A DNA stretch of 48,851 nt from a virus, in IMG/VR virus record IMGVR_UViG_3300042868_004298, positions 1 to 48,851 of that record; one strand, given 5' to 3'. Within the stretch, counting starts at the first letter, position 1, and every line of letters begins with the position of its first letter. The translations under genes and the position numbers were made by a program. A model generated the notes under the pieces. It was not told the DNA's origin, ran no database searches, and saw only the letters and a list, made by a program, of their open reading frames with translations. Shown here piece by piece: positions 1-48,851 of this stretch.

Positions 1-404
1 TTTGTTGTGGGAATTTGCCAGACATTTTCCACAAAAACAAAAATATTTTGTGGTTGTGTAAAATCTGTATAAAATTCTCCAGTAGAGTATTGCAAGGGTC
101 CAAAATCAAATGTTGAATAATTACCTGGACCCAATGTCTGTACTGTTATGGGAGCAGGCCTTACAGTTCTAACAACTTCCCATCCTAACCCTGCACCTTG
201 GCCATTGTATAATTCTGCTTCCGTTAAGTCTGCATTATATCTAACCATGCCGTCAACATATAATCCAGGCCTCGTAGAATCGTCGCCTCGTGGAATTTCC
301 ATAGCAACTCTGGTGGTTGTAACTATTCTACCATTTTCGAGAACAGCGAACCGATTTGTCATCGGATCGTTTCTAACTATGGATGCTTTTTTTACATATT
401 TCAT
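1..404 (-). CDS. Tail fibre/virion structural protein, partial (C-terminus beyond the window)
   Basis: The reading frame is open from an ATG at 404 to the left edge of the window, so the C-terminus is missing. The visible 134 codons start MKYVKKASIVRNDPM and contain GLYVDGMVRYNADLTEAELY followed by a short W-E-V-V segment. That 'G.xRYN...xE.YNG..W' pattern is common in fibre and adhesin proteins of T4-like marine phages. The ATG overlaps the TGA of the upstream gene in an ATGA arrangement, which suggests translational coupling within a structural operon. The exact role (fibre, spike or neck) cannot be decided. Confidence 0.7.
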   Translation of the reverse strand, partial: MKYVKKASIVRNDPMTNRFAVLENGRIVTTTRVAMEIPRGDDSTRPGLYVDGMVRYNADLTEAELYNGQGAGLGWEVVRTVRPAPITVQTLGPGNYSTFDFGPLQYSTGEFYTDFTQPQNIFVFVENVWQIPTT

Positions 405-733
405 GATATCTGTACGTAGCTCACTGTTGCATTAACTTTTAAGTCTGCTGGTGCATTAACTTGCCCCCATATTGCATCTTGACTTTGTAGCAATAATTTT
501 TCAGTGTCCATTACAAAAGTTTCCAGGGTAGGAATATGAACATTCTTAAGAATTTGCCCAAGCGGGGTACCGGGTACTGCTCCAAATGGTACTACCCAAA
601 CATCTAAGTAGGCATCGTTAGTACTATCTGTATTGCAAAACATAATTGTTGTTACAGCAAATTCTGTTCCAGTTGTTGCTGTAAAAATTTGATTTGCAGA
701 AGCATATGTTACTAGTGTGTTTTGTATCGCCAT
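401..733 (-). CDS. Small virion structural protein, function unknown (110 aa)
   Basis: A short protein rich in Thr, Val and Asn with alternating hydrophobic residues, suggesting an all-beta fold. It starts MAIQNTLVTYASANQIFTAT and ends AVNATVSYVQIS-like (KVNATVSYVQIS). It has no catalytic motif, signal peptide or membrane segment. It lies 10 nt downstream of the 340-residue fibre-like gene and overlaps the next gene by 4 nt, so it is part of the same late transcription unit. Similar short beta-rich proteins occur between fibre genes of T4-like marine phages, where they are called structural. I do not recognise a specific family. Confidence 0.65.
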   Translation of the reverse strand: MAIQNTLVTYASANQIFTATTGTEFAVTTIMFCNTDSTNDAYLDVWVVPFGAVPGTPLGQILKNVHIPTLETFVMDTEKLLLQSQDAIWGQVNAPADLKVNATVSYVQIS

Positions 734-743
734 TTGTATAACC

Positions 744-1766
744 TTAAAAAATTAATCCGTAAATGATAGCACGTTTTCTACTTACTAGTTCATCCGATTG
801 CTGTGTATTTACAAAATACACGCCGGTACCGCCACCTCCAATTGTAGATGTGCTATATACATTTGTGTGGAATGGTTTAACGGCTGGCGGGTTAATATTT
901 GCCAAACTTAGCGCTGATGCAATCTCAACTGTGCCAGTATTATAAGCCGTGATTCTAATACTTTCACTACTTCTAGAACTTTTAACAGTTATATTTGTGT
1001 CGGAGAGGTATAGACCTTGTATTTCAGCATCAGTATCTTCTAATCTAAAAACAACGTTTGTACTAGTACCCAACCCCATAAAAATTTTAGGTTGTATAGT
1101 ATAATACTGAGGATCTGAAAAGAGAACAGCAGGGTCATTAAGTTCGATAAATGTTCCACCTACTCTAACTTTTTTAGTAAACTCTTCTCCAGAATATGCT
1201 TTAGCATCTACATATTTTTTGTTTGGAATATCATCGTCGTCAAGAACATTATTTTCGTAATCAGTAGTGCCCTTAACATTTAATACCGCATTGGGATTTT
1301 CTCTACCAAATAAGTTTAAGGAGTTGCCGGCACCAACTCTAATAGCATCAACTTTAATAGCACTTGGTATTAACTGAATTCCATCACCGACTGAGAATTC
1401 CCAAACGCCTTGAGTTGCAGATGTTATAGTATCATAACTCCACGATGCAGTATCGTTATATAGTAATGCCGCAGCATTAGTAAGTGTGTTAATAGAACCT
1501 CTAGAAATAGCTATGCCAGCATAACCTCCAGTAACGTAGCCATTAGTCTCACCGCTGTTAAGCATTAAGATATTATCTACAACATTAGTGTTTGTTGTGG
1601 AAATATATGTTGTATTTCCCACAACATTCAAATCTCCATAGACTGTTACCGCGCCAGATGTTGCAGGATGCAATGTGCCATCATTGTAGACATCCAGAAT
1701 TATGCCGCCAGCTTTGGCAACAACTTGATAATCTCCTGGTACTCTTACTATATTGACTGTTGACAT
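744..1766 (-). CDS. Tail fibre-like virion structural protein (340 aa)
   Basis: The N-terminal third contains VYGDLNVVGNTTYISTTNTN, then NILMLNSGE and GYAGIAISRGS. This 'GDLxVxGxTTxxxTTxxxVxDNIxxLNSGE' block is a recurrent module of fibre and spike proteins in cyanophage-type T4-like phages. The rest is beta-rich and Asn/Thr-rich, ending SRKRAIIYGLIF. There is no enzyme motif. The ATG at 1766 is preceded by AAGGAAAT and a late-promoter-like GATAAATA at 1784-1791, so it may head a small transcript with the next two genes. The fibre assignment rests on motif and context; the receptor and the place on the virion are unknown. Confidence 0.7.
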   Translation of the reverse strand: MSTVNIVRVPGDYQVVAKAGGIILDVYNDGTLHPATSGAVTVYGDLNVVGNTTYISTTNTNVVDNILMLNSGETNGYVTGGYAGIAISRGSINTLTNAAALLYNDTASWSYDTITSATQGVWEFSVGDGIQLIPSAIKVDAIRVGAGNSLNLFGRENPNAVLNVKGTTDYENNVLDDDDIPNKKYVDAKAYSGEEFTKKVRVGGTFIELNDPAVLFSDPQYYTIQPKIFMGLGTSTNVVFRLEDTDAEIQGLYLSDTNITVKSSRSSESIRITAYNTGTVEIASALSLANINPPAVKPFHTNVYSTSTIGGGGTGVYFVNTQQSDELVSRKRAIIYGLIF

Positions 1767-1783
1767 CTCTATTTCCTTTGCAA

Positions 1784-1791
1784 TATTTATC
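1784..1791 (-). promoter_or_regulatory. Late-promoter-like box (GATAAATA)
   Basis: On the minus strand GATAAATA differs by one base from the T4 late -10 element TATAAATA. With T4 geometry transcription would start near 1778, giving a 12-nt leader that contains AAGGAAAT before the ATG at 1766. This fits late expression by a gp55-type sigma factor. Confidence 0.5.
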
Positions 1792-1803
1792 GTGTTAATT
1801 GGT

Positions 1804-2796
1804 TTATGGCGCTGCCACTAAGATCCATACATTATCCCAATAGAATATTTGATTTGTATTTTCTATTAAAAACGCTTGATATGTGTACGATCCGGAAGTT
1901 GGCAAAAATGCAATTGTCGGGATTACATTATATGACGAAATATTTCGGAATCCACTGCCTATAAATCCAAAAGTGCTGCCTGCGTAACCCATAGTACCAA
2001 TATAGGCGGCACTACCTACAACACCTGCAGAACCAATATATGCAAAACTTCCTACAAAACCATCGCTTCCTGCATAACCAGATCCACCATAACCTTGGCC
2101 GCCGGTACCGTCGGCGGCGCCTCCGCCGAGGGGGCCAGGGGTGTTGGTTAGCTTACTACGCTCGCCAGGCGTTCTATCCCAAAATTTATCTAACGTCAAT
2201 GCCATGGTCCAACCAATATTAGGTCGATCTTCTTGTCTGTTATTTGAAGCTTCACCCTCAACAGTATATCGCATCCTTACAAAATCTATTGCAGGTGTTG
2301 TAGTGTGAGGGGTTGAAAAATTACTTTGAAATCTTAAAACAACGCCAAAGGTAGTACTAGTAGTGCTAGTCATTGCATATACACCGGGATCAGTCCAAGT
2401 TAATCCCCATGTATTGCCGTAAGTTTTAAGTGCTTCAATTTCAAGATTTGCTAAATTTTCACCAATAGGAGAACCGTCATGTGTTAATTGAACAGTGTCG
2501 TCAACAATTCGAGATCCTCTGTCCATTTGTATCTGAAGTTGTATTCCGTTCACTCGACCTGATTCTCGACCTAGTCGAAAGTTACAATTCAAATACCATG
2601 TTTTATTTCTAATAGGAGTAGAAAAAGAGTTTGGAATATGCTTTAATGGTGCAACAGTTTTAGTCTGAGTAAGATCTCTAGATTTTATATATGTAAAATT
2701 TCCACTAGAATCCCACGGCACATGAGTTATTGCTTCTGAATCTTGAGTAACAGCAGTAGGATAATACCATTTAGGATAGTAGTTGTTGGCGTACAT
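1804..2796 (-). CDS. Structural protein with collagen-like GS-repeat segment (330 aa)
   Basis: Residues 1-215 are a beta-rich domain with many Trp and Tyr residues (starts MYANNYYPKWYYPTAV). Residues about 222-290 are a Gly-rich repeat with units such as GYGGSGYAGSDGFVGS and AYIGSAGVVGSAAYIG, a five-to-six-residue period ending in G-S. The last 40 residues form a small capping domain (NIFYWDNVWILVAAP-like end). The same GS repeat dominates the plus-strand spike at 41092-43608. No enzyme motif is visible. It is preceded by a terminator (2814-2839) and a late-promoter-like box. Probably a fibre or head/tail appendage. Confidence 0.65.
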   Translation of the reverse strand: MYANNYYPKWYYPTAVTQDSEAITHVPWDSSGNFTYIKSRDLTQTKTVAPLKHIPNSFSTPIRNKTWYLNCNFRLGRESGRVNGIQLQIQMDRGSRIVDDTVQLTHDGSPIGENLANLEIEALKTYGNTWGLTWTDPGVYAMTSTTSTTFGVVLRFQSNFSTPHTTTPAIDFVRMRYTVEGEASNNRQEDRPNIGWTMALTLDKFWDRTPGERSKLTNTPGPLGGGAADGTGGQGYGGSGYAGSDGFVGSFAYIGSAGVVGSAAYIGTMGYAGSTFGFIGSGFRNISSYNVIPTIAFLPTSGSYTYQAFLIENTNQIFYWDNVWILVAAP

Positions 2797-2801
2797 AAGA
2801 A

Positions 2802-2809
2802 TATTTACC
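2802..2809 (-). promoter_or_regulatory. Late-promoter-like box (GGTAAATA) 5 nt before the ATG
   Basis: GGTAAATA on the minus strand is followed by TTCTT and then the ATG at 2796. T4-type spacing would put the transcription start on or next to the ATG. It lies just downstream of a strong terminator, so the gene at 1804-2796 needs its own promoter. The box is a weaker match to TATAAATA. Confidence 0.4.
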
Positions 2810-2813
2810 TAAA

Positions 2814-2839
2814 AAAATAGCCGCCGAAGCAGCTATTTT
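2814..2839 (-). terminator. Intrinsic terminator with UUCG tetraloop
   Basis: Read on the minus strand, the arms AAAATAGCTGC and GCGGCTATTTT enclose a TTCG loop, giving an 11-bp stem with one U-G wobble, followed by more T residues. It lies 17 nt past the stop of the gene at 2857-3594. Confidence 0.85.
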
Positions 2840-2856
2840 TGTTCAACTAATATTAA

Positions 2857-3594
2857 TTAAACGTTGCTAATGCTAACTGTAGTAGTAACAAGAGATTTGT
2901 CTGTACCATTGGCTGCTGCAAGTGTCCATTTTGCTAAATCGTTAGTTTCATAGACCCATGCACTGGCACCATTTTGTGTTAGTTGAGTCAATCTTGCTTT
3001 TCTAGATGCTAAACGAGTTACATAATATGTGTTGCCATTGGCGTCAGCAGCTTCAAGAACCATTGTACCAATAGCTGCTGTATCAGCAATTAACTTACAT
3101 ACTCCGTATCCTTGAGCAGTTTTAACATAGTAGCGGCTTGTGCCTTGTTGTTTAACAATATCACCAATTACTGCACTACCACCAGAATTAACTGTACCGT
3201 TACTTGCTGTTGGAACCCACGCTGTAAAGTTTAGAGCGTTTTGACGGCCAGTAGTTAAACTGATTGCAAATGTTCCTGTAGTTGTAGGATTAGGTGTAAA
3301 TGTTAATGATGTTGCAGTAGTTATATAACCACTACCAGCAGTTAAAACATTGTATGCAGTAGGTACTCCGCTTGCGTTAACTGTTACTGTACCAGAAGCT
3401 ACAATACCACCTGGAATTGCCGTTGCGCCTGCAACCCAAGTTACTGAAGTTGAGGTGCTGTAACCTGAACCTGCTGAAACGATTGCAACTGTAGCAATGC
3501 CTTCGCCACCTACACCCGTTGCGCCGCCAGTTTGTCCATCGTCATATGGACTGTTGGTGTTACCAAAAAATTTCTTATTAATAGGACGTCCCAT
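2857..3594 (-). CDS. Abundant-type virion structural protein downstream of gp23 (245 aa)
   Basis: Starts MGRPINKKFFGNTNSPYDD, an N-terminus seen in structural proteins of marine T4-like phages. Residues about 35-125 are low-complexity Ser/Gly/Thr with two copies of an 'AGSGYxT' motif (VSAGSGYSTST and LTAGSGYITTAT). The C-terminal half is a compact beta domain with KQQGTSRYYVKTAQGYG and ASRKARLTQLTQ. The gene stands alone between two UUCG-loop terminators, has a strong GGAG ribosome site and a structured leader. A separate unit directly after the major capsid gene suggests high expression. A decoration or neck protein is possible but unproven. Confidence 0.65.
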   Translation of the reverse strand: MGRPINKKFFGNTNSPYDDGQTGGATGVGGEGIATVAIVSAGSGYSTSTSVTWVAGATAIPGGIVASGTVTVNASGVPTAYNVLTAGSGYITTATSLTFTPNPTTTGTFAISLTTGRQNALNFTAWVPTASNGTVNSGGSAVIGDIVKQQGTSRYYVKTAQGYGVCKLIADTAAIGTMVLEAADANGNTYYVTRLASRKARLTQLTQNGASAWVYETNDLAKWTLAAANGTDKSLVTTTVSISNV

Positions 3595-3663
3595 TTGTTT
3601 CTCCTTGAGTTATGAGCGTTCTAGGCCCTACGCGGTGGGTGCCGCATAATAATCTAGACTCTT

Positions 3664-3671
3664 TATTTAAC
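3664..3671 (-). promoter_or_regulatory. Possible late promoter box (GTTAAATA)
   Basis: GTTAAATA on the minus strand lies directly after the gp23 terminator and 70 nt before the ATG at 3594. It would restart transcription for the gene at 2857-3594. Two mismatches to TATAAATA make this tentative. Confidence 0.35.
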
Positions 3672-3673
3672 AG

Positions 3674-3695
3674 AAAACGCCCCGAAGGGCGTTTT
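3674..3695 (-). terminator. Intrinsic terminator of the gp23 operon (UUCG tetraloop)
   Basis: A perfect 9-bp stem, AAAACGCCC / GGGCGTTTT, encloses TTCG on the minus strand. It lies 23 nt past the gp23 stop. The 3' arm ends in a T run. The A-tract on the opposite side means it could also work on the plus strand. Confidence 0.88.
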
Positions 3696-3717
3696 GATTT
3701 GCTTTTTAAGCAGTGGA

Positions 3718-4893
3718 TTACTTGAAGCTAACTGTTGCGCTTGTGATAGCAACTTTACCTAAGTAGTCAGCAGCGTTACCTAACGAACTTGCTGTGTTGT
3801 TTAATTCAACATAGCCGTAACGTGTTAGGAAGCCAACTACTGGCTCAAAGGTGTTAGGATCTAGAACAACACCAGAACTCATCAAAGGAATATATGGGCA
3901 ATAGAACGCAGCAGCATCTGCTTCGCTTGTACCTTTATAACCTAGTAGAACTTGGTTGTTGTCATCACTGTCAGCCTTGTATGCATCAACATACACACGC
4001 ATAGCACCGTTCAATGTACCAACAAACTTAGTGTTTGTAGGAGCTTCGAAAGTACCTTCTGTTGTACGTGCAAATGCACTTGTTGTTGCGCTCTGAAGAA
4101 TTGTCAACGCTTGGTTGGAAACAACTGCCCAGTTTGCAGAACCACGACGTGTACGCTGAGCGATCAAGTTAGCAACACGGTTGATTTGAATCGCTAGAGC
4201 AGCGTGTTCGTCACCAACGAATGTAGCAGTACCTGAAACTAGGGACTGGTCATAAGTCTGTTCAACTGAAGCTAGAGCACGTAGACTTGTTAGAATCTCT
4301 TGATCGATTTCAGCTGTGATTTCTTGGGCTAGAGCAGCCATGATTTCTGCTTCGATGTCAATGCCTTGTTGGGCTTGTGCATCTTGAGCAGCTTCAAAAG
4401 TCCAACGAGCAGATAGCTTGCGGCTCTTTGCTTCGACTGGAGCTTTCAAGATTTGAATGCTCATACGCTTGCCTGGCTGACCTTCTAAGGCGCTAGTGTT
4501 ATTAGCTCTTGGATTAGAATCAGTGTTGTTACCAGAATAAGCACTAGCAATCTTGAATGGGCTTAAAGCCTCTTCACCTGCTACTACGTTGTCGCCGCTG
4601 TCAGCGTAACGAACACGTAGAGTATGGATTTGACCAACTGGACCTGTCATTGGCTGAACACCGATGATTTCATTTGCAATAACTGTCGGCATAACACGAC
4701 GAATTACTGGAAGAATAACACGGTTTAAGGTAGCAATGTTACCAGCGGATGTTGCACCTGCTGTAGCACTTTCACCTAGATACTTGCGTGTGTTCTCTAA
4801 ACATACAGCCATGCTCGACTTGCGTACACCGGATAGGCCTTCAAGTAGAGCTTCTTTGGTCTCTGACCATCTTTCATTTAATAATTGTGACAT
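3718..4893 (-). CDS. 23: Major capsid protein gp23
   Basis: The 391-residue protein starts MSQLLNERWSETKEALLEGL and contains NRVILPVIRRVMPTVIANEI and GVQPMTGPVGQIHTLRVRYA, hallmark blocks of T4-type gp23 (HK97 fold). It is shorter than T4 gp23 (521 residues), as is usual in marine relatives. L39-G40-E41 fits the gp21 cleavage rule (hydrophobic-x-Glu), so maturation probably removes about 41 N-terminal residues; this is inferred. The start has an AAGGAGAC ribosome site 5 nt upstream. It follows gp22 by 20 nt and ends at a strong terminator, closing the head operon gp20-gp21-gp22-gp23. Confidence 0.97.
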   Translation of the reverse strand: MSQLLNERWSETKEALLEGLSGVRKSSMAVCLENTRKYLGESATAGATSAGNIATLNRVILPVIRRVMPTVIANEIIGVQPMTGPVGQIHTLRVRYADSGDNVVAGEEALSPFKIASAYSGNNTDSNPRANNTSALEGQPGKRMSIQILKAPVEAKSRKLSARWTFEAAQDAQAQQGIDIEAEIMAALAQEITAEIDQEILTSLRALASVEQTYDQSLVSGTATFVGDEHAALAIQINRVANLIAQRTRRGSANWAVVSNQALTILQSATTSAFARTTEGTFEAPTNTKFVGTLNGAMRVYVDAYKADSDDNNQVLLGYKGTSEADAAAFYCPYIPLMSSGVVLDPNTFEPVVGFLTRYGYVELNNTASSLGNAADYLGKVAITSATVSFK

Positions 4894-4913
4894 TTATGTC
4901 TCCTTGAATATAA

Positions 4914-6005
4914 TTATCTTAGGCCCGCTAATTTGCGGATATCTAAAATGTTATCTAAGCCTACCGCTGGCTTGGTTTCTTTATCGCCAGTAACTTCTTT
5001 GCCTTCATTGAGTGCTGCTTTTTTAGGTGCTACAACTCTCTTATCGCCTTCGATCACTGCTGGTAGGTATTTGTCGAATGCATCACGTAGTTTTACAGTT
5101 TTTACACTTTCTAACAACGATTGCATTACTTCTCTTTTGTCAGCGCCTAACGGTGCTAACATTTCGCTCATAACAGTTTTTCTTTCCATCAAATCTTTAG
5201 TAACGCGAATTTCGCGGTTCTTAGATTCGACAATAGTGTCTTTTTCTGTTAATGCTACGTTTGCTTCGGCAATTTCTTTTTCTTTCTTCTGAATAATCTT
5301 TAACAATTTACTTGTTTCAGATTTTTCATTTAGATATGAAGTAGAAAATTCATTAGCAAATGCTTCAAATAAACGACGTCCAAAGTTGTTCTCGCGGGCA
5401 CTGTCGATATCTTCTTTCAATTGCTTGATTTCAGATGTCAACTTAGTTGTGACTGCTTCTTGAACTACTGCGGCACTACGTTCAATAAATCTTGATTTGA
5501 TCTCAGCAAATTTGTTAGTTGCTTCACGGACTAACTTAACTTTCGTTTCAGCTAAATCACGTTTGTCAATTGCAAATTCTCTAATTTCCTTGGACAATGC
5601 GTGTACTACGAACTGTTCAAGTTTTTGGAAGTTTTCCGAAACTTTCTGACGATCACTTTGGAATTCTACCAACTCTTTTCCTAGCTGACTTAGTACAAAT
5701 GATTCTAATACTTTAGCATCACCTGTCATCTTGTGTTGATAAGCAACTCTAGCTTCCACTAGGGCATTTTTATCAGTGACAAGTTCAGCCATTTCTGCGG
5801 CCAATCTCTCGCTCAACATCTTGTCGATTGCTTCAACCATAACACTTCTGTCATGATTGTATTTTTGTGCAAACTCTTCACGAAGTTCAGCAGTGACTAG
5901 GTCGCGATTCTCTTGAATCTTTTTAGCAAAAGCAGACTCAATAACATTGACTGTGTCATTTGTCATTACGCCGGATTCTACTAATTGTTTGAATGCGTCC
6001 AACAT
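4914..6005 (-). CDS. 22: Prohead core scaffolding protein gp22
   Basis: A highly charged, almost wholly helical protein of 363 residues with long Glu/Lys/Ala-rich stretches typical of a coiled-coil core scaffold (for example ELREEFAQKYNHDRSVMVEA and KIIQKKEKEIAEANVALTEK). It sits between the gp21 protease and gp23, as in T4. T4 gp22 forms the prohead core and is degraded by gp21 after assembly; the same is expected here. A GTG lies one codon before the ATG, but AGGAG is better spaced for the ATG at 6005, so I chose that. The C-terminal 60 residues are basic and less helical. Confidence 0.93.
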   Translation of the reverse strand: MLDAFKQLVESGVMTNDTVNVIESAFAKKIQENRDLVTAELREEFAQKYNHDRSVMVEAIDKMLSERLAAEMAELVTDKNALVEARVAYQHKMTGDAKVLESFVLSQLGKELVEFQSDRQKVSENFQKLEQFVVHALSKEIREFAIDKRDLAETKVKLVREATNKFAEIKSRFIERSAAVVQEAVTTKLTSEIKQLKEDIDSARENNFGRRLFEAFANEFSTSYLNEKSETSKLLKIIQKKEKEIAEANVALTEKDTIVESKNREIRVTKDLMERKTVMSEMLAPLGADKREVMQSLLESVKTVKLRDAFDKYLPAVIEGDKRVVAPKKAALNEGKEVTGDKETKPAVGLDNILDIRKLAGLR

Positions 6006-6022
6006 CACGTTCTCCTATGCGG

Positions 6023-6652
6023 TTATTTCAAACCGTTAATTATGTGAATCATCGCCTCTTGGAGATGCTTCTGTGCTTTTGGGTCTTGTTGTACTTCTTG
6101 CGCCACCCTAAACGCTCTACTACCACCTCTTGCATTCAAAAGATGTTCGTATACTGGTGTAGGATAAGCTCCGGGCGCGGAAGGCTGGGCAACAATATCG
6201 ACCGTAATAATCTCAAAGTCTGCTACTTCGCCAGTTCTTTCGTCAACGTTGCCGCTGCCTCTAGAACTTACCCCAAGTTTTACGCCTGCTTCAAGCATAG
6301 TACGAATTAAGTTCCCCATTGGAGTAGGTAAAACTTTCATCTTACCATATCCATTAGGACCTTCCATCCACATTTGAGTAATCATATGGGATACACGGTC
6401 CAAATTTACTTTAAGATCATCAGGATGGTCTACTTCACCTAGAACACTATAACCGTTTTGGATCTGATCGTTTAGAGTTTTAACCGCAGTTTCAATTTCT
6501 CTAACTGGGTAAACTCGTTGGTTTTGATTACGAATTCCGCCTTGGATGGCAATACCTTTTAAGAAAAGATTCTTGCCTTCTTTGTCGTCGGATTCTAATA
6601 CAAGACCGGATTGATCAAAACTTAGGTGTTCTTTTAGATAAGCTAGTTTCAT
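6023..6652 (-). CDS. 21: Prohead core protease gp21
   Basis: This is the maturation protease that cleaves the scaffold and capsid proteins inside the prohead. Visible motifs are GGIRNQNQRVYPVREIE, GEVDHPDD (His about 76), VKLGVSSRGSG (Ser about 129-130) and FEIITVDIVAQPSAPGA (Asp about 152), matching the His-Ser-acid arrangement of the T4 gp21 family. The length of 209 residues is normal. A TTG lies one codon upstream of the ATG at 6652; ATG is the simpler start. It lies between the acidic core protein and gp22, the T4 order. No large N-terminal extension is visible. Confidence 0.95.
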   Translation of the reverse strand: MKLAYLKEHLSFDQSGLVLESDDKEGKNLFLKGIAIQGGIRNQNQRVYPVREIETAVKTLNDQIQNGYSVLGEVDHPDDLKVNLDRVSHMITQMWMEGPNGYGKMKVLPTPMGNLIRTMLEAGVKLGVSSRGSGNVDERTGEVADFEIITVDIVAQPSAPGAYPTPVYEHLLNARGGSRAFRVAQEVQQDPKAQKHLQEAMIHIINGLK

Positions 6653-6665
6653 CAAGATTCTCTAA

Positions 6666-7694
6666 TTAAGCGTTACGACCTGGTGCACCGTTTAATGGGC
6701 TCTTTACAACACCAACGCTAGTTTGACCTGCCTTGTCGCCTGAACCAGAACCAACTGGACCAGGAGTCTTGCTGTTTTGAGCAACTTTACCTAGTGTCTT
6801 AACACCGCTCTTAACATTGTCTACGTTGTGCGTACCGTTACCTACAAACTTGCCACCGCTCTTAACGACACCCATGTCGGCTTTAGCTGGACTTGTACCT
6901 GTGTTAGTACCTGCGCCTGTTTTTCTGTCGCCTAAGATGTTGTGTGCGGTTGCACCTGTTGTTGGCTTGCCTTTACCGCTGCTAACTGGGCTCTTACCAC
7001 CGTCAACTGCTGTTTGACCAGCTAGATCACCTTTTCCGGAACCAACTGGTCCTGGAGATTTCATAGCATTCTTTTCCCAGTTCATGCCTACGTTTTCAAC
7101 GTATTCACGCATTGGTTGGCCCATGCTTTCTTCTTTTTCGTCTTCGCCGTCTTCGCCGTCTTCGCCGTCAAACGGTTTTTCTTCGCCGTCTTCATCGTCT
7201 TCATCTTCTTCGTCACCAAAAGTTGGTTCAGCGGCTGTAGCGCCTGCTCCACCATTCTTAGCTACGATATCTTCGAATTCGCTCTTTAATTGAGATAGGA
7301 TATCTAAGATCTGTTCTTCACCAGAACTTACTTCACCTTGGTCTCCGGCTGGATCTTGTACGTCAGCTGGTAAGCTGTCGGCTGGATCATTGTCGCCACC
7401 GATAGACATAGAACTTTCTTCGTCGCCTGGCTCGCCAACTTGTTCTTCGTCGCCCATACCGAAACCTTCTTCTACGGCGTCGTCTTCTAAATCATCAGCT
7501 TCTTCGACTGACTCTTCTTCGTAATCATCAGTTTCTTCAACTGATTCTTCTTCGTAATCATCTGATTCCTCAGCGATCATGTTTTCATATATTTCTCTAG
7601 ATTTCTCTACAACGATTTCATGGAATAAATCATTTGCCTTGTCCATTTCCTCGTTGACAAGATAATCTAGAAGTTGTTCAAACTTTTTAGACAT
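6666..7694 (-). CDS. Acidic prohead core protein, gp67-like (342 aa)
   Basis: Residues 1-42 form a helical segment (MSKKFEQLLDYLVNEEMDKA). Residues about 43-200 are extremely acidic, with tandem DDYEEESVEE units and DGEDGEDGEDEKEE. Residues 205-342 are Gly/Ser/Lys-rich and basic, with two copies of a PGPVGSGxGDxAGQT block. The position between the gp68-like gene and gp21 is that of T4 gp67 and gp68, small core proteins degraded during maturation. It is far longer than T4 gp67 (80 residues), so the name rests mainly on synteny and composition. The start has an AAGGAGAA site. Confidence 0.65.
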   Translation of the reverse strand: MSKKFEQLLDYLVNEEMDKANDLFHEIVVEKSREIYENMIAEESDDYEEESVEETDDYEEESVEEADDLEDDAVEEGFGMGDEEQVGEPGDEESSMSIGGDNDPADSLPADVQDPAGDQGEVSSGEEQILDILSQLKSEFEDIVAKNGGAGATAAEPTFGDEEDEDDEDGEEKPFDGEDGEDGEDEKEESMGQPMREYVENVGMNWEKNAMKSPGPVGSGKGDLAGQTAVDGGKSPVSSGKGKPTTGATAHNILGDRKTGAGTNTGTSPAKADMGVVKSGGKFVGNGTHNVDNVKSGVKTLGKVAQNSKTPGPVGSGSGDKAGQTSVGVVKSPLNGAPGRNA

Positions 7695-7735
7695 TGCGGG
7701 TTCTCCTTAATTAGATGCGGCAAGGCTGTCGTGTA

Positions 7736-7743
7736 TATTTACA
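7736..7743 (-). promoter_or_regulatory. Late-promoter-like box (TGTAAATA) inside a hairpin-forming repeat
   Basis: TGTAAATA on the minus strand would start transcription near 7730, 36 nt before the ATG of the acidic core protein. The box is flanked by a perfect 6-bp inverted repeat, GGCTGT (7724-7729) and ACAGCC (7741-7746). This may be an operator-like element or chance. Confidence 0.4.
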
Positions 7744-7799
7744 GCCAAGTTGATTTACTTATATGAAATAGGCCAAAAACGGTCGTTTCTGACAAAAGA

Positions 7800-7819
7800 T
7801 TGGATTATTTTGAATCCAA
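7800..7819 (-). terminator. Possible weak terminator or attenuator hairpin
   Basis: The perfect 7-bp repeat TTGGATT / AATCCAA has a 6-nt loop and is followed on the minus strand by TCTTTTG. It lies between the gp68-like gene and the acidic core gene. Its low GC content and short T run make it a weak candidate. Confidence 0.35.
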
Positions 7820-7876
7820 ATGACAAAATTCTTTGAAAAAATATTTAATTTTTGCATCTAAAAGTCAAATTATCTG

Positions 7877-8116
7877 TTATGCTTCCGGCTCTGCTGGAAT
7901 AGCATACATAATTCTAACTAGTTCTAAATCTTCTCTAGTTTCAACTTCTCGAGCGTCTCCTGCTTTTCTTAAGTTGTTTAGCATCTTAAGAGTCAGTCTA
8001 CTTTTTCTATTGTCTTTATCGGTTATTACACTAGTATCGTGCTCGGGATCATAGCGGTCATTATTCTTCATGTCCGATTGATCTTTTTCAAAATATATAA
8101 ACTCTTGTAATAACAT
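7877..8116 (-). CDS. Small charged protein, gp68-like prohead core candidate (79 aa)
   Basis: Reading from the ATG at 8116, the protein starts MLLQEFIYFEKDQSDMKNND and contains RYDPEHDTSVI, RKSRLTLKMLNNLRKAGDAR and LELVRIMYAIPAEPEA. It is charged, helical and has no membrane segment. It follows gp20 by 16 nt and precedes the acidic core protein, the position of T4 gp68. The frame extends upstream of 8116 into gp20, but the 8116 start avoids that overlap. A GGTAAATA box lies exactly 5 nt before this ATG and there is no good Shine-Dalgarno sequence. The gp68 name is by position only. Confidence 0.65.
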   Translation of the reverse strand: MLLQEFIYFEKDQSDMKNNDRYDPEHDTSVITDKDNRKSRLTLKMLNNLRKAGDAREVETREDLELVRIMYAIPAEPEA

Positions 8117-8121
8117 GTTTA

Positions 8122-8129
8122 TATTTACC
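8122..8129 (-). promoter_or_regulatory. Late-promoter-like box (GGTAAATA) 5 nt before the ATG
   Basis: GGTAAATA on the minus strand is followed by TAAAC and the ATG at 8116. This is the same box-N5-ATG layout as upstream of 2796, 24503 and 45826. The gene otherwise lacks a recognisable ribosome binding site. Confidence 0.4.
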
Positions 8130-8132
8130 AAA

Positions 8133-9866
8133 TTATAAAGGTGCGGCTCCGCCTGGACTTCCGCCACCACCTACGGGACTCATCCCAGAAGGCATTTCTC
8201 CGTCCGGATTCATCCCGTCTTCACCTTCCATATCTTCGGGTGGTGTAGTTGCTCCGGACATACCGTCAATATCGCCAGCTATTCCGCTTGCAGTAATACC
8301 TGCAGAACGCAATTCTGCACTCGCATTCAAGTTTGTGCCTTGATCTAAGTTTTCATCACGCCACATTTTTTCGTTTTCTGCAATTTCTTCTGTAGTTAAT
8401 CCTAAGAAACGCTTCATTGCAAAACGTTTTGACATGAATGGAACTTCTACCATACTGGCAAATGTGCCAACACGGGCAGTATCCATTTCTGCTTGACGGT
8501 ATGCAGCAAAGTTCTGTGGTGGATTAAACTTAATATCAAATAGATTGTTATCAACATTGATACCTTTAGTGTGCAAATACAGTTTGAATTCGGTATCAAA
8601 CTGTTCATGCATTAAACTTTGGAGACGCTCACAGTACTTGTTGAATCGCAATTCTTGAATGTATGCTGTTCCAACTCGACCATCATTAAACGAAGATCCT
8701 CCGTCGTCGGCACCAGTAGGTAGATAACTGCTAGGTATGCGTAAAGCCCTAAACAGCTTATTAGTAAAATATCTAAGATCATCAATTTCTCCTAGGTTTG
8801 TGCCGCCAGGTAAAATTTCAACTTTAGATCCACGACCTTCAGCTGTTTGAGGGAAGAAATAATCTTCATTAATGCTTAACGGGTTGTATGCAGCATCGAT
8901 AACGTTTTGTCCGCCACCTACACTGCTAGGAATTCGACGTTGGTTAATTTCATTTTTAACACGCTCAACAAATCCCATGGCCAAGTGGCTCGGCATGTTG
9001 CCCACGTCAATGTAAAATACTCTACGCTCAGGAGCTCGTTGTACACGATAGATAATGATAGCATCTTCAAGCAGTTCTTTTTGCTTGTATACTTTGAAAA
9101 TAGTTTCCATTAAACTATTGCCAAATGGGAAGTTATTATCAATACCTTCGCTCATGCTGATGTGAATCACATGTCTAGCGTCAATTGTAAATTGGTTTGC
9201 GTTCTGTTGAAATCTACTGGTATTTGCATTGTTGGCCATACCGCCAACCATGCCTTTTTGTTGTGCGCCACCGCCGGTGTATGCAGTTCCGCCTGGAGTA
9301 ATATTAGTATTAGTGGGGTTTATCTGAGTTACAGTTAGATTTTGAAAGTTAACATTGAGATCACGGATAACATATTGTTCGGGCTTCTTGCCTTCACTTT
9401 CATTGACAATGACTTTATCTACTTTGCTAGGATCAATGTACATCCATTTTTGTGTTTCTGGATCACGAATAAAAAATACATCGCCGTACTTAAATGCGTT
9501 TCTAACAATCTTAAAAATTCTAATTTGAAATTTATTTGCTTTAGTCCACTGTTGTAGATATTTTTTAATGATCTTAACTTCAGTAGATGTAGATTGATCT
9601 TTGAAGAACACTTGAAACGGTGTTCCATTTTCATCATTCATCTGTGTACAGAATTCTGCCAAGATATCAAAGGCAGCATTAACTTCACTGTCAGTATCCA
9701 TAGAATCGTACTGGCCGTAACGTTCTAATCTGTTTGGGTGACCTGAATAAACATCTGGAAGATAACTGCTGTAGTTTGTCCTAGACATGTTAGGTCTATT
9801 GCCGCTAGACAGCGGGCTCATTTGGCCTGTTGTATTAACGGGATTAAAATATCTTTTCCAACTCAC
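8133..9866 (-). CDS. 20: Portal vertex protein gp20
   Basis: The 577-residue protein starts MSWKRYFNPVNTTGQMSPLS and contains SMDTDSEVNAAFDILAEFCT, VQRAPERRVFYIDVGNMP, GRGSKVEILPGGTNLGEI and SSYLPTGADDGGSSFNDGRV, all conserved gp20 blocks. It forms the dodecameric portal through which DNA is packaged and to which the neck attaches. T4 gp20 has 524 residues; the extra length is a Gly/Asn/Gln-rich insertion around residues 185-225 and a Gly/Pro/Met-rich C-terminal tail. The start codon is GTG at 9866, with GGAG 9 nt upstream. It is 15 nt downstream of the putative tape-measure gene. Confidence 0.96.
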   Translation of the reverse strand: MSWKRYFNPVNTTGQMSPLSSGNRPNMSRTNYSSYLPDVYSGHPNRLERYGQYDSMDTDSEVNAAFDILAEFCTQMNDENGTPFQVFFKDQSTSTEVKIIKKYLQQWTKANKFQIRIFKIVRNAFKYGDVFFIRDPETQKWMYIDPSKVDKVIVNESEGKKPEQYVIRDLNVNFQNLTVTQINPTNTNITPGGTAYTGGGAQQKGMVGGMANNANTSRFQQNANQFTIDARHVIHISMSEGIDNNFPFGNSLMETIFKVYKQKELLEDAIIIYRVQRAPERRVFYIDVGNMPSHLAMGFVERVKNEINQRRIPSSVGGGQNVIDAAYNPLSINEDYFFPQTAEGRGSKVEILPGGTNLGEIDDLRYFTNKLFRALRIPSSYLPTGADDGGSSFNDGRVGTAYIQELRFNKYCERLQSLMHEQFDTEFKLYLHTKGINVDNNLFDIKFNPPQNFAAYRQAEMDTARVGTFASMVEVPFMSKRFAMKRFLGLTTEEIAENEKMWRDENLDQGTNLNASAELRSAGITASGIAGDIDGMSGATTPPEDMEGEDGMNPDGEMPSGMSPVGGGGSPGGAAPL

Positions 9867-9881
9867 TTGGTTACTCCGGAA

Positions 9882-11948
9882 TTATGCAAAAGCATTTCCA
9901 CTTAGGTTTTCAGTTGCTTGAACATTCCTTCTGGAATTTTCTGCAACTTGCCTCATCTGGTATACTAACTCTGCTTGTGTGTTATTTAACTGAGTTACGA
10001 GGCCTTCTAACGCATTTGAAACACTTGCTTGCATCAAGTGTGTGATTTGTTCAGGCTTAAACATACCTTCTATACCGTGTCCAATAATTGGAGTTCCGTT
10101 ACCAAAATTCTCAAATGCTGTTCCTACTGTACCGTAACTACCTGCAGATCGACCTGGTTTATTTTCAGTAAACATACTCCATAAAGCGGTGGCTAATCCT
10201 GTAACAGCTCCTGCTATTGCACCTACGGCTGCGCCGCCTGGACCTCCCATCATCCCTATGCCTGCACCAGTAACTGCTCCTGCTCCTGCTCCTGCTAGTG
10301 TATAGCCGGCTGCTGTTGCTACCTTGCCGGCGGTATCTGCCCAACTAGGTTTAACTAATTCCCATATTTTACCAAACAGTTCTTTAAGAAAAGCTTCAAT
10401 TTTTTTCATTATTTCGTCACGTCCTTCAGGGGAAAATAACTTTTTAATGAACCATTCTATTTGGCGGCCGGCCTCAGGTATCTTTTCAGCGGCCAATCGT
10501 ATAATGTCAAATACTAATGGCATTAACGGTTTCATTGCCCGCCACAATTCAAGACCTAATTCTTTCATAGCTAGTTGCATTGCTGTTAATTCATCAGCTT
10601 CACTTTTCTTAGTGGCAGCAGTTATTTCTGCTGCTTTTCGTTCTTCTTCTAATCGTATTATATTTTCTTCAACACTTAAATTAAGTGTCCCTTGACTGTT
10701 TGTTAAAGTTTGAAGCTGTTTAGCGTGTACTCCCATTGAAGCTGCCATTGGGTCATTAGCTAGCTGCATTGCTTGAATTGTGCCAGCAAGTCTCTGATAT
10801 CCTTTAGCAGATTGTATTTGAGCTATTGCTAGTGTTTTTGTAGAAGATGCAGAATATTCTTCAGCCGAAACTCTTGTATCGTTTGCACGCATTGCTTCTT
10901 TAGTAATTGTATCAGCTAAATCGCCCATTAGTGAAGCAGTTGTTTGACCTTCATCTCCTAGTATTGCCACACCCTGAGCGCCTGCTTTGAAAATTTGAGC
11001 TCCTGCTTTTCCAAATTGAACTGTATAGCGTTGTAAACCGGCAGTTAGTTTATCTCTTTCTGCTTGACTTTTAGACGCCATAAATGCTTGCCAGTTTGCT
11101 TCGCCCGCTTCCTCTTCTAATTTTTTCTGTATGCTTTCTCTAGATTCGCCAGTTAGCCGTGCTAAGAAATCTAATTCTTTTCCATATCTAGCAGCAGATA
11201 CTGCAAGGCCTGCTTGATCAGCTAGTGCTTGTTTAGATATTCCACCAGTTGTTTTAGCATACTGTATAATAGTGTTGTTTGCTTCTTGAACAGTAAATCC
11301 AAGACTTAATAATTCTCGAGTTAGGCCGCCGTCTTTCATAGCCTTAGCAATTCCGTCAAAATTCTTTTTACCTAAACTAGCAGACCCGCCCATTTGTACT
11401 AATGATTCAGAATTATCTTTTAATATTTGAGTATATTCTTGTGTCGTTAAACCTAAAGAAAATGCATCGTCTCTTAGTTGACTTAGATTACCACCTAGAT
11501 TAATACCATTTTGTGATAACGATCGAAACATCTCAAGATTTTCTTCTTGTAGTTTAACTAGTGAAGCAAATAAACCTGCAACAGTTCCTACAATAGGCAA
11601 ATCTTTGAATGCTGTAAAAAAATCACTAACCTTTGCAGTCCCTGCCATAGCGGCTGCACCAAAATTTACTAAATTTCCAGCAGTACCCATGACTCCTGTT
11701 GTTAAATCAGCAAGAGCAGATCCTACAATAGACCCAGCTTTACTCATTTTAGATGTTGACTTTGCAGTGTCTTCTGCTGCATCCCCTAATGCTTTTAACT
11801 TTAACTCGGCGTTGGCAATCATTTTAGGGTCAAGACCAGCCGCCTTCGCTAGTTTAGCAAAGGCAACAGATTGTTCTTTACCTTGTTGTTGATGTAACTT
11901 CAACAAATTCTGGAGCAGTTGCTCCATTACAGCAGTGTCAATGGCCAT
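9882..11948 (-). CDS. Probable tail tape-measure protein (688 aa)
   Basis: A long helical protein: an amphipathic N-terminus (MAIDTAVMEQLLQNLLKLHQ), Ala/Lys-rich coiled-coil-like stretches, a hydrophobic segment near residues 85-115 (LPIVGTVAGLFASLVKL), and a Gly/Ala-rich hydrophobic stretch near 550-592 with GAGAGAVTGAGIGMMGGPGG. Helices combined with membrane-inserting hydrophobic patches are typical of tape-measure proteins, which set tail length and help DNA entry. T4 gp29 has 590 residues. The neighbour across the divergent promoter is the gp26/51 pair, matching the usual link between tail-assembly chaperones and the tape measure. I see no direct gp29 signature, so the call rests on composition and context. 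Confidence 0.6.
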   Translation of the reverse strand: MAIDTAVMEQLLQNLLKLHQQQGKEQSVAFAKLAKAAGLDPKMIANAELKLKALGDAAEDTAKSTSKMSKAGSIVGSALADLTTGVMGTAGNLVNFGAAAMAGTAKVSDFFTAFKDLPIVGTVAGLFASLVKLQEENLEMFRSLSQNGINLGGNLSQLRDDAFSLGLTTQEYTQILKDNSESLVQMGGSASLGKKNFDGIAKAMKDGGLTRELLSLGFTVQEANNTIIQYAKTTGGISKQALADQAGLAVSAARYGKELDFLARLTGESRESIQKKLEEEAGEANWQAFMASKSQAERDKLTAGLQRYTVQFGKAGAQIFKAGAQGVAILGDEGQTTASLMGDLADTITKEAMRANDTRVSAEEYSASSTKTLAIAQIQSAKGYQRLAGTIQAMQLANDPMAASMGVHAKQLQTLTNSQGTLNLSVEENIIRLEEERKAAEITAATKKSEADELTAMQLAMKELGLELWRAMKPLMPLVFDIIRLAAEKIPEAGRQIEWFIKKLFSPEGRDEIMKKIEAFLKELFGKIWELVKPSWADTAGKVATAAGYTLAGAGAGAVTGAGIGMMGGPGGAAVGAIAGAVTGLATALWSMFTENKPGRSAGSYGTVGTAFENFGNGTPIIGHGIEGMFKPEQITHLMQASVSNALEGLVTQLNNTQAELVYQMRQVAENSRRNVQATENLSGNAFA

Positions 11949-11974
11949 CGTTATTTTCCCTAGTTAAATGCATA

Positions 11975-11982
11975 TATAAATA
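11975..11982 (+). promoter_or_regulatory. Perfect late promoter box TATAAATA for gp26/gp51
   Basis: An exact match to the T4 late -10 element. The expected start is near 11988, giving a 37-nt leader with CGGAG before the gp26 ATG at 12025. It overlaps the transcript of the opposing promoter. Confidence 0.65.
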
Positions 11983-12004
11983 ATTCACCAGTCTTATAGA
12001 AACT

Positions 12005-12012
12005 TATTTATC
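12005..12012 (-). promoter_or_regulatory. Late-promoter-like box (GATAAATA) for the tape-measure/gp20 operon
   Basis: On the minus strand CGATAAATAAG would start RNA near 11999, 51 nt before the ATG at 11948. It is the likely late promoter for the leftward head operon. The site also lies within the gp26 leader. Confidence 0.55.
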
Positions 12013-12024
12013 GGAGTTAAAACC

Positions 12025-12891
12025 ATGGAATCTACACAACCTAAACAACGGGTAAACCCACTTACTAGCCTTATGAGGCAACCCAAAATATATATTAAAT
12101 TACCCAGCAATGGGAGATTTTGGTCTCCTAATAGCTTAGATATGTCTCCTAGCAGTGAGTATGCTGTTTATTCAATGACAGCAAGAGATGAGTTATTATT
12201 AAAAACTCCAGATGCTTTAATGAATGGTCAAGCAGTAGTTGATGTTATCCAAAATTGTGTTCCTGCTATTAAAAATGCATGGGAAGTGCCTAGTATCGAT
12301 CTTGATGTTATTTTAATAGCCATAAGATTGGCCACCTACGGAGAAATGATGGAAACTTCTCTTAAGATTGGTGAAGAAGAAATGCACTACAATGTTGACT
12401 TAAGAAAATTATTAGATTCGTTATACGAGACCATCACTTGGGACGAACGAATTAACATAGGAACAGATTTGGCATTGTACATTACACCGGTAAAATATAG
12501 CCTTATTAGTAAAACTAGTATTCAAAATTTTGAAACACAAAAACTAATGAGTCTTGTGAATAATTCAGAGTTGACCGAAGAACAAAAGATTGACACCTTT
12601 CGAGAAAGCTTCAAAAAATTAACAGATATTACTGTGGGTATTATTAACAATTCAGTATACAGGATCGAAAGTTCGGCAGGAACAACCGAAATTCTAGAAG
12701 ATATTACTGAATTCATGGAAAACTGCGATAAGAGTGTGTACGATGCAGTTAAAGATCGATTAGAAAAATTGAGATTGTCTAACACCCTAAAACCAATTAA
12801 AATTCGAGCAACACCCGAAATGATTGCCAACGGTTCTGAGGAAGAAGTTGAAATACCACTAACATTTGATCCTGCAAATTTTTTCGGATAA
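12025..12891 (+). CDS. 26: Baseplate hub protein gp26 (tail-assembly chaperone candidate)
   Basis: The 288-residue protein contains QPKIYIKLPSNGRFW, AVYSMTARDELLLKTPDALM, NGQAVVDVIQNCVPAIKNAW and DLDVILIAIRLATYGEMM, a T4-like gp26 pattern also seen in other phage tail-assembly proteins. In T4, gp26 acts in hub assembly. It ends DPANFFG-stop, and the last codons contain the slippery heptamer A AAT TTT followed by a hairpin covering the stop. A -1 shift would add the downstream 77 codons (see gp51). The start at 12025 has CGGAG 8 nt upstream. It is transcribed divergently from the tape-measure gene. Confidence 0.9.
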   Translation: MESTQPKQRVNPLTSLMRQPKIYIKLPSNGRFWSPNSLDMSPSSEYAVYSMTARDELLLKTPDALMNGQAVVDVIQNCVPAIKNAWEVPSIDLDVILIAIRLATYGEMMETSLKIGEEEMHYNVDLRKLLDSLYETITWDERINIGTDLALYITPVKYSLISKTSIQNFETQKLMSLVNNSELTEEQKIDTFRESFKKLTDITVGIINNSVYRIESSAGTTEILEDITEFMENCDKSVYDAVKDRLEKLRLSNTLKPIKIRATPEMIANGSEEEVEIPLTFDPANFFG

Positions 12892-12902
12892 GGCTCTTAT
12901 CC
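12876..12902 (+). promoter_or_regulatory. -1 ribosomal frameshift signal (slippery heptamer plus hairpin)
   Basis: In the gp26 frame the codons GCA AAT TTT TTC GGA TAA contain A AAT TTT (12876-12882), a canonical X XXY YYZ heptamer. Three bases later GGATAAG (12886-12892) pairs perfectly with CTTATCC (12896-12902) around a GCT loop, and this stem contains the gp26 stop. After slippage the frame stays open for 77 codons to 13113-13115. Confidence 0.75.
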
Positions 12903-13115
12903 CTGTCGCTAGATGAAATAACTCAATTAGCAACTACAATGGAAAAAGAGATAAGGGCCATAAAAGATGAAATTTTTAAGATGTGTTGGTTCATGCGTGG
13001 TGGCATAACCTTAATCGAAATGTATAATACTGACTACAGTGATCGAGAAGTTATTGCCAAGTTAATTGAATCTAATTTAGAAACAACTAACAAAACTAAA
13101 ATGCCGTTCTTTTAA
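12882..13115 (+). CDS. 51: Baseplate hub assembly protein gp51, probably made as a gp26-gp51 frameshift fusion
   Basis: The -1 frame relative to gp26 reads FRIRLLSLSLDEITQLATTM, then EKEIRAIKDEIFKMCWFMRG, ITLIEMYN, and ends KTKMPFF. The 'K.CWFMRG...' core and the 'ETTxKTxxPFF' end are what I associate with the short gp51 proteins of cyanophage-type T4-like phages. The only ATG that would leave a substantial piece is at 12939. It has no Shine-Dalgarno sequence and would lose the first 19 well-formed residues, so independent initiation is unlikely. The fusion would be 363 residues (286 + 77). The stop is immediately followed by the convergent stop of the next gene. Confidence 0.75.
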   Translation, partial: FRIRLLSLSLDEITQLATTMEKEIRAIKDEIFKMCWFMRGGITLIEMYNTDYSDREVIAKLIESNLETTNKTKMPFF

Positions 13116-13823
13116 TTACAGTGTAATGCCTAGAAACTTGCTAACAAACGGCTGACTGATACTTTCGTTTGTTCCACTGGCCAATCTATCTTGATCGTCA
13201 ATTATATCCAACTGATCGCGTAGTGCTGCCCGTTCTTTTGGATCTAGAGTTGCGTACATTTTCTTAAAACCATCTAATGTTGTAGGAGCCGGTCCGGACA
13301 TTGTTGGCGCACTAGGCGGTTTAGTAGGCGCTGCGGGTTGCTCTGGCGCTGTTGGTTCAGGATCAGCAGCACCAGTAGGCTCAGTTTGCGGGCGGGCAGC
13401 TCTACCCTGTTGTGCAGCTACTATTTTAGAATAATTTTTTCTAACTGCATCTTTGATAATCTTATCAATTTGAATATTGTTCAGTCCGCCTGCAACTGCT
13501 TCCATAGTAGGATCAATTCGTTCAGGAGGAGTTGCTACATTAGGTGCACCACCTGCAGGATTTGGAATAGTATCCAAATCACTTAAACCTAAATCTTCTA
13601 GAAAATCAATTAAGTTTTGATATGTAGGTTCTGTGCCACCACCTACCATCTGCTGAAACTCGGCTCTAATATTATCAGCAATACGTCCTGCATGGGACGC
13701 ACCCGTTGATTGCAATTTGGATGCTTGTCTATTGGATCGCATTTTATTCAGAGCTCCGCCAATATTTTTAAGTATTCCTAACTCATTGACTTGAGTTTCA
13801 TTTAATAGATCATTGAATTTCAT
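13116..13823 (-). CDS. Pro/Ala-rich protein of unknown function (235 aa)
   Basis: Starts MKFNDLLNETQVNELGILKN. A helical N-terminal part (residues 1-75) is followed by a region with IDPTMEAVAGGLNNIQIDKI, then a long Pro/Ala/Thr-rich linker (about 145-190, such as EPTAPEQPAAPTKPPSAPTM), and a helical end with MYATLDPKERAALRDQLDII. The 'MKFxDLLNE' start recurs in small uncharacterised proteins of T4-like marine phages. The linker suggests a two-domain adaptor. It has a perfect TATAAATA promoter and AGGAAG ribosome site, so it is likely late. Its stop touches the gp51 stop on the other strand. Function unknown. Confidence 0.65.
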   Translation of the reverse strand: MKFNDLLNETQVNELGILKNIGGALNKMRSNRQASKLQSTGASHAGRIADNIRAEFQQMVGGGTEPTYQNLIDFLEDLGLSDLDTIPNPAGGAPNVATPPERIDPTMEAVAGGLNNIQIDKIIKDAVRKNYSKIVAAQQGRAARPQTEPTGAADPEPTAPEQPAAPTKPPSAPTMSGPAPTTLDGFKKMYATLDPKERAALRDQLDIIDDQDRLASGTNESISQPFVSKFLGITL

Positions 13824-13850
13824 TATATTACTTCCTGATAACAGTTTATA

Positions 13851-13858
13851 TATTTATA
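13851..13858 (-). promoter_or_regulatory. Perfect late promoter box TATAAATA
   Basis: An exact TATAAATA on the minus strand. The start is expected near 13845, leaving a 22-nt leader with AGGAAG before the ATG at 13823. It marks the 235-residue gene as a late gene. Confidence 0.65.
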
Positions 13859-13874
13859 GTGAGCATACGCTCAC

Positions 13875-13906
13875 TTGCTTCTGCGCTATCGCTTGAAGCA
13901 ATTTTT
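13875..13906 (+). terminator. Possible plus-strand intrinsic terminator
   Basis: TTGCTTC and GAAGCAA form a 7-bp stem with a 13-nt loop followed by TTTTT. It could end the gp26/gp51 transcript after it has run antisense through the 13116-13823 gene, since there is no space for a terminator at the gp51 stop. Confidence 0.45.
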
Positions 13907-14170
13907 ACATCATAGGCGATTAAATATTATCTAGATCGTTCAGTCACACTTTGCCCAAGCCGGGCAAAGAAATGGAACATTATCTGAGTCGAACATGTAT
14001 CACTTAGTGTTAGAGCAGTTACAGTGGCGGTTGATCGGTACCACGAGCTCCGTCTTTATACAACGGCAGCATATGAATATACACTAACATATTCATATAC
14101 CCGGGGTTTTCTCCCCTCCTTTTGCCTTTTTTCTTACTTCAAACAACCATACCGCGGCGAATTTGCGATT

Positions 14171-14254
14171 TACGTCCTGTTAAGGATAGTGGTTGAGTAC
14201 TCTTAGCGGCAAGAGATTTCCATCCCTGTGATTCAAAATCCAGGTCCAGGACGT
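14171..14254 (+). ncRNA. tRNA-like cloverleaf element, possibly a decayed tRNA
   Basis: The 8-bp closing stem is ACGTCCTG (14172-14179) with CAGGACGT (14247-14254). Inside are: TTAA/TTGA with a 9-nt loop containing GTGG (14180-14196, D-arm-like); CTCTT/AAGAG with loop AGCGGC (14200-14215, anticodon-arm-like but 6 nt and lacking U33); and CCTG-T-GA/TC-CAGG with loop TTCAAAA (14225-14244, T-arm-like with a bulged T). It has extra bases between the T-arm and the closing stem and no CCA, so it is not a standard functional tRNA. Confidence 0.4.
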
Positions 14255-14296
14255 CCGATGTTAGCTGACGCTTGCTTGTGTACCGCTTAAGGTGCC

Positions 14297-14725
14297 TTAA
14301 ATTTTTGTTTTAATGTGTGAGCCATGTACACGGACAGATATCTGTCCGTTATAGTATTCGTCGGATTCTAATACTTTGCGGTCGAATTGTTCGCGGGCCT
14401 CAACGTAAGATGTTTCTGCTTTACTTTTACAATAATAGAGAATTTCTCGAGTGAATTTATCTTTGCCTAAAGTGTCTATGTCTTTAGATAGTTCAACGCT
14501 GGACCCGTAATATTCCTGCCAGTCGCTGTCAATTTTACTTCTAATTTTCTTTTTCTTCTTAGTGCCGTTCTTTAACTTTACAGTCTTGTAGGTCGTTTTA
14601 CTAAATTTTGCTAATTTTTTGCCAATGTATTGGCGCCCCGTGACTATATTGGTAATGCAATATACAAAACCAATGCAGTCATCGGGTAGTTCATTAACTA
14701 TAGAGTCTTTATAGACCCAAGTCAA
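14297..14725 (-). CDS. GIY-YIG family nuclease (142 aa)
   Basis: The N-terminus contains GFVYCITNIVTGRQYIGKK (residues 19-37), the two core motifs of the GIY-YIG nuclease fold. A Lys-rich insertion (residues 52-63) and helices follow; REQFDRKVLESDEYYNGQI may supply the distal Glu and Asn of the family. Free-standing enzymes of this type in T4-like phages are annotated as Seg-like or putative endonucleases. A separate DNA-binding module is not obvious, so it may not be a homing enzyme. The start appears to be TTG at 14725, directly abutting the stop of the upstream gene. No ATG is available upstream of the motif. Confidence 0.8.
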   Translation of the reverse strand: MTWVYKDSIVNELPDDCIGFVYCITNIVTGRQYIGKKLAKFSKTTYKTVKLKNGTKKKKKIRSKIDSDWQEYYGSSVELSKDIDTLGKDKFTREILYYCKSKAETSYVEAREQFDRKVLESDEYYNGQISVRVHGSHIKTKI

Positions 14726-14923
14726 TTACTTTGCAGCCTTAGCTTCTTTACGTGCGTTCTTTTCAGCAGTAATTTCGTTACGGCGAGCCTTGACTAGCTT
14801 AGAAACTTCTGCAAGAGCCTTGCGTGAACGGGTACCGGCAGCAGAATTGCCACCTGTAAATTTTGCGTCTTCTGCTAAGAATTCTGCAAATGTTGTTTGT
14901 AGTTGTGCGTTTGTTGTTGTCAT
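14726..14923 (-). CDS. Small basic protein of unknown function (65 aa)
   Basis: The ATG at 14923 has AGGAAAG 7 nt upstream and follows the previous stop by one base, so I prefer it to the longer frame to 14959. The product starts MTTTNAQLQTTFAEFLAEDA, contains GGNSAAGTRSRKALAEVSKL, and ends in a Lys/Ala/Arg tail (ARRNEITAEKNARKEAKAAK). It is helical with a basic, histone-tail-like end, which suggests nucleic-acid binding, but no family is certain. It lies in the operon with gp46, a 78-residue AT-hook-like protein and the GIY-YIG nuclease. Confidence 0.65.
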   Translation of the reverse strand: MTTTNAQLQTTFAEFLAEDAKFTGGNSAAGTRSRKALAEVSKLVKARRNEITAEKNARKEAKAAK

Positions 14924-14924
14924 T

Positions 14925-15161
14925 TCATCTTTCCTTTTTTGGTCTTCCTCGTTTCTCAATGTGTGCAGCTTCTTTGGATGCTTTTAACGAAGCTGTCCAA
15001 AGATTTTTCTCCACAATTTTGAGATTCCTTAAGATTCTTCTTAAATCTGTTCCAGTTCTGAAACTTTGTTGTCTAGTATAAAGCACGTTGGTATTGTGTA
15101 AATCTATTAACATAGTTACAAACTTATTATACGTTTCTTTATATTCCTCTAGTGCAGACAT
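14925..15161 (-). CDS. Small protein with C-terminal AT-hook-like motif (78 aa)
   Basis: Starts MSALEEYKETYNKFVTMLID. A helical body is followed by a basic C-terminus ending HIEKRGRPKKER. The RGRPKK core matches the AT-hook, a short motif that binds the minor groove of AT-rich DNA, which would suit this AT-rich genome. It begins 6 nt after the gp46 stop and ends one base before the next ATG, so the genes are probably translated as a unit. A role as a DNA-binding accessory to gp46/47 or as a regulator is inference only. Confidence 0.7.
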   Translation of the reverse strand: MSALEEYKETYNKFVTMLIDLHNTNVLYTRQQSFRTGTDLRRILRNLKIVEKNLWTASLKASKEAAHIEKRGRPKKER

Positions 15162-15167
15162 TTATCC

Positions 15168-16949
15168 CTATGCCTCAATGTAGTCGACGTCATTTGAGTA
15201 ACTGGTAAAACCGTTCTCTTTGATAACTCTAAGAACGTTGTTTACTCGACCAATTAATTCATCCTTGTGTGATATTAAGTATATATTCTTATTTCGTTCC
15301 CTGGCCATCTTCTTTAGAACAGCTAATCCGGCTTCTACACCCGCTGCATCCATACCGGCATCAATCAATTCGTCAATGAACAATAGATTTATATTCTGAT
15401 ATAAGTTTTCCCATACATCACGGAATGCAAAACTTAGTGATAGAATCAATCGATTTCGCTCACCTCGACTTAAATTATCAAAATCTAAGTCTTGACCTAA
15501 CTGAGTAATTTCTACATTTAGATCGTTTAAGAATATTACCTTATGCGGCAATCCTAGTTTGTCGACATAATATCCCAGTCGCTTGTTTAAGTATGTCAAG
15601 TTTTGATCAATGATCTTTTTACGGATAAAACTATCTTTGTTTGTTAACAATTTTAACAAAAATTCTTGATGATCTCGTAATTTAACAAGCTCGTTGATTA
15701 CATCCCATTTGATTTCTTGTATGGCAGTTTTCTTTAACTCTTCAATCTGTTCGTCGTACGGGTTGTGTTCATCACACTTATTGGTTAGTTCTCTTTCTAA
15801 ATTGTCTAAGTTGTTTTTATGTCCTAATGCCTCTGCTTCAGTTTCGTAAAACGTATTAGGTTTAGGCGGCATTTCTCCCGTACCCAATTCCTCTACGATC
15901 TTCTTAAGGTCCTGCGAAACTTTATCAAAGTATTTCATCGCATCGCCTAGATGATGCACAGCGGTAGTGGTCATTTCTTCGTGTTTATGGTCGTGCAGTT
16001 CTTGTTCACATGCGTGACAAGTTTTATTTGCTAGACTTTCTAATTCTTTTTCGTATTTCTTAACAGTTTTTTCAGCTTGCCCGATTGCAGAATCTAATGT
16101 TGCTCTCTGCTTGTTTAAGTTACGTATCTTGGTATTGTTTTCGTCCCAAGTTTTTAATGCAATGTGAGACTGTAGCTCAATTTCAATATCTACACTTTCT
16201 AATTGCAGTATTGCTTTGCCAAAACTTTCAAGATCTTTATCTTTCTTAGTTTCCCATGCTTTGCTTTTGATTACAAGACTGTCAATGCTTTTTTGTACAT
16301 TATCGTTTGCACTCTTTATACTTTCAATCTTAAAAGTTTCTGCCTGAATAGTATCTTTAATTGACTTAACTTCTAATTTTAGTTTTTCTGATTTTTCACT
16401 TAGGATTGTAATGCCAAGTAGCTGCTCAATAACTTCTCGCTGTTCAGCAGCCCGCATTGATAAGAAAGGTTCTGTGTAGGTATTCAGCGCAACTAAATGC
16501 TTAAACATTGTGTGCGACATTTCCAACATAGTGTCAATATATCGTTGCGTTTCTCTGCTGTCACCTTGGCTGTCATCATCATCATTAGCTGATTTTTGCT
16601 GAGCATCGTTGACAAACAGGCGCATAATATTAGGTTTGCGGCCTCGCTCAATGCGATACAACATATTATTCTTTTCAAACTCAACCGTGACTAGCATGCC
16701 TTTGCCGTTAGTCTTATTAATTAAGTTTTCTTTTTTAATGTTTGTTAATGCCTGTCCGTACAGTGCATAACTTAGTGCGTTAACAATAGTTGTTTTGCCA
16801 GTACCATTTCGACTACCGCTGTCATCTCCGCCTAGATCTAAGTTAGCACCTAACACCAATGTTAGTTGCTCTTTGTCAAAATCTACTGCTTGTGTTTGAT
16901 TACCTACTGATAGGAAGTTTTTAACTGTAATATTTTTAAGTTTTAACAT
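15168..16949 (-). CDS. 46: Recombination endonuclease subunit gp46 (Rad50/SbcC-like ATPase)
   Basis: This is the ATPase partner of gp47; the complex resects DNA ends for recombination-dependent replication. Visible are a Walker A GSRNGTGKTT (residues 45-54), a long coiled coil, a zinc hook CHAC near residue 312, the ABC signature LSRGERNRL near 495, and Walker B LLFIDELIDAG near 526, ending with the D-loop and switch region (YLISHKDEL). T4 gp46 has 560 residues; this one has 593. The ATG directly abuts the gp47 stop. The order gp47-gp46 is the T4 order. All catalytic elements look intact. Confidence 0.97.
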   Translation of the reverse strand: MLKLKNITVKNFLSVGNQTQAVDFDKEQLTLVLGANLDLGGDDSGSRNGTGKTTIVNALSYALYGQALTNIKKENLINKTNGKGMLVTVEFEKNNMLYRIERGRKPNIMRLFVNDAQQKSANDDDDSQGDSRETQRYIDTMLEMSHTMFKHLVALNTYTEPFLSMRAAEQREVIEQLLGITILSEKSEKLKLEVKSIKDTIQAETFKIESIKSANDNVQKSIDSLVIKSKAWETKKDKDLESFGKAILQLESVDIEIELQSHIALKTWDENNTKIRNLNKQRATLDSAIGQAEKTVKKYEKELESLANKTCHACEQELHDHKHEEMTTTAVHHLGDAMKYFDKVSQDLKKIVEELGTGEMPPKPNTFYETEAEALGHKNNLDNLERELTNKCDEHNPYDEQIEELKKTAIQEIKWDVINELVKLRDHQEFLLKLLTNKDSFIRKKIIDQNLTYLNKRLGYYVDKLGLPHKVIFLNDLNVEITQLGQDLDFDNLSRGERNRLILSLSFAFRDVWENLYQNINLLFIDELIDAGMDAAGVEAGLAVLKKMARERNKNIYLISHKDELIGRVNNVLRVIKENGFTSYSNDVDYIEA

Positions 16950-17963
16950 TTATAGACTGTTGTAAATTGCTAGTAGAGTTTTTGCATCAATATTGTCTGA
17001 GTCAATGTTGAGTAGTTGCTCTGTTACAATCTGATCAACGCTTTCAAAACTAGCATCCGGGTTATCATCAGTACCGGTTTCGATATTATTTTTTTCTTGA
17101 ATTAGACTAATTTCACGTATATCGTGTTCTTCGACATACGTTTCTTTTATAAAGTTAGCTTCTTCGTAGCTAATATCAATGTCTAAGTTAACTTTTAGGT
17201 ACATCTTAGATTTCATGATGTTATCTTTATCGTCAATTAATTTGCTTAATGACAATGTTCTATACTTCGGAGCATCGGCCCACGACTTAAACGTGGGAAC
17301 ACCGCCCCATTCTAACATCATCATACCTCGATCATCGTCCCAAGTATCTGCAAAGTTATGGGGAAATGCGTTACCAATATACCAAACCTTGCCTTGATTT
17401 TGTCGTTTATGAAAGTGGCCGCTAAACACATAGTCTTGATGAGTAAAATGTTTAGCCTGCAATTCACCATGATCCGGCATTTGTACCATTGCATTCATAT
17501 AGAACAAAGGCAGTTCAAAATGCCCAAACATATACTTGCTTTTAATCTTGCTGATGTTTTTCCATTCGTCACCTACTAGCCAAGGCACTAGGGTAACATC
17601 TCCTTCAGTCATGACTTTATCGACTACAGTCACCCCGGGTATGTGTTTACCGAATGCCGAGCTGTGAATATCTCGTTTATCTTTGTAAAACAAATCGTGA
17701 TTACCCGGAAACCAATAAAAATTCTCAAATGCGTGTCCTAATTTCTCTAGACATCGCATTGATGTATCCAAAGTAATTAAGTTAATTGAATTACGATTGT
17801 GGTGCCAGTCTCCAAGGAAGATTGCTGTTTCGCAACCAGCCTCCTTGGATTCTTGAATAAACCAATCTACAAAATCTTCGCAATCTTGGTTATGAGTTGC
17901 AGAATTTGATTTTAGACCAAAATGTATATCTGTAAAACATGCTACTTTCTTAAAAAATGACAT
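16950..17963 (-). CDS. 47: Recombination endonuclease subunit gp47 (Mre11/SbcD-like)
   Basis: A metallophosphoesterase nuclease. Visible are the motifs TDIHFG (residues 11-16), GDWHHNR (51-57), GNHD (87-90), FGHFEL and SGHFHKRQ, which carry the metal-binding Asp, His and Asn residues. T4 gp47 has 339 residues; this has 337. The C-terminal 80 residues are acidic and should contact the base of the gp46 coiled coil. The start at 17963 has AGGAGAGA upstream. It lies 45 nt downstream of gp55 and directly upstream of gp46, forming a replication and recombination operon. Confidence 0.97.
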   Translation of the reverse strand: MSFFKKVACFTDIHFGLKSNSATHNQDCEDFVDWFIQESKEAGCETAIFLGDWHHNRNSINLITLDTSMRCLEKLGHAFENFYWFPGNHDLFYKDKRDIHSSAFGKHIPGVTVVDKVMTEGDVTLVPWLVGDEWKNISKIKSKYMFGHFELPLFYMNAMVQMPDHGELQAKHFTHQDYVFSGHFHKRQNQGKVWYIGNAFPHNFADTWDDDRGMMMLEWGGVPTFKSWADAPKYRTLSLSKLIDDKDNIMKSKMYLKVNLDIDISYEEANFIKETYVEEHDIREISLIQEKNNIETGTDDNPDASFESVDQIVTEQLLNIDSDNIDAKTLLAIYNSL

Positions 17964-18008
17964 TAGATTCTCTCCTATGTCTAGTGTAACAGATCTTGTA
18001 AAGGTAAA

Positions 18009-18923
18009 TCAAGTGTTTTCTTCTTCATCCTCGATACTAGTTTCTTCAGATTTTGGCATACGTATATTTTTGTATAGTTCTGCTTGACGTGCTGTTTCTT
18101 CGGCAAACTCGGCTTGCGTTTGTCTAGTCAAACTAGGTGTTAGTCCTGCAATTTCTAGTAGGTCGTCTCGAATGTTTTGACTCTTCTTTTCTAAGTTCAA
18201 CACCCGAGTGAAACTATTTGTTACCGCGGCTGTGTAGTAAGCAAATGGATTTTCTGATTTTGATTCATCAAATTGAAGGCCGATTTGCGATAGTTGTAAG
18301 ACTGCCTGTCCCCGCATTTCTTCAACATAAGTATAGCCCCGCCAATTACTGCGCTGTGCATATCGCTCGCTTAGTTTGATATACATCTTACCCAAGTTTT
18401 CGGTAATTCTACCGTGATCTTTGTTGAAACTTCCCCCGTCAATGGTGCCCTTCCAGTGGCTTTTTCCAACGCAAATAAGCTCATCATTTTCGTCAAACTT
18501 CCAATGTTGGAAAGGTGGAAAATTAACTTTTTCGTGGCCGTCAGCTACACTTTTGACAGTCTTCTTGCGTCCCGGCGCCATCGGAATATGATCAAATGTC
18601 ATTATTCTAATAACAACATCTGTTTTGGCAATAGTTTTATAGTCCGGAGTTACTTCGAGAAGTTTTATCTTCTTGTCTCCGCCTAGCCTAGCTGCTACAA
18701 AGGCTTCTAGACCTAATCGTTTTGCTTTAATTCTTTTAGCATCGGCAATGGTTCTAATATTAAGTTTATCTAAACTTGGTAAAATTAAATCATGCTGATG
18801 ATATTCTGGTTTAGTAAAACTACTATATGAGCATTTACTTTTATGAATTTCTGCCAGTAAGTCTCTATTGTTTAAGTATTTTACTTTACGTCCTGTGGAC
18901 AGTGATGTGGTTACAACGGTCAT
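18009..18923 (-). CDS. 55: Late transcription sigma factor gp55
   Basis: The N-terminus has VKYLNNRDLLAEIHKSKCSY and the C-terminal half has NLGKMYIKLSERYAQRSNWR, GYTYVEEMRGQAVLQLSQIG and AYYTAAVTNSFTRVLNLEKK, sigma region-2-like helices of T4 gp55. T4 gp55 has 185 residues. The extra length is an insertion between about residues 45 and 160 containing TDVVIRIMTFDHIP and VNFPPFQHW, which I also associate with cyanophage gp55. gp55 binds host RNA polymerase core and recognises TATAAATA-like late promoters, many of which occur here. It has a strong AAGGAGG site and a sigma70-type promoter upstream. Confidence 0.94.
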   Translation of the reverse strand: MTVVTTSLSTGRKVKYLNNRDLLAEIHKSKCSYSSFTKPEYHQHDLILPSLDKLNIRTIADAKRIKAKRLGLEAFVAARLGGDKKIKLLEVTPDYKTIAKTDVVIRIMTFDHIPMAPGRKKTVKSVADGHEKVNFPPFQHWKFDENDELICVGKSHWKGTIDGGSFNKDHGRITENLGKMYIKLSERYAQRSNWRGYTYVEEMRGQAVLQLSQIGLQFDESKSENPFAYYTAAVTNSFTRVLNLEKKSQNIRDDLLEIAGLTPSLTRQTQAEFAEETARQAELYKNIRMPKSEETSIEDEEENT

Positions 18924-18946
18924 CTATTCGCGACCTCCTTACAGTT

Positions 18947-18976
18947 ATTATAAAGTATACAGATTGATAAAGTCAA
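18947..18976 (-). promoter_or_regulatory. Sigma70-type promoter of gp55
   Basis: On the minus strand TTGACT (18971-18976) and TATAAT (18947-18952) are separated by 18 bp. Transcription should start near 18940, leaving a leader of about 17 nt that holds AAGGAGG (18934-18940) 10 nt before the ATG. This allows expression of gp55/gp47/gp46 by the host holoenzyme before late transcription. Confidence 0.75.
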
Positions 18977-18989
18977 CCTATTAGTTAAC

Positions 18990-19022
18990 TATACACATTA
19001 TTTATTGGGTAAATAGTGTATA
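18990..19022 (+). promoter_or_regulatory. Late-promoter-like box within an imperfect palindrome
   Basis: GGTAAATA (19008-19015) lies 18 nt before the ATG at 19034, with AAGG in the expected leader. It is embedded in a palindrome: TATACAC (18990-18996) pairs with GTGTATA (19016-19022) and ATTTA (19000-19004) with TAAAT (19010-19014). It sits opposite the gp55 promoter and could be a regulatory site. Confidence 0.4.
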
Positions 19023-19033
19023 AGGAAAATATT

Positions 19034-19837
19034 ATGGCAGATAACAAGCCGGGATTTTTAAGCACAATTGGTGACGCCACCATGAGTGTTGGAAGAGGAA
19101 TTGCAGATCAATCCGGATTAACTAGACTTGTTGGTACACTTAGGGAAAGACGTCTTGGTCGAAAGACTGGTGCAGCTCCATCTCCTCCAAATTTTGATGT
19201 TAGGTTTATTGGCACTAAAGATTTTAGAGTAAAGATTAGAGTACCTAGTGAATATCTTTACACACCGGGTATTGCCTACACTGATCATTTATTTGATATA
19301 CAGGGTATTGTATTTCCTTTTACACCAACCATCTCACAAGATTACACTGCTAGCTACGCATCAGTAAATCCCACTCATTCTAACTATGCATTACATTTTT
19401 ATAAAAGCAGTCAAGCTGGTCCAATTTCTATTACTGGAAAGTTTACTGTTCAAAATAACGATGAAGCATACTTGTGGTTGCAGACAACCCACATATTAAG
19501 AGCACTTACTAAAATGAAATTTGGTGAAGATGCTAATGCAGGATCCCCACCACCAGTTTGCAGATTTGATGCCTACGGTGAACAGCAGTATAAAAATGTA
19601 CCAGTTGTAATATCTAGCTTTAGAGTTGATCTACCAGACAGTGTAGATTATTATGCAACTAAGATGGATGATCGGTTCGGCTCCGGAAACAAACCAACCG
19701 GTACTATGGTACCAACAGTATCACAAATTACAGTTACACTATTGCCGATGTACAGTAGAAAAGAGTTATTGGGTCTAAAACAAGTCGATGATTATATCGG
19801 AGGCAGTCCTAACTTAAGAAGAAAAGGATTTCTATAA
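19034..19837 (+). CDS. Baseplate tail-tube cap/initiator protein (gp48/gp54-like)
   Basis: The ATG at 19034 follows AAGGAAAA and is a better start than the in-frame ATG at 19016. The 267-residue protein contains FDIQGIVFPFTPTISQDYTA, SVNPTHSNYALHFYKSSQ, PISITGKFTVQNNDEAYLWL, HILRALTKMKFGED and a conserved end with LLPMYSRKELL. This is the family annotated as gp48 or a baseplate tail-tube protein in marine T4-like phages, proteins that nucleate the tail tube on the baseplate. It opens the rightward baseplate operon and abuts gp53. The choice between gp48 and gp54 cannot be made by eye. Confidence 0.75.
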   Translation: MADNKPGFLSTIGDATMSVGRGIADQSGLTRLVGTLRERRLGRKTGAAPSPPNFDVRFIGTKDFRVKIRVPSEYLYTPGIAYTDHLFDIQGIVFPFTPTISQDYTASYASVNPTHSNYALHFYKSSQAGPISITGKFTVQNNDEAYLWLQTTHILRALTKMKFGEDANAGSPPPVCRFDAYGEQQYKNVPVVISSFRVDLPDSVDYYATKMDDRFGSGNKPTGTMVPTVSQITVTLLPMYSRKELLGLKQVDDYIGGSPNLRRKGFL

Positions 19838-20134
19838 ATGGCAACTTACAAAACTACTAGTCCTTATTTTAGTACTCCTATAACAGACGGATATTTAGAT
19901 ATTGCAGCATTTAGAGATATTCCTAATGAGCCCACCGATATACTTTACGAAATATTAGTGCAACATCAATATCGTCCTGATCTGTTAGCATATGATTTTT
20001 ACGGTGATGTAAAATTATGGTGGGTATTTGCCGTTAGAAATAAAGATATTCTTAAAGATCCTGTGTATGATCTTGTTGCCGGCCAAAAAATAAGAATACC
20101 TCAACTTGATAATTTAAGAGCACTCGGTTTATAA
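19838..20134 (+). CDS. 53: Baseplate wedge protein gp53
   Basis: The 98-residue protein contains PYFSTPITDGYLDIAAFRDI, VQHQYRPDLLAYDFYGDVKL and WWVFAVRNKDILKDPVYDLV, followed by AGQKIRIP, a gp53 pattern with an end resembling a LysM-type loop. T4 gp53 has 196 residues, so this is the short form found in related marine phages, covering mainly the conserved N-terminal domain. T4 gp53 joins neighbouring baseplate wedges. The ATG directly follows the TAA of the upstream gene (TAAATG), and the next gene starts one base after its stop. Confidence 0.88.
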   Translation: MATYKTTSPYFSTPITDGYLDIAAFRDIPNEPTDILYEILVQHQYRPDLLAYDFYGDVKLWWVFAVRNKDILKDPVYDLVAGQKIRIPQLDNLRALGL

Positions 20135-20135
20135 C

Positions 20136-22367
20136 ATGGCAGAACAATCTCCTAATGTAGAAAGAAAAACAACAGATCCAAATCCACGTGCAAGGATAAC
20201 TCCTGGTACAGCACCACAGTGGGTTGCTAATGTTGATATTACTGGAGACGCACCTACTCCAGCTGCCGCGGCCAACAAGTCGGAAAAAATTGAAAAAAAT
20301 ATCTTACACGAGTTTAGAACATTTACTTACAATTTTACTTTAGCAGCATTACCTCCTACAGGACTTACAAATAATTCACAAATTAAAGCTGCAACAGAAA
20401 ATTATGTTATTCTTAAATCTGCTGGTAAAAATCTTAAAGGTATAAGCGGCAGTGGAAAGACACAACAATTTAATGAGAGGAGTCCTGGCCGATTTGACAT
20501 GTTTATTAACAATGTTGAAATAGAAACTATAATGACGGCTAATAATGTTACTAACATGTCAATGGCAACAAAACTGTCATTTGAAGTATATGAACCTATG
20601 AGCATAAACGGTTTTATGGAAGCATTACAAATAGCGGCCGAAGCAGCCGGCAATAAAAATTATATGTCTGCTGCATTTGTATTAAAAATGGAATTTACAG
20701 GATACAAAGATGACGAAACTGGTCCGTCTACTCGAATTACAACACTTAAAGAGGAAGGTACTCGTCATTTTGTTATATTAATAACAAAAGTCGAAGCTAA
20801 AATGGACGAAAACGGTACTCGTTATCAAGTCAAGGCAATTGCAAGAAACGAAGTAGCGTTTTCTGATGATAACGTTATTAAAGAATCTATTCAAATGAAA
20901 GGTGCAAACGTTGTTGAAGTATGCGAATCGTTGATAAAATCCCTAAATCTTGCCTCTGAGCAAGCAGCCAAGGCCGAATCAGCCTCTCAAGATAAATTAT
21001 TTGATTCTTATGAAATTAAGTTTCCTACCCCTGATTGGGCAAGCGGTAACTTTGACTATGACACTCCTTATGAAAAATTTAAGAAAGCTAGAATTCAAGA
21101 GCTTACTAATAATCCCTCCATCTTTACATTTCCTGCACCTGGCTCAGTTAAATCTGCATATGACCAGAATCCCAGCGGACCTGATTACGCCGGCGGCGCA
21201 GCAGGTGGCGGTCGCGGATTTGTAAATCCGCCACTAGTAGTTACTGTTAATAATGACGGAACAGACGCTAAAAAGCAACCAGGCAATGAATCTAACTCGT
21301 ACGATCCTAATATATCTAGTGTAATGTTTGCTAAAGGAGCTAAGATTCCTGACATTATTACAAGTGTTATTAGAGATAGCAAATTTGGTAGAGATATTAT
21401 TGACAACGCTAAAAAAATATCAGACGATCAATTTATAGAATACTTCCACATTTCTGTAGAAATGGAAGTAAAGGACAAATGGAATCCGGTGCTGTTACGA
21501 CCTACTTACATTTATCGATATATTGTATTGCCTTATAAGATGCATATTTCACGATTAGCTTTATACCAAAAAGAATTAAGTACATCGGAACAAAATACTT
21601 TGATTAAAAACTACGTTAGAAGAAAATATGAATATCTATACACAGGAAAGAACCTTGATGTTCGATCATTTAATTTAACATTTAATCATTTATATTTTCA
21701 GGCATTTCCTAGAAGTATGAATAACGCAACGTTTGGCCCACTTGGCGGAGATGATGAAAAAGCTAAGACCGGAGTAGCACTTACTGCAATTTCGGGATCT
21801 AACGAAAAATCCTCACCAACAGTTCCAAGTAGTCCTAGAGTATCTGATCCTAGACGAGCTGATATCGTAGGCCCAGGCGGCAATGCAACTCGACCTGAAT
21901 ATGATTCGTACGATGCGTTGGTTAAAAATATGCATCAAGCAATCTTAGATAATATGAGTATGATTAAGTGTGATTTAGAAATTTTAGGTGATCCTTATTT
22001 CTTATGTACAGGCGGCGTCGGTAATTTTAGACCTAAGATTATTGATCCAACAATTACCGACAACGGAGAAGCTCCGTATCAAGTTCATAATGTTATGGTT
22101 GTTGTAGAATTTCGAAATCCCGAAGACATTGATCCTAATACTGGAATGGTTATTTTTGATAGTAATCGTATTCCGTATAACGGTTGCTATCAGGTTACTA
22201 AAGTCGCATCTAAATTTCAAGACGGTTTGTTTACACAGAGATTAAACTTGGTAAGAATTCCAGGTCAACCCGTCCTTGCTAACGGCAGCGGTGGCCCAGT
22301 TAGCTCTACACCAATCTTTGCCAATCAAACCATTACCACTAACTTTGTTTCTTCGGCCGAAGCATAA
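20136..22367 (+). CDS. Large baseplate hub/structural protein (gp27-like by position, 743 aa)
   Basis: It lies between gp53 and gp5, where a hub protein that holds gp5 is expected. Visible segments are FDMFINNVEIETIMTANNVT, TKLSFEVYEPMSINGFMEAL, VEAKMDENGTRYQVKAIARN and YKMHISRLALYQKELSTSEQ, then YEYLYTGKNLDVRSFNLTFN. This 'beta-domain, variable Gly/Ser/Pro linkers, YxYTGKNxDI' pattern resembles hub proteins of contractile tails, but I cannot show homology to T4 gp27. Two low-complexity linkers (about residues 340-395 and 540-585) separate folded parts. It is much longer than T4 gp27 (391 residues). Confidence 0.6.
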   Translation: MAEQSPNVERKTTDPNPRARITPGTAPQWVANVDITGDAPTPAAAANKSEKIEKNILHEFRTFTYNFTLAALPPTGLTNNSQIKAATENYVILKSAGKNLKGISGSGKTQQFNERSPGRFDMFINNVEIETIMTANNVTNMSMATKLSFEVYEPMSINGFMEALQIAAEAAGNKNYMSAAFVLKMEFTGYKDDETGPSTRITTLKEEGTRHFVILITKVEAKMDENGTRYQVKAIARNEVAFSDDNVIKESIQMKGANVVEVCESLIKSLNLASEQAAKAESASQDKLFDSYEIKFPTPDWASGNFDYDTPYEKFKKARIQELTNNPSIFTFPAPGSVKSAYDQNPSGPDYAGGAAGGGRGFVNPPLVVTVNNDGTDAKKQPGNESNSYDPNISSVMFAKGAKIPDIITSVIRDSKFGRDIIDNAKKISDDQFIEYFHISVEMEVKDKWNPVLLRPTYIYRYIVLPYKMHISRLALYQKELSTSEQNTLIKNYVRRKYEYLYTGKNLDVRSFNLTFNHLYFQAFPRSMNNATFGPLGGDDEKAKTGVALTAISGSNEKSSPTVPSSPRVSDPRRADIVGPGGNATRPEYDSYDALVKNMHQAILDNMSMIKCDLEILGDPYFLCTGGVGNFRPKIIDPTITDNGEAPYQVHNVMVVVEFRNPEDIDPNTGMVIFDSNRIPYNGCYQVTKVASKFQDGLFTQRLNLVRIPGQPVLANGSGGPVSSTPIFANQTITTNFVSSAEA

Positions 22368-22370
22368 ACT

Positions 22371-24494
22371 ATGTCACAATCAAAACGCACCATTACAAAG
22401 TTACCGCACCCTGGCCCGTATATTGCTAGGATAACAAGCCATCTAGATCCTACATTTATGGGAGGAGTGGAAGCGGTACTAGAACAAGGTACACTTAACA
22501 ATCCTGAATACCAAGATTATGTATTTCCATTGCAATATTTAAGTCCATTTTACGGAGTTACCTCGTCAGATTTCGAAGGTCCTGATGAAAAAAACTTTTA
22601 CGATGTACAAAAAAGTTACGGAATGTGGACGGTTCCGCCAGATGTAGGCACTAGAGTTCTTTGTATATTTGTTGACGGAGATACTAATCAAGGATTTTGG
22701 ATTGGCTGCATTGCTGATAGAAATCAAAACCACATGATACCCGGTATAGCTGCAAGTTCTAACGTTGCATGGGCTCCTGGTCAAAAAGAAAAGTATGATG
22801 TAGCTGCTGTACCAGTTGCTGAGTTTCACCGCAAAAAAATCAAAGGTGCGTATGAGCCAAACAGTCAGCTAAAACCTGTTCATCCTTTTGCAGATAGATT
22901 GCTTACACAGGGTCTCCTTGCAGATGCTGCTCGAGGAGTTACTTCTAGTAGTGCTCGCCGAGAATTCCCTAGTAGAGTTTTTGGTATAAGTACCGCAGGC
23001 GCCCCTGACCCTAAAAGTCCTAAAAAGTTTATTGGTTATATGGATCCTGGGCAACTCCAAGTTCCTACTAGTAGACTTCCTGGTCATCAGTTTGTAATGG
23101 ACGATGGCGACAAGTCCGGCGAAAACAAACTAATACGATTACGATCAGGTGGTGGCCACCAAATATTATTAAACGATTCTCAGAACATCATTTACATTGC
23201 CAATGCAGAAGGTACTGCATGGATGGAATTCACTGCCAATGGAAAGATTGATATATATGCTAAGGATAGTGTAAGCATACATTCTGAAGAAGATTTTAAT
23301 TTTAGAGCTGGTAGAGATATTAATTTAGAAGCACTTCGTGATTTTAACGTAAAAACTCATACAGGTAATATGGTCTTAAATGTTAAAGATTTTAATCTTA
23401 GGGCCGATGGTGCAGCAAAAATTCATATCAGCGGCCAATATGACCAATACATTAAAGAAAACTATAATACCACTGTTAACGGCACAATTAACTTCCTTAG
23501 TAATCAAAAAATGAATTTAACAGGCAAGCAAGATTTAAGTGTTATTACTCAAGGAAAATTTACAATTGCTGCCACTGGCGGAACAAAGCACGGCAAACCT
23601 GGCGAGATAGCTGCGCCAGCAGCTGATGCTATTAGAGATACTATTGCAATAAAAACTCGATTTGTTCCAAAAGTAAAAGTAGCAGTAGGCTGGCCCAAAA
23701 GAAAATATCAAGATGAGCCGACTTCTAGTATTTTACAACGAGTCCCAATGCATGAACCGTGGAGTCAACACGAAAGTTTAGCTCCTACAAAATACTTACC
23801 ACCTTCAACTGATATTAAAAATCCTAACCCACCTGCTACTTCTAGTACACCTCCGACTACCCCCTCATCTACTACTCCTAGTGCAAATCCACCACGACCG
23901 CCACCGAATCCTAATATGCCTGCAGATTGGGCAAAAGATACTGCATTTATTAATAAAGTTAAAGAAGTTGCTGCAAAATACAAGATGGATTACATTGATC
24001 TGTTGGCAATTATGCAAATGGAGTCCGGAATGGACCCTTCGAATCCCAACCCTAACAGTGGTGCATCGGGCTTGATACAATTTACAACGATAGTATTGCC
24101 TTCTATAGGTAATCCAACGTTTGCACAGCTTCGAGCAATGACTCGAGAACAACAGATGCACTATGTAGATTTATATTTTTCAACCCGCACACCTGGCCTT
24201 GAAAATTTATCATCAGTTTCTCTAAATGACATATACATGATAGTTTTTGCGCCAAATAGAGGTTTTGGAAAACCAGATAGTACTGTTCTTTATTCTGATA
24301 ATCCTGCCTGGTTGGAAAAATTCTCCGATGTACGACCTGCACCAAACAAATTGTCTCGCCGAGAGATTGAAGCTCTCTCTTACACTCAAAATTCTGCATT
24401 GGATAAAAGTGGTGATAGAACAATTACTAAGGCAGAAGCCTGTAGATTACTACTCATTAAGCGAGCACAAGTTACTAAAGCATTAGGTCTATAA
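22371..24494 (+). CDS. 5: Baseplate spike gp5 with C-terminal lytic transglycosylase-like domain (707 aa)
   Basis: Residues 1-150 hold an OB-fold-like domain (MWTVPPDVGTRVLCIFVDGD, then QGFWIGCIAD), as in gp5 and VgrG. Residues about 265-400 are short beta repeats expected of a trimeric needle (FNFRAGRDINLEALRDFNVK). A Pro/Thr/Ser linker (481-513) leads to an SLT-like domain: IMQMESGMDP with Glu551 as the likely catalytic residue and SGASGLIQF. An EF-hand-like loop DKSGDRTITKAE occupies 678-689. In T4 the lysozyme domain lies before the needle and is of another family, so the architecture differs. It should pierce the outer membrane and cut peptidoglycan. Confidence 0.88.
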   Translation: MSQSKRTITKLPHPGPYIARITSHLDPTFMGGVEAVLEQGTLNNPEYQDYVFPLQYLSPFYGVTSSDFEGPDEKNFYDVQKSYGMWTVPPDVGTRVLCIFVDGDTNQGFWIGCIADRNQNHMIPGIAASSNVAWAPGQKEKYDVAAVPVAEFHRKKIKGAYEPNSQLKPVHPFADRLLTQGLLADAARGVTSSSARREFPSRVFGISTAGAPDPKSPKKFIGYMDPGQLQVPTSRLPGHQFVMDDGDKSGENKLIRLRSGGGHQILLNDSQNIIYIANAEGTAWMEFTANGKIDIYAKDSVSIHSEEDFNFRAGRDINLEALRDFNVKTHTGNMVLNVKDFNLRADGAAKIHISGQYDQYIKENYNTTVNGTINFLSNQKMNLTGKQDLSVITQGKFTIAATGGTKHGKPGEIAAPAADAIRDTIAIKTRFVPKVKVAVGWPKRKYQDEPTSSILQRVPMHEPWSQHESLAPTKYLPPSTDIKNPNPPATSSTPPTTPSSTTPSANPPRPPPNPNMPADWAKDTAFINKVKEVAAKYKMDYIDLLAIMQMESGMDPSNPNPNSGASGLIQFTTIVLPSIGNPTFAQLRAMTREQQMHYVDLYFSTRTPGLENLSSVSLNDIYMIVFAPNRGFGKPDSTVLYSDNPAWLEKFSDVRPAPNKLSRREIEALSYTQNSALDKSGDRTITKAEACRLLLIKRAQVTKALGL

Positions 24495-24497
24495 ATA
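24490..24497 (+). promoter_or_regulatory. Perfect late box TATAAATA 5 nt before the gp25 ATG
   Basis: TATAAATA overlaps the gp5 stop codon, followed by TCATT and the ATG at 24503. T4 spacing would start RNA at the A of the ATG. No convincing Shine-Dalgarno sequence precedes gp25. Confidence 0.5.
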
Positions 24498-24502
24498 TCA
24501 TT

Positions 24503-24937
24503 ATGGCATACAAAAATATTGTTATTACTCCACCAAAAGTTCCTAATCAGGACACTGCTAAAGAGAGTCAGTTTTATCGAGGTTTCAGCACGATTGATAA
24601 TCTTTCAAATGTAAAGATATATGATTCTCTGTTAGTAAAACAAGACTTGATCAATCACTTTAACACAAAAAAAGGTGAGAGATTAATGAATCCAGAATTT
24701 GGAACCATCATATGGGACCTGTTGTATGACCCGTTAACAGAAGCATTAAAACAAGACATTGAAGCAGATGTTAGAACTATTCTTAATAGTGATCCTAGGA
24801 TTAATCCGATTGCAGTATCTATTGACGAAAAAGATTTTGGTATTTTAATAGAAGTTTCAATGACATATTCAGCTAACGATGAATCGGATACTATGAGATT
24901 TGCCTTTGATAAAGATGCAGGTTTAATTGCTCAATAA
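24503..24937 (+). CDS. 25: Baseplate wedge protein gp25
   Basis: The 144-residue protein contains YDSLLVKQDLINHFNTKKGE, RLMNPEFGTIIWDLLYDPLT and EADVRTILNSDPRINPIAVS, the core of the gp25/lysozyme-like baseplate family. T4 gp25 has 132 residues. It forms the inner wedge core with gp6 and gp53 and connects to the sheath. The EPR-like signature of this family is represented here by the 'NPEFGTxxWDLLYDP' block. It follows gp5 by 8 nt and lies 49 nt before gp6. Confidence 0.95.
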   Translation: MAYKNIVITPPKVPNQDTAKESQFYRGFSTIDNLSNVKIYDSLLVKQDLINHFNTKKGERLMNPEFGTIIWDLLYDPLTEALKQDIEADVRTILNSDPRINPIAVSIDEKDFGILIEVSMTYSANDESDTMRFAFDKDAGLIAQ

Positions 24938-24957
24938 TATACCTACTTTTTAATATT

Positions 24958-24965
24958 CATAAATA
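24958..24965 (+). promoter_or_regulatory. Late promoter box CATAAATA for gp6
   Basis: CATAAATAC has one mismatch to the late consensus. The start should be near 24971, giving a 16-nt leader with CGGA before the ATG at 24987. It lies in the only gap between gp25 and gp6. Confidence 0.6.
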
Positions 24966-24986
24966 CGGTATCGGAAAAATAATTCT

Positions 24987-27900
24987 ATGATACCATCTAC
25001 TACTAATCGCTTACTTGTTGCAGAAGACTGGAAAAAAATATACCAATCTTATAGAAATGCAGACTTTAAGAGCTATGACTTTGACACTTTAAGAAGAACA
25101 ATGATCACTTATCTAAGGGAAAATTATCCCGAAGATTTTAATGATTTTATTGATTCCAGTGAATACATTGCCCTAATTGATCTAATTGCATATCTTGGAC
25201 AAAATGTCAGCTTCCGTATTGACTTAAATGCTCGTGAAAACTTTTTAGAAACTGCTCAACGCCGCGACAGTGTACTACGTCTTGCCCGATTAATTAATTA
25301 CAATGCAAAACGAACTGTGCCTGCATCTGGGATGCTTAAGATTATTTCCCTACAAACAACTGAAAATGTAGTTGATAACAACGGAATTAACTTAGCCAGT
25401 TCAATCGTCAGCTGGAACGATTCAACAAATGCAAATTGGTTTGAACAGTTTATCACAGTATTAAATGCAGCAATGCCTGGTTCAGTTTCGTTCGGAAAAC
25501 CGACTGCATCCGGCGTAATTGATGGCATTTCAACTGAAAAATATACTCTTAACAGCGTAATAGATGGTGTTCCTTTGTACTCTTTTTCTAAGAGTATCAA
25601 CGGTGTACAAATGTCTTTCGAGATAGTTAGTTCTGACTTTGATACTTCTATAGTTGAAGAAACACCTAGACCCGGAAACACATTTTCCTTTGTTTACAAA
25701 AACGACAACAGGGGCAACGGCTCATCTAACACTGGATTCTTTGTTCAATTCAAACAAGGTACGTTATCTCTTTCTAGTTTTAATATTGATAATCCTGTAC
25801 CAAATGAAGTAATTGGCATTAATGCTAATAATATTAACGAGTCCGATGTTTGGCTTTGGCAGTTAAATCCAGACGGTACCTATCCCGATCAAGCATGGAC
25901 CAAAGTGAGTAATGTAACAGGCAACAATGTAATTTACAATAGTGTTTCTCAGAATAATAGAAAACTATATGCAGTCTCTACTAGAGAAGATGATCAGATT
26001 GACTTAAATTTTGCCGACGGCAGTTTTGGTGATCTTCCAAAAGGTTTGTTTAGACTTTTTTACAGGCAAAGTAATGGTCTAACATATTCTATTAAACCTG
26101 AGCAAATGCGTAATGTTGCATTCTCTGTCAACTATACTAATGCACAGGGACAACCACATTCGTTAAAAGTTTATGCGGCTTTACAATATACTGTTGCAAA
26201 TTCTTCAGCATCTGAAACAAATGAAGCTATCAAAATAAAAGCTCCTCAAGCATACTATTCTCAAAATAGAATGATTACAGGCGAAGACTATAACATTGTT
26301 CCGCTAACTGCTGGCACTGACATTCTTAAAGTTAAAGCAATTAACCGAGTTTCTAGTGGCATCTCAAAATATTATGAAATGTCAGATGTATCTGGAAAAT
26401 ACAGCGATGTGAATATTTTTAGTGCAGATGGTATTTTATATAAAAATGCAACTGAGTATTTGTTTGAATATCCTGTTACTAACAAGAACGAAGTTAGTTA
26501 TAATCTAAAAACAAATCTAAACAAAGTGTTTAATCTTAAAGAATTTAGATCGGCTTATCTTGAAAATTATTCAAGACCTAATTTAGTCGCCACCAACATT
26601 TCCTGGGTTAAATCTACTGACACGACTAATCAAACTACTGGATATTTTACAATCGGCGGATTTCCAGTGCCCGCTGGCATATTTTCTTCTAACAATCTAA
26701 AGTACGGCCTTGCAGGATCTCTAATTAAATTTATAGCACCTATAAAAATTAATACGTCAGAACCAGCCGGATCTCCTGCTCGACAAACGTATTTCTTGCC
26801 CAACGGAAAATTAACATTTACAGAAGACAGTACAACTACTTCGGTTAAATGGGTTAAAATAATTTCTATTGTCGGCGACGGCTATAATGGCGGCAAAGGT
26901 GCATTATCGACCGGAGTTGGTCCGGTTGTTATAACTGGTAATATACCGTCTGAATCAATTCCTGCAGAAGTAATTCCAAAATTTGTAACATCGTTAGATG
27001 TTGATACATCAACATCTGTTATTAACTTATCGATGGCTAAAAAGAACTTTGGTCTAAGTCTCGACCCTTTGACATCTACTTGGTTTATTATTTCTGATAC
27101 AAATATTGATTTAGCATCTCCATTTAGTTTGTTAAATCAAGCAGATATTACAGATACCAATAGAGATTCTAGTTGGATGGTAGCATTTGTTTGGTCCGGT
27201 AACAAATATATTGCACGATACAGAGTTACGGAATATATATTTGAAAGTGATAAAGAAACATCATTCTTTGTTGAACCTTATAAAGTCAATTACGATTATC
27301 TTAACGATTCGGTTATTAAAGACAAAATTGTAGTCTTTGGTATTAACGCTTCTCCGACTGCAACATCGGGTGCATACTTAAAAGATGACCAAAATTGGCA
27401 AGTGGATAGTTCTGTAATTGAAATTGACGGCTATCAAGAACCTAAAAAAATTAAGATTAGTTTCTATGATAAAGATGATGATGGGCAAATTGACAATCCT
27501 GACTCATTTACAAATATTGTACAACCCGAATCAATCAGCGCTCAAACAACATTCAAAAATAAATTTGTTTACTTTGAAAAATTAACAGACGGGCTTCGAT
27601 ATAGATTAACATCTCCTAATAAATTTTATGCATGTCCTACAGAAAATGATGTACCGACGTCAATGTTAATAAACGGACAACTATTTTATTTTTACAGTCC
27701 GTCAGTAAATGTCGTTAAGACATGGAATGCAGGATCAACTTCGTTTGATCTAAACACAACATACTTTGCAAAACCCGGTAGATCAAATTTGAAATTTCAA
27801 TATACTCACAAAGCCGCAGAAAACAGACGAATTGATCCTAGTAAAACAAACATTATGGACATTTACCTGTTAACAAAATCTTATGATACTGAATTTAGAA

Positions 27901-28430
27901 ATTGGATAACGGCATCATCTGGTGCCGAGCCATTGGCTCCTACTAGCCAGAGTTTAAGTTTATCATATTCTCCAATTTTGAACAAAGTTAAAAGTATTAG
28001 TGATGAATTGATTTTTCATCCTACTAATTACAAGATATTATTTGGTAATAAGGCAAGTCCAGTGTTACAAGCAGTGTTTAAGGCATCTAAAAATCCTTAC
28101 AGATCTAGTAGCGACAACGAACTAAAGACTAGAATTTTAACAGCAATTGACAGTTTCTTTTCAATAGAAAACTGGGAGTTCGGCCAAACATTTTATTTTA
28201 GTGAACTGTCTACTTATGTTATGAATATTATGACTCCTGACATTACTAATTTTGTAATAGTTCCTAAACAAAATAATTCTTTTGGTAGCTTATATGAGAT
28301 TAAATGTCAAAGTAATGAAATATTTGTATCTGGCGCAACTATCTTAGATATAGAAATCATAGATTCTATAACTACATCAGAAATTAAGGCATTAGGAAAT
28401 GTTGTTAACACAGTTGGAGGTCAACAGTAA
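24987..28430 (+). CDS. 6: Baseplate wedge protein gp6 (enlarged, 1147 aa)
   Basis: The N-terminus has FDTLRRTMITYLRENYPEDF and IALIDLIAYLGQNVSFRIDL, then NARENFLETAQRRDSVLRLA, the conserved gp6/J-like baseplate block. SQNRMITGEDYNIVPLTAG near residue 425 and a C-terminal SFFSIENWEFGQTFYFSELS also fit. T4 gp6 has 660 residues; the extra length is beta-rich insertions in the middle, between about residues 540 and 900. gp6 forms the ring that holds wedges around the hub and triggers baseplate opening. Its TAA overlaps the next ATG by one base (TAATG), implying coupled translation with the giant gene. Confidence 0.93.
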   Translation: MIPSTTNRLLVAEDWKKIYQSYRNADFKSYDFDTLRRTMITYLRENYPEDFNDFIDSSEYIALIDLIAYLGQNVSFRIDLNARENFLETAQRRDSVLRLARLINYNAKRTVPASGMLKIISLQTTENVVDNNGINLASSIVSWNDSTNANWFEQFITVLNAAMPGSVSFGKPTASGVIDGISTEKYTLNSVIDGVPLYSFSKSINGVQMSFEIVSSDFDTSIVEETPRPGNTFSFVYKNDNRGNGSSNTGFFVQFKQGTLSLSSFNIDNPVPNEVIGINANNINESDVWLWQLNPDGTYPDQAWTKVSNVTGNNVIYNSVSQNNRKLYAVSTREDDQIDLNFADGSFGDLPKGLFRLFYRQSNGLTYSIKPEQMRNVAFSVNYTNAQGQPHSLKVYAALQYTVANSSASETNEAIKIKAPQAYYSQNRMITGEDYNIVPLTAGTDILKVKAINRVSSGISKYYEMSDVSGKYSDVNIFSADGILYKNATEYLFEYPVTNKNEVSYNLKTNLNKVFNLKEFRSAYLENYSRPNLVATNISWVKSTDTTNQTTGYFTIGGFPVPAGIFSSNNLKYGLAGSLIKFIAPIKINTSEPAGSPARQTYFLPNGKLTFTEDSTTTSVKWVKIISIVGDGYNGGKGALSTGVGPVVITGNIPSESIPAEVIPKFVTSLDVDTSTSVINLSMAKKNFGLSLDPLTSTWFIISDTNIDLASPFSLLNQADITDTNRDSSWMVAFVWSGNKYIARYRVTEYIFESDKETSFFVEPYKVNYDYLNDSVIKDKIVVFGINASPTATSGAYLKDDQNWQVDSSVIEIDGYQEPKKIKISFYDKDDDGQIDNPDSFTNIVQPESISAQTTFKNKFVYFEKLTDGLRYRLTSPNKFYACPTENDVPTSMLINGQLFYFYSPSVNVVKTWNAGSTSFDLNTTYFAKPGRSNLKFQYTHKAAENRRIDPSKTNIMDIYLLTKSYDTEFRNWITASSGAEPLAPTSQSLSLSYSPILNKVKSISDELIFHPTNYKILFGNKASPVLQAVFKASKNPYRSSSDNELKTRILTAIDSFFSIENWEFGQTFYFSELSTYVMNIMTPDITNFVIVPKQNNSFGSLYEIKCQSNEIFVSGATILDIEIIDSITTSEIKALGNVVNTVGGQQ

Positions 28431-31400
28431 TGGCTGATAATACTCGCAAGTCAGTTGATTTACTTCCTGCATATTTTAGAACAGAAAAAAACAATAAATT
28501 TTTATCTAGTACACTAGATCAGTTTATGTCTGTTCCTCAATTGAACAGGGTAGATGCATTTGTTGGAAGTAAGAATACTCCTAACTATTCTAGTAATGAC
28601 AGGTATATAGAAGAAACAAATCTTTTACGTCAATCATATCAGCTAGAGCCTGCATTAGTTGTTAGAACATTAACTCAAGAAATTAAAAAAGCATTTGCAT
28701 TAGACGATTTGTTAAATCAAATTGACAGTCATAACGGACATTCGTCGAATTTAGATAGATTATTGCATCCTCAATTCTATTCTTATGATCCTAAAATTGA
28801 TTGGGATAAATTTATTAACTTTCGAGAATATTTTTGGTTACCTACTGGGCCAAATGCAATTAGTATTTCTGGAGATAGCAAGGCATCACAAGTTGAGTAT
28901 ACTGTTACAGATGCTAGCGATGGCATCCAATTCTTTTTTAATAATTCTACTACTTCTCAACAATTAATTCTTTACAGAGGAACAACCTACGTTTTTAATA
29001 TAAAATCTATTCATAATTTTTATATTAAGTACACAAACACGGCTGACTCCGATAACATGTTTGACATGGGAATTACTGGTAATGGTACTAACAATGGACA
29101 AATTGTTGTTACTATAACTAGTCAGACTCCAGAATACTTGTTCTATACATCCGGTGATGATCAACTAGCTACTGGTCCTATTTTTGTAAAAGATCCCGAA
29201 TTTAATTCTTCTATTGATGTCGAAGCGGAGATTATTGGAAAGAAATCTTATACTTCTACAACTGGTGTAGAATTTATCAATGGATTAAAAATTAAATTTA
29301 TTGGTACAGTGTTTCCGGAATTTTATAGAGATACTGAATTTATTGTCGATGGCGTTGGTAAATCTATCAATCTTATTAAGTTTAACGATTTAGCAACTCC
29401 GGATGTTGTTGCCGATTTGTATAATACTAGATTTGATGGCACAAACTTTGATCAATTTCCGTTTGATAACTTTTCAAATATTCCTCTAGTGCCAGAATAC
29501 GTAACTATTAACAAAGCCAGTAGAGATCTAAATCCATGGACACGTTATAATAGATGGTTTCATTCTGATGTTATTAGAGCAGCTGCCGCTGCAAATGGCA
29601 CAGTAGCAGTATATCCTGCTGAATATAGAGCAACTCGCCCTATTGTAGAATTTTTGCCAAATATTCAATTGTTTAATTTTGGTACAACCGCAATCCCTAA
29701 TGTAGACTTAGTTGACACTGTTACAACAAATGCATTCTTGCAGATTGAAAATCAATTTGGATTTTATATTGATGGCGTGTTGTTAGAAGAAGGATTCCGT
29801 ATAATCTTTACCGCTGACACAGATCCATTAGTTCGAGGTAAAATCTTCAGAGTACATTTTTCCTTAGTTGGCACCGATACCAAACTTGATTTAATTTTAG
29901 AAAATGATCAAGTAATCGATGGCTCTTGTGCATTAGTCAAAAAAGGATTAGAACACGGTGGCACATCTTGGTGGTACACCGGTACTATCTGGAATAAAGG
30001 CCAGCAACGATCTAACAGAAATCAGGCCCCACTATTTGATCTGTTTGACGATCAAGGTGCAAATTATTCTGATAAAAATTATACAACTGATTTCGCCGGT
30101 AACAAAATTTTTGGTTACGGCATCGGTACAGGTGCAAACGATCCTATTTTAGGCTTTCCTTTATTATATAGGAATGTAGGAGTTGAAGGAACTTATCTAT
30201 TCAAGAATTATTTTGCAACAGAAGAATTTTTATTGGTAAAAAATAACGTAACTGGGTATGTACCTACTGCCAGTACTTATTTTAAGATCAACGGCGCCTT
30301 AACAAACGTGTGGGTGGAAGCTGCTGATTATAATATTTCATTGATTGACGGAATATATGATGTCCCATTAAATCTTAGCAACAACCCGCTAAATGATCCT
30401 ATCTCTGATTTTACTCTAACTGAATTATCTAACCATGTTAGTTCTATGATCGATCGAGATCCTGATTTTATGGGAGTGTTTCCAGGAGTAAGTAATCTTA
30501 AAGATCTTCCGGAAGTATCTCAATATGGAACAAAATTAATTTCTAACTTAAATTCGTTGGCGTTTGCTCAGCACTTTATAAGTGATGAAGAAAATAGTGT
30601 TATATCTGCAATTAGACTTGTTGGGGAAAATTATTATCAATTTAAGTTAAATTTGATTAAGACAATGTCTTCAGTAGATCAAACGTTGTCACCGATTGAT
30701 GCACTTGATGCATCTCTTCAAATCTTAAATCAAAATAAAACTACCACATTCCCCTATTATTATAGTGACATGATACCGCACGGATCGGGAGCAGTTATTA
30801 GAAATTATACTGTTACTGATTCTAGAAATATAAAATATGCAATCCCTGCAGAGTTTAATCTTACTCAATTAAGCATTATCGGTACACTGGTATATCTAAA
30901 TGGCCGTCAGTTGTTGGTTAACAAAGATTATATATTTGATTCTTATGATACCAACATTGAAATTTTAACTCCGTTAGTTCGTAGTGACGTAGTTACTGTA
31001 AAATATTACAGTGATACGTCTGGTAGTTTTATTCCACCAACTCCTACTAAGTTAGGATTATATCCTAAGTTTGAACCGATAATATTTACAGACGATACCT
31101 ATGCATCAGATGTTCAACAAGTGTTGCAAGGTCATGACGGCAGCATTACTATTTTGTTTGGCGACTATCGAGATGATATTTTATTAGAATTTGAACGTAG
31201 GATTTTTAACAATATTAAAGTTGAATATAGGCAAGATTTGTTTGATGTTAATTCTATATTGCCTGGAATATTTAGAGATCAGGAATATACATATTCTGAA
31301 ATTTTAGATCCCGTCCATCAAGATTTATTAAAATGGAAAACGACATATAGTGTTGAGACTGACGAAAACTTGACCTTTGACATCTCGATACCAAGAACGT

Positions 31401-34400
31401 TTAACTATAGTGCAGTTACTACCGATAGTGGTATCTCTCTACCAGGTAACTGGAGAGCTATATTCAAGATGTATTTTGATACAGACAGACCTCATATTAC
31501 TCCTTGGGAAATGTTAGGATTTAGTTTAATTCCTTCTTGGTGGGAAGATGAATATGGTCCAGCACCGTACACCTCAGGTAACACTATACTATGGGAAGAT
31601 ATTCAAGCCGGCAGAATTAAGCATGGGACCCGAGCAGGAATTAATCCTACCTACATCAGGCAAGGATTACTGAATGTTCTACCAGTAGATGAAAATGGTA
31701 ACTTGGTAGATATTCGAACCTGGGGTCCAATTGGCTCGGCACCTTACTTAGAAACTGCTGATCAACAATGGAAATTTGGTGACAGTGGTCCGGGCGAAAC
31801 TGCCTGGAGAAGGGGCAGTTATTGGCCATTTGCTGTTCAGATTATTATGGCAGTATTAAAACCCGCCGCTTATTCTGCATTGATGTTTGATACTAGCAGA
31901 CTTGTTAAAAATGTAATAGGACAGTATGTTTATTCTGAAGATAATTTATTCTTGAATCAATCTAGAGTGTTATTGCCTTACGAAAAAATTAACGGCACTA
32001 TAGTACTCACGGCCGGATACAGTGTGTTTACAGTAGAAGCTGGACAAATTAGAAACTCTAATTATCTATCTTATATTAAAGAAGAATTGCAAAATTCTAC
32101 ATTTAATTTGATGCACAAGGTTGGCGGATTTGTTAGCAAAGATAAATTAGATATTGTAATTGACTCAGTTAATCCTAACAGTGTTAATCCTGGAATCTTG
32201 TTACCAGTTGAAGATTACCACATTCATTTTAATGTTAGTAATCCTGTAAAAATTGTTAATATTTCTGGATTCCTTATTCAGAAGTTACAAGGTAAATTTA
32301 TTGTACGAGGGTACGATAAAGTAAAACCGTATTTTACAATACTACCTGCAATACATGAAAAGGCTGATACTTATATTACGGTTGGCGGACAAACAGAAGA
32401 TTATTCAGTATGGTCGACAAACGTTTATTACCCAATTGGTCAAGTTATTCTTTATGAAAATTCATTTTACAGAACAACTAATAATCATAATTCTGGTACC
32501 ACATTTAATTCATTGAATTATTCTGCACTTAATGAATTGCCTACAATTAATGCAACAGTAGTTGCATATCCGTTCTCGTTTGACAACACTGCAATTAATA
32601 TTCCGTATACTTCTAGTTACAATTCTATTCAAGAAGTTGCTGATGTAATGGCAGGATACGGCCGCTGGCTAGAAACTCAAGGTTTTGAGTTTGACGAATT
32701 CAGTAACAATATCAGCGAAACATTAAATTGGAAATTTTCAATTAAGGAATTTGCTTATTGGTCTAGTCAAAATTGGGCAGATAATAGTGTAATTGCAATT
32801 AGTCCTTTTGCAAATACTATTAAATTTACATTTCAAGATTCTGTTGTTGACAACATATTTGGTAGTTTTTACGACTATTCATTATTGAAAGCAGATGGAT
32901 TAGCGTTTCCATTTGCAGATTTAAGTATTAGTAGAACTGATGGGCAATGCACAATTACCTCAAAGAATGACCAAGAGGGAATATTCTTTGCAAGTCTAAG
33001 ATTAGTTCAAAAAGAACATGCATTGATCTTGAATAACACAAGTCGATTCAACGATGTTATATATGACATTGATACTGGGTATAGACAACGTCGAATTAGA
33101 TTAGTAGGATTTAAGACTGCTAATTGGAACGGTGATTATTTTAGTCCAGGGTTTGTTTATGATGCTGCTGTTGTTAAAACATGGAAATCGTACGAAGATT
33201 ATGTTGCAGGAGATGTAGTAGAATATACTGGCAGTTATTACTCTCTTGATAGAAATCTACCGGGCAAGGAAATTTTTGATTTTACTGACTGGAATAAGTT
33301 GGGTGCTAAACCAGTAGCTCAATTAATTCCGAACTTTGAGTATAAATTAAATCAATTTGAAGATTTCTATAGTTTAGAAATTGATAATTTTGATATTAGC
33401 CAACAAGAATTAGCACAACATTTAACTGGATATAGTTCAAGGTTATATCTTAATAATATGTTTGTTAACCACATTGCTCAATATAAGTTCTTCCAAGGGT
33501 TTATTAAAGAAAAGGGCACACGTAATGCTCTTGACAAATTAGCAAAGGCAAGTGTACATAATTTGCAAGGACAAATTGATTTTAACGAAGAGTGGGCATT
33601 TAGAATCGGTACGTTTGGTGCGTATGCATCGTTGCAAGAATTAGAATTTCCATTATCTGAATCTAAATTTGTTGACAATTCTCAATTAATTAAGTTTGTA
33701 TCTGAACCCCCTGTTATCGAGTACGACTCTACACTATATATAACTTCTGAATCATTATCAATTAAACCGTTAGATTATAATGTTGACACTACTTTTTTTA
33801 CAAAAGATGCTCTGTTTGATCTAACACCTTTTCAACTACCGGTTGCAGGATATGTTCGATTAGAAGATGTTGATTATACAGTTAAGTCTAAACAAGACTT
33901 ACTAAATTTTATTCCAGGTAAAACTGTTAATCAAGGAGATACATTTTGGGTAGCATTTGACAATAACAATGATTGGGGAGTATATCGTTATACAAGAATG
34001 TCTACTGCAATTATCGGAGTTGCTGATAACATTGCAGGCGAAAGTATTAAATTTACAACCAATGCATATCACGGGTTAACTGTTGGTGATATTATTGCAG
34101 TAACTCGATTTGCAGACGAAGTTAATGGAATTTATATTATTTCTGAAATTAATAGGTTGAATGAAATTGTAGTTAAGACTACTGTTACTGCACCTACTAG
34201 TACTAATGATTTTGGAGTGTTGTTTAAGTTTGTTTCATCTAGATTTGAAAAATTTGATGATTTAATTGATACAAAATATGTTGCTGATATTTTTCCAGGT
34301 AGAAAAATTTGGGTTGACTCTAACGTAACTGGTCAATGGGAAGTTTATGAAAAGATTGATAATTATACACCTAGTATATTAACCAACAGGATTTTATCTG

Positions 34401-37400
34401 ACGGGTCGTTCTATGGTGAAGTAATTATTTCTAAAGAAAATTCTAATTTACTAGTAGTATCGGCGCCTCGATTAGCCGACGATAATGGGTCTGGACAGAT
34501 CTTTATGTACACTAATACTGGCGGTACATTAAAGCTAATCAACAGTTATCCATTGAATCGGGGACTAAATCAATATTATGAAAATGGTGGCCAACCTGCT
34601 GCAAAGTTTGGATTTGGTTTAGATTTTGACGCAGTTGACGGAGTAATAATAGCAGGCGCACCTTATGCATCTAATGTTAACGCCGATGCATCAGGCAGTA
34701 CTAGGTATGTTCAAGCTACTAATTCTGGCATCGGAAATATTAATGACGGTATGGTTGTTATTTCGACTCTTAATGTAACGGGTAATGCAGAACTACGACA
34801 TGTTATGTTGGCCTGTCAGGAACCGGCTAATAATTTAGAATTTGGATACAGCACATTCATTGCGAGTACTGCATCTCAAAAGATTGCATTAGTTGGTGCC
34901 CCTGGACATACAAATTCGACAGGTGCTGTGTTTAGTTATGATGTTGCATATGTCAGATCATTTGATAATTTATTAATTGATGTTAATGCAACTGCAACTT
35001 CTCAAATTAAGTTACCGTCTCCTGGCATATCAGTAGGTGCTAGATTTGGTGATGTTATTGCGGGAGATTTGACCGGTAAGAGAGTTGCAGTCAGCGCACC
35101 GGGATATAGCAATGGCAAGGGTGCAGTATATGTTTACGAAAATACAGGAACTACATCTGATTACACATTTGTGCAAAGTCTACTATGGAATGATACATCG
35201 TTAAACAACACTATTTCGACAGACGGCCAATTTGGCTATGATATAGATATGGACGATTCTGGAAAATATCTATTTGTATCAGCGTTCAATGCATTTGATA
35301 GTGTATTGCAACGTGGTAAGGTTGTTATATATGAATGGACAGGTACACAATATACTGCAACGCAAGTAATTGACAACCCGAGCACTACTAATGGTTTGAA
35401 ATTTGGATTTAGTATTGAAAGTGATTCTTCCGGAAACATTCTAACTGTTACTTCCCAAGGTCCTAACTATTTTGCTAGTGCAAGTTTTGACGAATATTCA
35501 ACTACATTTGATTCTGAATCAACTCGCCTAGGAACCTTAGTTGAAGATTCTGGATCTGCATATGTTTATAACAGATACGAAGAAAAGTTTATTTTTGCTA
35601 GCGAATTATACAATAGTTCAGTTCTACCTAACAGTTCTTACGGATATTCTACTTCTGTAAGTAGAGAAACAATTTATGTTAGTTCTCCAAGACATATTAG
35701 TACTGGCACACTACGTACTGGTGCAATACATATATGGCAAGCAAAAGATCCGGCTTCTAATAGTTGGAATTTGCTCCGTCAACAAACTGAATTAGTTGAT
35801 GTAGAAAAAATTAAACAAGTTAAAACTATTAATGTCTATGCAGATACTGTAATTGATTATCTTGAAATTTATGATCCTATTAAAGGAAAAATTCCTCAAG
35901 CTGCTGATCAAGAAATTAGATTTAAGACATTTTTTGATCCTGCTGTCTATAATACAGGTACTAATACTTTAGCCACAATAGATATGTTAACTTCGTGGAG
36001 TTCGGAACATGTTGGTGAACTGTGGTGGGATCTATCTTCTGTCAAGTACACATGGTACGAACAGGGCGACATTGAATTTAGAAAAAATACATGGGGTTCA
36101 GTATTTCCTGGATGCTCAATTGATATTTACGAATGGGTAAAATCTGATTTCTTACCAGATCAATGGGCTATTGATGCAGATACTACCGCTGGCCTTGCTG
36201 CAAATATAAGTGGTACACCTAGATATGTAGACAATTCTGCATACGTAGTAGAACAGATATACAGTTCAATAATGGATACATTTGTAAATGTTTATTATTT
36301 CTGGGTAAGAAATACTGTGGTTGTTCCAGTGAGACAAGGCCGACAAATATCAGCATTTGATGTCGCTGGACTAATTGAAAATCCAAAATTATTTGGCTTA
36401 AAATATGTTGAACCATTATCTAGTAATAGTATAGCTGTAGTGAATGTTAAAGGATCATTAATTAACGAACGTATTTTCTTGAATATTCAAATTGATGATA
36501 TTGACAACAAGACAAATCGACATACTGAATGGTTATTACTGGAAGAAGATAATAAACATAGTTTACCTACTCCTAGTTTAGAGAAAAAATTAATTGACAG
36601 TTTGTTAGGACAAGACTCACTGGGTAACATTGTTCCCGATCCTATGTTGTCTGATAGACAAAAATATGGGATTGGTATTCGTCCTAGACAAAGTATGTTT
36701 AAGGATAGATTAGCAGCGTTACGTAACTTCTTTGAATATGTTAACGATGTGTTTGCTAATAACTTGATTACAGATTTTTGCAATTTAGATAGACTTAATT
36801 CTAAAGAATCTATTCCTGATCCAGCGGTCTCCGAATATGATATAGTTGTAGGAGATACTGACCAGCGTAACGAAATAAACATTAGTAAGGTTAAATCAGC
36901 AAGTGTATCTTGTACAGTTGAAAACGGTCGTATTACTAGTGTTAAGATTCTAGATCCAGGATTTGGATATGGAAAATTAGATCCATTAACATTTGATGAT
37001 GTTGGGGTTGCGTTAACATGGCGAGGCCCATCCGTTGCAGTTTTTAACGATCAAAATAACAGTAAATTGGAATCTACTATTGACGAATTAGGTAGAATTA
37101 TTGATGTTCAAATTGTCAATAGTGGTTCGGGATATGTGACTACTCCAGAAATTTTTGTTAGACCGTATACTGTAATTGTTTCTTCCGATGTTACTTCTAG
37201 AGGACGTTGGGCAAAATATGTATTAGGTGATACTGGTTGGGCTAAAATTCAAACACAAAGTTTTGACACTACTTTATATTGGGATTTTACAGATTGGGTA
37301 TCTGCTGAATTTAATCAGTACCAAAGATTGGCTGCTATTGTAGGGCAACGTGCTGAACTAGATGGGTTATATCTAACAGCCGGAGACTATGTAAAAGTAT

Positions 37401-40400
37401 TAAACAACGGTGCCGCCCGCTATATAATTCTTAGAAAAACAGCATTAGGTGTACAGGGTACATATGATGTTAATTTTGATATTTTGTATAGCGAAAATGG
37501 CACATTATACATCAAAGATTCTATATGGAAATTAGCAAATTCTCAATTAGGATGGGATCAACTTTCACCGTATGACACTAATTTCTGGGACCAAACGGCT
37601 GATACAGAATTAAAAAATATTATACTTTCTTTGAGAGATGATATTTTTATTGGCAACTTAAAAGTATATTGGAATAAATCTTTCTTTGCAGCGGTAAAAT
37701 ATGCATTGACTGAACAAAAATTCTTAGACTGGGCATTCAAGACTAGTTTTATTTCTGTACATAATAAAGCTGGAGAATTAACCCAACGATCAGTTTATAA
37801 ATTTCAAGATGCACAATGGTACGAAGATTATTTGAATGAAATCAAACCTTATCATACAAAAATTAGAAATTACTATCTTGCATATGATGTAACTGAACCT
37901 ACTAATACCTATACTACGGACTTTGATTTACCAGTTGTATACGATAACGGCACTAATTCTTTTATTACTTTATCGGAAAACGAACCACTGGCACAAACAA
38001 CATATCCTTACAAAGGATGGTATGATAATAGAACATTAGTAGTTGATTCAATTGTTGTAGATGAAGCCGGCACTGGATATATTGAAAATCCAATAGTACA
38101 AATTATCCCTGCATCTGGAGACAATGTTACTAGACATGCAACCGCAGAAGCCGTACTATCTTCAGGAAAGATTGATAGATTTGAAATTATAGATTCTGGT
38201 GAAGGATATACATTAAATCCTACGGTATTAATTACAGGAGGCGGACTAACACCTACAGATACCGTAGCACGGGCTACTGTACATTTAGTAAACGGAAAAG
38301 TTAGATCAAATCTAATAGGAATGAAATTTGACAGGATTTCTAAATCTAGATTAATTACAAACAAATACTATACTGATAACTTTGTAGGAGACGGAGTAAC
38401 TAATCAATTTGATTTATCTTGGCCATCTCATCCAGATAAAACAGAAATTGTATTAAAAATAAACGGAGTACCGGCTGCATCTTCGTCGTACGAAATTGAA
38501 GACTACACAGATAATGCCAATGGTTATACGCAAAATTATACTAGATTAATTTTATCTAATGTGCCAGAAGCTGACGCAAGTATTCGTATTACATATCTAA
38601 AGAGCATAGACATTTATTCTGCGTATGATAGGATTGCAAACTATTACGACAATGTGCCGTTAGATTCTCCTGGTGCAAATCCTGCTGAAAATTATGCTCA
38701 ATTAATGTCAGGTATGGAATATCCAGGAACTGAAATTATTTCTCAAAATTTATGGTATGATTTTACATGGGATTCTAGCCCGTATAGTTCATTACCATGG
38801 GATAAACAAAGTTTCGACACAACTGATTTAGATACAATTATTGACGGAGGCTCTGTAGCAACTACTGGTACAACTAAAGTATTTTCTACAGCAGCCGGCA
38901 TTAATCCGGAAGATATTATATTGGATGGTGATACATTTATTTCTCCTATAAGAAGTTATGCTCCTGAAGAAATGATTCCAGGAGAGTTAAGAGAATCAAT
39001 TGGAATTAGTGTATTCAACAGGAGTGTTTCTGGTAGTGCAACTATCTATAATCAATTACAACATGCATATGCCGGAGTTAACACTGATATTAATTTAAGT
39101 ATTTTATCTCCATCTGTTGGGTCTATTTCAGTAACTTATAATAACGAACCATTAATTAGAAATGCTGATTACGATATTGACTTTGCAACTAAGAAGATAA
39201 CAGTTTATGCAAAATCTGTCTCTGGAACAGTTGCAGTTGTTTGCATGGACGTTGGTGGCACCGGATTTATTAGTCTAAATTCTAATGTTACCGAAGGTTC
39301 GACTATTGGCGCAGTTCTTGGCGATTGTCAATATTCACAAGCTAAGAGCGTGTATGTAACGTTAAATGGTCAACGGGTATATACAGCTGGCGCCTTCCTT
39401 GGACAATCAGTCTATTATGTATTTGGAGAATCTAATCCAGGGATCGATAGTAGAGCTAAAGTTACTATATACGGATTGGGTACTGACGGAAAGAATACAA
39501 TCACCGCAGCATTTTTTACATCTGCATTTAAGGGATTCAGTGAAGTATTTGAACAGCAATACTTTAATCTAAAAGAAGATGACAGAGTTATTACATTAAC
39601 TCAACCGCCCGGCACACTAGGTCCAGCGTCTGCTAACTCTATCGTAGAATTTAATAGAAAGAGATTAACTCCTCCTAACACAACCTATTATGAAATTACT
39701 AATGTAAATCAAACTACATTCTTAATAAGTTCTAAGGAAGTGTATCCACCAAATTCTTTTGATAAGACCCGCATTGAAGTATTCATTAATGGTAAGCAAG
39801 TTATTCCTACAGATTATTATCTAGATGATATTAACAATAATATTGTATTTGAAGATGATACTTTTGCAATGGGAGATGTGGTAGCTATTACTTCATTGAT
39901 TGATTATGATTATTTAATTAGAGGTAATGATTTAGAGATTGCTAGTAGAATTTTCCTACCAACAGAAAACTATCTAAGAATTTTAACATTTACAAATCAC
40001 GATGCCGCACTAATTAGGACTGAAGTTTATAAAGCAAGTTCTACAAGAATGTACAAGATATCTAGAAAAGTACTAAACGATAATTTAGTATGGATGACTG
40101 TGGGAGATAAAACATTGCTCGGAGGAACTGATTTTGAAGTGGTAGGCGATGGTATGACAGTTATGGTTGACCAGGCTATTCCGTTTAATGCCGAAGACCA
40201 AGTTACTATTACTAGTTTTGCTCAAGTCACTGCTGGTAAGACAGTTGGTTGGAAAATTTTTAGAGATATGATTGGCCGTACACACTTTAAGCGATTAAGC
40301 AATACTGATACTACCTACTTAGTTGTTCCATTGGGTCTCACTGATACAGAAATACATGTAGAGAATGGTGATGTGTTGCCCAATGCAGATAGCAAATCTA

Positions 40401-41077
40401 ATAGCCCTGGTATTATTTTTATTGCAGGCGAGCGCATTGAATATCTTGAAAAGAATGGAAATATTTTATCTCGCATTAAGAGAGCTACAATGGGCACTGG
40501 TGCAAAAGAACATTACATGATAGGAACTTGGGTATTTGACCAAGGCAAGCAGCAGACTATTCCTTATCAAGAAAGTGTAGTAATTGAGTCAACAGTGACT
40601 ACTGTATCGACATCTTCCGTCACTATAGAATTAGATACTAGTAAATTTGTATTTAGAGATAGCATCAACTTACATGATCAAGTAGAAGTTTACTATGGCG
40701 GCCGACTACTAGAAAAACCTACAAAGGTAGGAGTTGACGTGTTAGTCCACGATGCTGCATCGTATTATAATCCTATAAATATGACTGTAAAAGCTCCAGA
40801 ATTCACTATTACTGGATCGATTACAACTGCGACACTTACTATTACTACTGCAACCCTTGCAAGCGTTGAAATTAAAATTGTTCAACGTACCGGAAAAATA
40901 TGGTCTACTTTCTCAGGTAAACCAATGTTTGAACAGTTTACTCCGCAGGCTGCATTTATTAATAAGAAGGAAGCAATTTCGCCAGATCAATTATACTATG
41001 GTGGTGATCCAGTATTGAGATTCGGTGATGGAAGCGCTCTACTATTAGATGATGGAAGAGAAATTAAGGGTTATTAA
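28430..41077 (+). CDS. Giant baseplate protein, gp7-like by position (4215 aa)
   Basis: The largest gene here. The N-terminus (ADNTRKSVDLLPAYFRTEKN, NRVDAFVGSKNTPNYSSNDR) directly follows gp6, where T4 has gp7 (1032 residues). Two chitin-binding-like segments with a 'Y..G.V..Y...Y' pattern lie near residues 1330 and 1584 (YEDYVAGDVVEYTGSYYSLD). Seven FG-GAP-like units span about 2000-2440 (LVGAPGHTNSTGAVFSY, AVSAPGYSNGKGAVYVY), suggesting a propeller. 'GxGY...P' units occur near 2840, 2895, 3210 and 3253. The C-terminal quarter has 'F.GDG.T..F.L....' and 'VxING' fibre modules. No signal peptide or protease motif is seen. Probably a wedge protein carrying peripheral adhesion domains. Confidence 0.75.
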   Translation: MADNTRKSVDLLPAYFRTEKNNKFLSSTLDQFMSVPQLNRVDAFVGSKNTPNYSSNDRYIEETNLLRQSYQLEPALVVRTLTQEIKKAFALDDLLNQIDSHNGHSSNLDRLLHPQFYSYDPKIDWDKFINFREYFWLPTGPNAISISGDSKASQVEYTVTDASDGIQFFFNNSTTSQQLILYRGTTYVFNIKSIHNFYIKYTNTADSDNMFDMGITGNGTNNGQIVVTITSQTPEYLFYTSGDDQLATGPIFVKDPEFNSSIDVEAEIIGKKSYTSTTGVEFINGLKIKFIGTVFPEFYRDTEFIVDGVGKSINLIKFNDLATPDVVADLYNTRFDGTNFDQFPFDNFSNIPLVPEYVTINKASRDLNPWTRYNRWFHSDVIRAAAAANGTVAVYPAEYRATRPIVEFLPNIQLFNFGTTAIPNVDLVDTVTTNAFLQIENQFGFYIDGVLLEEGFRIIFTADTDPLVRGKIFRVHFSLVGTDTKLDLILENDQVIDGSCALVKKGLEHGGTSWWYTGTIWNKGQQRSNRNQAPLFDLFDDQGANYSDKNYTTDFAGNKIFGYGIGTGANDPILGFPLLYRNVGVEGTYLFKNYFATEEFLLVKNNVTGYVPTASTYFKINGALTNVWVEAADYNISLIDGIYDVPLNLSNNPLNDPISDFTLTELSNHVSSMIDRDPDFMGVFPGVSNLKDLPEVSQYGTKLISNLNSLAFAQHFISDEENSVISAIRLVGENYYQFKLNLIKTMSSVDQTLSPIDALDASLQILNQNKTTTFPYYYSDMIPHGSGAVIRNYTVTDSRNIKYAIPAEFNLTQLSIIGTLVYLNGRQLLVNKDYIFDSYDTNIEILTPLVRSDVVTVKYYSDTSGSFIPPTPTKLGLYPKFEPIIFTDDTYASDVQQVLQGHDGSITILFGDYRDDILLEFERRIFNNIKVEYRQDLFDVNSILPGIFRDQEYTYSEILDPVHQDLLKWKTTYSVETDENLTFDISIPRTFNYSAVTTDSGISLPGNWRAIFKMYFDTDRPHITPWEMLGFSLIPSWWEDEYGPAPYTSGNTILWEDIQAGRIKHGTRAGINPTYIRQGLLNVLPVDENGNLVDIRTWGPIGSAPYLETADQQWKFGDSGPGETAWRRGSYWPFAVQIIMAVLKPAAYSALMFDTSRLVKNVIGQYVYSEDNLFLNQSRVLLPYEKINGTIVLTAGYSVFTVEAGQIRNSNYLSYIKEELQNSTFNLMHKVGGFVSKDKLDIVIDSVNPNSVNPGILLPVEDYHIHFNVSNPVKIVNISGFLIQKLQGKFIVRGYDKVKPYFTILPAIHEKADTYITVGGQTEDYSVWSTNVYYPIGQVILYENSFYRTTNNHNSGTTFNSLNYSALNELPTINATVVAYPFSFDNTAINIPYTSSYNSIQEVADVMAGYGRWLETQGFEFDEFSNNISETLNWKFSIKEFAYWSSQNWADNSVIAISPFANTIKFTFQDSVVDNIFGSFYDYSLLKADGLAFPFADLSISRTDGQCTITSKNDQEGIFFASLRLVQKEHALILNNTSRFNDVIYDIDTGYRQRRIRLVGFKTANWNGDYFSPGFVYDAAVVKTWKSYEDYVAGDVVEYTGSYYSLDRNLPGKEIFDFTDWNKLGAKPVAQLIPNFEYKLNQFEDFYSLEIDNFDISQQELAQHLTGYSSRLYLNNMFVNHIAQYKFFQGFIKEKGTRNALDKLAKASVHNLQGQIDFNEEWAFRIGTFGAYASLQELEFPLSESKFVDNSQLIKFVSEPPVIEYDSTLYITSESLSIKPLDYNVDTTFFTKDALFDLTPFQLPVAGYVRLEDVDYTVKSKQDLLNFIPGKTVNQGDTFWVAFDNNNDWGVYRYTRMSTAIIGVADNIAGESIKFTTNAYHGLTVGDIIAVTRFADEVNGIYIISEINRLNEIVVKTTVTAPTSTNDFGVLFKFVSSRFEKFDDLIDTKYVADIFPGRKIWVDSNVTGQWEVYEKIDNYTPSILTNRILSDGSFYGEVIISKENSNLLVVSAPRLADDNGSGQIFMYTNTGGTLKLINSYPLNRGLNQYYENGGQPAAKFGFGLDFDAVDGVIIAGAPYASNVNADASGSTRYVQATNSGIGNINDGMVVISTLNVTGNAELRHVMLACQEPANNLEFGYSTFIASTASQKIALVGAPGHTNSTGAVFSYDVAYVRSFDNLLIDVNATATSQIKLPSPGISVGARFGDVIAGDLTGKRVAVSAPGYSNGKGAVYVYENTGTTSDYTFVQSLLWNDTSLNNTISTDGQFGYDIDMDDSGKYLFVSAFNAFDSVLQRGKVVIYEWTGTQYTATQVIDNPSTTNGLKFGFSIESDSSGNILTVTSQGPNYFASASFDEYSTTFDSESTRLGTLVEDSGSAYVYNRYEEKFIFASELYNSSVLPNSSYGYSTSVSRETIYVSSPRHISTGTLRTGAIHIWQAKDPASNSWNLLRQQTELVDVEKIKQVKTINVYADTVIDYLEIYDPIKGKIPQAADQEIRFKTFFDPAVYNTGTNTLATIDMLTSWSSEHVGELWWDLSSVKYTWYEQGDIEFRKNTWGSVFPGCSIDIYEWVKSDFLPDQWAIDADTTAGLAANISGTPRYVDNSAYVVEQIYSSIMDTFVNVYYFWVRNTVVVPVRQGRQISAFDVAGLIENPKLFGLKYVEPLSSNSIAVVNVKGSLINERIFLNIQIDDIDNKTNRHTEWLLLEEDNKHSLPTPSLEKKLIDSLLGQDSLGNIVPDPMLSDRQKYGIGIRPRQSMFKDRLAALRNFFEYVNDVFANNLITDFCNLDRLNSKESIPDPAVSEYDIVVGDTDQRNEINISKVKSASVSCTVENGRITSVKILDPGFGYGKLDPLTFDDVGVALTWRGPSVAVFNDQNNSKLESTIDELGRIIDVQIVNSGSGYVTTPEIFVRPYTVIVSSDVTSRGRWAKYVLGDTGWAKIQTQSFDTTLYWDFTDWVSAEFNQYQRLAAIVGQRAELDGLYLTAGDYVKVLNNGAARYIILRKTALGVQGTYDVNFDILYSENGTLYIKDSIWKLANSQLGWDQLSPYDTNFWDQTADTELKNIILSLRDDIFIGNLKVYWNKSFFAAVKYALTEQKFLDWAFKTSFISVHNKAGELTQRSVYKFQDAQWYEDYLNEIKPYHTKIRNYYLAYDVTEPTNTYTTDFDLPVVYDNGTNSFITLSENEPLAQTTYPYKGWYDNRTLVVDSIVVDEAGTGYIENPIVQIIPASGDNVTRHATAEAVLSSGKIDRFEIIDSGEGYTLNPTVLITGGGLTPTDTVARATVHLVNGKVRSNLIGMKFDRISKSRLITNKYYTDNFVGDGVTNQFDLSWPSHPDKTEIVLKINGVPAASSSYEIEDYTDNANGYTQNYTRLILSNVPEADASIRITYLKSIDIYSAYDRIANYYDNVPLDSPGANPAENYAQLMSGMEYPGTEIISQNLWYDFTWDSSPYSSLPWDKQSFDTTDLDTIIDGGSVATTGTTKVFSTAAGINPEDIILDGDTFISPIRSYAPEEMIPGELRESIGISVFNRSVSGSATIYNQLQHAYAGVNTDINLSILSPSVGSISVTYNNEPLIRNADYDIDFATKKITVYAKSVSGTVAVVCMDVGGTGFISLNSNVTEGSTIGAVLGDCQYSQAKSVYVTLNGQRVYTAGAFLGQSVYYVFGESNPGIDSRAKVTIYGLGTDGKNTITAAFFTSAFKGFSEVFEQQYFNLKEDDRVITLTQPPGTLGPASANSIVEFNRKRLTPPNTTYYEITNVNQTTFLISSKEVYPPNSFDKTRIEVFINGKQVIPTDYYLDDINNNIVFEDDTFAMGDVVAITSLIDYDYLIRGNDLEIASRIFLPTENYLRILTFTNHDAALIRTEVYKASSTRMYKISRKVLNDNLVWMTVGDKTLLGGTDFEVVGDGMTVMVDQAIPFNAEDQVTITSFAQVTAGKTVGWKIFRDMIGRTHFKRLSNTDTTYLVVPLGLTDTEIHVENGDVLPNADSKSNSPGIIFIAGERIEYLEKNGNILSRIKRATMGTGAKEHYMIGTWVFDQGKQQTIPYQESVVIESTVTTVSTSSVTIELDTSKFVFRDSINLHDQVEVYYGGRLLEKPTKVGVDVLVHDAASYYNPINMTVKAPEFTITGSITTATLTITTATLASVEIKIVQRTGKIWSTFSGKPMFEQFTPQAAFINKKEAISPDQLYYGGDPVLRFGDGSALLLDDGREIKGY

Positions 41078-41091
41078 AGAGAATACGCAAC

Positions 41092-43608
41092 ATGACAACA
41101 ATATCAAATCTACCAAGAGTTAGTAGTTTAAGCAATCAGACGCTATTCCTAGTTACTGAAAACGGAGTAACTAAAGTCGTAACCTGGGCATATATTAGGT
41201 CGACTTCGGTTGGATACGTAGGTTCCCGGGGCACTGCTGGTGCTCAAGGCTTGCGAGGATTCGTTGGTAGTAGGGGTGCAGGCTTTGCAGGTAGTCAAGG
41301 TCCAATTGGTCCACGCGGTCCTACTGGAGGATACTCTGGTAGTAGAGGTTTAGGCTTTAGCGGCAGCGCCGGATCAGGATTTACTGGTAGCATCGGCCTT
41401 GTAGGAAGCAATGGATACGTAGGTTCACTTGGTTATACAGGTAGCTTAGGAGAATTTGGTTTTACTGGTAGTATAGGCGCCGGTTTTGCAGGTAGTCAAG
41501 GCGTTCCGGGAATTCCAGGAGGATATACTGGAAGTGGCGGCATTGGTGGGTTTATTGGTAGTCAAGGTCTTCCTGGATCTCCAGGTGGGTATACCGGAAG
41601 TGGTGGCCAGGGCCCTCTTGGATTCGTAGGTAGTGCAGGTCCTGGATTTACTGGATCGGGCGGTCCGGGATTTACAGGTAGTAGGGGATTTTCGGGCAGC
41701 GTGGGTCCTAAAGGTGAAAGTTCATTTACATATAGTTCGACGGCTCCTACTACGCCAGCTGTTGGAGACAGGTGGCTAGATTCAAATTCTGGAAGAGAAT
41801 TAGTTTATTTCAATGATGGTGATACCTCACAGTGGATTGAAGTTGCAGCCGGCCGAGATGGATTTATTGGTAGTCAAGGTATACCTGGAATACCAGGTGG
41901 ATACTCTGGTAGCAGAGGTGCAACCGGCTTTGGCGGTCTTGGCTATAGCGGTAGCGCTGGTGGCGGATTTACTGGTAGTTCCGGGGCATTTGCCGCTCTT
42001 GGATATACTGGGTCAAATGGTGCTACAGGAAATCTAGGCTTTAGCGGCAGCGCCGGTGCCGGCTTTACAGGCAGCAGCGCCCAAGGGTTTGTAGGCAGCG
42101 GCGGCCCAGGATTTACAGGTAGCATTGGCGTAACCGGATCTATAGGATTTGTTGGTAGTGCTGGCAACGGATTTGTAGGTAGTCAAGGTGCTCCGGGATC
42201 CCCTGGTGGCTTTGTAGGTAGTCAAGGTGCTCCGGGATCCCCTGGTGGCTTTGTAGGTAGTCAAGGTTTATCTGGCTTTGTGGGGTCTCGAGGTACAACA
42301 GGATTTATAGGTAGTCGAGGTGTTGATGGATATTTTGGTAGTGTTGGTACGCTCGGTTATACCGGCAGCAGTGGCTCACCTGGTATGAATGGAATTGGCT
42401 TTGCTGGCAGTCAAGGACCGTCGGGCGTTTCTTGGACTTATAATGTTAAGAATTATGGAGCAACTGGTAACTTGCCGGCAAACGCAAGCCAGGCCGCCAC
42501 GTCTGCCGAAACCGCTGCTATTCAATCAGCTATCACTGCTGCTCAAACTAACGGCGGCACTGTGTTTTTTCCAGCCGGAGTCTACAGAATTAACCAAGCG
42601 TTGAATATTGTTACTAATGATCAAGATCCTGCTGCAAGACCTCACTTATTAGGTGAAGGTGCTGGCGGAAGCGTAATTATACAAACAGGGTCTTCAAACG
42701 GTATTACTGTTACCGGAGCCGCCGCGGTACCCGGAACATATGTTACAATTCAAGGTTTAACACTAGTCGGTAACCAATCAGGTGCCGGCCTGTCATTTGC
42801 GGACAGTGCATTTGCACATGTGTCTGATGTACATATTACTAACTGGGCAACTGGCATATACGGAATTGACGTATTAAGTATGACATTTGAAAAAGTTATT
42901 ATTAGATTTAATACCAACGGATTTAGATTTGAAAGAAGTACAGCTGGTACATTTAGATCTAATCCAAATGCAATTACTATGATTGGATGTGTCATTGGCA
43001 ATAATACAACCTACGGTGGATGGATAGTTGGCGCCGGCACATTTAATTACATAGGTGGTTCTATTGAGTCGAACGCTAGTGGCACACTTGAAAGTGCAGC
43101 TAATTGGGGTCTAAGAATTACTGACCCCGGTGGTGACAATGTTGCAGAATCATCAGTAGGGTTCTCATTGCAAGGTGTCTACTTTGAAGCTAACGGTGGC
43201 AGATCTAATTTGTGGATCGAAGCAACTGAAGCTAATACTGGAGTTGTTGGCGCAATCACTGGTTGCAGTTTTAATAGAATTACAACTAGTTATTCAACTA
43301 ATCATATTCGTTGTGAAGCATCTAATAGTGCATTTGGATTCCCAATTGCTTTAGTAGGTTGTGGATTTAGGGGACTAGACGGGTATACTGCGTCAGTGAT
43401 TAGACCTAATATTTTTAATGGATCTAATTTCTTTGCAGTAAATCCTATATCTTGCAAAGCATCTTCAACTACTGATGCCTACGTTGTTCCAGTTCCGTTG
43501 ACTACTAATTCTATAGGAACTCCTGGTATGATTACTTCCGATAATTCGTATATGTATATTTGTGCTGCAGACGGTAGATGGTATCGATACGCACTGGAAA
43601 CTTTTTAA
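41092..43608 (+). CDS. Tail spike/fibre: collagen-like stalk with pectate-lyase-type beta-helix (838 aa)
   Basis: Residues 1-35 form a small N-terminal segment. Residues about 40-443 are collagen-like repeats of two kinds, G-P-x (GPIGPRGPTGG) and GF.GS (GFAGSQG, GFTGSIG), interrupted at about 205-250 by a compact module (TTPAVGDRWLDSNSGRELVY). Residues about 447-838 start WTYNVKNYGATGNLPANASQ and contain GGTVFFPAGVYRIN and HLLGEGAGGSVI, the pectate-lyase-3 type right-handed beta-helix of many phage spikes and depolymerases. Glycan cleavage or binding is likely, but no catalytic residues can be assigned by eye. It heads the fibre block. Confidence 0.85.
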   Translation: MTTISNLPRVSSLSNQTLFLVTENGVTKVVTWAYIRSTSVGYVGSRGTAGAQGLRGFVGSRGAGFAGSQGPIGPRGPTGGYSGSRGLGFSGSAGSGFTGSIGLVGSNGYVGSLGYTGSLGEFGFTGSIGAGFAGSQGVPGIPGGYTGSGGIGGFIGSQGLPGSPGGYTGSGGQGPLGFVGSAGPGFTGSGGPGFTGSRGFSGSVGPKGESSFTYSSTAPTTPAVGDRWLDSNSGRELVYFNDGDTSQWIEVAAGRDGFIGSQGIPGIPGGYSGSRGATGFGGLGYSGSAGGGFTGSSGAFAALGYTGSNGATGNLGFSGSAGAGFTGSSAQGFVGSGGPGFTGSIGVTGSIGFVGSAGNGFVGSQGAPGSPGGFVGSQGAPGSPGGFVGSQGLSGFVGSRGTTGFIGSRGVDGYFGSVGTLGYTGSSGSPGMNGIGFAGSQGPSGVSWTYNVKNYGATGNLPANASQAATSAETAAIQSAITAAQTNGGTVFFPAGVYRINQALNIVTNDQDPAARPHLLGEGAGGSVIIQTGSSNGITVTGAAAVPGTYVTIQGLTLVGNQSGAGLSFADSAFAHVSDVHITNWATGIYGIDVLSMTFEKVIIRFNTNGFRFERSTAGTFRSNPNAITMIGCVIGNNTTYGGWIVGAGTFNYIGGSIESNASGTLESAANWGLRITDPGGDNVAESSVGFSLQGVYFEANGGRSNLWIEATEANTGVVGAITGCSFNRITTSYSTNHIRCEASNSAFGFPIALVGCGFRGLDGYTASVIRPNIFNGSNFFAVNPISCKASSTTDAYVVPVPLTTNSIGTPGMITSDNSYMYICAADGRWYRYALETF
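42172..42267 (+). repeat. Perfect 39-bp tandem duplication in the collagen-like stalk
   Basis: The units at 42172-42210 and 42211-42249 are identical and encode FVGSQGAPGSPGG. A third partial copy (18 bp) follows at 42250-42267. The unit is in frame, so copy-number change would alter stalk length without breaking the gene. Confidence 0.92.
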
Positions 43609-43626
43609 TTAATATGAGAAACTAAA

Positions 43627-44133
43627 ATGGCAATAAATTTTCCTTCCGGCCCAACATTAGGCCAAACATACCAATACATAGATAGAGTATGGACTTGGAG
43701 CGGTACGTATTGGTACGTATCATCTGTTGGTTCCGGTGGCGGCGGAACGGGATTGGGTGCTAGAACTACAGTGTCTGTTACTACTCCGTCTATTGCTTCG
43801 GGCGCACTTAGTTCGTTGTCTGTTATTGGATTCAAATCATACGCACTATACAAAGTAGTAACTACCGCTGCGGCATGGGTGAGAATCTATACCAGTGCAT
43901 CGGCTCAGTCATCTGATGCATCTAGATTATTAGGTACAGATCCTATACCCGGAAATGGTGTAATTGCGGAAGTTGTTACAACAGGAGCCACCTCTCAACT
44001 CATTAGTCCTGCAACTATAGGATTTAACGATAACACTCCTCCTACTACTGCAATCTATGTTACTGTTTCAAACCAAAGTGGATCTACTGCTGCAATTACA
44101 GTTACATTAACAATTAATCAACTAGAAGGTTAA
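43627..44133 (+). CDS. Small fibre-associated structural protein (168 aa)
   Basis: The N-terminus INFPSGPTLGQTYQYIDRVW-TWSGTYWYV is the 'P..G.....xxxxWxWxGxxWxx' module that precedes many fibre and adhesin domains. A Gly-rich hinge (VGSGGGGTGLG) joins it to a beta-rich C-terminal domain with YALYKVVTTAAAWVRIYTSA and a Thr-rich end (ITVTLTINQLEG). It has no enzyme motif. It sits between the beta-helix spike and the protease, and the protease ATG follows its stop by one base. Fibre tip, chaperone or decoration roles are all possible. Confidence 0.7.
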   Translation: MAINFPSGPTLGQTYQYIDRVWTWSGTYWYVSSVGSGGGGTGLGARTTVSVTTPSIASGALSSLSVIGFKSYALYKVVTTAAAWVRIYTSASAQSSDASRLLGTDPIPGNGVIAEVVTTGATSQLISPATIGFNDNTPPTTAIYVTVSNQSGSTAAITVTLTINQLEG

Positions 44134-44134
44134 C

Positions 44135-45805
44135 ATGTCCAATATTAAAGAATATATTGTTACGCTAAAGAATTTTGAAGACCTTAACTCGTTTTACGAA
44201 GATATGGAAACACCTGGCGGAAATCTTTATATTCCTGACCGATCAGTTGAAGTAGCATTGAAAAGACCGATCAGCAGAAACACTCATTATTATCTAACTG
44301 ACGAAGAAGCCGTAGCACTACGAAATGATTCTAGAATCTCCTCAGTATCTTTATTGCCTGCTGATCTTGGATTAGAAGCAACTCCTTTATATACTCAAAG
44401 TTCTCTAAAATGGGACAAGAGTTCTGTAAAGATTAGAAATGATCACAGGAATTGGGGTCTATATCGTTGTACACTAAATTCAAATATAACTAACTGGGGT
44501 TGGGATGCAACTACTACACAGATAGGTAGCATTGATATTGCTACTAGCGGAAAGAATGTGGATGTAGTTATTTGTGATGGGCATATTGATCCCGATCATC
44601 CAGAGTTTGCAGTGAACAACGACGGTACTGGAGGATCGCGAGTCAATCAATACAATTGGTTTCAACATAATTTTGAAGTGTTAGGAACAGCGGCCGGCAC
44701 CTATATCTACCCACCTTACGTTGATCAAACTAACCCCAGTCGGACATCTAATAATGATCACGGGTGTCATGTAGCAGGCACCGCTTGTGGCAACACTCAG
44801 GGATGGGCTCGCGACGCTAATATATACAACATTAATCCTTACGGATCTAGCATAAGTTATATACCATCAGCGCCGCCTGCCTTGTTTGATTATGTTAGAG
44901 CATTTCACAGAAATAAACCTATAAATTCTGAAACTGGGCGCAAAAATCCTACTATTGTTAATAATAGTTGGGGTTACTTCTTAACAGGACCACTTAGTAC
45001 AGTAGGTACTATTAACTATAGAGGCACTGAGTATACTGGTCCTTTCACAAAAAGTCAAGCATTAAGTTATGGTATTTTTGCTTACACCACCTCCAGCGGC
45101 GATGTTTTTTACATTTCTACAAGATATGCTCCAATGGATGCAGATGTTGAAGATGCAATTAACGAAGGTATTATGTTTGTTGGTGGTGCCGGCAATAATT
45201 TTAGTAAAATTGCATCCTCCACTGATATAGATTATAACAACGTTGTTAGTGCATTTATTTACGGCACATTGCCATATATGCGAGGCACTAGTCCTTCTGC
45301 AACTGCTAACTCAATATGTGTAGGGGCAGTAGGAGAGTATGCAAATGAAGCTAAGGCACAATTTAGCAACTGCGGATCGAGAATTAATGTATATGCGCCA
45401 GGCTCTAACATTATGAGTTCAGTCAATAGTGATACTAACGGCGGCACATATGATTATAGAAATGCTAGTAAATTTATTACAAAGTATAATGGCACTAGTA
45501 TGGCATCTCCACAAGTTGCTGGATTGCTTGCGTGTGCGCTTGAATTATATCCCACAATGAATCAAACAGCAGCAGTGACTTATATAGAAAGTACGTCAAA
45601 ATTAAACCAGATGACAAACACTAACGGCGGCCCTGCAGATTTTAATTCTTTGCAGGGTTCTGTGAATAGATATCTGTACTACACAAGAGAACACCAAGAT
45701 GAAGGTCAAGTCTTTCCAAAACAAAATGTGGGCATTAGAAGGGTTACTGGTCAAATATACCCAAGACCTAGAATCTATTCATACGGTAGACAAACCCCAG
45801 TCTGA
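44135..45805 (+). CDS. Subtilisin-like serine protease (S8 family) in the fibre cluster (556 aa)
   Basis: The complete catalytic set is visible: Asp148 in VVICDGHIDPDHPEF, His209 in DHGCHVAGT, the oxyanion Asn about 277 in VNNSWGY, and Ser455 in NGTSMASPQVAG. Residues 1-80 (EYIVTLKNFEDLNSFYEDME, then HYYLTDEEAVALRNDSRISS) resemble an inhibitor-I9-type prodomain, suggesting autoprocessing. There is no signal peptide, so it acts in the cell or on the virion. A 60-residue tail follows the catalytic domain. Its place between fibre genes, with tight spacing, suggests a virion-bound enzyme that processes fibres or digests surface proteins; neither is proven. Confidence 0.9.
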   Translation: MSNIKEYIVTLKNFEDLNSFYEDMETPGGNLYIPDRSVEVALKRPISRNTHYYLTDEEAVALRNDSRISSVSLLPADLGLEATPLYTQSSLKWDKSSVKIRNDHRNWGLYRCTLNSNITNWGWDATTTQIGSIDIATSGKNVDVVICDGHIDPDHPEFAVNNDGTGGSRVNQYNWFQHNFEVLGTAAGTYIYPPYVDQTNPSRTSNNDHGCHVAGTACGNTQGWARDANIYNINPYGSSISYIPSAPPALFDYVRAFHRNKPINSETGRKNPTIVNNSWGYFLTGPLSTVGTINYRGTEYTGPFTKSQALSYGIFAYTTSSGDVFYISTRYAPMDADVEDAINEGIMFVGGAGNNFSKIASSTDIDYNNVVSAFIYGTLPYMRGTSPSATANSICVGAVGEYANEAKAQFSNCGSRINVYAPGSNIMSSVNSDTNGGTYDYRNASKFITKYNGTSMASPQVAGLLACALELYPTMNQTAAVTYIESTSKLNQMTNTNGGPADFNSLQGSVNRYLYYTREHQDEGQVFPKQNVGIRRVTGQIYPRPRIYSYGRQTPV

Positions 45806-45812
45806 TAGTAAG

Positions 45813-45820
45813 GATAAATA
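45813..45820 (+). promoter_or_regulatory. Late-promoter-like box (GATAAATA) 5 nt before the ATG
   Basis: GATAAATA is followed by TCACT and the ATG at 45826, nearly identical to the gp25 arrangement. An AAGGA overlaps its left edge (45810-45814), so it could also be simply a ribosome site with an AT-rich spacer. Confidence 0.45.
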
Positions 45821-45825
45821 TCACT

Positions 45826-46491
45826 ATGGAACATAACGAAAGCAATAAAATGCAAGAAAATACTGATAATAAAGCTCCTGAACCGAGACCAAATGAGACT
45901 GGCCAAATTAAATTACAAGGTCACATTAAGATTTTTAATCCAGAAACTAACGAAGTTTATGTCGATAAACGTAATGCCATTCATTACGAAAACTTTAGTA
46001 TTGCTCTAGCTAGCGGTGTTAGTAATCAAGAAACTGGAGTTATTGCTGAAATGGTATTCGGTAATGGCGGGAGTAGAATAGATCCTACTGGAATTATTAC
46101 ATACTTAACTCCTAACGTTTCGGGCAGTGCATCATCCTTATACAATCAAACATATTACAAAACTGTAGATGCTCGTAATCCTAATTCTAAAGATCCTACA
46201 AGAAACTTTATGGAAGTTAGGCATATTAACGGCACTTATTATAGCGATATTTTAATAAGTTGTTTGTTAGACTACGGCGAACCATCTGGTCAACAAGCAT
46301 TTGATGTTGCTACATTACAAGAGAGTCCATTTGTTTTTGATGAATTAGGCCTTAAGAGTTATAGTACAGCAGGCCCAGATACTGGATTATTATTAACTCA
46401 TGTTATTTTTCACCCTGTTCAGAAATCTCTAAACAGATTGATTCAAGTTGACTATACTATAAGGGTTCAGAGCCTAACTAGTGGAATTTAA
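45826..46491 (+). CDS. Conserved virion structural protein of T4-like marine phages (221 aa)
   Basis: A charged, disordered N-terminus (residues 1-30) precedes a conserved domain with GHIKIFNPETNEVYVDKRNA, IHYENFSIALASGVSNQE, AEMVFGNGGSRIDPTGIITY and CLLDYGEPSGQQAFD. I recognise this pattern from uncharacterised structural proteins of cyanophages and pelagiphages, but it has no assigned function. It is beta-rich, with no membrane segment or enzyme motif. It lies between the subtilase and the tail-collar fibre and ends 2 nt before the next ATG, so it is likely a connector or fibre base, by context only. Confidence 0.75.
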   Translation: MEHNESNKMQENTDNKAPEPRPNETGQIKLQGHIKIFNPETNEVYVDKRNAIHYENFSIALASGVSNQETGVIAEMVFGNGGSRIDPTGIITYLTPNVSGSASSLYNQTYYKTVDARNPNSKDPTRNFMEVRHINGTYYSDILISCLLDYGEPSGQQAFDVATLQESPFVFDELGLKSYSTAGPDTGLLLTHVIFHPVQKSLNRLIQVDYTIRVQSLTSGI

Positions 46492-46493
46492 TC

Positions 46494-47963
46494 ATGTCCT
46501 ATAACATTTATAAGTCAGATACTGCAAAAAGTACTATTACTGTTCCTAATACTGCCCCTTATGCCAATGTGACTGATACTAGTTTAAGTTTGGTCGGCCG
46601 CGGCAATCCTAACTACGGTCAAAGCATTGCTGAAAATTTTGTTCACCTTTTAGAAAATTTTGCAAGTCCTGATGCGCCGTCTAATCCTATAGAAGGCCAG
46701 CTGTGGTATGATACCAGTGCGCCCACAAACAAAATTCTTAAGGTGTACAACGGGTCTGCGTGGGTTCCTACAAATGGTGTACATCGATCAGAAAATAAAG
46801 ATAGCATTACTGGAATTGTAAGCCCTGGTGACATTTATGTCCATCCTAGAGGGCTTGACCAAGTACATATTTGGGATGGTAATAGCTGGATACCAATTGG
46901 TCCTGCTATTGCTAGTGGTACTAAGAATGGCGTATTTGCTGAAGAGTGGATACCTAATGACGGTACGTTAGCTAAAGCAGTAATTGCAACATATATTAAT
47001 GATGAAGTTATTACGGTAATTTCTAGAGATACATTTACTCCTAATCCAGTTAGGAATGGATTCACAGAACTTAAACCAGGTCTTAACGTAAGTGCTCAAG
47101 AATTTGATGGAGAATCTGCGAAACTTAGTGGACTCACTACTACTGCATTATATTTGAAAGTTTCATCTCAATTAGATCCTGTATCAGCTGATAACTTTTT
47201 AAGAAATGATCAAACTGGTATTATACAAGGATTTTTATCAGTATCTGGATTGCGTGTAGGTGCAAATACCCCTAGCGTCTTTTTAGAAAGAACATCAAAT
47301 AATGTTGCATTATTAACTAACAGAACAAATGCAGCAAGTATTGGTTTGGCTGTATTAAAAGATAATATTGTTAATCAAATTGTCACAGTCGACGGCAACA
47401 ATTTACGAGTTGGTATTAATCGATTATCTCCTACTGCAACATTAGATGTTGCGGGCACTGCTAAAATTTCTGGCTTAACTCAACTTGGTACCACCGGTAC
47501 TAATTCGTTAGAAGTAGTAGGTAATATGTCTGTCAGTGGTACATTTACTGCTACAGGCGCAGTTAAATTTGACTCAACATTAACAGTTGGACAGATTTCG
47601 GGAACTGGTACTGGGATCGAACCAGCTGCTGCTAGTGCATATGATCTAGGATCGACAGATTATCCATTTAGGACTGTTTACGCTAATAGCTTTGCAAATA
47701 CTAGCACTATGTATTCGTATGTAGTTACTGGGATGATTATGCTACATGCCGGAATTGGTGTGCCCGAAGGCTGGCTAGAGTGCGGTACAGATCCGTTAGC
47801 CCCAGTAGTGTTAGATGCCACAACCGGTACAACATTTACTCGATTATACAATTCTATAGGAACAACATACGGCGGCACCGGTCCGTCAGATTTTCAACTT
47901 CCTGTGTTTGATAACCTAAGTGCTATACTTGCTGTTGGCATGAAACCTTTAATAAAGTTATAA
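46494..47963 (+). CDS. Tail fibre with C-terminal tail-collar domain (489 aa)
   Basis: The N-terminal module contains DTSLSLVGRGNPNYGQSIAE, NFVHLLENFASPDAPSNPIE and GQLWYDTSAP, a fibre-base module shared with the next gene. A beta-rich shaft follows, with a repeat of the type 'RVGINRLSPTATLDVAGTAK'. The C-terminus (about 405-489), GMIMLHAGIGVPEGWLECG to FQLPVFDNL, is a phage tail-collar domain as in T4 gp12 and related short fibres, which bind host receptors. The whole protein is therefore a probable short tail fibre or adhesin. It has no obvious intramolecular chaperone. Confidence 0.85.
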   Translation: MSYNIYKSDTAKSTITVPNTAPYANVTDTSLSLVGRGNPNYGQSIAENFVHLLENFASPDAPSNPIEGQLWYDTSAPTNKILKVYNGSAWVPTNGVHRSENKDSITGIVSPGDIYVHPRGLDQVHIWDGNSWIPIGPAIASGTKNGVFAEEWIPNDGTLAKAVIATYINDEVITVISRDTFTPNPVRNGFTELKPGLNVSAQEFDGESAKLSGLTTTALYLKVSSQLDPVSADNFLRNDQTGIIQGFLSVSGLRVGANTPSVFLERTSNNVALLTNRTNAASIGLAVLKDNIVNQIVTVDGNNLRVGINRLSPTATLDVAGTAKISGLTQLGTTGTNSLEVVGNMSVSGTFTATGAVKFDSTLTVGQISGTGTGIEPAAASAYDLGSTDYPFRTVYANSFANTSTMYSYVVTGMIMLHAGIGVPEGWLECGTDPLAPVVLDATTGTTFTRLYNSIGTTYGGTGPSDFQLPVFDNLSAILAVGMKPLIKL

Positions 47964-47967
47964 AAAT

Positions 47968-48851
47968 ATGGCTTACACAATTAAAAATGCAGATGGGACA
48001 GTTTTAGTTAACCTAGTAGATGGTACATTAGATACCAGAACTACTAGCATTTCTTTAATTGGTAAAAATCAAGATGCTTACGGAACAGCATGGAATACTA
48101 ACCTAGTAAACATGTTGCAAAATTTTGCCAGCAATTCTCAACCAAGAGCTCCACTAGTTGGTCAATTATGGTTTAGTAAAGCCGACGGCAAAATGAAAGT
48201 TTACGGACTTGACGGTGTGTTTAGAGATGTATCTGCTGCATCTATGTCAGATGGTGTTCCCCTACTATTAAAGCCGGGCGATTTATGGATTGACACAGAT
48301 GATGATCAATTATACTTCTCTAAAGACGGCGACGCTGTTGTTCTTGCCGGCCCAGTATATTCTTCTAAGAATGGAAAGTCTGGATTTCTATCTGAATACC
48401 TTATAGACGATGTTGGCAATACTAGGTCAGTTACTACTATGTATAGTAATGGAGTTTTGCTAGGTGTATTAAGTACATGTTCATTTATTGTAGCACCCGC
48501 GTCCTCAATAGCTCAAGACAATCAAGGAATGTTTTCAATTGAGCCTGGTCTTAATTTGAATTATTCTATTGCTGATTTGAAATTTGTTGGTATTGCAACG
48601 ACTGCATCTAATGTAGGAGAAGAGTTTACTTTAACTAACATCTTTTTGAAATTAGACAACGGCGGCACCCCACAAGATTTAGTGGGTACAGGTGCATTAA
48701 ATATTGCAAGCGATGCAGGGGTATCTATCGGAACGTATACCGATTTAACACTATTGGCTGGTGGTAATATTAGTGCTCGCCGAGCAATAATAAGAAACAA
48801 CGTTGCAGATTCTGTTGTTGAAATTCAAACAAAGAGTACGATAGCTTCACC
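47968..48851 (+). CDS. Tail fibre protein, partial (C-terminus beyond the window)
   Basis: The frame opens with an ATG at 47968, 4 nt after the previous stop, and stays open to the right edge (294 codons). It starts MAYTIKNADGTVLVNLVDGT and contains TTSISLIGKNQDAYGTAWNT, NLVNMLQNFASNSQPRAPLV and GQLWFSKADGKMKVY, which match the N-terminal module of the preceding fibre (TSxSLxG...YG...N.L.NFAS..P..P..GQLW). It is thus a tandem paralogue. The rest is beta-rich. The C-terminal tip, and so its specificity, is not visible. Confidence 0.8.
   Translation, partial: MAYTIKNADGTVLVNLVDGTLDTRTTSISLIGKNQDAYGTAWNTNLVNMLQNFASNSQPRAPLVGQLWFSKADGKMKVYGLDGVFRDVSAASMSDGVPLLLKPGDLWIDTDDDQLYFSKDGDAVVLAGPVYSSKNGKSGFLSEYLIDDVGNTRSVTTMYSNGVLLGVLSTCSFIVAPASSIAQDNQGMFSIEPGLNLNYSIADLKFVGIATTASNVGEEFTLTNIFLKLDNGGTPQDLVGTGALNIASDAGVSIGTYTDLTLLAGGNISARRAIIRNNVADSVVEIQTKSTIAS

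Follow-up and report, generated by a model that had tools for sequence, protein, structure and literature searches.

Phage lambda makes a short and a long tail-assembly chaperone, G and GT, from one gene by a -1 frameshift near its 3' end, and this G-T frameshifting has been described as conserved in long-tailed phages "except T4" (Atkins et al. 2016 review, PMC5009743). For T4-like phages, the tail assembly chaperones were identified by Vladimirov, Gautam and Davidson (2022, Virology 566:9-15); as relayed by papers citing that study, some T4-like phages dispense with frameshifting and have a short gene plus a fused, long one (PMC10885494), and polyT slippery sequences are known in the TAC-N genes of T4-like phages (PMC12846349). 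In phage Adele (Vandenendeviridae/Andersonviridae), the conserved polyT motif at which a -1 shift takes place, close to the 3' end of TAC-N, is GTTTTT (PMC12846349). Compared with T4 gp51, cyanophage and marine vibriophage gp51 is missing the first ~200 residues and has a similar C terminus (Sullivan et al. 2010, PMC3037559). The frameshift cassette of E. coli dnaX combines an upstream Shine-Dalgarno (SD)-like element, a heptamer and a downstream hairpin. The slippery heptamer of lambda is G GGA AAG. Frameshifting is reportedly conserved in several T4-like groups, and the 2022 study is said to assign T4 genes 26 and 51 to TAC-N and TAC-NC, respectively.

We analyzed a 48,851-nucleotide stretch of viral DNA (IMG/VR record IMGVR_UViG_3300042868_004298, positions 1 to 48,851; here called the window), in which the initial annotation had read a -1 frameshift between gp26 and gp51 as a design not previously described, to its knowledge, for T4 gp26/gp51. 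The novelty is not supported, the polyT slippery sites of TAC-N having been published in 2022 according to the citing papers (PMC12846349, PMC10885494). Since the 2022 paper identified the T4-like chaperones, the concept of a frameshifted T4-like chaperone is, as those papers present it, already in print, and the window is a further example. Our literature searches covered gp26/gp51, jumbo phages and cyanophages and found no description of a frameshift besides the 2022 work.

Results

The window is T4-like viral DNA with genes for a portal (phrog_213), a major head protein, a baseplate wedge and a baseplate hub/tail lysozyme, as well as SbcC/SbcD-like (gp46/47-type) proteins and a late sigma factor (gp55-type). 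One ORF of 4215 codons lies at 28430-41077 (+), 3' of the baseplate genes. The gene for the gp26-like short tail-assembly chaperone (TAC-N) occupies 12025-12891 (+; frame 0) and encodes 288 aa up to the stop TAA at 12889-12891, its 3' end reading GAT CCT GCA AAT TTT TTC GGA TAA. The protein matches PF12322 (T4_baseplate) with 29.5 bits against a cut-off of 24.5, and phrog_150 with an E value of 3e-10 (PHROG); a six-frame search of the window gave 27.4 bits for the gene, which is the single PF12322 match in the whole 48.9-kb record, itself possibly a fragment. The -1 frame is closed upstream by TAG at 12867-12869 and is open from there to TAA at 13113-13115. The C-terminal domain that it encodes (TAC-C; 12885-13115, +) comprises 76 residues, RIRLLSLSLDEI...KTKMPFF, and the predicted fusion (TAC-NC) has 363 residues with the junction ...FDPANFF-RIRLLSLSLDEI....

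Two overlapping heptamers precede the stop. At T TTT TTC (12879-12885, +), the P-site Phe codon TTT and the A-site Phe codon TTC would both re-pair with TTT in the -1 frame. This heptamer is present in 118 of 120 surveyed sequences, the other two having T TTT TTT and T TTT TTG, and in 30 of 32 clusters, again with one case of each variant. Both variants hold the same position, with eight T in a row (T TTT TTT T) in Melnitz-2 (L123, 3185-3200) and T TTT TTG in RHph_I1_9 (L122, 3164-3175). The base preceding TTT TTC is T in 120/120 surveyed sequences, while the codon that carries this fixed T varies (AGT, AAT, TCT, GCT, GAT, CAT, CGT, or TAT). The initial annotation had taken the overlapping A AAT TTT (12876-12882, +) as the slippery site; it is indeed there, but it recurs in only 6 of the 32 clusters and is not the conserved site. 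A slip on either heptamer would give the identical fusion (...NFF-RIRLL...).

All 25 IMG/VR loci and 80/80 cyanophage-type loci have an in-frame T TTT TTC at the corresponding position, as does P-SSM2, and it stands right before the gp26 stop in 121Q, Munch, PA5oct, Phosso, Atu_ph07, Vibrio 2.275, phi-pp2 (KVP40 species), phiAS5, avDM6, Bhz51, RaK2, and XaC1; conservation thus spans the range from cyanophages to coliphage 121Q. The bare string TTTTTTC is not rare in the AT-rich window (19 occurrences against 21.8 expected); among the 14,970 codons of the longer ORFs in the window, the in-frame form has a single occurrence, the one at the gp26-like 3' end. The naive joint probability of the heptamer over the 32 clusters, calculated with each gene's own codon usage and leaving out three distant loci without the T6 run, is ~10^-30.7, a value that overstates independence because the clusters share ancestry. 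The loci had been collected by gp26 protein similarity and not by the heptamer, with a mild bias in that one of the six peptide patterns covered the site.

The three loci without a T6 run are those of FEC14 (Ackermannviridae), Vibrio D510 and Pseudomonas Cygsa01, and the latter two have a TAATG stop-start overlap in place of the heptamer. The initial annotation had named related phages that lack the slippery site and start gp51 independently as evidence against a frameshift; such phages are confined to a distant branch, since these three loci cluster together in the tree (94/98). In FEC14 (L121, 3230-3260), T6 is missing and there is no ATG, GTG or TTG near the stop (TTTAATTTTTGAA), and a TAC-C-like frame is open; it would be reached either from an ATT start or by another type of shift.

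Frameshift cassettes have a structure about 5 to 9 nt after the heptamer, and folding of the 100 nt 3' of T TTT TTC detected a 10-bp stem at 6 nt, formed by a 5' arm at 12892-12901 (GGCTCTTATC) and a 3' arm at 12950-12959 (GATAAGGGCC), both on the plus strand, around a 48-nt loop with a nested hairpin. Across 14 sequences, 85.7% of cells are paired, compared with at most 47.9% when the pairing is slid, and 12 cells show double changes, a result reached in 0/500 shuffles. Compensatory versions are GGCTTTTGTC/GGCAAAAGCC in loci L008 and L015, GGCTTTTGAC/GTCAAAAGCC in L024 and GGCTCTTTGT/ACAAAGAGCC in Atu_ph07. Two loci, L016 and L023, lack the stem, and it is weak in phages of the 121Q/RaK2 type; in L018/L021 and PA5oct its place, again 6 nt from the heptamer, is taken by other stems. 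No description of the covarying stem was found in the literature searched, where the 2022 study is represented by the papers citing it.

The 7-bp hairpin GGATAAG-GCT-CTTATCC, which includes the gp26 stop and which the initial annotation had proposed as the stimulator, does exist at 12886-12902 (+), but conservation gives it no support in that role: it abuts T TTT TTC directly (spacer of 0 nt), and across the relatives 70.4% of its cells are paired against 70.5% in shuffles, with no double changes. It competes with the conserved stem at 12892-12901/12950-12959, whose formation excludes it.

In cyanophages, an independent 11-bp hairpin follows the heptamer by 5 to 6 nt and shows 23 double-change cells (0/500 shuffles). 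The cyanophage-type loci (L034-L118) also carry an SD-like GAGG/GGAGG exactly 10 nt 5' of the heptamer in 68 of 76 cases; the Glu codon at this site is GAG in 68/76, versus 31% elsewhere in the gene. The upstream SD-like element, an optional feature of the cassette, is absent in the window and its clade.

Comparisons between close relatives give the -1 frame a dN/dS of 0.07 to 0.30 where computable, dS being saturated in several pairs, and over the same bases the other two frames give values mostly above 1. Judged by these ratios, the -1 frame is under purifying selection. Conservation of the protein begins at the slip site, with the pattern FFR[IMV]RLL (also given as FFR[IM]RLLSL), ahead of any ATG. 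The G/GT type is characterized by an X XXY YYZ heptamer close to the 3' end of TAC-N and by selection on the open -1 frame that follows, and this locus has both. Chaperones of this type are further defined by a gene beside that of the tape measure and by a set ratio of the two forms, which bind the tape measure and the tail tube and do not enter the virion.

Discussion

The locus very probably encodes a -1 frameshifted tail-assembly chaperone, one gene with two products (probability about 0.93). The fusion of a gp26-like protein to a gp51-type C-terminal domain, already proposed in the initial annotation, is supported by the conserved heptamer and the selected -1 frame, and the accompanying idea of a pair of lambda G/GT-type chaperones is likewise favored by the sequence. 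The sequence evidence consists of the -1 frame and the selection acting on it, the heptamer, the stem, and homology to T4 gp26 and gp51; slippage itself and its rate we infer. Most ribosomes would end at the TAA at 12889 and release TAC-N of 288 aa, while a minority would slip by -1 on T TTT TTC (12879-12885), where both Phe tRNAs would re-pair, and translate 76 more codons to yield TAC-NC of 363 aa. The 10-bp stem (12892-12901/12950-12959), set off by its 6-nt spacer, would lie where the mRNA enters the paused ribosome and could aid the slip. By analogy with lambda G/GT, TAC-N may coat the tape-measure protein, and the minor form, through its TAC-C tail, may recruit the tail tube, an assembly role that we infer from the lambda system.

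That the -1 ORF might instead be a separate gene ("gp51") with its own start, translated through reinitiation or coupling at the gp26 stop, is suggested by the ATG that many relatives have near the stop (at codon 2, 3 or 4), by the TAATG overlap of the divergent, heptamer-less Cygsa01 and Vibrio D510, and by the annotation of cyanophage gp51 as a separate ORF of ~58 aa. An annotation program would call such an ORF in the window at 12939-13115 (+), from the first ATG of the -1 frame. That ATG, however, is codon 19 after the slip, and no SD-like motif was seen before it, in line with the initial annotation, which had found no SD-supported start in this frame. Its equivalent is missing in the relatives L012 and L014, and in these two, as in L029 and L125, the first 30 codons of the -1 frame contain no ATG, GTG or TTG. 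An independent gp51 start in the window clade was rejected because L012, L014 and further relatives have no start codon close by. Moreover, the codons before the ATG are conserved at the protein level, and a separate gene would leave the conservation of the heptamer without a reason, so we regard this explanation as very improbable. Even so, the label "gp51" is apt in the sense used for marine phages, where it denotes a ~58-aa ORF resembling the C terminus of T4 gp51 (PMC3037559).

Slippage of the polymerase on the T6 run would generate mixed mRNAs, from some of which the -1 frame is read by standard translation, and the conserved run of six T, extended to eight in Melnitz-2, would be in keeping with it. 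Nearly all relatives, however, hold exactly T6 followed by C in a fixed phase, the longer runs that favor polymerase slippage have not been selected, and ribosomal -1 shifts are known to be aided by features such as the stems at 5 to 6 nt and the SD-like element that cyanophages have 10 nt upstream; transcriptional slippage is accordingly disfavored and, to our judgment, just as improbable as a separate gene. A ribosomal slip on A AAT TTT stimulated by the 7-bp hairpin at 12886-12902, which is a variant of the frameshift reading and not an alternative to it, would use two elements that are both present in the window and would give the same product. It stands slightly better than the preceding two explanations but is still improbable, given that A AAT TTT is limited to 6/32 clusters and that the hairpin, with no double changes and pairing no better than in shuffles, excludes the covarying stem.

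A ribosomal slip on T TTT TTC, the reading that we prefer, can be set beside the known systems. Like the window, lambda G/GT derives its short and long chaperones from one gene by a -1 shift near the 3' end. The slippery heptamers of the two differ, no sequence similarity was shown, and the candidate tape-measure gene of the window is divergent and not directly downstream. This neighbor, a protein of 688 aa encoded at 9882-11948 (-) between the portal gene (8133-9866) and the chaperone gene, has no family match in Pfam or PHROGs and is, by its position only, a plausible tape-measure candidate; the RaK2 protein at the same position is annotated as "similar to tail tape measure protein." The Adele-type systems belong to other phage families and shift at GTTTTT, not at T TTT TTC. 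As for the dnaX cassette, the cyanophage loci have all three of its elements, whereas the window clade has no SD-like element and uses the long-range stem.

T4 itself differs from the window in that gp26 and gp51 are encoded separately, but it shares PF12322, and its gp51 holds the C-terminal domain in frame. Both T4 proteins match PF12322 (gp26 with 215.6 bits and gp51 with 177.5 bits) and are therefore paralogues; at the FF position, T4 gp26 reads GAG TTC TTT GAG and therefore lacks a slippery site. Residues 198-249 of T4 gp51 align with the -1 domains of the cyanophages and of the Straboviridae type (phiAS5/phi-pp2 type), starting at the FF position, with scores of 32.6 and 33.9 (0/150 shuffles). 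The TAC-C of the window clade matches the cyanophage and Straboviridae-type TAC-C (0/150 column shuffles each), but a direct comparison with the T4 gp51 C terminus is little better than shuffles, 8 of 150 of which reach its score. The TAC-C of the window clade is longer, and its link to gp51 runs via the cyanophage and Straboviridae-type domains. The gp26 and gp51 of T4 and Proteus form one clade (95/95), which sits in a weakly supported part of the tree shared with frameshifting Straboviridae.

The T4 data fit a duplication of the frameshifting gene followed by an in-frame fusion in one copy. T4 would then be derived: gp26, which has no slippery site, would have remained the short form, and gp51 would have become the in-frame long form. 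Because gp26 and gp51 are paralogous and the last ~52 residues of gp51 match the -1-frame domain of cyanophages and other T4-like phages, frameshifting appears to be the source of the long chaperone in most of the T4-like phages examined, and a duplicated, fused gene its source in T4. The shortness of cyanophage and marine vibriophage gp51 (PMC3037559) would likewise be accounted for by the frameshift. Our results agree with the 2022 resolution of the T4 exception and extend it, in that one heptamer reaches from cyanophages to 121Q and the T4 pair has the look of a derivative that arose by duplication.

A wider evolutionary account is offered tentatively, with the odds somewhat against it. The window clade and its nearest jumbo-phage relatives might use an undescribed type of stimulator, a stem of 9 to 13 bp that begins 6 nt after U UUU UUC and encloses a loop of about 42 to 51 nt in the downstream coding sequence, while cyanophages would have evolved, at the same site, an SD-like element (10 nt upstream) and a compact 11-bp hairpin. 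As the cyanophage cassette is a different one, the heptamer would have persisted through a turnover of its stimulators, and T4 would have dropped frameshifting by gene duplication.

Many T4-like genomes annotate TAC-C as a separate "gp51" or as a hypothetical protein, or leave it unannotated. The sequence could explain how T4 gp51 can be essential, yet absent from the particle (PMC3004832).

The AlphaFold2 model of TAC-N (pLDDT 82.3, pTM 0.76) has low confidence at the C terminus, where the slippery site lies, and that of TAC-C (pLDDT 83.4, pTM 0.56) is a helical domain. In BFVD, the TAC-N model matches T4-like baseplate hub proteins (E value of 1e-21); in the PDB, it has no significant match to a solved chaperone, which says little. 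The same model (12025-12888) also matches uncharacterized large-phage proteins of 450 to 550 aa from Erwinia Special G (A0A191ZCG4), Ralstonia RP12 and RSF1, and Klebsiella Eowyn (E values of about 1e-4 to 1e-6), which, going by the modeled fold, are possibly the tail-assembly chaperones of those phages.
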